A stretch of 34,354 nt of DNA. It comes from Halobacteriovoraceae bacterium. Its GTDB lineage: Bacteria; Bdellovibrionota; Bacteriovoracia; Bacteriovoracales; Bacteriovoracaceae. The stretch lies in the NCBI GenBank assembly GCA_002715375.1, contig PAZA01000061.1:1-34354 (forward strand), in the 5' to 3' direction. Below, one piece after another: positions 1 to 34,354 of the stretch (position 1 is its first letter; every line of letters begins with the position of its first letter). The notes beneath the pieces are model-generated. The model did no database searches. It was not told where the DNA came from and saw nothing but the letters and a program-made list of their open reading frames with translations. A program made the position numbers and the translations under genes.

Positions 1-20
1 TTAAAAAAGCTTTCAAATAA

Positions 21-47
21 AAAAGCCCACATTCGACATGTGGGTTT
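21..47. terminator. Bidirectional intrinsic terminator-like hairpin
   Basis: A 7-bp perfect stem (CCCACAT at 26-32, ATGTGGG at 38-44, loop TCGAC) is extended by a G-U and A-U pairs. The minus-strand transcript has the better U tract after the stem (C then six T), and the plus strand has TTTCTTATT. It could end a gene lying left of the window or the minus-strand transcript from the 322-666 gene. Confidence 0.6.
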
Positions 48-321
48 CTTATTATAAGTAGAGTTTCACAATACAAACCTACTTCGTTAGGTCATATTAT
101 TTCCAAACTTTTCGGTGTCTTTCCAAGAAGCTTACCTAACATGCCATTAAATTTTTTGATGTATTTTCCTTTTCTGGGTAACTTTGATCTAAACATCAGA
201 TAAACCATAGTATTTTTGTGCAATAAAAGTTTTCAATGGCAAACTTTTATTTTAAAAACCAGAAGTAGTTGAAACTTTAATCAAAGTATAAAGAAACGCA
301 AAAAAACTTGGCGCCTAAAGC
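48..321. other. Intergenic stretch, no convincing gene
   Basis: I see no well-supported gene here. A minus-strand ORF of 38 codons (92-208, ATG to TGA) encodes a very basic peptide with many Lys and Gly residues, but it has no Shine-Dalgarno sequence and may be chance or a gene remnant. An AT-rich inverted repeat (222-232 with 241-251) is listed separately. Confidence 0.4.
222..251 (-). terminator. AT-rich inverted repeat, possible terminator
   Basis: AATAAAAGTTT (222-232) and AAACTTTTATT (241-251) form a perfect 11-bp stem around an 8-base loop. It lies about 70 bases beyond the stop of the minus-strand gene at 322-666. The stem is almost all A-U and no clean U run follows it, so terminator function is only possible. 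Confidence 0.3.
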
Positions 322-666
322 TCAAGGACGATAATCCCCTACTAACCTCTTTCCTGGGCAAAGCTTAAATGCTGGGCATTTACGGCAAGAAGAAGCTAAA
401 GCTATAGGACAAAGAACAACACTATCAAAAATTAAGAGAACAACTTCTTTCACAGCAAAGAGCAGTATCAAGATTAAATTAAAAATAACATCGATAGATT
501 TGAGAAAGACATTTTGAGAGCTAAAATGGGCCCTCATTTCCTCGCTTTTATTCATTATGCTAAGGTTTCTTTGGGCAATTTTTTTCCTCTCCTCCTCACT
601 GCAAGAGCGGACTTTAAAACCATGACCTTTTGAATGTGTCTCAAGGACAGAATTTGGATGATGCAT
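322..666 (-). CDS. Small Cys-rich membrane protein, unknown
   Basis: I do not recognise this 114-residue protein. The N-terminal half is polar and charged. A hydrophobic stretch at about residues 55-92 can form one or two membrane helices, and the C-terminal tail is basic with four cysteines (LCPIALASSCRKCPAFKLC), which could bind metal or form disulfides. The ATG at 664-666 has a good ribosome-binding site (AAGGGGG, about 4 bases upstream), and the reading frame is open and uninterrupted. It is divergent from the CheX-like gene, with a 184-base gap that must hold both promoters. There is no signal-peptide cleavage site. It is likely a genuine lineage-restricted protein, but small size and lack of a known family keep confidence moderate. 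Confidence 0.5.
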   Translation of the reverse strand: MHHPNSVLETHSKGHGFKVRSCSEEERKKIAQRNLSIMNKSEEMRAHFSSQNVFLKSIDVIFNLILILLFAVKEVVLLIFDSVVLCPIALASSCRKCPAFKLCPGKRLVGDYRP

Positions 667-794
667 AAAACCCCCTTGTCTTTTACTCTATTATCCCTCC
701 AAAAAAGTCGCTGCGTTATTTTTTCTATACAAAAGGCCAAAATGTCTAAAATATGTAAACTTTTTCAATGTTTTATGAAAAAAAAATTTCTCTA

Positions 795-807
795 ACCAAA
801 TTTTGGT
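795..807. promoter_or_regulatory. Short dyad upstream of CheX-like gene
   Basis: ACCAAA-T-TTTGGT is a perfect 13-base palindrome centred about 50 bases before the ATG at 851. It may be an operator in the divergent promoter region. No regulator can be assigned from sequence alone. Confidence 0.2.
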
Positions 808-850
808 GACACAATAAACAAAGGGTTTAAACTTAAGGAGCTCTTAAGAA

Positions 851-1390
851 ATGGTCCAGGAAAGTCAGTTTCTTTCAGTTGCAACAATTCTAGCAGAAAC
901 CACAAAAGAAGTTTTTGAAAAACTTGTCAAAACTCCCCTTACATTTGGCCCACCTGGCTTTAAAGAGGGAAAAGAAATAAAAGGCGATGTGGCATCGATT
1001 TTGGGTTTGACTGGAGTAAGAAAAATTTCCAATGAGGGAGGTCAAGACGACTCCGCAGACTACAAAGCGATTTTCGTTCTCACCTGGCCTCTAGAAGCTT
1101 ATATAAAAGCGTCTAACCTAATGCTTAAAGAAAAGTACACTAAGTACCAATATGAAATCTCTGATGTTGGTGGTGAAATCTGCAATGTCATTGTAGGAAA
1201 TGCAAAGCCCAGGCTAGAACAAGAAGGATTTACAGCAAACCTCTCTATACCTTCAGTCATTCACGGTAGTAAACACAGAGTTCACTACCCTCTAGGCTCC
1301 ACCATTGTAGCGGTCCCTTTAAATAGTTCTTACGGAGACATGACTCTCGAGTTTGGCTATGCCGAGGGTAAAAATAAAAAAGCTTCTTAG
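851..1390 (+). CDS. CheX-like chemotaxis phosphatase domain protein
   Basis: This 179-residue soluble protein most resembles the CheX branch of the CheC/CheX/FliY CheY-phosphate phosphatases. The supporting motif is the helix with Glu109 and Asn112 in GGEICNVIVGNAK: the ExxN pair that acts on CheY-P in this family is followed by the usual Gly/Asn turn. Only one such helix is visible, as in CheX, whereas CheC has two. The end of the protein (HYPLGSTIVAVPL...DMTLEFGY) matches the closing beta strands of the fold. The start has a strong ribosome-binding site (AAGGAG about 10 bases upstream). No other chemotaxis genes lie nearby, so its CheY partner is encoded elsewhere. It could instead be a CheX-fold protein tuned to another response regulator. 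Confidence 0.75.
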   Translation: MVQESQFLSVATILAETTKEVFEKLVKTPLTFGPPGFKEGKEIKGDVASILGLTGVRKISNEGGQDDSADYKAIFVLTWPLEAYIKASNLMLKEKYTKYQYEISDVGGEICNVIVGNAKPRLEQEGFTANLSIPSVIHGSKHRVHYPLGSTIVAVPLNSSYGDMTLEFGYAEGKNKKAS

Positions 1391-1433
1391 AAAAGACAAA
1401 ACCAAAAACGAGTTTGCCCCATAGCATTCATTT

Positions 1434-2969
1434 TTATAAATGATTTAAAAAGTGAGCAAGAGTCTGTACGCCTTGTCCATTCGCTCCCGCTCTTGAGAAA
1501 GGTCCTTTAGGTCCATCCACCCAGGCATAAAGGTCCATATGGGCCCAAGGAGTTTCTCCAACAAAACTTTCAAGAAAAAGAGCTGCAGTAATCGCACCTC
1601 CAAATCCGTCAACAGCATTAGTCATATCTGCAACATGACTTTTCATTTTGGCACGAAGAGACTGATCCAATGGCATCCTCCAAAGTGGATCCCCAGCTCC
1701 TTGTGCTGCTTTTTCAAGTGAAGCCGCTAATTTATCATCATTAGAAAAAAGCCCCCCAATCGAAGAGCCGAGTCCAACTTTTATTGCCCCTGTCAAAGTG
1801 GCCGCATCAACCACCATACAAGGCTTATCTTTTCCTTTTTGAGTTACGGCTACATCAAGAGCATCACCCAAAACAAGCCTCCCTTCTGCATCCGTATTGT
1901 GAATTTCAACTGTCTTTCCATTCCTTGCATGGAGGATATCACCTGGTCTGAAAGAGAGGGCATCAATAGCATTTTCTGCTAGAGGCAAATAAAAATCACA
2001 GGGAACTCCTGTTTGTGATTGAGTTAGATAATAAGCCGTCCCAACCATACAAGCCGAACCACCCATATCTTTTTTCATATTCCTCATAGCTCCAGAAGGT
2101 TTTATATCAAGGCCGCCTGAATCAAAAGTGATACCCTTTCCTACAAAAGCTATAGGGCCATTAAGCATTTTACTTTTAACCAACTTTTTGGGTCGATATT
2201 GAATATGGACAAGGCAAGGTTTCTCAGAAGCGCCACCACCAACTCCAAGGATGAGGCCCATCTTTTCTTTCTTTAACCTGGCTTCATTCCAAACATTGAC
2301 CTTAACATTAGGGATATTTTTAAATAACTTAGTGACAGCTTTAGAATAAGCTCCTGGAGTTTTAAAACCAGAAGGAGTGTTTACCAACTCTCTGGCCAGG
2401 TTTACTCCCTCTCCCAATAGATGAGCCTCTTTATAGGTTTGCTTAACCTCATCCTTTTTCAATTCATCCCCTTGATAAATTAGACTTAGTTGGGGAAGAG
2501 CAAAATTATCTACATAATCATAAGCCCCCATTTCAAGACCAACCATGGCCCCCTTAAGGGCTTCTTTTTCCAAATTTTCAAAGTGAATGATTGTAGATTT
2601 TTTCTTTTGATCTCTTTTTGTTAAAACATTCCCAACAGCATCTCTAGCTTTAGTATAAGAAGACTCTTGGAGCAGACCATGATGACTTTTGGACTCTTTT
2701 TTAGAGTTTTTTCCCAACAAAATAACGTCCAATGACCCTTTTTCTGTTTGGAAATGAAGCGGTTTTGAAATCCCGTCTTTTAAAAGGTCCAATTGCCACG
2801 AAAAGAGGTGGTCTTTTAAAAGCTTTTTTATGTCTTTTAAAGAAGACTGAGAAACTAGGACGGTACTCCCTTTAGGATCTAGCTTTAAATCTTTTTGAAA
2901 AGACAACTTTGCTTTTTTCAAAAGAGGTCTCGGGGGTAAGGTCAAAGTTTTCTTTTCAGTTTGGGCCAT
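1434..2969 (-). CDS. pepA: Leucyl aminopeptidase, M17 family (PepA-like)
   Basis: This is a cytosolic hexameric-type zinc/manganese aminopeptidase that removes N-terminal residues from peptides. It has 511 residues, the usual family length. The catalytic C-terminal domain carries all M17 ligands: Lys278 and Asp283 in GKGITFDSGG, Lys290, Asp301 in KKDMGGSA, and Asp360-Ala-Glu362-Gly-Arg364 in NTDAEGRL. The N-terminal half (about 1-190) is the divergent, Lys-rich regulatory domain. The ATG at 2967-2969 follows AAAGGAT. It stands alone on the minus strand and its 3' end faces the CheX-like gene. Its role in peptide turnover is well supported; if the host is a predator, prey-peptide use is plausible but inferred. 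Confidence 0.93.
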   Translation of the reverse strand: MAQTEKKTLTLPPRPLLKKAKLSFQKDLKLDPKGSTVLVSQSSLKDIKKLLKDHLFSWQLDLLKDGISKPLHFQTEKGSLDVILLGKNSKKESKSHHGLLQESSYTKARDAVGNVLTKRDQKKKSTIIHFENLEKEALKGAMVGLEMGAYDYVDNFALPQLSLIYQGDELKKDEVKQTYKEAHLLGEGVNLARELVNTPSGFKTPGAYSKAVTKLFKNIPNVKVNVWNEARLKKEKMGLILGVGGGASEKPCLVHIQYRPKKLVKSKMLNGPIAFVGKGITFDSGGLDIKPSGAMRNMKKDMGGSACMVGTAYYLTQSQTGVPCDFYLPLAENAIDALSFRPGDILHARNGKTVEIHNTDAEGRLVLGDALDVAVTQKGKDKPCMVVDAATLTGAIKVGLGSSIGGLFSNDDKLAASLEKAAQGAGDPLWRMPLDQSLRAKMKSHVADMTNAVDGFGGAITAALFLESFVGETPWAHMDLYAWVDGPKGPFSRAGANGQGVQTLAHFLNHL

Positions 2970-3144
2970 GATTTATCCTTTCTTTTCTCTTTCGGCCTTT
3001 GCCCATTTTAAGAAAGCAAAAGCGAATCAAAATTCGTGTCATGAATAGAGTTTTTAATGAACGAGAGGTTTTTACCCTAATAAAAGAGAAACGTTAACCC
3101 TTTAGGGCCATGTTCATTGATTTCATCATACTAGGACTTAATTC

Positions 3145-3166
3145 GACGCCTTGTTCAAAGGGCGTC
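3145..3166 (-). terminator. GC-rich hairpin just after a stop codon
   Basis: GACGCC (3145-3150) pairs with GGCGTC (3161-3166), starting three bases beyond the minus-strand TAA at 3169-3171. No U tract follows in the minus direction, so it may be an mRNA 3'-end stabiliser rather than an intrinsic terminator. Confidence 0.3.
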
Positions 3167-3168
3167 AT

Positions 3169-3810
3169 TTACCACGTAAGGGGAACTGGCCAGAAAGTTA
3201 AAATATGGCCACTTCCATCTGACTTCAATTTCATAATAGGGTTAGCACCCAAGGGTCTAGACCTGGAAATACGGTAAACCGTACCATCATTATCCTTGAC
3301 GTCAAATTCACGATCCCCTACGCCAACGAAATAATTAGATAAATTAATTCCAGCTCCATCATCTGAAATTCGATCTAAAACTCTCCCAAGAATCTCATTC
3401 AATTTTACATTTATAGCGGGAAGAGTTCCCCAGGGATGGTTCGTAACACCATTAGGAGTAACGCTATAAGTTACCATATTAGCGCCTCCCCACGTATTGT
3501 AGGAGTTGTAGCAGGCTGTAAAGATTTTTAAAACGGTTTTACAACTTTTTTCAGGTAGGATTCTGTATGAGTAGTTTCCAATATCCTTATTATTAAACTC
3601 ACTATTTTTCACTTTCTCTTTAAACCTTAGAAAGAGTTCCATGCTGCTATGATACGTTACTGGTTGCCCGCTACCTGGACTTATGTTTCCTGGTGGTTTG
3701 TAGGGATAAGAGCCCTTTGGCGCTTCACCATCACTTCCACCACAACCCTGATAAAGAAAAAGTAAAGAGCAAAGTAAAGCTACAGAAATAAGAAGGTGTT
3801 TTGCTTTCAA
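3169..3810 (-). CDS. Putative lipoprotein, unknown function
   Basis: This unrecognised 213-residue exported protein begins with a basic n-region, a hydrophobic core (about residues 6-20) and a lipobox-like LYQGC, with Cys23 as the likely lipidated residue. The -3 position is Tyr rather than the usual Ala/Ser/Thr, so lipidation is likely but not certain. A Gly/Pro-rich linker follows, then a globular part with two cysteines close together (KSCKTVLKIFTAC). The start is TTG (3808-3810), chosen because GAGGT lies about 7 bases upstream and no ATG gives a full signal peptide. It is divergent from the anchored protein at 3950, which also starts with TTG. Probably a lineage-specific envelope lipoprotein. 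Confidence 0.65.
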   Translation of the reverse strand: MKAKHLLISVALLCSLLFLYQGCGGSDGEAPKGSYPYKPPGNISPGSGQPVTYHSSMELFLRFKEKVKNSEFNNKDIGNYSYRILPEKSCKTVLKIFTACYNSYNTWGGANMVTYSVTPNGVTNHPWGTLPAINVKLNEILGRVLDRISDDGAGINLSNYFVGVGDREFDVKDNDGTVYRISRSRPLGANPIMKLKSDGSGHILTFWPVPLTW

Positions 3811-3949
3811 TTATCTACCTCACTTTTAGAGACCAACCACAAAAAATTGGAATTCCCACAAAAATGTCCAAGTATTTCACTTCATTTTTTATTCCTTTCG
3901 GCTAAAATGCCTCTGTCCGTGAGGAAAAATAGAAAAAAAGGAATTAAAT

Positions 3950-4954
3950 TTGAAAAATAAGTTAATAACTCTTTTAGGACCAATTCTGGTTATGGCCCTT
4001 GTTCTTCTTTACTTTGCAATGCCCAAAAAAGGTACTGAAGTTGAACAAATGACAGAGGGTACTCAGGATGAGGCTCAAATAGAAAAGCAAAACCCTCTAG
4101 AAGAAAGTCAAAATACCCAAGACAAAAAAGCTTCTATGACAGCTGCTGAAAAAGAAGTGAAGTCTTCCGAAACCGAAAAAGGTGATAAAGGAAACCCATT
4201 GGCCTGGGATAGAAGTTTTGAAGAGCTTCTCGATTTATCTGGAGTCGAAAAGCAGATAAAAAACTTTGATGAACTACTCAAAAAGCAACTTGATTTTGAT
4301 ATGGGTTCAAAAGATGGTCCGGCCTGGACCAAAATAATGGCCAAGCACTTCAAGAGTAAATTTATCCTGGCAGAGATTAGAAAAGAGTTTAAAAATATTC
4401 CCGCCGATGAACTAAAAGAGATGGTTGAATCTTTTAATGACCCTCTCATGAAAAAAGTTTCAAAACTAGAAGAACTTGCTACTGCTTCTGAAGCCCAAGA
4501 ACAATTTGAGGAGTTTTCAGATGACTATGACAAGCAACCACCTAACGAAGAAAGAGAACGATTAATAAAAAGTATTGATCAACTCTCTGGCTCAACCGAA
4601 AATACTGTCAATATGGTTATGGCCATGATGAAAGGAGCCCAGGTAGGACAAAATGCAGAACTTCCTCAGTCTGAAAGAATACCTCCTCAGGAAATAGATG
4701 AGGCCATGAAAGAAATCAAACCTCAAATCAAAGAAATGATGGCCGTTTCAATGCAAAAGACACAAGCCTTTGCCTATAAAGATCTTCCTAATGAAGAATT
4801 AAAAGACCTGGCCGAAAAACTACGTGAAAAAAACGTCAAAAAATACCAAAACCTTATTAACAAAGGGATTACCAGGGCCTTTAGCAATATGGGAGAGAAC
4901 TTGGGTAAGGATATGGCCAAGTTACCAATCCCAGAAGAAGAAAAAAATGAATAA
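3950..4954 (+). CDS. Membrane-anchored acidic protein, unknown
   Basis: I do not recognise this 334-residue protein. One N-terminal hydrophobic segment (about residues 6-24) without a clear cleavage site suggests a signal anchor. A low-complexity Glu/Gln/Lys/Ser/Thr linker follows (about 25-80), then a helical, charged domain (about 85-330). The C-terminal part (DLPNEELKDLAEKLRE...KKYQNLINKGI) faintly recalls DUF2059-type helices, but I would not assign it. The start is TTG at 3950-3952 with AAGGAA about 8 bases upstream. It is monocistronic: a strong terminator overlaps its end. The domain probably lies in the periplasm, tethered by the flexible linker. Confidence 0.65.
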   Translation: MKNKLITLLGPILVMALVLLYFAMPKKGTEVEQMTEGTQDEAQIEKQNPLEESQNTQDKKASMTAAEKEVKSSETEKGDKGNPLAWDRSFEELLDLSGVEKQIKNFDELLKKQLDFDMGSKDGPAWTKIMAKHFKSKFILAEIRKEFKNIPADELKEMVESFNDPLMKKVSKLEELATASEAQEQFEEFSDDYDKQPPNEERERLIKSIDQLSGSTENTVNMVMAMMKGAQVGQNAELPQSERIPPQEIDEAMKEIKPQIKEMMAVSMQKTQAFAYKDLPNEELKDLAEKLREKNVKKYQNLINKGITRAFSNMGENLGKDMAKLPIPEEEKNE

Positions 4955-4986
4955 AAAAAGGCCCTCTACTGAGGGCCTCTTTTTTT
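4952..4986. terminator. Bidirectional intrinsic terminator
   Basis: AGGCCCTC (4959-4966), loop TACT and GAGGGCCT (4971-4978) form a perfect GC-rich 8-bp stem. It has an A run on the left and a T run on the right, so it works in both directions. It ends the plus gene at 3950-4954 and the convergent minus gene ending at 5013. Confidence 0.92.
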
Positions 4987-5012
4987 AAATTGAATTTTAG
5001 CTTCCAATGCTT

Positions 5013-6386
5013 TTAAAGGTCGAAACTTGGTAAAAGCCAAAGGCAAACAAAAGCAATAAAGGTTGGAACCAATGAACCAATAAAAAGTCCTAAAGGCTTA
5101 ATCCCTTCCTTTCCAAAAGAGTTCTTTAAAATTCCAAAACCTGCTGGGTTTGGAGCATTAGCAATAACAGTCAATCCACCACCGGTCACGGCCCCTGCAA
5201 CCAGGAAGTACTTCTGGGCCTCTGTAATAGTTTTGGATTGGCTACCGAGGTAAGTAAGAGCCGCATTATCAGTAATCGCCGTTAAAAAGGTCGAGCCAAT
5301 AAAGAGAGTCATATTTCCTAAATTCTCCAGGAGAGGTTGAATCCACCAGGCCTGCATTTTTCCTAGAGTAACGAGTCCCGCCAAAAAGAAACCAACCATC
5401 AGGGCCTCAACAATTTTTGGCTTATCTTGGTACGTCTCTGTAACCTTAGCAAAACCGAGGTAAAAAAGAAAAAGACCCATAAAGGCGACCATATCATGAG
5501 CGCTATAAACAACCGCTCCCATAAATAAAACTGAGATAAGAATAATCCACCAAGTAGGTTCCATCCAATTATCATGTTTAGCTTTTATTTCAAGGTCTCC
5601 TTGAAGCTCATCCCTGAAATACCAAGCAATCAAATTTGTGTTAATAACAACCGCGAGCGCAGATTTCCAACCAAAGTAACCTATCATGTGGCCAAAGCCC
5701 CAACCCCATTTCCCTGCTACCATAAGAACTGGTGGAGCCGCGAAATGAGTAAGCGTCCCACCAATTGAAACATTCACAAAAAGAAGGCCTAGAGTTGCAT
5801 ATTTAAATTTATTCGACATCTTTCCACTAAAAAAGTAATCGAGCATAATAAGACCGGTCACTGTCATTGCGGCAGGTTCTGTAATAAATGAACCAAGAAG
5901 TGGCCCTAATATAAGAGCTGAAATGTAAAATGTCGCCCTTTCGTATTTTTTAGGAAGAAAAATGAGTTTCGTAAAAGCGATAATCATTTTTTCGGCCATG
6001 ACAATAACAGGCCTGGAACCAGCGATGGTCATAATAACGAAAACAAAAGCGGGCTCAGTGAAATTAACACTCATTAAATACTTTAAGGCTCCCCCGGCAA
6101 TCACGTGGGCCCCATCAGAGTTTAAAAAGTAGCTTCCATCTTCAAGCATCTTATAGGTTCTCCACCCGTCTGGATCAATAAAAGCATATGAAACCAGAAA
6201 GACCGCTGCCCACATACCGAAGACGGCTTCAACTTCACCTAAGAAGTGAAAAAGGTTTTCCATGATTGATCCAGTTGGATAATGATGGGCCATTTGTTGA
6301 AACTTAGAAGCAATAAACGTGTGGATAACAGCTAAAGCGAAAATCACTGTTGCTGTAATCTCAAGAGTTGAGGGGTTAACGTTCAT
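5013..6386 (-). CDS. Putative Na+/H+ antiporter family permease
   Basis: This 457-residue polytopic inner-membrane protein has about 10-12 hydrophobic segments. It resembles the putative Na+/H+ antiporter family of the ion-transporter superfamily (NhaD-like fold). Supporting features are the intramembrane, Gly/Pro-rich repeats LGPLLGSFITEPAAMTV and FVNVSIGGTLTHFAAPP in the first half, and TAITDNAALTYLGS and GGGLTVIANAPNPAG in the second. These look like the paired helix-break motifs of an inverted-repeat transporter. ATG at 6384-6386 follows AAAGGCTGG. It would exchange Na+ for H+, complementing the Na+-NQR encoded further along. Family membership is likely; substrate and direction are inferred. 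Confidence 0.75.
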   Translation of the reverse strand: MNVNPSTLEITATVIFALAVIHTFIASKFQQMAHHYPTGSIMENLFHFLGEVEAVFGMWAAVFLVSYAFIDPDGWRTYKMLEDGSYFLNSDGAHVIAGGALKYLMSVNFTEPAFVFVIMTIAGSRPVIVMAEKMIIAFTKLIFLPKKYERATFYISALILGPLLGSFITEPAAMTVTGLIMLDYFFSGKMSNKFKYATLGLLFVNVSIGGTLTHFAAPPVLMVAGKWGWGFGHMIGYFGWKSALAVVINTNLIAWYFRDELQGDLEIKAKHDNWMEPTWWIILISVLFMGAVVYSAHDMVAFMGLFLFYLGFAKVTETYQDKPKIVEALMVGFFLAGLVTLGKMQAWWIQPLLENLGNMTLFIGSTFLTAITDNAALTYLGSQSKTITEAQKYFLVAGAVTGGGLTVIANAPNPAGFGILKNSFGKEGIKPLGLFIGSLVPTFIAFVCLWLLPSFDL

Positions 6387-6553
6387 AAAACCAGCCTTTT
6401 TTTAAAATTAAACCAAAGTGCTCAGTTAAAAATTAATTTTGAACATAGGTATCCTTATAAGCAAAATTATCATAAATAAAATATATTGAAACTTAGGAAA
6501 ATTATCCCCTTTTTTAGAAGGAAAGAAATTTGGGGGGGAGTTAAGGAAAAAAG

Positions 6554-6588
6554 ATAAAAAAAAGCTTCCTACTAAGGGAAGCTTTTCT
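6554..6588 (-). terminator. Intrinsic terminator of ferredoxin gene
   Basis: AAAGCTTCC (6561-6569) pairs perfectly with GGAAGCTTT (6577-6585). On the minus strand the stem is followed by eight T, giving a strong terminator about 40 bases beyond the ferredoxin stop. The plus-strand side (TTTTCTTATTTT) is weaker. Confidence 0.88.
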
Positions 6589-6623
6589 TATTTTAAAATT
6601 TTAGGTTTGCTTAAAAATATTTA

Positions 6624-6872
6624 TTAGCCGTCATGACCAATTGAAGCAACAGGACAAGCGTCTAATTGCTCTTGGCAAAGCTCTATATCTTCTTCCGACT
6701 CTGGTTGCTTCTTAACGTAAGCATTTCCGTCTTCATCTTCTGCAAAAAAGTCAGGAGCTCCAGTATAACAAACGTTGCAGGCAATGCATCCTTCTCCATC
6801 ATCATCATCTGGATCTGTGCAATACCATGGTCCTGGTATATTTTGGGAGTGTTTCATATTTGGATTGGCCAC
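6624..6872 (-). CDS. Single-cluster [4Fe-4S] ferredoxin
   Basis: This 82-residue acidic soluble electron carrier has CIACNVC (Cys29, Cys32, Cys35) and a distal CPVASIG, the four-ligand pattern of a one-cluster [4Fe-4S] ferredoxin. Extra cysteines (Cys18, and one in LCQEQ) could form a disulfide, as in some one-cluster ferredoxins. An aspartate run (DPDDDDGEG) precedes the motif. I chose the GTG at 6870-6872 because AAAGGAG lies 6 bases upstream. An out-of-frame ATGATG also lies in that gap and opens a 7-codon frame whose TGA overlaps Met6 (ATGA), so initiation at Met6 by coupling is an alternative. It is monocistronic with its own terminator. The redox partner is unknown. Confidence 0.88.
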   Translation of the reverse strand: MANPNMKHSQNIPGPWYCTDPDDDDGEGCIACNVCYTGAPDFFAEDEDGNAYVKKQPESEEDIELCQEQLDACPVASIGHDG

Positions 6873-7277
6873 ATCATGCTCCTTTAAAATTGTTATATCT
6901 CAATTAGGTCTAGGTAGGTTTTTAGCTGCCACACATAATGACCCCGACCTTATTTACTTGCGTAAAAGCACTCTTTTTATAAAGATTTTACCTCAGGAAT
7001 TCAACCCTTTTAGCATCCTTATAATATCATTAAGGTCAAGTTTTACAAAAAACAATTCTAGTAGGATAGCGATAAATGCTATTTATACTTTGCTTAATTT
7101 ATCCAGATTAGACCTGAACCATTGATATTATGCCCTTCAAAGGTGGGCCCTACAGTTGCCTTTTTAAACCCAATTTGTCAAAATACGATGTTTTCTGTCC
7201 AGTAATAAGTTTTAAAATTAATTTAAACCTCCACTTATATAGGTTTTAACCGGTAAAGATCATTTGAAGGATTAAAA
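6873..7277. other. 405-base divergent intergenic region
   Basis: It lies between the ferredoxin gene (minus) and the phospho-sugar mutase (plus) and must contain both promoters. Frames crossing it lack ribosome-binding sites and family resemblance. I find no RNA gene, riboswitch-like fold or strong repeat. The ribosome-binding site of the mutase (AAGGAT) is at the right edge. Confidence 0.5.
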
Positions 7278-9041
7278 ATGAAACAAAGTATAATTGAAAA
7301 AGCACAAGCATGGGTAAAAAACGATTATTTTAACGCAGAGTCAAAAAAAGAGATTCAACAACTTATCGATGCCAAAGATGAAAAAGAACTTACCGAAAGG
7401 TTTTACAAAGACTTATCCTTTGGGACTGGTGGGATAAGAAGTATTATTGGGCAAGGACTCAATAGAATTAATAAATATACCGTGAGGAAAGCAACACAGG
7501 CCCTTGCAGAAACAATCAAAACTCAAGACCCAATTGATGGGAAATATAAAGTGGCCATTTCTTACGATAATAGGCGCTTTTCCTTCGAGTTTGCAAAAGA
7601 AGCAGCTGGAGTATTTGCAGCAAACGGAATTCATTCTTATATTTACGAAAGGCTTAATCCTGTACCACTCCTTTCATTTTCGGTACGGCATCATAAAGCT
7701 CATGCAGGTGTCATGGTTACAGCTAGCCACAACCCTCCTGAATACAACGGTTACAAAGTGTATTGGAGTGATGGCGCTCAAGTTACACCGCCAAATGATC
7801 AAAATATTATTAAAAACTATTATGAAATTAAGGATTTCTCCACGATTAGTCATATTGATTTTGAAAGAGGGCTTGAAGAAGAACTCATCCATTGGGTAGG
7901 AAAAGATGTTGAAGATGCTTACTTTAAAATAACTGCACCCAATTGCCTGCGCCCTGAGCTCTGTAAAGAAAAAGGGAAAGAACTTAAAATTATTTTTACT
8001 CCAATCCATGGAACTGGTCTTGTTCCTTGCTCGAGGGCCCTAAAAGATATGGGGCTAGAAAACTTTATAGTTGTACCTGACCAAGCAGAACCAGATGAAA
8101 ATTTCCCTACAGTTAAAAGCCCTAACCCCGAGAACCCTGAGGCACTTGAAAAAGCTGTTTCCCTTATGAAAAAGGAAAATGCCGATATTGTTTTTGGGAC
8201 AGATCCTGACACTGATAGGCTAGGCATAGCTCTTCCCTACAAAGGACAAATTGTTTATCCAAATGGTAATCAAATAGGCCTTCTCATGCTCAACTATATT
8301 CTTGAAACAAAAAAAGAAAAAAACGAGCTACCTGCAAACCCTTACTTCATTAATACCATTGTCACGAGTCCTCTCCAAAAAGTTATTGCTGAAAAATACG
8401 GTCTAGATACTGAATGCACACTAACTGGCTTTAAGTGGATTTGTTCAAAAATGAAACAAATTGAAGAAAGCGAACCCCATAGGAACTTTGTGTTTTCCAC
8501 GGAGGAGTCTTTTGGCTATATGAACCATAACCATGTAAGGGATAAAGATGGTGTCGCTTCTGTTGCTCTGATGGCCGAAATTGCCCTTTGGTATAAAACA
8601 AGAGGAATGAATCTCATTGATGCTCTTGATGAAATATATGAGAAATTTGGATACTCTAAAGAAAATCTCCTTTGTCTAAATTATTATGGAAAAGAAGGAG
8701 CAGAAAAAATTGAACGCATTATGGATAGGTTTCGAGAAACAATAAAGGAAAATTTTCAAGGTCAACCTATTCAGTCCATAGAAGATTATGAAAAGGGTGA
8801 ACTCTATAACCTTGAAACAAAGTCTTCCCAAAAGTTCGATTTTCCCCCAAGTAATGTCCTTTGTTACAACCTCAAATCAGGAGATCGAATTTGCGTAAGA
8901 CCTTCGGGAACAGAACCAAAGATTAAATTTTATATCATGATTAATGAAAGCAAAGGCTCACTTGAAGAAAAGAAAAAGTCTGCTGATAGCAAAATAGAAA
9001 AAACTCTTGCCTTCATTAAAGACCAAGCAGAACTTGCTTAA
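7278..9041 (+). CDS. Phospho-sugar mutase (phosphoglucomutase/phosphomannomutase)
   Basis: This cytosolic alpha-D-phosphohexomutase interconverts hexose 1- and 6-phosphates, feeding glycogen, cell-wall and polysaccharide sugars. At 587 residues it matches the long PgcA/PGM2-like branch. The four domain signatures are in order: the active-site serine loop TASHNPPEYNGYK (Ser150 carries the phosphate), the Mg2+ loop DPDTDR (Asp309, Asp311, Asp313), the sugar-binding loop EESFGY (409-414), and the phosphate-binding RPSGTEPK (541-548). An N-terminal FGTGGIR (48-54) supplies a further active-site loop. ATG at 7278 follows GAAGGATT. It is read in the same direction as queC, 62 bases away, but there is no functional link. 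Substrate preference (glucose versus mannose) cannot be read from sequence. Confidence 0.93.
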   Translation: MKQSIIEKAQAWVKNDYFNAESKKEIQQLIDAKDEKELTERFYKDLSFGTGGIRSIIGQGLNRINKYTVRKATQALAETIKTQDPIDGKYKVAISYDNRRFSFEFAKEAAGVFAANGIHSYIYERLNPVPLLSFSVRHHKAHAGVMVTASHNPPEYNGYKVYWSDGAQVTPPNDQNIIKNYYEIKDFSTISHIDFERGLEEELIHWVGKDVEDAYFKITAPNCLRPELCKEKGKELKIIFTPIHGTGLVPCSRALKDMGLENFIVVPDQAEPDENFPTVKSPNPENPEALEKAVSLMKKENADIVFGTDPDTDRLGIALPYKGQIVYPNGNQIGLLMLNYILETKKEKNELPANPYFINTIVTSPLQKVIAEKYGLDTECTLTGFKWICSKMKQIEESEPHRNFVFSTEESFGYMNHNHVRDKDGVASVALMAEIALWYKTRGMNLIDALDEIYEKFGYSKENLLCLNYYGKEGAEKIERIMDRFRETIKENFQGQPIQSIEDYEKGELYNLETKSSQKFDFPPSNVLCYNLKSGDRICVRPSGTEPKIKFYIMINESKGSLEEKKKSADSKIEKTLAFIKDQAELA

Positions 9042-9103
9042 AAATGTAATAATTTTAAACTAGGATAAACTTGAACCTAATAAAAAATTGAGGTCGACTG
9101 AGA

Positions 9104-9820
9104 ATGATTCAGAAAAAATCAAATGGAAAATCAAATGAATTGGCCATTGCCCTTGTGAGTGGTGGAATGGATTCCCTTGTCTCTGCAGCTATGGCAAATG
9201 AAAACCATCATCATATGGCCTTTTTGCACCTCAATTATGGTCAGAAAACAGAAGAAAGAGAATTAGAGAGCTTTGGAAAAATTGCCGATTTTTACAACGT
9301 TCCTGTAGAAAGAAGAAAAGTCATTGATGTTACTTTTCTTAGCCAAATCGGCGGAAGCTCACTTACTGATAATAAAATGGATGTTACCTCCTACCAGGGT
9401 GATAGTGAAGAAATTCCCACAAGCTACGTTCCATTTAGAAACACTCATATTGTGGCCATGGCAGTTAGTTGGGCAGAAGTTATTGGCGCAAAAAAAATCT
9501 ATATTGGTGCCGTAGCTGAAGACTCATCTGGTTACCCTGATTGCCGTCCCTCTTACTATAAAGCGCTCAATGCTTTAGTTAAAGAAGGAACAAAAGACGG
9601 AGATATTGAAGTTGTCACACCTGTCATAGAATTAAAAAAGTCAGACATCGTTAAGAAGGCCCTCAGTTTAAAAGCACCTCTGGAGTTAACATGGTCTTGC
9701 TACTCTAGTGAAGATAAGGCTTGTGGAATATGTGACTCTTGCGCTTTAAGATTAAAAGCTTTTCAATTGGCAGGAGTTGATGACCCTCTCCCTTATCATA
9801 AAAGACCAAGCTATCTTTAA
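9104..9820 (+). CDS. queC: 7-cyano-7-deazaguanine synthase QueC
   Basis: QueC converts 7-carboxy-7-deazaguanine to preQ0 with ATP and ammonia, in the queuosine tRNA-modification pathway. The 238-residue protein has the N-type ATP-pyrophosphatase loop SGGMDS, the family segment SYVPFRNTH, and a C-terminal zinc site with four cysteines (WSCYSS...CGICDSC), all as in typical QueC. The start ATG at 9104 has GAGG about 10 bases upstream. No queD, queE or queF is adjacent, so the rest of the pathway is encoded elsewhere. No feature suggests the DNA-modification (dpd) context: there are no neighbouring DNA transglycosylase genes. Assignment is firm. Confidence 0.95.
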   Translation: MIQKKSNGKSNELAIALVSGGMDSLVSAAMANENHHHMAFLHLNYGQKTEERELESFGKIADFYNVPVERRKVIDVTFLSQIGGSSLTDNKMDVTSYQGDSEEIPTSYVPFRNTHIVAMAVSWAEVIGAKKIYIGAVAEDSSGYPDCRPSYYKALNALVKEGTKDGDIEVVTPVIELKKSDIVKKALSLKAPLELTWSCYSSEDKACGICDSCALRLKAFQLAGVDDPLPYHKRPSYL

Positions 9821-9859
9821 AAAAGCACCTTGTATCTTTGACCTAATTTTTGTAGGTAG

Positions 9860-9882
9860 AGTCAAATACTATTTGGCTTTAT
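9860..9882 (+). terminator. Weak hairpin after queC
   Basis: AGTCAAAT (9860-9867) pairs with ATTTGGCT (9871-9878) with one G-U pair and a 3-base loop, followed by TTATC. The U tract is poor, so termination here is uncertain. Confidence 0.3.
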
Positions 9883-9978
9883 CTAAATTAACTTTGAGTT
9901 AAGAGATTATTTTTTTAAATTAATTTATCTCTAAAACATTTGTGCCACTATTTTGTGCTATTTTTTAGAGTTATCAGA

Positions 9979-10935
9979 TTAAAAGTCGATGACTTTTATT
10001 TTTTTAGACTTCTTAGATATTATTCCTTCTGGCAAGGCCTTTAAAATTTCTTCCTCCAAGGCGTCTACCATCTCCTCTTTGTGAAAAAAACGACTAAGGA
10101 CAATAGAAACCTCACGTGTTGGCACCTTACCCGAAAAAGACCTGATTAATGAACTCTCCTGCTTTGATTTATCATATAGTGTGGAAAGAAAAGGAACGAG
10201 TGTAAGTCCTTCATTTCTTTTGACAAGATTTTTAAGAGTTTCTAATTGCCCCCCCTCAAAGGTTATATTTTTGCCTCTTTCTTCTTTTAACTCTTTTTTA
10301 GAATCAGGGGAGCAGATGTTAAGTGTTTGATCTCTAAAGCAATGCCCCTCCGTTAATACCCATAGGGTTTGCCCGCTTAAATCATCCTGGTCTATTTTTT
10401 TTCTTTTTAGTAATGGGTTTGTTGAAGATAAATAGGCCAAAAAAGGTTCATAAAAAAGAACCCTTTCAAAGAATTGATCCTTTTCCAAGGGAGTTACAAG
10501 AAGCCCTACATCTAATTTATCATTTTCAAGAAGCTCAATAATTTCATGAGTTTGGTGTTCATTGATAACAAGATCAATAGATGGGTATTTATTTAAAAAT
10601 GAATCTAAAAAAAGAGGTATCAAATAAGGTGCCAAGGTCGGTATAACTCCAACTTTCAGTTCACCCTTGAGTGGGTTAAGAGTTTTTGATGCAATATCTT
10701 TAAGTTTACTGGCCTCACCCAAAACAATTTTGGCTTGTTCTATAAACAATTTTCCCTTTAAAGTAACTTTTAAAGGGACTTTTCCACGATCAAAAATAAT
10801 GAGCCCAAGTTCTTCCTCTAGCCTTTGAACCTGCATACTTAGGGTCGGTTGAGTAATATGACAAGACTCTGCTGCCTTTTTAAAGTTTCTATGTTTATGA
10901 ATCGCAAGTACGTATTCTAGCTGAGTTAGGGTCAT
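9979..10935 (-). CDS. oxyR: Peroxide-sensing LysR regulator OxyR
   Basis: OxyR senses H2O2 through a reversible disulfide and then activates peroxide-defence genes. The 318-residue protein has an N-terminal LysR winged helix-turn-helix (FKKAAESCHITQPTLSMQVQ, about residues 18-37) and an effector domain. The redox segment EGHCFRDQTLNIC places cysteines at Cys199 and Cys208, exactly the numbering of the E. coli OxyR sensing pair. This separates it from generic LysR proteins. The C-terminus has a short basic extension. It is divergent from the rubrerythrin-like gene with 132 bases between, the standard LysR arrangement, and a clear dyad lies in that gap. It likely controls the rubrerythrin block and perhaps itself. 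Confidence 0.92.
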   Translation of the reverse strand: MTLTQLEYVLAIHKHRNFKKAAESCHITQPTLSMQVQRLEEELGLIIFDRGKVPLKVTLKGKLFIEQAKIVLGEASKLKDIASKTLNPLKGELKVGVIPTLAPYLIPLFLDSFLNKYPSIDLVINEHQTHEIIELLENDKLDVGLLVTPLEKDQFFERVLFYEPFLAYLSSTNPLLKRKKIDQDDLSGQTLWVLTEGHCFRDQTLNICSPDSKKELKEERGKNITFEGGQLETLKNLVKRNEGLTLVPFLSTLYDKSKQESSLIRSFSGKVPTREVSIVLSRFFHKEEMVDALEEEILKALPEGIISKKSKKIKVIDF

Positions 10936-10966
10936 AAGCCCCTCAATCCTATGTTAGATTTTCTCT

Positions 10967-11001
10967 ATGATTGTATCATTAATATCGAATTTATCGATAT
11001 T
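10967..11001. promoter_or_regulatory. Two adjacent dyads, probable OxyR operator
   Basis: AATATCGA-ATTTA-TCGATATT (10981-11001) is a perfect 21-base inverted repeat containing the LysR-type T-N11-A core (TCGAATTTATCGA). A second dyad, ATGAT-TGT-ATCAT (10967-10979), is centred 18 bases away, as expected for a tetrameric LysR regulator contacting two sites. A possible -10 (TATTAT, 11013-11018) for the rubrerythrin gene would place the dyad over the -35, fitting activation. Regulator assignment is inference from the adjacent oxyR. Confidence 0.55.
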
Positions 11002-11067
11002 GGCTTTAGCGGTATTATGGGAAAATAAGTTATTAAAAAAAATTAAACAAAAAAAGGGGAAAAAAAC

Positions 11068-11487
11068 ATGGCCGATTTAAAGGGAACCAAAACCCATCAA
11101 AACTTAAAGGATGCCTTTGCTGGAGAATCCCAAGCAAACAGACGCTACCTCTATTTTGCTAAGGTTGCAGACGTTGAAGGTTATCCGGAAATTGCAGCAA
11201 ACTTTAGAGACACTGCCGAGGGTGAAACTGGTCACGCTCATGGGCACCTAGATTATCTTAAAAAAGTTGGTGATCCGGCAACAGGGCTACCTATTGGAGA
11301 CTCTACTCTTAACTTGAAAGCTGCAGTTGAAGGAGAAACCCACGAGTACACTGACATGTATCCAGGGATGGCCAAAACTGCTAGAGAAGAGGGTTTTGAA
11401 GAAATTGCTGACTGGTTTGAAACTCTGGCCAAAGCTGAGAAGTCTCATGCGGGCCGATTTCAAAAAATGCTAGAAACAATCGATTAA
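11068..11487 (+). CDS. Rubrerythrin-like diiron protein without rubredoxin domain
   Basis: This 139-residue four-helix ferritin-like protein probably reduces H2O2 at a diiron centre in the cytosol. Metal-ligand helices are visible: [15 protein letters not shown] (near Glu19), [10 protein letters not shown] (about 51-60), [15 protein letters not shown] (about 88-102) and EKSHAGRF (about 124-131). It lacks the C-terminal rubredoxin (no CxxC pair), unlike classical rubrerythrin, so electrons must come from another protein. The GlpC-like Fe-S protein downstream is the obvious candidate, though this is inference. The start has AAGGGG about 8 bases upstream. It is divergent from oxyR, and a long hairpin at 11538-11590 separates it from the next gene. 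Confidence 0.9.
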
Positions 11488-11537
11488 AACTTTTGTTTCT
11501 TTTATTTTAATTTAGTTTTGTATTTTTTACCTTAGTT

Positions 11538-11597
11538 AAAGAAGCAAACCAGTCCGATCTCATTAAGAGAACAGATTGGTTTGCTTCTTTTGTTTTC
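11538..11597 (+). terminator. Long 17-bp hairpin, terminator or attenuator
   Basis: AAAGAAGCAAACCAGTC (11538-11554) pairs with GATTGGTTTGCTTCTTT (11574-11590) with one G-U. The loop holds a small inner hairpin (TCTC/GAGA). TTTTGTTTTC overlaps and follows the stem. It lies between the rubrerythrin-like gene and the Fe-S protein gene, so it may end or reduce transcription after the first gene. Confidence 0.65.
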
Positions 11598-11642
11598 ACA
11601 GTTGATTTTTAAAGATCAAGCTAAAAGCTAGGAGTGAGGTTT

Positions 11643-13001
11643 ATGAGTGAAAAGGGGCCCATTTCTTATTTGCCAACCGATGGACTCACCTACGACCCTG
11701 AAGACGAAAAGTATTGGAGTGAAGAATCACTTCAAAAAGAAATCACAAGGGCCTTCGAGATTTGTCATGGATGCCGAATGTGCTTTAAGTATTGTGATTC
11801 TTTTCCCAACCTTTTTAAATTCATTGACGACAACCATGATGGGGACGTAACTAAATTGTCCGTATTAGAAACTCAAAATGTTATGGATAATTGCTTCCAA
11901 TGCAAACTATGCGAAGTTCAGTGCCCTTATACTCCAAGAGATAAGCACGAATTTTTACTCGATTTTCCAAAATTAGTTCACCGTTACAGGGCCATAAAAA
12001 CGAAAAAGGAAGGCGTCCCTTTTAAAGATAAAATGATCTCTAATGCTGATAAAGCTGGCCTTCTTTCCAGACTCAGCCTCGGTATGGCCAATGTTATGAA
12101 TAGAGTCAAAGTCCATAGAATATTTCTTGAAAAATTAATGGGTATTCATAGAGATAAGCTCCTTCCTGAATTCGCCAAAACAACCTTCGAAAAACTTGCT
12201 AAAAAATTAAATAAAATAAAAAAACCTGATCCTGAAATTGAAGTGGTCCTCTTTCAAACATGCTACGTTCAAAATAATGAGCCTCAAATAGGAAGGGACA
12301 CGTTAGAAGTTTATGAAAAAAATAAAGTTAATATTGCTTGCGTGGAAGGACTGGCTTGCTGTGGAATGCCTTCTTGGGAACATGGAGATTTAGAAACACT
12401 AAGAAAGAATGCCAAAATAAATTTGGATAAATTAACTCCTTTTGTCGAAAAAGGGGCCAAAATTATAGGGATTAACCCTACCTGCACGATGATGCTCCGT
12501 AATGAGTATCCTGGGCTCGTAGCAAAAGAAGATAGAGAACAGGCAAAAAAATGCGCTGAAGCTGTTATGGAAACGAGTGAGTTTTTATGGTCTATTCGAA
12601 AAGAAGAAAGATTTAATACGGAATTTAAGTCGACACCAGGGAAGTCCGTAGCCTATCACTCACCTTGCCATTTAAGAGCGCAAGCTGTTGGCTTTAAAGG
12701 AAGAGACCTCCTCAGAAAAATCCCCGGCGTCACCCCAAAAAGTGTTATGGAATGCTGTGGTCATGACGGTACATTTGCCATGAAAAAAGAAACTTTTGAA
12801 GCCAGTATCAAAGTTGGCAAAAAATCCTTTGAAGGTATGAAAGAAGCCGAAACTGAGGTCTGGTCAACGGAATGTCCTTTGGCAGCACTTCAATTTTCTC
12901 AACACGCAGGGGTAAAACCCTTGCATCCCATGAGTATTTTAGCGAAGGCCTACAGAGAAAATGGCTTTAAAACAAAAGTTAAAAAAAATGATGATAAATA
13001 A
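11643..13001 (+). CDS. GlpC-like Fe-S/CCG-domain oxidoreductase
   Basis: This 452-residue protein resembles the GlpC/HdrD-type electron-transfer proteins. The N-terminal part carries two [4Fe-4S] motifs (Cys41, 44, 47, 51 and Cys84, 87, 90, 94 followed by Pro). Two CCG domains follow: CYVQNNEPQIG...ACCGMP and SPCHLRAQ...ECCGHDG, which in heterodisulfide reductases bind a further cluster. I chose ATG 11643 over a GTG three codons upstream because AGGAG lies 8 bases before it. With the rubrerythrin-like gene before and DUF3501 after, it matches a gene trio I know from other proteobacteria. A role as electron donor to the diiron protein is likely but inferred. True GlpC is unlikely, because glpA and glpB are absent. 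Confidence 0.85.
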   Translation: MSEKGPISYLPTDGLTYDPEDEKYWSEESLQKEITRAFEICHGCRMCFKYCDSFPNLFKFIDDNHDGDVTKLSVLETQNVMDNCFQCKLCEVQCPYTPRDKHEFLLDFPKLVHRYRAIKTKKEGVPFKDKMISNADKAGLLSRLSLGMANVMNRVKVHRIFLEKLMGIHRDKLLPEFAKTTFEKLAKKLNKIKKPDPEIEVVLFQTCYVQNNEPQIGRDTLEVYEKNKVNIACVEGLACCGMPSWEHGDLETLRKNAKINLDKLTPFVEKGAKIIGINPTCTMMLRNEYPGLVAKEDREQAKKCAEAVMETSEFLWSIRKEERFNTEFKSTPGKSVAYHSPCHLRAQAVGFKGRDLLRKIPGVTPKSVMECCGHDGTFAMKKETFEASIKVGKKSFEGMKEAETEVWSTECPLAALQFSQHAGVKPLHPMSILAKAYRENGFKTKVKKNDDK

Positions 13002-13020
13002 AGAGAAAAAGGGTTAAATA

Positions 13021-13605
13021 ATGTTTCCTAACCAAAAAAATGGATTAACTATGAAAAGAGTACAAAGAGAAGATATTTTAGACTTTATGACTTATGAAGA
13101 TACTAGAGATCGTGTGAGAAAGAACACACTTTCCATTAAAAAGGATAGAAGAATACACCTGGGAGAACACCTTACCTTTCTATTTGAAAATACAGAAACG
13201 ATTAAATATCAAATTCAAGAAATGGTTAGAACGGAAAGGATCGTTCGTGAATCTGATATTCTCCACGAAATAAAAACATATAATGAACTTTTAGGAGAGA
13301 AAGGTGGCCTTGGATGTACACTCCTAATCGAAATAAGTGATAGCGAAAAAAGAGACCAACTACTTAAAAAGTGGCTTTCTCTTCCCAAACACATCTATCT
13401 TATTTTGGAAAATGGCAAAAGAACTTATGCTGAGTTTGACTCCAGACAGGTGGGAGAAAACCGTCTTTCATCTGTCCAATACCTAAAATTTAATTGTGAT
13501 GCTCAAAATCCAATTAAGATAGGTTGTGATCACGAAGACTTGAATATTGAAAGCCCTTTAAAAGAAGAACAGAAAGCTGCTCTTTTAAAGGACCTCCAGG
13601 ATTGA
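13021..13605 (+). CDS. DUF3501 family protein
   Basis: This 194-residue soluble protein is recognised by the family core HLGEHLTFLFENTETIKYQIQEM and RTERIVRE in the first third. DUF3501 proteins have no proven activity, but they commonly follow a rubrerythrin and a CCG-domain Fe-S protein, exactly as here. That suggests a part in peroxide reduction or in maturing or coupling that system. It starts 19 bases after the Fe-S gene with AAAGGG about 7 bases upstream. Met11 (13051) is an alternative start closer to the family N-terminus (MKRVQRED). It probably shares a transcript with the Fe-S gene. The 3' end converges on the nucleotidase gene. Confidence 0.85.
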   Translation: MFPNQKNGLTMKRVQREDILDFMTYEDTRDRVRKNTLSIKKDRRIHLGEHLTFLFENTETIKYQIQEMVRTERIVRESDILHEIKTYNELLGEKGGLGCTLLIEISDSEKRDQLLKKWLSLPKHIYLILENGKRTYAEFDSRQVGENRLSSVQYLKFNCDAQNPIKIGCDHEDLNIESPLKEEQKAALLKDLQD

Positions 13606-13649
13606 AGTTTTACTTAAGATGTGTTCTTAAGAAATTTAAAACTCATTAA

Positions 13650-15359
13650 CTAGTTGGACTGAATTGTATCCACTGAATAGTCTTTTCCTAAGACTTTTTT
13701 CTTCTGTTTAAGGAAATCAATGAAGACCAAAGAGTCTCTATACTCTATCCCTTCATGAATTCCATATTTCTTATGTGATTTAACTTTTTCCATATTGGGG
13801 TAACCATCCCTACCCTTAGTAAGAAAACATGTAGAAGCTATATCAAACAATTGATCCTTAAGAACCTTTCCGTTGGAGTAGACCTTTTTTAAAGAACTAT
13901 TTGGTGTAAGTGAGGGGTTTCCTTTTTCTATATTTACATAGAGTTCTTTAATCCTATCTCCTGCGACAGAAAATCGGACACCGCTAAAATGAGTTGCTCT
14001 ATACTTAGTAGCTTTGTAAATTTTTTCCAAATAATCTACAAGTTCTTTTGTTTTAATTTTTACGTGACAAAGCTCATTATTAAAAGGCATGAGGGCCAGA
14101 ATATCTCTCCTCGTAATCGTTCCTTTATTTAGATCTATTCTTAATCCTCCGTTGTTGAAAAAGCAAATATCTCCATGAGTAATATAACAAATAGCGTGGG
14201 ATACAAGTCTTCCTAAATTGGTCTCCCTACCCCGCCCTCTTCCTCTACCATCAAAATTTGAATCAATTGTGGCGAATGCTTCATCTAATTTTACGGGATA
14301 TTTTTTGTAAAAGTTTCTTAAATAAGAACTAACTTTAGTGTCCTCTTTCACAACCCTATTTTTAACTTTACCAATATTGTTTACATCCTCCCTTCTTGCA
14401 AAATCAGAACTTACTGCTTTGTAATTGACTCCAAGAAGATCGTAAGAAGAGATTTCATACTTTCTATTCCCAAAAAGCTTAACCTCCATCTTCCCTAGAT
14501 ACTTTCCCCACTCTCCAGCTTGAACAATGGCCACTCCGTTTACAACATGAGGCTCGACAAGCGCCTTTTGAGTATGGCCTCCAACGATAATATCTAAATA
14601 TTTTTTCCCAATTTCTTTCGCGAGGGAGAAATCTGCTGGAAATCCACGATGCATTCCTGCAACAAAATATCCCAGATGGGTTAAAGCAACTGTTAAGTCC
14701 GGTTTAATTTCACGGTTAAGCTTGGGAAGAAGCCTTTTTGCTTCTTCCAAAGCAGGCCTAAAAATTACATCTTTCACTTTAGTAAACTTAGCCGTTTCTT
14801 CAGTTGTAAGACCTACAATTAAAACCTTTTTATCTCCCACCATTTTTACAATGTAAGGTTTAAAAGGTCGGTCCTTATCTTTATGTATAGAAGAATTAAA
14901 TTTTTTCTTTCCTTTTGAGTAATATATATTTGCTGCAAGAAATGGAAATTTACTCCAACTTTGTTGCTTAAGAAGAACTTTAAAAGGATTATCAAATTCA
15001 TGATTACCAATACTCATAGCATCGTATCCCATCATATTCATTGCACGAAAATCAGGTTCAGCATCAAAAAAATCAGACTCTGGGGTCCCAGTATTAATAT
15101 CTCCTCCAGATAATAAGAGGACACTCTTTCTTTCTTTTTTAGCAACTTCTCTTAATTGATCAATAAGGGTTTTTCGAGCGGCCATTCCAAAAATTCTTTG
15201 CTTAGGATCTTGGATGTAATGACCATGATGATCGTTTGTATGTAAAAGAACCAATTGATTGGCAAAACCATATTGAGAAAAGGTTAAAAATATATAAATC
15301 GGAAAAAAGAAAATTACCTTTTTAAGCTTTCTACTATTCAATGACAAAAAAACCTTCAT
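13650..15359 (-). CDS. Secreted 5'-nucleotidase/cyclic phosphodiesterase (UshA/CpdB-like)
   Basis: This 569-residue exported metallophosphatase probably dephosphorylates nucleotides in the periplasm for nucleoside uptake. A signal peptide (basic n-region, hydrophobic about 13-28, likely cleavage after GFA33) precedes the calcineurin-like domain with dimetal motifs: HTNDHHGH (40-47), SGGDINTG (Asp87), IGNHEFDN (118-124), ALTHLGY and GGHTQ. The C-terminal substrate domain follows: NLGRLVSHAI and FFNNGGLRIDL, with RRDILALMPFNNEL. ATG 15357-15359 follows GGAGAT. It is divergent from rmuC. Nucleotidase versus 2',3'-cyclic phosphodiesterase cannot be separated here, so no symbol is given. There is no anchor, so it is periplasmic or released. 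Confidence 0.88.
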   Translation of the reverse strand: MKVFLSLNSRKLKKVIFFFPIYIFLTFSQYGFANQLVLLHTNDHHGHYIQDPKQRIFGMAARKTLIDQLREVAKKERKSVLLLSGGDINTGTPESDFFDAEPDFRAMNMMGYDAMSIGNHEFDNPFKVLLKQQSWSKFPFLAANIYYSKGKKKFNSSIHKDKDRPFKPYIVKMVGDKKVLIVGLTTEETAKFTKVKDVIFRPALEEAKRLLPKLNREIKPDLTVALTHLGYFVAGMHRGFPADFSLAKEIGKKYLDIIVGGHTQKALVEPHVVNGVAIVQAGEWGKYLGKMEVKLFGNRKYEISSYDLLGVNYKAVSSDFARREDVNNIGKVKNRVVKEDTKVSSYLRNFYKKYPVKLDEAFATIDSNFDGRGRGRGRETNLGRLVSHAICYITHGDICFFNNGGLRIDLNKGTITRRDILALMPFNNELCHVKIKTKELVDYLEKIYKATKYRATHFSGVRFSVAGDRIKELYVNIEKGNPSLTPNSSLKKVYSNGKVLKDQLFDIASTCFLTKGRDGYPNMEKVKSHKKYGIHEGIEYRDSLVFIDFLKQKKKVLGKDYSVDTIQSN

Positions 15360-15386
15360 TTTATCTCCACTACTTTTTTAAACATA

Positions 15387-15407
15387 CTAATTATGATTCT
15401 AATTATA
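15387..15407 (-). promoter_or_regulatory. Candidate -10 with direct repeat, nucleotidase promoter
   Basis: A consensus -10 (TATAAT on the minus strand, plus positions 15402-15407) lies about 43 bases before the nucleotidase ATG. It overlaps two perfect copies of CTAATTAT (15387-15394 and 15399-15406) at a 12-base spacing, a possible regulator site. No convincing -35 is visible. Confidence 0.35.
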
Positions 15408-15564
15408 CCTTTTATAATGATTTACAAAAATGAAGCTATAAAATGCCATTAGAATAGTTCTACTTATGTCCGACAATTTCAATAGGGAAAAAACACTCCC
15501 AACTTACAATGCCAAGCACAAAAACATATCCGTTAAAGAGAGCTTTACCTAAGGAAGTACTTTT

Positions 15565-16557
15565 ATGCACCCTCAAGTTTTTACTTTTATCTTTGGTCTT
15601 ATTTTAGGTCTCTTTCTTTGTTTTCTTTTTTTCCAAAGACTCTTAAAAGAGAAAAATATCCAAATCTCTGAATTAAAAGAAAAAAATATGCCTATTTTAA
15701 AAGAGACTATCCAAAAAGGCATCAGCAACTCGACTCGAGAAAACTTAGAAAAAATTATGGTCACCCTTAATAGTGAATCGGTTAAAAGGCATGGTGAAGT
15801 CTACCATCTCCTTCAAGAAACTTTCAAAACCACTGAAAACCTATTTAACCAAACTCAGAAGTGGCAAGGCCTTTTTTACAATAATCATCAAAGAGGTCTT
15901 TTTGGTGAAGAAGTTATATTAAAAATGATTACAGGTATCGGCTTTATTGAAGGAATTCACTTTGAAAGGCAGTTTTCACTTAAAAGCGGAAAAAGGCCTG
16001 ATTTTATATTTTATTTGCCAAAAAATAAAAAGCTTATTGTTGATTGCAAATTCCCTTTTAGTAACTATCAAAAGATATGGGAAGAGAAAGAAAATAAAAA
16101 TTCTATGACATATAAGCAATTTATTAGAGTTATAAGAAATCATATGAGAGAGATGAGAAAAAAAGCCTATGACTCTGAGTTAGAAAGTCTGGACTTTATT
16201 TGTCTGCTTCTACCTAGTGACAGTATTTTTAGCTTTATCCAACAAGAAGGTACAGAGCTTTTTCAAGAAGCTCTTTCACACAGAATTCTTTTCTGCAGCC
16301 CAGTCCTCCTTTTTCCACTTCTAAGTGTTGTAAAAAACACAATAACATCTGTTCAAATGTCTGAAGGTCATGATGAATCTTTAAAACTTTTCCTGATGTT
16401 TAAAGAAGAATGGAAAGGGTTCATTAAAGATTGGGACCTTTTAGAAAAGTCATTCGAAAAAAGCGAGTCTTACCTTAGAAGGATAAAAAAGAAAAGAATC
16501 CAAGAGTTCGATAGTATTCTTGGAAAAAAAGAACGTTTATTTGATCTCTCCTCTTGA
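15565..16557 (+). CDS. rmuC: RmuC family DNA recombination protein
   Basis: RmuC limits rearrangements at short repeats and has a nuclease-like core. This 330-residue copy has an N-terminal membrane anchor (about residues 4-24), a short coiled region (25-105), and the family core: RGLFGEEVILKMI (about 110-122), then RPDFIFYLP and LIVDCKFPFSNY (about 148-172), which hold the acidic and Lys residues of a PD-(D/E)xK-like site. It is much shorter than E. coli RmuC because the coiled coil is reduced. ATG 15565 follows AAGGAAG. It is divergent from the nucleotidase and upstream of the MotB-like gene on the same strand, separated by 140 bases with two hairpins, so a shared transcript is possible but unproven. 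Confidence 0.88.
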   Translation: MHPQVFTFIFGLILGLFLCFLFFQRLLKEKNIQISELKEKNMPILKETIQKGISNSTRENLEKIMVTLNSESVKRHGEVYHLLQETFKTTENLFNQTQKWQGLFYNNHQRGLFGEEVILKMITGIGFIEGIHFERQFSLKSGKRPDFIFYLPKNKKLIVDCKFPFSNYQKIWEEKENKNSMTYKQFIRVIRNHMREMRKKAYDSELESLDFICLLLPSDSIFSFIQQEGTELFQEALSHRILFCSPVLLFPLLSVVKNTITSVQMSEGHDESLKLFLMFKEEWKGFIKDWDLLEKSFEKSESYLRRIKKKRIQEFDSILGKKERLFDLSS

Positions 16558-16645
16558 AAAACATATCCGTTATTTAACCTACAGAGTTCATCTAAATAGT
16601 TAATCCTTAAAAACACTAGAGTTTATTCAATCATTTCAATAACTT

Positions 16646-16688
16646 AAAAAAAACACGTTTTTTTTGCTAAGGTATTTTTCCAAATACC
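16646..16688 (+). promoter_or_regulatory. Paired hairpins in leader of MotB-like gene
   Basis: Two perfect inverted repeats lie just before the ATG at 16698: A8-CACG-T8 (16646-16665) and GGTATTT-TTCC-AAATACC (16671-16688). The only Shine-Dalgarno-like AAGG (16669-16672) is partly inside the second stem and 25 bases from the ATG, so initiation lacks a normal site. Folding could affect translation of the motor genes; this is inference. Confidence 0.4.
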
Positions 16689-16697
16689 CGACAAAAC

Positions 16698-19283
16698 ATG
16701 ACGTCTAATCCTTTTAAGGGAAAACAAGTGGCTGTAGAAAGAAAAAAACGGATCAAAGTAAAAGACGATGATAAGGGTTCAATTTGGACCTCATATAGCG
16801 ACCTTTTTACTGCTGTAGCAATTATATTCCTTGTCATGTTCGTTTTTGCACTTCTAAGAACAAGTGTCATGAGCTTAAAAGCAATAAAGGAAACAAAAGA
16901 ACAAAAAGAATATTATGAAGGTAAAGTTTCTGAAAAAACTCAGAAAGAGAATGAGGAAAGAAAAAAGAGATTAAAACTTGCTGTTAATGAAATGAAAGAT
17001 TTTGATGATGTTATTTCAAAGAAAATGAAAGAGCTAAACAAATTCAGTAAGAAAATGGCAAGTCATAAAGTTGATATTGAAAAGTTACTTAAAGATCAGA
17101 CTATAAAAGATGAATCTCTAAAATTTATGAATGCTAAAGTAACCAAAAAAAATGAAGAAATAAAAAAGCTTAATAAAAACTTGGAAAACCTTGATAAAAT
17201 TCTCGATAAAAAAACTGTCGATCTTAATAGAAAGATTCGGAATATTAAATATATAGACCAAGAAAATAAAAATTTAAAAAGAGATGTAAAAGATAAACAA
17301 AAAAGAATTGCTGATATAAAAAAGACTATTGATAAAATAAAAAATGAAAATACAAAAGAGGTTTCTAAATTAAAGCAACAGATAAATAAAGAGAAAAAGA
17401 GCCTTTTAAGCTATCAGAAGTCAGTAAAATTTCTTAAAATTAAAAACCAGGAAAAGTCTTCAAAAATAATAGACCTTAAAAAATCCATTAGCTTGTTTGA
17501 AAAAGAAGTTCAGAAAAAGAAAAAGGAAATTGATTCTATAAAAGTTAATATGGATTTGGCCAAAGCGTTGTCTAAAAAATCACAAAGCAATATGGAAAGA
17601 ACTCAAGATAGCCTTGCTAAAAGCCAAAAGAGAGAAAAATCCTTAAAATCAAAAATTAAATTACTAACGAGTAATCTCAAAAAAATAACTACAAACCTCA
17701 GCTCACTCAAAAAAGACCTCAACTCACAAAAAAGTAAAACAGTTAAGGTTCAAGGTAGATTTTTGGCATCTACAAAATCTAATTCCGAACTCAAAGGAAA
17801 AATTAAAGATTTCCAAAATAAAATGAGGAATCTTAATGATCAAATGCTACAAGGCCAAAAATCATTTAATCAAAAGCTTGCTTCAAAAAATAGTGATCTT
17901 AAAAACGCACAATCAAAAATAACTAGCCTCAATTCAATTATTAAGGGGCTAGAAGGCAAAGTTTCTTCTTCTAAAAGCGCTCAGTCTGATTTGCAATCAA
18001 GTCTTGCCGCGGCCATGGGTCAACTTTCCAACTCGAAAGGGGAAAATGGCAAGTTAAGAGGTACTATTAATAGCATGAAAGGGGCCATAGAGGGTTTCAA
18101 AAATCAAATATCTGGACTTAATAAAAGCAATGGAATGAAACAAAAAAATATTGCTGCCCTAAGTTCAAGCATAAAAAAATGTGAAGTTGATAGTGATAAA
18201 AAGGATCAATTGATCGTAAATAAAAACCGTCAAATTCAATTCCAAAATGATAACAATACAAAGCTTAGTGACAACAACAACAATCTTAAAAATAACAATA
18301 AAAAGCTAATTGACGATAATACAAAACTTATTAATGAAAACAAAGATCTTGCTAAAAATAATAAATCTAATTTAAAAGAAATAGATAAAATAAAAAATGA
18401 AAATGAAAAACTTGTCCTTAACAATAATAAACTGAAAAACAAAATCGCTTCACTTGAAGACGTTGGTGATGATTTCAAAAGAGAAATAGCGAATTTAAAA
18501 ACTGAATCTAACAATAAAGATAATGAAAATAAAAAGAAAGATAAGGATATTGATTTATTAAAGACTGCTAACAAAGCGAGCAATGACAAGGTTGAAGTCC
18601 TTAAAAAGAAAAACAACGTTCTTTTGGCTAAAATTGATAATTTAAGGAAAGATTTTAATAAACTCGCAAGTAACCCATTTAAAGCACAAGATGATTTTAG
18701 AAAAGATTTAGGAAATAATATTGCCAAGAAAATGGCTAAATATAACGTCCAAACAGAAATGGATAAGAGGACGGGTAATATCACGCTTAGGCTGGATGGG
18801 ACTTTTCTTTTCAAAAGAAACCAATCAGTCTTAACTAATGTTGCTAAATCCACTTTAAGAAAGATAATACCTATTTACACATCAGAAATTTTTAAATCTA
18901 AGAAAATTAGAAACAACATAGATCAAGTTAATATTATTGGTCACGCAAGTCCTCGCTATAAAAGAAAATTTGCTGACCCCCAAGGTAAAAATACAGTGGC
19001 CTATAATTACAATTTAGACCTAAGTACTGCCAGGGCCAAAGAAATTGTAAAGTTCATTTTCAGTAAACGATTTGGTGGCTTTAAATATAAAAATGTCTTA
19101 AGAGAAAAGATATCGGTCATGGGGAAAAGCTTTTCAGAACCAATAAAACTAAAGCCTGGCTCTAAGAAAGACCCAACTTGTGGGGTCTATAACTGTAAGC
19201 TTTCTAGAAGAGTTGAAATTAAATTTACAATGAAAGATAACCCAAGATTTTATAAAAAATTAAATTTCCTCCACAAGGATTAA
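16698..19283 (+). CDS. MotB-like protein with giant coiled coil
   Basis: This 861-residue protein looks like the stator/peptidoglycan-anchor half of an ion-driven motor. A basic cytoplasmic N-terminus (1-29) leads into one TM helix, WTSYSDLFTAVAIIF. Its Asp35 aligns with the proton-carrying Asp32 of E. coli MotB (WKIAYADFMTA). Residues about 60-655 are Lys/Asn-rich coiled coil, including ten near-perfect heptads (517-586). The C-terminal domain (about 690-855) is OmpA/MotB-like: IIGHAS (about 747), YNLDLSTARAKEIV and RRVEIKF. The usual Asp after GHT is absent (GHASPRY), and CGVYNC could form a disulfide. Its stop abuts the MotA/ExbB-like gene. The start has no good ribosome-binding site. The exact function is unknown. 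Confidence 0.82.
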   Translation: MTSNPFKGKQVAVERKKRIKVKDDDKGSIWTSYSDLFTAVAIIFLVMFVFALLRTSVMSLKAIKETKEQKEYYEGKVSEKTQKENEERKKRLKLAVNEMKDFDDVISKKMKELNKFSKKMASHKVDIEKLLKDQTIKDESLKFMNAKVTKKNEEIKKLNKNLENLDKILDKKTVDLNRKIRNIKYIDQENKNLKRDVKDKQKRIADIKKTIDKIKNENTKEVSKLKQQINKEKKSLLSYQKSVKFLKIKNQEKSSKIIDLKKSISLFEKEVQKKKKEIDSIKVNMDLAKALSKKSQSNMERTQDSLAKSQKREKSLKSKIKLLTSNLKKITTNLSSLKKDLNSQKSKTVKVQGRFLASTKSNSELKGKIKDFQNKMRNLNDQMLQGQKSFNQKLASKNSDLKNAQSKITSLNSIIKGLEGKVSSSKSAQSDLQSSLAAAMGQLSNSKGENGKLRGTINSMKGAIEGFKNQISGLNKSNGMKQKNIAALSSSIKKCEVDSDKKDQLIVNKNRQIQFQNDNNTKLSDNNNNLKNNNKKLIDDNTKLINENKDLAKNNKSNLKEIDKIKNENEKLVLNNNKLKNKIASLEDVGDDFKREIANLKTESNNKDNENKKKDKDIDLLKTANKASNDKVEVLKKKNNVLLAKIDNLRKDFNKLASNPFKAQDDFRKDLGNNIAKKMAKYNVQTEMDKRTGNITLRLDGTFLFKRNQSVLTNVAKSTLRKIIPIYTSEIFKSKKIRNNIDQVNIIGHASPRYKRKFADPQGKNTVAYNYNLDLSTARAKEIVKFIFSKRFGGFKYKNVLREKISVMGKSFSEPIKLKPGSKKDPTCGVYNCKLSRRVEIKFTMKDNPRFYKKLNFLHKD
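18246..18455 (+). repeat. Ten 7-residue (21-base) heptad units
   Basis: Within the MotB-like gene, residues 517-586 read as consecutive heptads such as NDNNTKL, SDNNNNL, KNNNKKL, IDDNTKL and INENKDL. Leu (once Ile, once Asn) occupies every seventh position, and Asn/Lys fill the rest. The regular spacing points to a zipper-type coiled coil and perhaps to recent repeat expansion. Confidence 0.75.
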
Positions 19284-20228
19284 ATGATGACTGATTTGTT
19301 AGGCATTGCCCTTAATTTTTTTTCCAGTTACCTCATTGAGGTAATGGGAGTACTCCTTGTTCTAGGTCTCATTTTTAGGGCCGCCTCTTATAAGCTAAGT
19401 AAAAGAGAGGATGCCTATTTCTCTTCTTTTATTAGTGAAGTTGAAAAAGCTCTTTCAGCTTCAACCAACGATAAGGAGGAAGTAGAGGATGTCGACCACT
19501 TTCTTGATACTGTCTTAAAACAAGTCTCTGACAAGCTCCCTACAAGGAGTGTTCGATACGGAAATTTTAGCCGAAAAAAAGAAGAAAAGGATAAAGAAAA
19601 GATAGAAAAGTCAGCAGCAAAATCTATAGCTCGGCATAAAAAAACCGTCTCCTTAAGAGACTTTGTCCATGGTGAAAAAAGTCTTTTTCATTCAATAAAA
19701 GGTGAAGCAAGTATTTTTAAGTCTAAATACCCACCAAACTTTGATGATTTAACAGATAGAATTCTTGAAAAAGACCCTAACTGGAATAAACTTCTCAATT
19801 TTTTTCCGGTAGCACCTATTTCTAGACTTAATGATATCCTTCCAGGGCTTTTTGTTGTCTTTGGAATTTTCGGGACATTTATCGGGATTAGTATGGCCCT
19901 TCCAAAAATCGCGGCCATAGATTTTTCAAATATTGAAGCTTCTGGAGCTATCCTTCAGGAATTTGTTCTAAATATTGCCTTTGCAATGAAAACATCTATA
20001 GCCGGTATCCTCTTTTCACTTATTACGACGGTTCTCAATACAATGGCACCTGTTGGTGGTTTAAGAGAAAAAACCTTCAAAAAGTTATCGACAAGCTTTG
20101 AAGAAATTTGGAATGCTATCCACGGGTCTAAGTCCATTGAAGCGTCCTTGCAGGAATCTTTACCTGGACTTCTAAATGAAGTTAAAAGAATAAATAGTTA
20201 TATAGAAGAACAAAATAAAGCATCTTGA
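19284..20228 (+). CDS. MotA/TolQ/ExbB-like motor protein
   Basis: This 314-residue inner-membrane protein is the likely ion-channel partner of the MotB-like protein before it. It has three membrane segments: about 5-34, 186-206 (LPGLFVVFGIFGTFIGI) and 228-252 (NIAFAMKTSIAGILFSLITT). A charged cytoplasmic domain (35-180) sits between the first two, the ExbB/TolQ plan rather than the four-TM MotA plan. Thr198 in GTFIG and Thr237-Ser238 match the polar ion-path residues of the family. A short helical tail follows. The ATG directly follows the upstream TAA (a second ATG at 19287 has better spacing from AAGGAT), so translation is coupled. The AF-TSIAG pattern also occurs in ZorA, but the long ZorA tail is missing. 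Confidence 0.85.
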   Translation: MMTDLLGIALNFFSSYLIEVMGVLLVLGLIFRAASYKLSKREDAYFSSFISEVEKALSASTNDKEEVEDVDHFLDTVLKQVSDKLPTRSVRYGNFSRKKEEKDKEKIEKSAAKSIARHKKTVSLRDFVHGEKSLFHSIKGEASIFKSKYPPNFDDLTDRILEKDPNWNKLLNFFPVAPISRLNDILPGLFVVFGIFGTFIGISMALPKIAAIDFSNIEASGAILQEFVLNIAFAMKTSIAGILFSLITTVLNTMAPVGGLREKTFKKLSTSFEEIWNAIHGSKSIEASLQESLPGLLNEVKRINSYIEEQNKAS

Positions 20229-20268
20229 ACTTGATGAAGTTTTGGTTTAAAAAACAGGGGTTCTTAAT

Positions 20269-20763
20269 ATGAGCTTTCTTGCTAACCTAGTCAAAGGATG
20301 CCCCCTCTTTTTAGAGATCTATGATGAAGAGGTGGAAGAAGTTATTCAAGCTTGCGAAGTCGCTACTTTTAAAAGAGGCGAGCATATAATTCATCAGGGA
20401 GAGGAAAGCTCTGATATAGCCATCATTTTAGATGGTTGCGCTGATGTTATTATTAAAGACCAATTTGGAAAAATGAAAGTTATTACCCAACTTGTAAAAG
20501 GCGATCTCTTTGGAGAGCTTGTTTTAATAAATGAGACTAAAAGAACAGCTGATATCGTTGCCAAGGAGGAAACAAATATCCTTATCATAAGTTATGAAAA
20601 CTTTTACTCATTCTACAAAGATAACCCAAAAGTTTTTGCTCTTATGGTACTGAATGTAACGAGGATGGTAACTCAAAGGCTTAAATCGGCCAATGGAATC
20701 ATCAATAATTTATCTCATGAACTCATGGAGTTAAAAAGTGAACTCCATAAGAAAGCTTCTTAG
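20269..20763 (+). CDS. Stand-alone cyclic-nucleotide-binding protein
   Basis: This 164-residue soluble protein is a single Crp-type cNMP-binding domain. The N-terminal helices (PLFLEIYDEEVEEVI) lead into the beta roll, with the phosphate-binding cassette FGELVLINETKRTA (Phe81-Gly82-Glu83, Arg92). Glu and Arg contact the ribose and phosphate in true cAMP/cGMP binders, so ligand binding is plausible. A C-terminal helix (125-164) has no helix-turn-helix or enzyme domain, so it would act by protein contact. It starts 40 bases after the ExbB-like gene with AGGGG upstream, in the same direction, suggesting it belongs to the motor operon and may regulate it. The ligand is not predictable. Confidence 0.85.
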   Translation: MSFLANLVKGCPLFLEIYDEEVEEVIQACEVATFKRGEHIIHQGEESSDIAIILDGCADVIIKDQFGKMKVITQLVKGDLFGELVLINETKRTADIVAKEETNILIISYENFYSFYKDNPKVFALMVLNVTRMVTQRLKSANGIINNLSHELMELKSELHKKAS

Positions 20764-20774
20764 ATAATAAAAAG

Positions 20775-20990
20775 CTAGAACTTGAGGAGGTCTGGGGTTG
20801 GGCCTTCACATTTTTCTTTTTTTTCATCACTGCATTGATCTTTTTTTTCACAAAACATGCAATCGTCACCAAGGACCTTGTTAAGACCACCACAGCTTCC
20901 TTTTAGCTTTTTGTTGCTAAAGATAACTCCAACTGCCATTCCTACGATGGTCAGTAACATCACTCCCAATGTAATTAAGAAAAGTTTCAT
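20775..20990 (-). CDS. nqrM: Na+-NQR maturation protein NqrM
   Basis: NqrM (DUF539) is needed for Na+-NQR assembly, probably delivering iron to the NqrD/NqrE cysteine site. The 71-residue protein has one N-terminal TM helix, the family signature KGSCGGLNKVLGDDC, and further cysteines (CMFCEKKDQC), all expected metal ligands. I chose the ATG at 20988-20990 because the family begins near this hydrophobic stretch and GAGG lies 12 bases upstream. An in-frame ATG six codons earlier (21008) has no ribosome-binding site. It follows apbE on the minus strand, the usual place after nqr genes, and converges with the cNMP-binding gene, leaving an 11-base gap. Confidence 0.88.
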   Translation of the reverse strand: MKLFLITLGVMLLTIVGMAVGVIFSNKKLKGSCGGLNKVLGDDCMFCEKKDQCSDEKKEKCEGPTPDLLKF

Positions 20991-21053
20991 ACTGATATTA
21001 TACCTCATAGAACAAGGCTTTAAGAAACCCTAATCATTTTTTCTTAAAAGCTA

Positions 21054-22163
21054 TTAGTTAAAATAATCACCTAACAATATTTTTAATTGTGTTGAAGCCT
21101 TTTTTTCAAAGAACCTCTTTTGACCCCTCTCATTGCTCGGGACAGTTATAAAATAGGCCAAAAGGCCGTTTTTTTCAGCAAACTCAAGCCCTTTTTTATA
21201 ACCCATTACCATAAGTGCGGTTGCTAAGGCATCTGCTTTCATACAAGAGAATCGGTCAAAAACTGTCACTGAAGCTAAACGGTGTTTAACTGGATGGCCA
21301 GTCCTGGGATCTATTGTATGGGAAAAAGACTTTCCATTAGACGTAAAGTAGTTACGATAATTTCCGGAAGTCGCCATAGCAAGGGTATTAACTCCAATAA
21401 TCTTATGAATTGATTGGCCAATTGTTGAAGGAGATTCAATGGCCAAACGCCATGGCCTTCCTTTTTTACTTCCGCTGGTTTTTATTTCTCCTCCGATTTC
21501 AACCATATGATCCGCAAACCCAAAACCAGAGAGAAGAGCGCTCACCTCATCAACCGCAAAACCTTTGGCAATTGCAGAAAGGTCCAGGTAGACGCCTTCT
21601 TTACCTTTAAGTTTTTTTTCAACTTCTCTCATTATCACATGATGATAACCAACACGGTCACGAGTTTTCTTTAAGTCCTCGCTAGAAGGTATTTTCCTCT
21701 CACCATTGGGACCAAACCCCCATAAATTAACAAGAGGGCCAACAGTTATATCAAAAGCACCATCAGTCATCTCATATATAGCTTTAGCTTCTTTCAGGAC
21801 TTTAAAAAGACGCGGAGAGAGAGCATGCCACTTCTTACCATTATTAGAAGAGTTAATAAGAGATAATTCGGAGTCAGGCATATAGGTAGACATCTCTTGA
21901 TTAATTTTTTTAAGAAGCTCGTCAATGAGGGCCTTCACTTCCTGTGGCTTTTTTTGACTCCTCTCTTTTGAGTCTGTTAAGTCTGGAAAGTACCTAACCG
22001 TATAGGTTGTCCCCATTGTTCTACCAAAAAGGCTTTTAGGCTTTTTGACCTCTTCCTTGCACCCAGAGAAAGAAGCCCCTAAACAGAGGATTAATATACG
22101 TATAAAAAAAAAGCCTAAGGATTTCCTTAGGCTTTTTATTATTGGTCTTTTAAATTGATTCAT
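21054..22163 (-). CDS. apbE: FAD:protein FMN transferase, lipoprotein ApbE
   Basis: ApbE covalently attaches FMN from FAD to a Thr of NqrB and NqrC. The 369-residue protein has a lipoprotein-type signal (hydrophobic 18-29, FSGC with Cys35), then family motifs: GRTMGTTYTV, DGAFDITVGPLVNLWGFG, DLSAIAKGFAVD, EIGGEIKTSG, ATSGNYRN and SHTIDPRTGHPV. It therefore acts on the periplasmic face, where the NQR flavin sites are loaded. It starts 11 bases after nqrF. The first 22 codons contain the perfect terminator hairpin at 22104-22137 (encoding KSLRKSLGFFF), and no other ATG, GTG or TTG precedes the lipobox, so the gene must be read through that terminator or from an internal promoter. Confidence 0.93.
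   Translation of the reverse strand: MNQFKRPIIKSLRKSLGFFFIRILILCLGASFSGCKEEVKKPKSLFGRTMGTTYTVRYFPDLTDSKERSQKKPQEVKALIDELLKKINQEMSTYMPDSELSLINSSNNGKKWHALSPRLFKVLKEAKAIYEMTDGAFDITVGPLVNLWGFGPNGERKIPSSEDLKKTRDRVGYHHVIMREVEKKLKGKEGVYLDLSAIAKGFAVDEVSALLSGFGFADHMVEIGGEIKTSGSKKGRPWRLAIESPSTIGQSIHKIIGVNTLAMATSGNYRNYFTSNGKSFSHTIDPRTGHPVKHRLASVTVFDRFSCMKADALATALMVMGYKKGLEFAEKNGLLAYFITVPSNERGQKRFFEKKASTQLKILLGDYFN
22104..22137 (-). terminator. Intrinsic terminator of nqr operon inside apbE
   Basis: AAAAAGCCTAAGG (minus strand, 22137-22125), loop AAAT, then CCTTAGGC (22120-22113) and nine T (22112-22104) form a perfect 13-bp stem with a strong U tract, about 40 bases after the nqrF stop. It lies entirely within the start of the apbE coding sequence, so it can limit apbE expression relative to nqrA-F. 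Confidence 0.9.
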
Positions 22164-22174
22164 TTCTAGAAAAC

Positions 22175-23398
22175 CTAGCCCCCAAAGTCGTCGAGCATAA
22201 TATCGTCCCGCTCTACCCCTAAGTCAAGGAGCATATCAATGACACATTTATTCATAATTGGTGGCCCACAGAGGTAATATTCACAATCTTCAGGTGCTGG
22301 GTGGTTTTTTAAGTACTCATCATGCAGGACATTATGAATAAAGCCTGTATAACCTTTCCAATCGTCTTCTGGAAGAGCATCTGAAAGGGCGCAATGCCAC
22401 TCAAAGTTTTCATTCTCAGCTTGAAGTTCATCAAAGTCCTCAACAAAGAACATTTCGGCTTTTGATCTTGCTCCGTACCAAAAAGTCATCTTTCTATCTG
22501 TCTTAATTCTTCTAAGTTGATCAAAAATATGGGACCTCATGGGCGCCATACCGGCCCCCCCACCAACGAAAACCATCTCTTTTTTAGTTTCTCTCGCAAA
22601 GAACTCTCCAAAAGGCCCTGAAATAGTCACATCGTCACCAGGTTTAAGCCCAAAAATCCATGAAGACATTTTCCCTGGTGGGATGTGTTTTGGAGCTCCA
22701 GGAGGAGGACTCGCCACCCTTACGTTAAGCATAATAATTCCATGCTCTTCGGGGTAATTGGCCATTGAATAGGCCCTAATAACTGTTTCGTCTGTATGAG
22801 AGACATTATCCCAAATTTTAAAATGATCCCAAGTTCCTCTATAAAGCTCAGGAATATCAAAGTTCTTATAATCTACGGTAATCCCAGGGGGACGCTCAAT
22901 TTGGATATAACCTCCGGCCCTAAAAGGGACAGACTCACCATCTGGAATTTCCAAAATGAGGTTTTTAATGAAGGTGGCTACGTTATCATTGGAGCGGACT
23001 TTACACTTCCACTTCTTAACACCGAAAACTTCTTCAGGTACATTAACCTTCATATTAGACTTAACAGCGACCTGGCAGGAAAGACGGCAACCTTCTTTAA
23101 CCTCTTTCTTTGTCATATGGGACAGTTCTGTCGTCAAGATTTCACCACCACCATCGAGGATATCGACTTTACACTGCCCACAGGTTCCACCACCTCCGCA
23201 AGCTGAAGAAACATAGAGTTTTTCATCGGCCAAAACATTTAAAAGTTTTCCACCAGCAGAAACCGTGACATCTTTTTTACCGTTGATGTTAATGACAACA
23301 TCACCAGAGTTAACTAGCTTAGATTTAGCAAACAAAATAATCGCGACCAAAGCCAAAACAATGCCGACGAAAACAGACGATGCAATGAGAATTTCCAT
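22175..23398 (-). CDS. nqrF: Na+-NQR subunit F (NADH dehydrogenase)
   Basis: NqrF takes electrons from NADH into the Na+-translocating complex. The 407-residue protein has an N-terminal TM anchor (about 4-24), a 2Fe-2S ferredoxin domain with ligands Cys67, Cys73, Cys76 and Cys108 ([12 protein letters not shown] and KEGCRLSC), an FAD-binding domain with RAYSMANYP, and an NADH-binding domain with [15 protein letters not shown] and CGPPIMNK. Length and C-terminus (MLDDFGG) match the family. It is the last of six nqr genes. A 52-base gap separates it from nqrE, and it is followed by a terminator that overlaps apbE. The ribosome-binding site is weak (GAGAG). Confidence 0.97.
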
Positions 23399-23413
23399 AA
23401 CAAGCTCTCTTTT

Positions 23414-23431
23414 ATGATTTCATTAAATCAT
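23414..23431 (-). other. Small hairpin between nqrE and nqrF
   Basis: ATGATTT-CATT-AAATCAT is a perfect 7-bp inverted repeat in the only sizeable gap of the nqrA-F operon. With no U tract it is not a terminator; an mRNA-processing or stability role is possible. Confidence 0.25.
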
Positions 23432-23450
23432 TAAACTTAAACTTCTCTTT

Positions 23451-24071
23451 TTAGAGTTGAATCCCAGAAAAAGCTAAAAACCCTAAAGACATTAGCCCTA
23501 CTGTTATAAATGTGATCCCAAGACCTCTTAGACCTTCCGGAATATCACTATAAGTTAACTTCTCTCTAATTCCTGCAAGGGCCATGATTGCAAGTGCCCA
23601 TCCAACTCCTGTCCCCAAACCAAAAACAACACTTTCAGGAAAGTTGTAATCCCTTTCAACCATAAAAAGAGAGCCTCCTAAAATGGCACAGTTTACAGTA
23701 ATGAGAGGAAGGAAAATCCCTAGTGCTCCATAGAGGGCGGGAAAAAATTTATCCAATGTCATTTCTAAAATTTGAACCATGGCCGCGATAACGCCAATAT
23801 AGCTAATCAACCCCAAAAAGCTCAGGTCCATTGAAGCAAGCTCCGGGTTACCAGTCCACGCTAACGCCCCAGGCTTTAAAAGATAACCATAAATAAGGTT
23901 ATTGGCCGGAACTGTAATTGTTTGAACCACAATAACCGCAATCCCTAATCCAATAGAGGTTTTTACCTGTTTTGAAACGGCTAAAAACGTACACATCCCT
24001 AAGAAAAAACCAAGGGCCATATTTTCAACAAAGACGGCTTTTATAAATATGCTAATATACTGTTCCAACAT
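23451..24071 (-). CDS. nqrE: Na+-NQR subunit E
   Basis: NqrE is a six-TM inner-membrane subunit that pairs pseudosymmetrically with NqrD. Together they hold an iron-sulfur centre in the membrane and help form the Na+ path. The 206-residue protein has the family segments [20 protein letters not shown] (Cys27) and [13 protein letters not shown] (the second Cys), the two ligands expected from this subunit, and [22 protein letters not shown]. The start is three bases after the nqrD stop, so the two are translationally coupled. Length matches the family. Confidence 0.97.
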
Positions 24072-24074
24072 AGA

Positions 24075-24695
24075 TTAATCCTTTTCAACTTGATCAGGTT
24101 TAAAAGTCCTTAAAACCCAGATAAAAACCCCTATTAAGAAAAAAGCACTCGGAGCAAGTAACATTAAGCCGTTACCCTGATACCAACCACCTTCACTTGT
24201 AAGAGGTAATACAGAATAACCAAAGAACTTACCACTCCCGAAGATCTCTCTTAGGACTCCAACAAAGATTAAAACGAGGCTGTAACCTAAGCCGTTTCCA
24301 ATACCATCCATAACGCTCATGAAAGGGCCATTCTTCATAGCATAACCCTCTGCGCGACCCATAACAATACAGTTGGTTATAATCAAACCAACGTATACTG
24401 AAATCCCCTTAGAAATATCGTAGACAAAAGCTTTCAAAATTTGGTCAGCTAAAATAACCATCGAAGCAATGACAGTCATTTGAACAATAATCCTAATACT
24501 TGAAGGAACATAGTTTCTGATCAAACTAACAATCAAACTGGAAAACGCCATAACGAAGATAACGGCTAAAGACATAACAATAACGGCTTCCATTTTAGTC
24601 GTTACCGCTAGGGCAGAACATATTCCCAAAATTTGAAGGGCGATAGGATTGTTTTTAAATACAGGATCAAAAAGGGTTTCTTTTATACTGCTCAT
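24075..24695 (-). CDS. nqrD: Na+-NQR subunit D
   Basis: NqrD is the six-TM partner of NqrE in the Na+-pumping quinone reductase. The 206-residue protein shows [18 protein letters not shown] (Cys26) and [17 protein letters not shown] (the second Cys), the two ligands for the shared intramembrane iron-sulfur site, and the [23 protein letters not shown] segment typical of the family. The ATG lies two bases after the nqrC stop, with GGAGGAG overlapping the end of nqrC, which indicates coupled translation. Confidence 0.97.
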
Positions 24696-24697
24696 TT

Positions 24698-25477
24698 TTA
24701 AGCTCCTCCCTTTCTAAACTGAACCAGAAATGGTCCGTAACCATGGTCACCTAGCCAGTAGTTTAGAAGGTCTTGGACACCTCGGCCCGTAATCGTAGCA
24801 CCGGAAAGTCCATCAACTGTTCTCTTTCCTTCTTCACTATTCGGATCAACATTTTTTTTAACTTGAACAAAAGGCTTAAAACTTTTGTCAGAGACAATTT
24901 TTCCTATCCACTGGGCCTTCCAATTTGGATTGTCGACTTCTCCTCCTAAACCCGGAGTTTCAGCATGCTCATAAAACCCAAAACCTTTCACTGTTCTCGT
25001 ATCTTTGTCCAAAGCCAAAAAGCCGTAAAGAGTCGACCAGAGACCTTTTCCATAAACCGGCAAAACAAGAGATGTAACTTTGCCATCCTTTTTCACAAAA
25101 TAAACTTTTCCATATTTTGCTCTCATTTTATTCTTGCCTAGATCCAAATTAGAAGGAATTTGAACATTCCTTTTTGGGTCCTTAGCAGCTGCCCGAGAGT
25201 CATAAGATTCTGGTTTAATATCTGCTACAAATTGTCCGGTTTTTAGATCAACCAGCTTTGTTTCAATATTTTCAAAAATTTTTAAAATTTCTTCTTTCGA
25301 TGCTTTGGCATTTTTTAAAAGACCAGCTGAAAGAAGAAGATTTTTCTTAACATCAAGAATTTTATTTTCTTTCTGCATAGGCCTTAAGCTAATGGCCGAA
25401 AGTGAAACGACCACTGAACACACACCACATAAAATTGCCGCAACAGCAACTGTCCCCTTCCAAGAATTAATGTTCAT
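24698..25477 (-). CDS. nqrC: Na+-NQR subunit C, covalent FMN carrier
   Basis: NqrC carries covalently bound FMN on the periplasmic side and passes electrons within the complex. The 259-residue protein has one N-terminal TM helix (about 8-30) and a periplasmic domain with [17 protein letters not shown] and the flavinylation motif [14 protein letters not shown], in which Thr228 of SGAT is the expected FMN site. ApbE, encoded downstream, is the transferase. The gene overlaps the end of nqrB by 11 bases and has a strong ribosome-binding site (AAGGAGGG, 9 bases upstream). Confidence 0.97.
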
Positions 25478-26672
25478 GTCTTAGGGCCCTCCTTTTGATA
25501 TTGGCTTCAACAACGAAGTAATCGATGAGAGGTGCAAACAAATTGGCAAAAAGAATTGCTAGCATAATCCCTTCAGGGTACGCAGGGTTCACAACTCTTA
25601 CTAATATTGTCATCACGCCAATGAGCGCTCCATAAAAATATTTACCAGTTGCCGTCATAGAGGCACTCACTGGATCTGTTGCCATAAAGACTGTACCGAA
25701 AGCAAATCCACCTAAACAGAGGTGCCAGAGAGGATCCATTCCAAACATAGGGTTTGTCGTCGACCCGATCTGATTAAAAAGGAGTGCCGTTAGAACCGCC
25801 GAGACCACAACCCCTAGCATAATCCGCCAAGAACCAGTTTTAGTAACTATCAAAATAAAGGCACCAATCAGACAAGCTAAAACAGAAGTCTCCCCCATTG
25901 AGCCTGTAATATCACCCATGAATGCTTGATTTAAAGTAAAGGGAATTGCGCTTACGCCTTCAGCAGCGGCGAGACCCAAAGAAGTTGCAGCAGTATAACC
26001 GTCAACGGCTACCCAAACAGCATCACCTGAAATTTCAGCGGGGTAAGCGAAGTAAAGAAAAGCTCTCGAAGCCAGAGCAACGTTAAGGAAATTCTTCCCC
26101 GTTCCTCCAAACACCTCTTTCGCAAAAATAACACCAAATATAATTCCCAGAGCAACTTGCCACAAAGGAATGGTAGCAGGAAGAGTTAAAGGATAAAGAA
26201 GCCCACTAACTAAAAACCCTTCATTAATTTCGTGCTTCCTCACAGTAGCAAAGATGCCTTCAACAATTCCTCCCGCAGTCATTGTCACTATGTAGACCGG
26301 TAGAAAGAATAAAGCTCCATAAACAAAGTTACTTAAAAAGTTATTGGGATCAAAAGCTAATCCCATGGCTGCCATAACAGCTCCCCTCCAATCTTCAACC
26401 GTGGCAAGCCCTTTGGAAGCTAAGACGAGGTTTGCTTGGTAGCCTGTATTCCACATGGCCATCAAAGTCACAGGTATAAGAGCTATAACAACTGTCACCA
26501 TCAACCGCTTTAGGTCCATCCCATCTCTTACATGGGTTTTCCCTTCCGTAACCTCTCCAGGTGTATAAGCAAAGGTATCCAAGGCTTCATATAGAGGATA
26601 AAGTTTTTCCAACTTACCACCCTTAGAAAACTTTGGATGCATTTGATCAAGGAAATCTCTAAGTGCTTTCAT
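25467..26672 (-). CDS. nqrB: Na+-NQR subunit B
   Basis: NqrB is the largest membrane subunit and contains a covalent FMN, riboflavin, quinone access and the main Na+ path. The 401-residue protein has about 10 TM helices and family motifs [38 protein letters not shown] and FMATDPVSA. The flavinylation site is VDGYTAAT; Thr232 (counting from a start two codons earlier) is the expected acceptor, though TAAT departs from the usual SGAT. I chose ATG 26670-26672 because AAGGA lies 6 bases upstream; the earlier ATG at 26678 directly abuts that site and overlaps the nqrA stop. About three bases separate it from nqrA. Confidence 0.96.
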
Positions 26673-26674
26673 TA

Positions 26675-28018
26675 TCATTCCTTCTCAATAATAGTTAAAT
26701 TATCTCTTAATATCGTTCCATAATCGACTTTGCCATGATCGACAAAAGTACAAAGGGCCAAGTCTTCTTCATCGAGCTCCATACAGCCAAGTTTTTGAGC
26801 AAGGTCCGTTTGTTTTGTTATAAGGGATCTGAGAAGTTGAGTGGCCAATATATCCATTGGCATAACATCCTCATAATTACCTGTCGGAACCATGGCCCTG
26901 GGGCTTCCATGGGTCGATGTTGTAAAGTCAAACAACTTTGCAGGCAATAGCTTTGAAATGAAAGAAGGCTTTACTGAAAATTTCTCCAATCCAGGTCCAC
27001 CCCACCCTAGGAGCTCCCTTTCTTTTCCTTCCTTGAGAAGGCTAATTTGATTGTGATACCTTCCTAAATAATTAAATGTGTCTTTAGCATGGTGCCCATT
27101 AAAGACAGAGCCAGAAATCACCCGATTATCTTTACCTTCATATTCATCCTTCAAAAGGTCAGCTAAGCTCGCTCCAACTCTGGTGACAAGCAGCCTCGGG
27201 TTTCTAGCTTGGGGACCACCAAGGGCCACAATCCTTTCTGTCCAAAGTTTTCCTGTAGAAAAAAGTTTTCCTACAGCAATGCAATCTTGATAACCGATAT
27301 GCCATACAGGCTTATCGGCATGAGCCGGGTCTAAAAAGTGGATATGAGTTCCAACATTTCCAGCTGGGTGAGGTCCTTCAAAACCATGAAGGCTTATAGG
27401 GCCAGATGCTTCAACCGGAAGACTCTCACCTTTTGCATGACAGACGTAAGTTTTTCCTTCCGTTAATTTAGAAAGTACTTTGACACCATTTTTGAAATCT
27501 TCTTTATGGTTATTGATTACAGAAATGGGATTCCCAGAAAGTGGATTTGTATCAATCGCTGTTATAAAAAGAGCTTTTGGTCTTGACTCAGGAAGAGGGT
27601 TTTTTGAATAAGGTCTCGTTCTAAGTGCAGTCCATAATCCGGACTCTTGAAGAAGGTCTCTAACCTTTTCAAATCCTATTTTGTCTAAGTCACTTTTTTT
27701 GTAATGAGAAAACTCAACTTGTTCCTCACTTGAAGAAATCTGTATAACAAGTGACTCAAAAACTCTTTTGGGACCACGGTTTAAGGACACCACTTTTCCT
27801 GCAGCTGGAGCCGTGTATTTAACTCCAACTTGTCTCTTACATTCAAACAAAGGTTGTCCAATTTTAACTTCATCGCCCTCTTTTACCAACATAGTTGGCT
27901 TCATTCCTTGGTAATCAGACCCTAAAATGGCAACAGACTTTACACTCTTGTTTCTATCAACCTCAGATTTGGGTTGCCCCTTGATTGGAAGAGTTAAACC
28001 CTTTCTAATTTTTGTCAT
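26675..28018 (-). CDS. nqrA: Na+-NQR subunit A
   Basis: NqrA is the peripheral cytoplasmic subunit of Na+-NQR and contacts NqrB near the quinone site. The 447-residue protein starts with the family N-terminus [13 protein letters not shown] and contains [23 protein letters not shown] (a biotinyl-like fold), [47 protein letters not shown] and [13 protein letters not shown], all typical. It is the first gene of nqrA-F. The upstream ribosome-binding site is weak (GAAAG). A 124-base gap to the ychJ-like gene upstream probably contains the operon promoter, though I see no clear -35/-10. Confidence 0.96.
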
Positions 28019-28142
28019 AACGCTTTCAAACCCTGTTGAAATTTTTTATTGTTTCTTTCTATCTATTCTAGTCTAGTTTATCTATTTTTTCTCTATGCAC
28101 TATTTTCTTCTACCTACTGAATTAAGTCCAAGAAGGAAGCTT

Positions 28143-28616
28143 TTAATGGCAACATTTCTTAAACTTTTTTCCACTCCCGCAAGGACATGGGTCATTCCTG
28201 CCTACTTTAGGTACAATTCTTTTTTGAGTCGTAGGTTCGAGCTTACCATCGTAGAAGTACCAACTCCCTTTCCATTTCTTAAAAGTGCTTCTTTCTCTAT
28301 GAATATGAGTTTTATCATCAAGCTCATAGGTGCACTCAAATAAAACTTCTCCCTCATCTTTCTGTTCAGACGATTCGAGGATTCTCAAACCAAACCACTC
28401 TGACTCAGAAGCCCAACTCTCTGCCTCATCCTGATCAAACCCGTCAACTTTATCAGGATGATGAGTTTTCATAATAAAATCAATATTATTTTTTACGTAA
28501 GCAGAGTAGCGTGCCCTCATTAAACTTTGAGGGTTTTTTGCACTTTGAAAGTCTTTGTGGATAGGACCACAACATTCGTTATACTGCTGCGCAGACTGGC
28601 AAGGACAGGCTTCCAT
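28143..28616 (-). CDS. YchJ/UPF0225 family SEC-C protein
   Basis: This 157-residue protein has a zinc-binding SEC-C-like motif at each end: [14 protein letters not shown] at the N-terminus and the perfect [18 protein letters not shown] at the C-terminus. The middle ([23 protein letters not shown]...WYFYDGKLE) is the NTF2-like domain of the YchJ/UPF0225 family. The biochemical role is unknown; SEC-C motifs bind zinc and, in SecA, SecB and the ribosome. Upstream of the ATG I see no good ribosome-binding site. It reads in the same direction as nqrA with a 124-base gap, and downstream of the MATE gene by 134 bases, so it is probably its own unit. Confidence 0.88.
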
Positions 28617-28750
28617 AAAGAAATAATCTCTCCATAATTGATCTTACTTAAACTATATTTAAATTCCCTAAAGACCACTAAAAAGAATACTGAAGAAAAC
28701 CCTTATCATTTTTTAAAAAATACGGCAATAAAGAACTCTTCTAATCTTCT

Positions 28751-30082
28751 TTATGATTGCGCAGCATGGACAATATTTTTAGTACGTAGATAGCCTGAAA
28801 TATATCGATAAACGTTAAGCAAAATAAGTCCCAACCATATGGCCATCAAACTTTTATTACTATAACTCCATAAGCCTAAAGGGAGAAAAGTTAGTAAAGA
28901 GCCTAGAAGCATGTGGCGGCGTAAAAATCTAAATTCCCCTAAACCAAAAAGAAGTCCGTCATAGACAAAAGAAATACAATTGATGACTTGCGACCAAACA
29001 ATGAGTGGCCAAATATGGGATAAAAGCTCAATGACTTTTTTATCAAAAGTAAAGAGAGACCAAACAAGAGATGGTAAAAAGAAATAGAGAATAAGAAAAA
29101 ATCCTCCGATAATGCCACCAAGCCAAAGAAGGTTAGTAAACATACCTTTTAATTTCTCTATCTCTTTTTTGGCATAGAGCTTTGCCCCAAGTATATTGGC
29201 AGTCATGGCAACGCCATCCACGAAAAAAGAAACAAAGAGCCAAATTTGAAGAAGGATTTGATGACAAGCCAGAGCATTAACGCCCAGGTTAGCCGCCAAG
29301 CGGGTACTCAAAAAGAAAACGGATGTAAGCACAAAACTTCTACCAAAAAGGGCCAAAGAGTCCTTACCAAACTCTATTTTAACTTCTGAAGGGCCCAGGC
29401 TTCCACCAAACACCAGGGTTCTTAACTTTTTTTCACGAAAAACAAAGTAAGCAGAAAAAAGAAATCCTATAATTTGTGAGATGACTGTCCCGTAACTTGC
29501 TCCCTCAATTCCCCAGTTAAAGACAAAAAGAAGAAGGCCCGTCACTAAAATATTGAGAGCAGTCGTTCCCAAAACAATATAAAAAGATAAGTTAACCTGG
29601 CCAAATCCTCTTAGTATGGAAAGAAGAGTCACAGAGAGGATAAGAAAAGGGTGTCCTACCAAACGGATAGAAAAGTATTTGTCTACTCCACCCGCAATCT
29701 CTCCAGGCATGGAAGCTAACTCGTAAAGATGATACCTAAGCAGATAGAGGCAAAGCGCGCTCACCAAACCTATTGTAAAAGCAATTTTTAGACCGGAACG
29801 TATGGTAGCTGCTAAAGCTTTTCCCTCTTTCTTGGCATAATAATGGGAAACATTTCTTGTAGAAGCATGTACAAGGAAGTTGAACATCCACGTAAAGGAA
29901 CTAAGGATCGTGGTAGCAATAGCGAGGACCCCCACAAGTGGCGTCTCAATATGACCCACCATAGCGGTATCGACAACAGAAGCCAGTGGCTCAAGAACAG
30001 AAGAAGCAATGGAAGGAAGCGAGAAGAGAAGAAGCCCTTTGAGTGTTAAATCTTCACCTGACTCTTTCTCTCCAACCTTCAA
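28751..30082 (-). CDS. MATE family multidrug/cation antiporter (DinF-like)
   Basis: This 443-residue inner-membrane exporter has about 12 TM helices in two related halves. Hallmarks of the MATE family are LPSIASSVLEPLASVVDTAMVGHI near the start, GVLAIATTI, and the second-half segment ALACHQILLQIWLFVSFFVDGVAMTA. DVD/DTAMVGH-type starts with few charged residues fit the DinF-like branch, which uses H+ or Na+ to expel organic cations. The start is TTG (30080-30082), set by GGGGA five bases upstream; a nearby ATG is out of frame and closes after two codons. It lies 23 bases after the 4-TM protein gene and is likely co-transcribed. The substrate is unknown. Confidence 0.88.
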   Translation of the reverse strand: MKVGEKESGEDLTLKGLLLFSLPSIASSVLEPLASVVDTAMVGHIETPLVGVLAIATTILSSFTWMFNFLVHASTRNVSHYYAKKEGKALAATIRSGLKIAFTIGLVSALCLYLLRYHLYELASMPGEIAGGVDKYFSIRLVGHPFLILSVTLLSILRGFGQVNLSFYIVLGTTALNILVTGLLLFVFNWGIEGASYGTVISQIIGFLFSAYFVFREKKLRTLVFGGSLGPSEVKIEFGKDSLALFGRSFVLTSVFFLSTRLAANLGVNALACHQILLQIWLFVSFFVDGVAMTANILGAKLYAKKEIEKLKGMFTNLLWLGGIIGGFFLILYFFLPSLVWSLFTFDKKVIELLSHIWPLIVWSQVINCISFVYDGLLFGLGEFRFLRRHMLLGSLLTFLPLGLWSYSNKSLMAIWLGLILLNVYRYISGYLRTKNIVHAAQS

Positions 30083-30105
30083 AACATCCCCTTTGGATTA
30101 CATCT

Positions 30106-30462
30106 TTAGAAACCAGGCTTATAAATCGCAAAGTAAGCTGCTAATGCGGCCAACAGCCAAAGACCAACAAAGGCCAAGTGTCTCATGGTTTTAAGCCTTT
30201 TGGCCAAAACAGGTGCTAAAATAGCAAGCCCCAACCAGATTCCAATTTTAGAAGCAACCCAAAAAGGGAATGGTTCACCATGAGAAACCCCAAGCCTCGC
30301 TAATAAGCCCATTCCACCAACAAGAATAAGAAAACTAGAAATACCAGCGAGTATTTTTATCAATTTTCCCTTTTCATTGAGAAAAAAGCTAGCTCCCATG
30401 GTTGATAAAAACATAAAAATAGAGGCGAGATGAATAAGTTTATAAACTTGATAAGAAAACAT
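30106..30462 (-). CDS. Small four-TM membrane protein, unknown
   Basis: This 118-residue protein has four hydrophobic helices (about residues 8-26, 35-53, 65-84 and 93-112 from the chosen start), with conserved-looking YKLIHLASIFMFLSTMG and FWVASKIGIWLGLA. It resembles small inner-membrane proteins often left unnamed (loosely SirB2-like), but I cannot assign a function. I chose the ATG at 30460-30462 because AAAGGAG lies 5 bases upstream. An in-frame ATG 24 codons earlier (30534) adds a tail without a ribosome-binding site and runs into the divergent promoter region. It sits just upstream of the MATE gene and may share its promoter. Confidence 0.7.
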   Translation of the reverse strand: MFSYQVYKLIHLASIFMFLSTMGASFFLNEKGKLIKILAGISSFLILVGGMGLLARLGVSHGEPFPFWVASKIGIWLGLAILAPVLAKRLKTMRHLAFVGLWLLAALAAYFAIYKPGF

Positions 30463-30573
30463 AAAAACTCCTTTAAGCTTAAGGCACAGGGCTAACCCGA
30501 AAAAGTAAAAATGTCCATACCCACACTTGCTCACCTTGGATTTAACCCAAAAGAATCATAAAATAAGAAGCCT

Positions 30574-31326
30574 ATGGCCAGAAAAGGACGAAAAAAAGGC
30601 AACAAGATATATCGCGGTGCCTACCAATATTTTCAAGGTGATACACTCTTCGGAGAAGAAGAGTTTGAAGTCTTTCGAAATGACAAACATGAAGTGTTTC
30701 ATTTTGTTTCAGAGATTAACAGCCGAGTTGTGACCGGCGAGTTTCTCATCATCAACATCGAATACATCATTAACTTTAAATTCATTCCAATATCAGCAGT
30801 TATTGATAAGGCGATGGGCAACGATAGAGTCCAGGAGCGTTACGATTATGACTTGCATGAAAACCTACTTAGCTATCACTTTATAACCAAAGAAGGGTCC
30901 GAAACCCATACAATGCACACAAAACACACTTTCCACATATCAACGCCATGCATTTCATCTAGTATCCTCTTTATCCTCTCCAAAAAGTTTAATTCAACAG
31001 CGACAAACTTTTACAATATCATCTCATGTGAAAACCACTGGGATTATGTTGAGCCACCATCAGTAAAAAACGCAATGCTTCAAAAGATTAGTTCAACGAC
31101 GGAGATGATACCCATTGGTGGGGCAACAGTCGAAGCGATCCACTATAAATTATGGCAAGAGAAAGCCAATTATAACTTCAATAAGAAAAAGAAGAAGAAG
31201 GATGAAGCACCTCCAACACTAAAAATTTATTTAAGCAAATATATGGCCATCCCCTATATTGTGGATACTGGGGCTGGTCTCCTCTATAAAGTAAAGTACC
31301 TCAATAACCTTACGGACTCTGAGTAA
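30574..31326 (+). CDS. Hypothetical protein, 250 residues
   Basis: I do not recognise this protein. It has a basic N-terminus without a signal peptide, then a largely beta-strand-rich sequence (YQYFQGDTLFGEEEFEVFRN through FLIINIEYIINFKFIP), a His/Thr-rich strand (HTMHTKHTFHI), a poly-Lys stretch near residue 210, and a hydrophobic end. The pattern resembles single-domain beta-barrel or lipocalin-like proteins, but this is only impression. The ribosome-binding site is weak (AAGAAG, 4 bases upstream). It stands alone on the plus strand, and its last 17 bases overlap the 3' end of dinG on the other strand, so the two transcripts collide. No close functional neighbour is apparent. Confidence 0.65.
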   Translation: MARKGRKKGNKIYRGAYQYFQGDTLFGEEEFEVFRNDKHEVFHFVSEINSRVVTGEFLIINIEYIINFKFIPISAVIDKAMGNDRVQERYDYDLHENLLSYHFITKEGSETHTMHTKHTFHISTPCISSSILFILSKKFNSTATNFYNIISCENHWDYVEPPSVKNAMLQKISSTTEMIPIGGATVEAIHYKLWQEKANYNFNKKKKKKDEAPPTLKIYLSKYMAIPYIVDTGAGLLYKVKYLNNLTDSE

Positions 31327-34294
31327 GAAAGGCTTTCACATCCTCGCAGGCTTCCTTCAATGGCACTCTTTCTAATTCATAGGGCTCCATTAACTTTTTC
31401 ACTTTATCCATTGTAGGCCCTTTCCACTTTTTAACCCTTGAATCAACAATAATGACTCCACCCCGATCATTTTCAGTCCTTAACAATCGACCAAGTTTCT
31501 GGTGCAAAGACCGGGTTCTATGGGAGAGGTAATAATCAGTGAACTCATTACCAATATGTTTATCGTAAAAGTCTCTCCTCTCTTTAATGACGTGGTCCAT
31601 TCTTACATCGGGTATCTTATCAATAAAAATAAATTGGAGGTCTTTACCTGGAATATCGATTCCTTCACCGAAGCTTTCCATACCAATAAGAATTCCCTTT
31701 TTATACTTCCTCACTTCTTTTTTAAAATCATCTACGACCTGATTCCCCATGCCCTGGATAAAAACAGGTAACTCTCCTTCAAACTTTTCAAGAAGTATTT
31801 CACTGGCCACTTCAAATCTTCTTCTTGAGGAAAAAAGAAAAAGTGCTCCGCCTTCTATATCTGAGAGGAGGCCATATAGCCTCTCTATTGTGTCTTTAAC
31901 AAAGTCAACGTGAAAAAAAGGAAGCGTGTCATCGCAAAGAAAAACTTTAGTATTCGATTTGTAATCGAAAACAGCAGGTAAGAAAAAGCCTTTTTGAAAT
32001 CTCTTTTTAGGCTCAAGATAAGAATAACCTGTCGCCCACTCTATTCCCCGAGCCCCCTTGTCACCAGTTGCATTAGCTAAAGTTGCTGACGTAAAAACAA
32101 CAGAAGAAGAGTCTCTTAAAAGTCCTTCATGAAGAAACTTTCCGATATCAATTGGCGCTGAAAGAAAAACGTAACCTTTGTCATGATGGTACTTCATAGA
32201 ATGGCTCATCCCTTCTTTCAACTCAAGGACGCCAGCTAAACCAGAAAATAAATCCTCGAGAATTCCCAAGAAGGTCTTAAACCTTGTCAAAGCTGTTACC
32301 ATAGCATCTTCTTTTAAGTTCATTTCTTCAAACAGAGACGGGTAATGAGACAGGTCTTTAAGAAGAAGCCCCAAAGAGAAATGAAGGGATTCTAAGTGAT
32401 TTAAAATTGAAACAGAGAGTGGATCTGATACACCATCTTTCTTAATCATTGGAAATTCATTCCAATAAATATCAGTATATCTTGGCATTTTTTTAAAATA
32501 ACGTTCAACTTTTTCAGACAGGAGAGGAAGGTGATCACCTAAAACCTCACCCAAATCTTCGGCTTTCGTTTTAAGCTTTTTTATAACGGGACTGCTCTCT
32601 CCCGCCGAAGACTCCGTCTGGGCCAGTAAATAAAATAATGAACCCATACCCTGCATATGATGAATTTGGTTTTGAAATCCTTCCAACTGCTCTTGACCAA
32701 CCTCAACTGAATAGGCTTTCGTTGCTTCGTCCTCTATTTTGTGAGCTTCATCGACGACAATTCGAGAAGGCCTAGGTAATCCTCTAGGCCAAGAAAACAT
32801 TAAAGCATGATTTCCAATAATCACATTGGCTTCCTTTGCTTCCCGTAGGCCCTGAATGTAAGTGCAGTTTCCCTTGAAAGGGCAACGACTTCCAGTACAA
32901 GACCGGAAATCGACAGCGATTTCTTTTTCTTTCTTTGCAAAAAGCTCTAATTTTCTCTTCAGAACATAAGGTAAACCTCCACGTAAAATAGGGTTTTTCC
33001 TTCCTAGAACTTCTTCACCTAATGAATTGTAGAGAAAAACAACTTCAAAAAAAAGTTTTGTGAACTTCTCTGAAAAATCTCCACTGCCAAAATCAAGGGA
33101 ATTGCTCTCTTCCCCATCTTGTCTAAAAAGAAGTTCACACAAATGGTTTTGGGAACCAACCAAATAACGAACCTGAAATTCATGATCGTCTAAACCTAAA
33201 AGGTGCTTTAATTGGGGAACATCCTTAGTCATAGCTTGATGCTGCAAAGTTTTAGTTCCGGTGGCCACAAGAATTTGTTCACGTTCAGAGTGTGCATAAA
33301 GAGTTGATGGTAAAAGATACCCCAACGTTTTCCCTGTTCCGGTAGGAGCCTGAACAATAGCATGGACATCATTTTTAAAAGCTTGTCCTGTTTTGAGGGC
33401 CAGACGTAATTGAGAGTCCCTAAATTTATAATTGGGAACTTTCTTTCTGATATTTTCCTCACCTTTAAGGAGGTTTTCTATATTCTTTCCTGAAAACTCC
33501 AGTGGGAACAACTTATCAACTGAAGATCCACCTCCCTCCAAACTCGATAGCTCAATGGCCGAACTTTCAGAAAAAAAGTCTTTATCTGTTAAGCTGTCAA
33601 AAGCTCCCTGAAGATCAAAGTTTATTGCTTCACTTAAAGTAAAGAGTTCCTCTAACTCCAACTGAAAAAAATTGCTATACCACCAATCTTTCATCTCGTA
33701 TTGATCAAGAAGCATTTTGTAATGAGTAAAAAGTGGGGCTTTCTTTCTTAGAGCATAAGTACCTAGCAGAAGAACCTTGAGAAGATCTACAGAGTCTTCA
33801 AATCCTCTGTGAGTTTCCTTGTCCGCAAGCTTCCAGTCACAAATAAACTCCTCTAATTTTAACGTCGAACGCTGAGGAAATAAAAATGAAAGATAGAGAA
33901 GGCTGTCTTCATAAGATTCTCTTTCAGAACCATCATCAATGTCTTCAAAGTCCGATGTCAAAAAGCTTTTTTCGAAAGTAGCATTATGGGCCACCAGGTG
34001 ATGCCCATACAAATCCTGAACTTCCAAACGGACATCATTCCAGAGAGGCGCCCTCTTCAAGTCCTTTTCCCTAATCCCCGTAAGCTTTTGAATAAAGTGG
34101 GACAATTTCGGTGGAGACTCATAAAAACCATCTTCTGGAGGGAACCTAACAAGAGAAGAATACTTTTTAATGAGCCTAGTACCCTCAAATTGTAGGTAAC
34201 CCACATCTATAATAGAGTCCTCCTCAGGGTTAACGCCTGATGTCTCAATATCAATAAGGGCCCACTTTCCAAGTTTTTCACCCAAATTACCCAT
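31310..34294 (-). CDS. dinG: DinG-family helicase with N-terminal exonuclease
   Basis: This 994-residue cytosolic protein fuses a DEDDh exonuclease (about 1-185) to a superfamily 2 Fe-S helicase. Exonuclease motifs are DIET (Asp15, Glu17), AHNATFE (where Glu108 replaces the usual Asp) and HRGFEDSVDL (His162, Asp167). The helicase has Walker A APTGTGKT (316-323), DEAH (515-518), and four cysteines (386, 466, 471, 477) matching the [4Fe-4S] site of DinG/XPD. The C-terminal motor half has MESFGEGIDIPGK and QKLGRLLRTENDRG. The exonuclease-DinG fusion is familiar from Firmicutes. The start follows AAGGT. It would unwind DNA or R-loops at damaged forks; 3' end overlap with a convergent gene is noted there. 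Confidence 0.93.
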   Translation of the reverse strand: MGNLGEKLGKWALIDIETSGVNPEEDSIIDVGYLQFEGTRLIKKYSSLVRFPPEDGFYESPPKLSHFIQKLTGIREKDLKRAPLWNDVRLEVQDLYGHHLVAHNATFEKSFLTSDFEDIDDGSERESYEDSLLYLSFLFPQRSTLKLEEFICDWKLADKETHRGFEDSVDLLKVLLLGTYALRKKAPLFTHYKMLLDQYEMKDWWYSNFFQLELEELFTLSEAINFDLQGAFDSLTDKDFFSESSAIELSSLEGGGSSVDKLFPLEFSGKNIENLLKGEENIRKKVPNYKFRDSQLRLALKTGQAFKNDVHAIVQAPTGTGKTLGYLLPSTLYAHSEREQILVATGTKTLQHQAMTKDVPQLKHLLGLDDHEFQVRYLVGSQNHLCELLFRQDGEESNSLDFGSGDFSEKFTKLFFEVVFLYNSLGEEVLGRKNPILRGGLPYVLKRKLELFAKKEKEIAVDFRSCTGSRCPFKGNCTYIQGLREAKEANVIIGNHALMFSWPRGLPRPSRIVVDEAHKIEDEATKAYSVEVGQEQLEGFQNQIHHMQGMGSLFYLLAQTESSAGESSPVIKKLKTKAEDLGEVLGDHLPLLSEKVERYFKKMPRYTDIYWNEFPMIKKDGVSDPLSVSILNHLESLHFSLGLLLKDLSHYPSLFEEMNLKEDAMVTALTRFKTFLGILEDLFSGLAGVLELKEGMSHSMKYHHDKGYVFLSAPIDIGKFLHEGLLRDSSSVVFTSATLANATGDKGARGIEWATGYSYLEPKKRFQKGFFLPAVFDYKSNTKVFLCDDTLPFFHVDFVKDTIERLYGLLSDIEGGALFLFSSRRRFEVASEILLEKFEGELPVFIQGMGNQVVDDFKKEVRKYKKGILIGMESFGEGIDIPGKDLQFIFIDKIPDVRMDHVIKERRDFYDKHIGNEFTDYYLSHRTRSLHQKLGRLLRTENDRGGVIIVDSRVKKWKGPTMDKVKKLMEPYELERVPLKEACEDVKAFLTQSP

Positions 34295-34354
34295 AAGATT
34301 TACCTTCTTTTATGAATCATCTTTACCTAAAAAATAACTCTCTAATTAAATCAA

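Follow-up and report, generated by a model that had tools for sequence, protein, structure and literature searches.

A ZorAB-related ion-motor operon of Bdellovibrionota with a long predicted periplasmic coiled coil and a cyclic-nucleotide-binding-domain protein as its third product

The window, by which we mean the whole stretch of 34,354 nucleotides that was analyzed, belongs to a metagenome-assembled genome (G000; 2.64 Mb, 72% complete), and its nearest relative is Bacteriovoracaceae bacterium UBA7317 (Bdellovibrionota), with an A protein 96% identical. Three genes lie consecutively on the + strand: B (16698 or 16728 to 19283), A (19284 to 20228), and C (20269 to 20763). An initial sequence-only reading described a two-gene unit, and B and A are indeed found abutting one another, with a spacer of 0 between the B stop at 19283 and the A start at 19284, which is preceded by AAGGA; the third gene of the operon, C, had been overlooked. 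Translation of B probably starts at GTG 16728 rather than ATG 16698, because the sister species keeps the GTG together with its AAGGGA/GAGGGA site, whereas its upstream ATG is not in frame with the gene. Residue numbers of B follow the 861-aa reading from ATG 16698. Searches for RNA families returned 0 matches in the window. The features of the locus are as follows.

16698 to 19283, + strand: gene B, MotB/ZorB-like subunit, 861 aa from ATG 16698, likelier 851 aa from GTG 16728
16716 to 16721, + strand: ribosome site AAGGGA of the GTG start of B
16788 to 16856, + strand: single transmembrane (TM) helix of B, with the Asp35 codon at 16800 to 16802 in the motif W-x-S-Y-S-D
16878 to 18662, + strand: predicted periplasmic coiled coil of B, residues 61 to 655 (period 3.50, heptad z = 15, proline-free, mostly helical in AF2)
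18678 to 19244, + strand: ZorB/OmpA-like, predicted peptidoglycan-binding domain of B, residues 661 to 849 (PADLOC ZorB 6.6e-31, Foldseek)
19008 to 19034, + strand: predicted peptidoglycan-contact motif of B, Y771-N772-x-x-L775-x-x-x-R779, with N, L, and R invariant
19179 to 19196, + strand: invariant Cys828 and Cys833 of B, a probable disulfide from sequence conservation in both clades
19284 to 20228, + strand: gene A, ZorA-like 3-TM motor subunit, 314 aa, without a cytoplasmic tail
19809 to 20045, + strand: TM2 and TM3 of A, with Thr198 (19875 to 19877) and Ser238 (19995 to 19997)
20217 to 20225, + strand: Lys-Ala-Ser, the C-terminal tail of A, common to C
20269 to 20763, + strand: gene C, stand-alone cyclic-nucleotide-binding protein, 164 aa (Pfam cNMP_binding 1.7e-18)
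20509 to 20553, + strand: phosphate-binding cassette of C, FGE...KRTA, with Gly82, Glu83, and Arg92 invariant in 37 homologues
20786 to 20807, + strand: terminator-like hairpin 3' of C, a possible operon end, weak in that such sites are not above shuffles

A profile search with A identified 49 loci in named genomes, mostly Bacteriovoracia. Among the non-redundant clade 1 loci, A is immediately preceded by B in 42 of 42, which bears out the order B then A, and immediately followed by a same-strand C in 37 of 40; in one further locus C is inverted. The unit is thus a B-A-C operon, in which the intergenic gaps are mostly -4 to +20 bp. Clade 1, its sister clade 2, or both are present in 152 of 294 genomes. 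A is present in 44 of the 73 good genomes of the class, indicating that the motor is not essential everywhere. The group that hosts the B-A motor, the Bdellovibrionota, consists mostly of predatory bacteria.

Comparisons of sequence, profile, and structure give good support for A and B as the subunit pair of an ion-driven motor in the MotAB/ZorAB superfamily, with conserved residues along the predicted ion path. The N-terminal segment of B contains the expected TM helix (approximately residues 31 to 53), in which Asp35 is invariant across 34 B homologues, and the W-x-S-Y-S-D motif around it is found in both clades. At the other end of B, the C-terminal domain matches ZorB by PADLOC (E 6.6e-31) and by HH comparison (E 2e-18), and the top five PDB structures in Foldseek are all ZorB (8vvn/8vvi/8qyd; E 2e-8 to 6e-6, prob 1.00). 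Thus, the OmpA/MotB-type domain first assigned to this MotB-like gene is OmpA-like and specifically ZorB-like, with peptidoglycan binding predicted. N772, L775, and R779 are invariant in the homologues, and their spacing presumably matches that of the peptidoglycan-contact residues altered in ZorB mutants. Cys828 and Cys833 form a pair that does not vary in either clade and has no counterpart in the five ZorB proteins compared.

A is predicted by AF2 to have three TM helices (pLDDT 86), with helices that include residues 176 to 210 and 217 to 254. The expected Ser/Thr ring is represented by Thr198 and Ser238, neither of which varies among 67 A homologues from both clades. Only about 60 residues follow TM3, and the long tail of ZorA is missing. 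A falls below the Pfam MotA_ExbB cutoff (E 0.89; 9.7 bits versus 22.9) and matches the ZorA models at 4.4e-8 (PADLOC) and 3e-8 and a type II ZorA from S. kujiense in the PDB (8VVI; PMC11890865) at 2.2e-6. Foldseek likewise ranks ZorA first, followed by ExbB and TolQ, with modest TM-scores. The sub-threshold Pfam score and this ranking rule out a conventional MotA or TolQ/ExbB, and the ExbB/TolQ-type partner originally proposed gives way to a protein that by PADLOC, HMM-HMM comparison, and Foldseek is closest to ZorA.

Between the TM helix and the peptidoglycan domain, B carries the approximately 595-residue coiled coil that the sequence-only reading had pointed out. The hydrophobicity of residues 61 to 655 has a period of 3.50 with a power of 5.14 (shuffles: mean 1.53, sd 0.22), the heptad score reaches z = 15 against composition shuffles, and proline is absent from residues 6 to 659 (654 residues); these values rule out chance or misreading. 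The register shifts three times along the coil. If straight, a coil of this length would measure about 88 nm at 0.1485 nm per residue, in agreement with the earlier estimate of some 90 nm and its conclusion that the coil cannot stand upright in a periplasm. In other measured B proteins, the coils, likewise proline-poor, span 312 to 1515 residues in clade 1 and 252 to 411 in clade 2, and even the shortest, 252 residues, corresponds to about 37 nm; a typical periplasm is shorter than this. The AF2 monomer of B, a low-confidence model (mean pLDDT 66), places helices at residues 79 to 109, 120 to 342, 350 to 495, and 560 to 681, with low-confidence breaks at about 110 to 119, 343 to 349, and 496 to 560 that could be hinges, and a fold-back of the coil is possible. 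The coil indels between the sister pair are 7, 7, 7, and 17 residues; as a general rule, however, heptad-sized indels are weak, since just 8 of all 22 coil gaps have lengths that are multiples of 7.

The third protein, C, is a stand-alone domain of the cNMP_binding family (Pfam, 1.7e-18), with no helix-turn-helix or enzyme domain found in it. It has the fold of CAP_ED proteins and the cassette residues Glu83 and Arg92, which are kept along with Gly82 in 37 of 37 homologues, and this invariance makes it likely that C binds a cyclic nucleotide. Class III nucleotidyl cyclases are encoded in 12 of 12 genomes tested, including 7 in the window's own incomplete genome.

In clade 2, which is spread over the Bdellovibrionota, the A proteins score 100 to 145 bits with the A profile, compared with more than 270 in clade 1, and the third gene is a different one. 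It encodes a protein of 700 to 1390 aa, and a protein of more than 650 aa lies directly downstream of A in 24 of 28 loci. This protein begins with an FHA domain (Pfam, 3 of 3 scanned), and the sequences contain a long cytoplasmic coil, a single TM helix toward the C terminus, and a periplasmic domain that is conserved; this C-terminal domain is present in 4 of 4 clade 2 genomes and in 0 of 15 genomes with clade 1 only. The alternation of the third gene between C and the FHA protein suggests one motor with two alternative input modules. Four Bdellovibrio-group genomes have flanking genes in common. One genome, G129, is a single contig of 3,782,950 bp, a length equal to that of B. bacteriovorus HD100, and it carries the clade 2 operon at approximately 1.108 to 1.113 Mb. 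The motor pair of the sequence-only reading is confirmed, and both the cNMP gene and the phylum-wide FHA sister operon had been missed in it.

The A proteins of both clades and the C proteins also tend to end in K-x-A-A/S. An A-A or A-S end occurs in 61 of 107 A and C proteins versus 27 of 878 other open reading frames (Fisher p = 3e-46, a value that ignores phylogeny), and the background holds some duplicate A/C genes, so that its frequency is overestimated. None of the B and FHA proteins, which have periplasmic C termini, ends in K-x-A-A/S. A cytoplasmic degron of the kind found in ClpXP substrates would explain the shared tail.

The inheritance of A is mostly vertical and chromosomal, and losses are common. 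Across 22 genomes, the main division seen with RpoB, into groups of 6 and 16, reappears in the A tree; the exceptions are genomes with a second copy and one genome (G013, L039) whose sole copy belongs to the other subclade. The flanking genes are variable and mostly housekeeping. A gene for RmuC lies upstream of B (15565 to 16557) in the window and its sister only and was rejected as part of the system; in nine relatives this position is taken by an exonuclease-like gene (cluster 5), and in the others by neither. PADLOC matches among 113 flanking proteins are scattered and mostly single proteins, apart from a DEDDh exonuclease in 3 and a subtilase in 2, which does not amount to a defense island. 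The mostly vertical tree and the mostly housekeeping flanks are unlike a mobile defense system, and the patchy distribution of defense islands is not matched, although presence is incomplete.

B-A is a motor subfamily related to ZorAB and not a Zorya system. It shares with Zorya a motor core with the TM Asp and the Ser/Thr ring, recognizable through distant homology, and a predicted peptidoglycan domain on B (five ZorB chains in Foldseek). Identity to the solved ZorAB structures is about 20% for B and 14% for A, so that homology to a described motor is clear (B 6.6e-31, A 4.4e-8) but distant rather than close. Membership in Zorya is ruled out by the tail, the effectors, and the family cutoffs: the long extension is on the B side, as had been noted, and A has no cytoplasmic tail; no ZorC/D/E effector lies beside the operon in the window (PADLOC), a point already made from the sequence, and none recurs among the 113 neighbors; and the NCBIfam ZorA and ZorB cutoffs are missed (32.4 bits versus 190 and 21.8 versus 400). 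The housekeeping flanks and an A tree that largely follows RpoB point the same way. ZorA extensions span residues 236 to 696 in type I and 100 to 378 in type II, and the tail is required for phage defense (PMC11890865). At the edge of the search, four ZorA-ZorB loci (L096 to L099) encode A ahead of B; their B proteins are short, and their third genes differ. Literature searches, with subscription papers largely outside their reach, gave no prior account of a B-A-C motor, which agrees with the proposal of an undescribed 5:2-type ion-motor pair.

We infer the biological role of B-A-C, the direction of its signaling, and, from sequence, a putative gating by C. The reading that we prefer, and to which we give an even chance, is a single envelope machine: a peptidoglycan-anchored A5B2 ion motor with a long periplasmic coil, gated by a cNMP (or phospho-peptide) sensor. 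Ions crossing at the Asp, Thr, and Ser residues would make the ring of A subunits turn about the B dimer, whose C-terminal domain would grip peptidoglycan at the far end of a dimeric coil of about 90 nm. Such a coil would have to run along the wall or fold back, making it a slack tether or lever and no stiff post. C bound to cAMP or cGMP would toggle the motor, probably at the cytoplasmic face of A; YcgR, which acts on MotA, is an analogue. In clade 2, the FHA-coil-TM protein that replaces C would couple the motor to protein phosphorylation. The likely role would be that of a core regulated envelope machine of the Bdellovibrionota that pulls on, senses, or repositions the wall. The full picture, in which a cNMP-gated rotary motor on a coil of about 90 nm has a sister lineage in which phosphorylation gates the motor by way of a giant cytoplasmic coil with FHA at its tip, both being a core machine with interchangeable inputs, is more tentative and in our estimate rather doubtful.

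The biological role is a guess: the distribution agrees best with a core envelope machine, and the main rival is a motility or predation stator, in which the motor would power gliding or the attachment to and entry into prey, and the coil would extend sideways along the wall. Restriction of the motor to the Bdellovibrionota, which include predators, and its presence in G129 are consistent with a stator, as are regulation by a second messenger or FHA protein, which would suit life-cycle control, and the FHA proteins that accompany AglRQS motors (GltG, PMC3169522). However, no motility or predation genes recur beside the operon among the loci compared, many genomes of the class lack the motor, and AglRQS/Glt is a different motor family in its own cluster (Bd0828-0838; PMC3169522), and we regard a stator as unlikely. 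Somewhat less likely still is a Tol-like housekeeping machine that links peptidoglycan to outer-membrane constriction or repair. The peptidoglycan-binding end, the ion motor, and the chromosomal, mostly vertical inheritance would suit it, but TolA, TolB, and Pal are absent from the operon, a TolR/ExbD-type domain is missing from B, conventional ExbBD/Tol-type and MotAB pairs are already encoded in the genome, and the sensor gene would be left unexplained. Least likely is the Zorya-like defense motor among the initial proposals, here in a form that would be set off by disturbance of the wall during phage injection. Both subunits have ZorAB as their closest known family, and Pycsar effectors also have cNMP domains, but the missing tail (PMC11890865), the lack of ZorC/D/E, of any other recurrent effector, and of a defense neighborhood, the closeness of the A tree to RpoB, and the synteny kept across Bdellovibrio species all argue against it.

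ZorAB has so far been treated as a defense motor. A chromosomal and mostly vertically inherited relative in the Bdellovibrionota suggests a broader family, of which the Zorya motor would be one branch and in which some members may serve ordinary functions of the envelope. The swap of cNMP and FHA proteins on one motor core suggests rotary motors that are regulated through exchangeable inputs. With B coils of 250 to 1500 residues, the question arises of how so long an object is arranged in a periplasm. Function is testable, since a version of the operon is present in the genome that matches B. bacteriovorus HD100, a genetically tractable predator, in length.

Among known systems, the best match by PADLOC, HH comparison, and Foldseek is ZorAB of Zorya types I and II (8VVN, 8VVI, 8QYD), which shares the TM Asp in B, the Thr/Ser ring, a 3-TM A, and the peptidoglycan domain. 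The gene order is A-B in Zorya and B-A here, ZorA has the cytoplasmic tail that A does without, the third gene is cNMP or FHA instead of ZorCD/E, and B, unlike ZorB, has a periplasmic coil of 250 to 1500 residues and an invariant Cys pair. MotAB/PomAB have a comparable 5:2-type ion-motor core and a peptidoglycan-anchored B; MotA, however, has four TM helices, whereas A has three (AF2) and scores below the MotA_ExbB cutoff, and the window's genome carries separate MotAB pairs. TolQR/ExbBD resemble the pair in their three-TM A subunit, with a weak structural match, but have a short B with a TolR/ExbD domain, in contrast to the 861-aa B with its OmpA/ZorB-type domain and long coil, and a TolA/TonB partner, which is lacking here. 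AglRQS-Glt, also from Delta-group bacteria, likewise combines an ion motor with an FHA protein (GltG, PMC3169522); GltG, however, has a TonB domain, no Glt genes adjoin the B-A operon, and A is ZorA-like.

The A proteins (ZorA-like three-TM motor subunits) of both clades and the C proteins (stand-alone cyclic-nucleotide-binding, or cNMP, proteins) have a common C-terminal tail, K-x-A-A/S, at a frequency of 57% vs 3% in the background. In the same sequence sets it is never present in B, the MotB/ZorB-like coiled-coil subunit, or in FHA proteins. It is possible that the tail serves A and C as a cytosolic degron or as a docking tail. The window has it at two sites:

20217-20225, tail of A
20749-20760, tail of C

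Translation of B probably starts at GTG 16728 (window 16698-16730); in the sister species (L052, 5440-5620), the ATG upstream of this GTG is not in frame. At L077 (7907-9745) and L081, B is split into two ORFs, for which a frameshift, a sequencing error and a pseudogene are alternative explanations. At L039 (10251-15524), a B protein of 1758 aa has a coil-like region of ~1515 residues with 151 glycines and zero prolines.

Some genomes carry two clade-1 (B-A-C) operons of different subclades (L057/L080, L061/L085, L060/L077 and L062/L074), pointing to an old duplication, or transfer, and then loss. A single inverted case was seen: at L072 (identical to locus L037), the gene for the cNMP protein adjoins A on the opposite strand.

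The third genes of clade 2 encode FHA-coil-TM proteins of 700-1390 aa (for example, L101 8233-10617), whose periplasmic C-terminal domain is conserved (alignment A5) and apparently uncharacterised.

Class III nucleotidyl cyclases are numerous in the window's own genome, G000 (7, at 72% completeness), and in G001 (12); each of the ten remaining genomes in this comparison has 1-4.

What the first reader, a model, noticed from the sequence alone, without database searches (positions are those of the whole stretch)
22104..22163. nqr operon terminator embedded in the apbE signal-peptide codons
A perfect 13-bp stem with nine U lies within apbE codons, encoding KSLRKSLGFFF, and no alternative start codon precedes the lipobox. 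Every full-length apbE message from the nqr promoter must escape this terminator. Catalytic apbE would thus be kept low relative to the stoichiometric NQR subunits, a neat dual use of terminator sequence as a signal-peptide coding region.
Basis: partly seen in the sequence, partly recalled or inferred. Interest (0 to 1): 0.52.

Follow-up and report, generated by a model that had tools for sequence, protein, structure and literature searches.

The report
Transcription stop inside a signal peptide
At the end of the genes for a sodium-pumping respiratory enzyme, the "stop copying" signal is written inside the first codons of the next gene, which encodes a helper enzyme, and unrelated versions of the same trick recur in two groups of bacteria, probably so that less helper than enzyme is made.

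Summary
The hairpin is real. On the minus strand, 22137-22104 carries a perfect 13-bp stem, a 4-nt loop and a run of nine T (five of the nine lie in the stem's 3' arm). It sits in codons 9-20 of apbE, whose only usable start is the ATG at 22163. It looks like a strong, conserved intrinsic terminator placed after nqrABCDEF and before apbE-nqrM. In the sister species it is the longest identical run in apbE (40 nt). Across the family (Bacteriovoracaceae), 23 of 50 nqrF-apbE junctions carry a terminator inside apbE signal-peptide codons, with different sequences and several registers to the lipobox. Ten more carry it just before the start. Synonymous recoding expects about 1 hit in the open apbE frame; 29 were observed. 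Other nqr junctions have almost none. A Methylococcales sample shows the same layout in 17 of 19, with compensatory stem changes that alter both encoded amino acids. So the RNA hairpin itself is selected. Best reading: the nqr terminator is partly read through, holding maturation genes apbE and nqrM below the structural subunits, while its stem and U-tract double as signal-peptide codons. Expression effects are inferred, not measured. New variant of internal-operon terminators.

The parts
22125..22137 (-). 5' arm of terminator stem (AAAAAGCCTAAGG), apbE codons 9-13
22121..22124 (-). terminator loop AAAT
22108..22120 (-). 3' arm of terminator stem (CCTTAGGCTTTTT)
22104..22112 (-). run of nine T (U-tract); the first five also form the 3' side of the outer A-U pairs; encodes Phe18-Phe20
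21054..22163 (-). apbE, FAD:protein FMN transferase; lipoprotein; start ATG at 22163, 11 nt after the nqrF stop codon
   Evidence: PF02424 E 3.8e-92; only start upstream of the lipobox
22059..22070 (-). lipobox FSGC of ApbE (Cys35 at 22061-22059)
   Evidence: pattern match; lipidation not tested
22175..23398 (-). nqrF
   Evidence: TIGR01941 663.6 bits, cutoff 295
23451..28018 (-). nqrE, nqrD, nqrC, nqrB, nqrA (23451-24071, 24075-24695, 24698-25477, 25467-26678, 26675-28018)
   Evidence: NCBIfam equivalogs above cutoff
20775..20990 (-). nqrM, NQR maturation factor, second gene downstream of the terminator
   Evidence: PF04400 E 5.1e-07, 29.8 bits against cutoff 22

Best explanation
The hairpin is the intrinsic terminator of the nqrABCDEF operon, positioned about 38 nt past the nqrF stop codon. 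Part of the transcription stops there, giving an abundant mRNA for the six stoichiometric subunits. The remaining fraction reads through into apbE and nqrM, which make maturation enzymes needed in small amounts. In this and many related loci apbE has closed up against nqrF, so the terminator stem and U-tract have been taken into the apbE reading frame. The U-tract supplies Phe/Leu codons and the GC-rich arms supply Gly/Ala/Leu/Ser/Lys codons, which a lipoprotein signal peptide tolerates. SHOWN: the sequence, the forced overlap, conservation, recurrence, and selection on base pairing. INFERRED: termination, its partial efficiency, and the lower dose of ApbE and NqrM. It is also inferred that a ribosome that starts apbE promptly after nqrF would cover the 5' arm and favour read-through.
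For: Terminator anatomy and fold. Sister species L047: nqrF differs at 138 of 408 third positions and apbE is 842/1113 identical, yet the longest identical run in apbE is the 40 nt of hairpin + U-tract; 5 of 1071 36-nt windows are 100% identical, all there. Junction scan in the family: nqrF>apbE 30 of 48, against nqrA>B 1/67, B>C 0/70, C>D 1/71, D>E 1/73, E>F 4/75, apbE>nqrM 1/39. At a stricter cutoff it is 30/48 against at most 2/75. Codon control: 29 of 50 adjacent apbE frames hold a terminator, 1.18 expected by synonymous resampling and 6.71 by permuting the codons; 0.2-1.2 expected by resampling across four settings. apbE copies not next to nqrF: 0 of 5. In all 22 embedded family loci with a lipobox, any start in or after the hairpin leaves at most 9 residues before Cys. 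Covariation: Methylococcales helix 98.8% paired, 5 pairs with two-sided changes, 0 of 500 shuffles as high; family register B 100% paired, 3 pairs changed on both sides. Compensations such as P>L with G>S, V>A with T>A, V>I with T>M, and L>F with A>T.
Against: No RNA data. 17 of 50 family loci with adjacent apbE, and 9 of 29 gammaproteobacterial ones, have no called terminator, so the device is dispensable. The permuted-codon control expects 6.71 of 50, well above the resampled 1.18. In L269 the helix is kept by compensation but the U-tract is interrupted, so termination there is doubtful. nqrF genes without adjacent apbE also carry a terminator (17 of 26), so the primary role may be plain 3'-end formation and the dose effect on apbE a by-product. 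The caller is home-made.
Confidence: 0.78

Rival explanations
1. Translation-gated terminator: the deciding event is whether a ribosome finishing nqrF re-initiates at apbE and reaches the 5' arm before RNA polymerase completes the U-tract. Read-through, and thus ApbE and NqrM output, reports translation of nqrF rather than being a fixed fraction.
For: apbE start 11 nt after the nqrF stop in the window, and TTG immediately after the stop in all 12 rows of A1. The hairpin begins 10-48 nt after the stop in 22 of 23 embedded loci. Embedding puts the terminator under apbE ribosomes, which an intergenic terminator is not.
Against: Intergenic terminators, most at a similar distance, occur in 10 of 50 loci, so ribosome gating is not needed for the location. 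Coupling of transcription and translation in these bacteria is unknown.
Confidence: 0.25
2. Plain 3'-end formation of the nqr mRNA. The hairpin protects the nqr message and ends transcription, apbE being expressed only by incidental leak; embedding is a neutral consequence of genome compaction.
For: 17 of 26 nqrF genes without adjacent apbE also have a terminator, mostly at a similar distance.
Against: In embedded loci the helix is kept by amino-acid-changing double substitutions although apbE must be read through. apbE is required for NQR maturation (PMC12052999, passages), so the leak has to be sufficient and is probably tuned. This differs from the best explanation mainly in whether the leak is selected.
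Confidence: 0.3
3. Chance by-product of a Phe/Leu-rich signal peptide (codons that give U-tracts) with no RNA function.
For: Signal peptides supply U-rich codons; permuting existing codons still yields 6.71 of 50.
Against: Resampling gives 1.18 expected against 29 observed. Lipoprotein-like ORFs elsewhere in three genomes: 0 of 33. apbE not next to nqrF: 0 of 5. Covariation.
Confidence: 0.02
4. The helix acts in the mRNA of apbE (RNA stability or slowed translation) rather than in termination.
For: L269 keeps the helix with a broken U-tract.
Against: By the caller's definition a U-tract follows in all 23 embedded family loci, and terminators of the same kind sit outside apbE in 10 loci. The hairpin starts 26 nt after the start codon in the window, beyond the usual initiation region (general knowledge).
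Confidence: 0.07

Closest known systems
Internal intergenic terminators that set stoichiometry in operons (ABC importers of cellulolytic Clostridia, PMC9045158; archaeal ioTTS, PMC10450193)
   Same: A terminator inside a gene cluster reduces expression of downstream genes relative to upstream ones.
   Different: In the passages read, those terminators lie in intergenic regions. Here the terminator is inside the downstream gene's signal-peptide codons and codes for protein.
E. coli frd operon terminator / ampC attenuator overlap (recalled; no source text read here)
   Same: One terminator ends an upstream operon and attenuates the next gene.
   Different: Recalled as lying in the ampC leader, not in its coding sequence.
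Ribosome-mediated attenuators (trp type; general knowledge)
   Same: A terminator hairpin under the influence of a translating ribosome.
   Different: No separate leader peptide and no alternative antiterminator fold seen; the translated stretch is the enzyme's own signal peptide.
ORF-internal 3' ends mapped in E. coli (PMC7815308)
   Same: Premature 3' ends inside coding sequences.
   Different: The abstract start and passages seen name Rho termination and sRNA-linked fragments; they describe no operon terminator shared with a signal peptide.

Membership tests
Intrinsic (Rho-independent) terminator | Stable GC-rich stem with short loop | tested here: met
   13-bp perfect stem with 5 G-C pairs, 4-nt loop; region z -3.79
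Intrinsic (Rho-independent) terminator | U-tract directly after the stem | tested here: met
   nine T at 22112-22104
Intrinsic (Rho-independent) terminator | Ends transcription | not testable with these tools
   no RNA data
Internal-operon terminator tuning stoichiometry | Lies between same-strand genes of one pathway | tested here: met
   nqrA-F upstream, apbE and nqrM downstream, all on the minus strand
Internal-operon terminator tuning stoichiometry | Lies in an intergenic region | tested here: not met
   inside apbE codons 9-20; no later start
Internal-operon terminator tuning stoichiometry | Partial read-through, fewer downstream transcripts | not testable with these tools
   no RNA data
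Ribosome-mediated attenuator | Mutually exclusive antiterminator hairpin | tested here: inconclusive
   the minimum-energy fold of 22200-22098 shows no strong competing helix; a single fold only
Known regulatory RNA (Rfam 15) | Match above a family's gathering score | tested here: not met
   0 matches in the window
ApbE FAD:protein FMN transferase | ApbE domain | tested here: met
   PF02424 309 bits; NCBIfam PRK10461 equivalog below its cutoff, 241 against 498
ApbE FAD:protein FMN transferase | Lipoprotein signal with lipobox Cys | tested here: met
   FSGC at residues 32-35 by pattern; processing not tested

The most novel reading that the evidence does not exclude
A signal peptide used as a regulatory leader. 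The terminator is written into the signal-peptide codons so that translation (and perhaps membrane targeting) of the nascent ApbE decides whether RNA polymerase continues into apbE and nqrM. Maturation-factor synthesis would thus be tied to active translation of the NQR subunits. The arrangement arose several times in at least two bacterial phyla.
Probability: 0.2. Interest if true: 0.82.

Novelty: new variant of a known kind. Interest (0 to 1): 0.6.

Why it matters
It is a clean natural case in which one stretch of DNA is under strong selection both as an RNA terminator and as protein code, with double substitutions that keep the helix at the price of two amino-acid changes. It gives a concrete rule for how the NQR pump could keep its maturation enzymes substoichiometric. 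It suggests that lipoprotein signal peptides, which tolerate Phe/Leu/Gly-rich sequence, are natural hosts for terminators when operons close up. It also warns that gene finders and terminator predictors which exclude coding sequence will miss such sites.

Tried and rejected
Rejected: a dispersed repeat or mobile element (one place in the genome at up to 3 mismatches); a known riboswitch or RNA family (0 Rfam matches); a tRNA-linked structure (0 tRNAs); a wrong apbE start (no start between hairpin and Cys); a chance product of codon usage.

A separate apbE promoter: one weak match (TTGACT-17-GATATT, 22227-22199, minus strand) lies upstream of the hairpin, so its transcript would still cross it. 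Six matches were found against 7.0 expected by chance in the region. No promoter match was found in 27900-28400, so the nqr promoter was not located.

Limits: the careful tree did not finish, and the quick tree was used. It needs 11 changes of the label 'embedded', at least 5 forced by well-supported branches; these may be gains or losses. The class labels (embedded / intergenic / none) were assigned by me by reading (family; Gammaproteobacteria). The general 5'-end control used plain longest ORFs, not curated genes.

Literature: paper searches listed nothing describing an nqrF-apbE terminator or a terminator inside signal-peptide codons.

Full report
WHAT IS THERE. On the minus strand, nqrABCDEF (28018-22175) is followed 11 nt after the nqrF stop codon by apbE (22163-21054; PF02424) and then nqrM (20990-20775; PF04400). 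At 22137-22104, inside apbE codons 9-20, lies a 13-bp perfect stem with an AAAU loop and a run of nine T, of which five belong to the stem's 3' arm. Folded with its surroundings it is 3.8 standard deviations better than shuffles. It has no other copy in the genome. The apbE ORF has one start upstream of the hairpin, and none between the hairpin and the lipobox Cys35. Any full-length apbE message, from any promoter upstream, therefore crosses the hairpin.

WHOSE GENOME. The window is a whole 34-kb contig of a 2.64-Mb assembly that is 72% complete.

CONSERVATION IN THE SISTER SPECIES. Window against L047: nqrF differs at 138 of 408 third positions and apbE is 842/1113 identical. The 40 nt of hairpin + U-tract are the longest identical run in apbE (next 29). 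All 5 of 1071 36-nt windows that are fully identical lie there.

RECURRENCE IN THE FAMILY. nqrF was found in 77 of 129 family genomes. I read 76 junctions: the window plus 75 loci, leaving out G101, whose contig ends inside nqrF. apbE lies within 500 nt downstream in 50 of 76. By my reading, 23 of these 50 have the terminator inside apbE signal-peptide or N-terminal anchor codons, 10 have it before the apbE start, and 17 have none called. The 23 come from 11 genera (handles). Hairpin sequences and registers differ. From the end of the called stem to the Cys codon it is 47 nt in the window's genus (two loci), 10-17 nt in eleven loci, and 29 nt in L099. In seven loci (L098, L104, L105, L107, L108, L110, L112) the lipobox Cys codon overlaps the end of the 3' arm, and in L117 it lies inside the hairpin. 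L093 has no lipobox. On the quick tree the label needs 11 changes, at least 5 forced. Of the 26 junctions without adjacent apbE, 17 still have a terminator.

CONTROLS. With the same caller, terminators within 160 nt of the upstream stop are: nqrA>B 1/67, B>C 0/70, C>D 1/71, D>E 1/73, E>F 4/75, nqrF>apbE 30/48, apbE>nqrM 1/39. A dG cutoff of -10 gives 0, 0, 0, 0, 2/75, 30/48 and 0/39. Synonymous resampling of the open apbE frame upstream of the ApbE domain expects 1.18 of 50; 29 were observed (23 embedded plus 6 in which the open frame extends upstream of the likely start). Permuting the existing codons expects 6.71. The 23 embedded loci alone expect 0.12-0.62 under four caller settings, with 22-23 observed. 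apbE genes not next to nqrF: 0 of 5. First 120 nt of ORFs in sampled stretches of three genomes: 0/306, 3/148, 2/142; lipoprotein-like ORFs 0/23, 0/4, 0/6.

OUTSIDE THE FAMILY. In gammaproteobacterial loci, apbE is adjacent in 29 of the 48 loci with a usable nqrF end. By my reading, 18 are embedded, 2 intergenic and 9 have none called. The embedded ones are concentrated in the Methylococcales sample, counting the two Methylococcales loci used to reach it (17 of 19); in the wider class sample it is 1 of 10. In the order sample (61 genomes) only the loci of the best 30 matches were read. Codon resampling expects 2.71 of 29; 19 were observed. Among named loci, Marinomonas has the terminator between the genes in 10 of 11 loci with adjacent apbE, and Methylotuvimicrobium buryatense 5G has it inside apbE. 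The Rhodobacterales, Azoarcus and Rhodocyclaceae loci have no adjacent apbE. Some Stutzerimonas loci have a weaker call (-9.3 kcal/mol) near the start of apbE that I did not classify.

SELECTION ON THE HELIX. In 12 Methylococcales sequences (alignment A1) the 14-pair helix is 98.8% paired. Five pairs changed on both sides (shuffled mean 0.7, 0 of 500 as high), and slid controls gave 0-2. In 7 family sequences (A2) the 10-pair helix is 100% paired with 3 such pairs (20 of 500 shuffles reach that count; 0 of 500 reach the covariation score). Several double changes alter both encoded amino acids: P>L with G>S, V>A with T>A, V>I with T>M, L>F with A>T. A pure protein constraint does not predict this. 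Results against: L269 keeps its helix but has an interrupted U-tract and is not called. In the third group (A3 loci, six sequences) I saw no clean two-sided compensation except at the outermost pair, and several pairs are broken in one sequence.

MECHANISM. Best reading: this is the ordinary terminator of the nqr operon, leaky enough to let a fraction of polymerases into apbE-nqrM, with its sequence recruited as signal-peptide code where apbE abuts nqrF. ApbE attaches FMN to NqrB and NqrC and is required for maturation (PMC12052999, passages). [quoted passage not shown] Both act on the complex rather than being parts of it, so a lower dose is plausible. Whether ribosomes entering apbE gate the terminator is open. 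Embedding makes it possible, but intergenic cases at a similar distance show that it is not required.

LITERATURE. Internal terminators that tune operon stoichiometry are known in intergenic regions (PMC9045158 and PMC10450193, passages). 3' ends inside ORFs are known in E. coli (PMC7815308, abstract start and passages). PMC12207403 (passages) and PMC13323073 (abstract) did not describe the overlap. Searches listed nothing on this junction. The library is limited to open-licence PMC papers.

Noticed in passing
L047-L121, after nqrM and after apbE: Hardly any terminator was called within 160 nt after nqrM (1 of 46) or apbE (1 of 48), so how the apbE-nqrM transcript ends is unclear.
   Followed up: no
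L259-L270 (alignment A1): In all 12 rows an in-frame TTG lies directly after the nqrF stop codon and is the likely apbE start, a weak start that suggests translational coupling.
   Followed up: partly
L167, L168, L170, L174 and other Rhodobacterales loci: NqrF of several Rhodobacterales is about 75% identical to the window's, as close as many members of its own family, which hints at horizontal transfer of nqr.
   Followed up: no
window 16698-20763 (+): An 861-aa protein that looks like a coiled coil, a 314-aa protein without a Pfam match and a cyclic-nucleotide-binding protein lie convergent to apbE-nqrM.
   Followed up: partly
L100, L103, L106, L111, L084: Family members in which apbE sits 1.1-3.4 kb from nqrF and carries no terminator in its signal-peptide codons.
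   Followed up: partly
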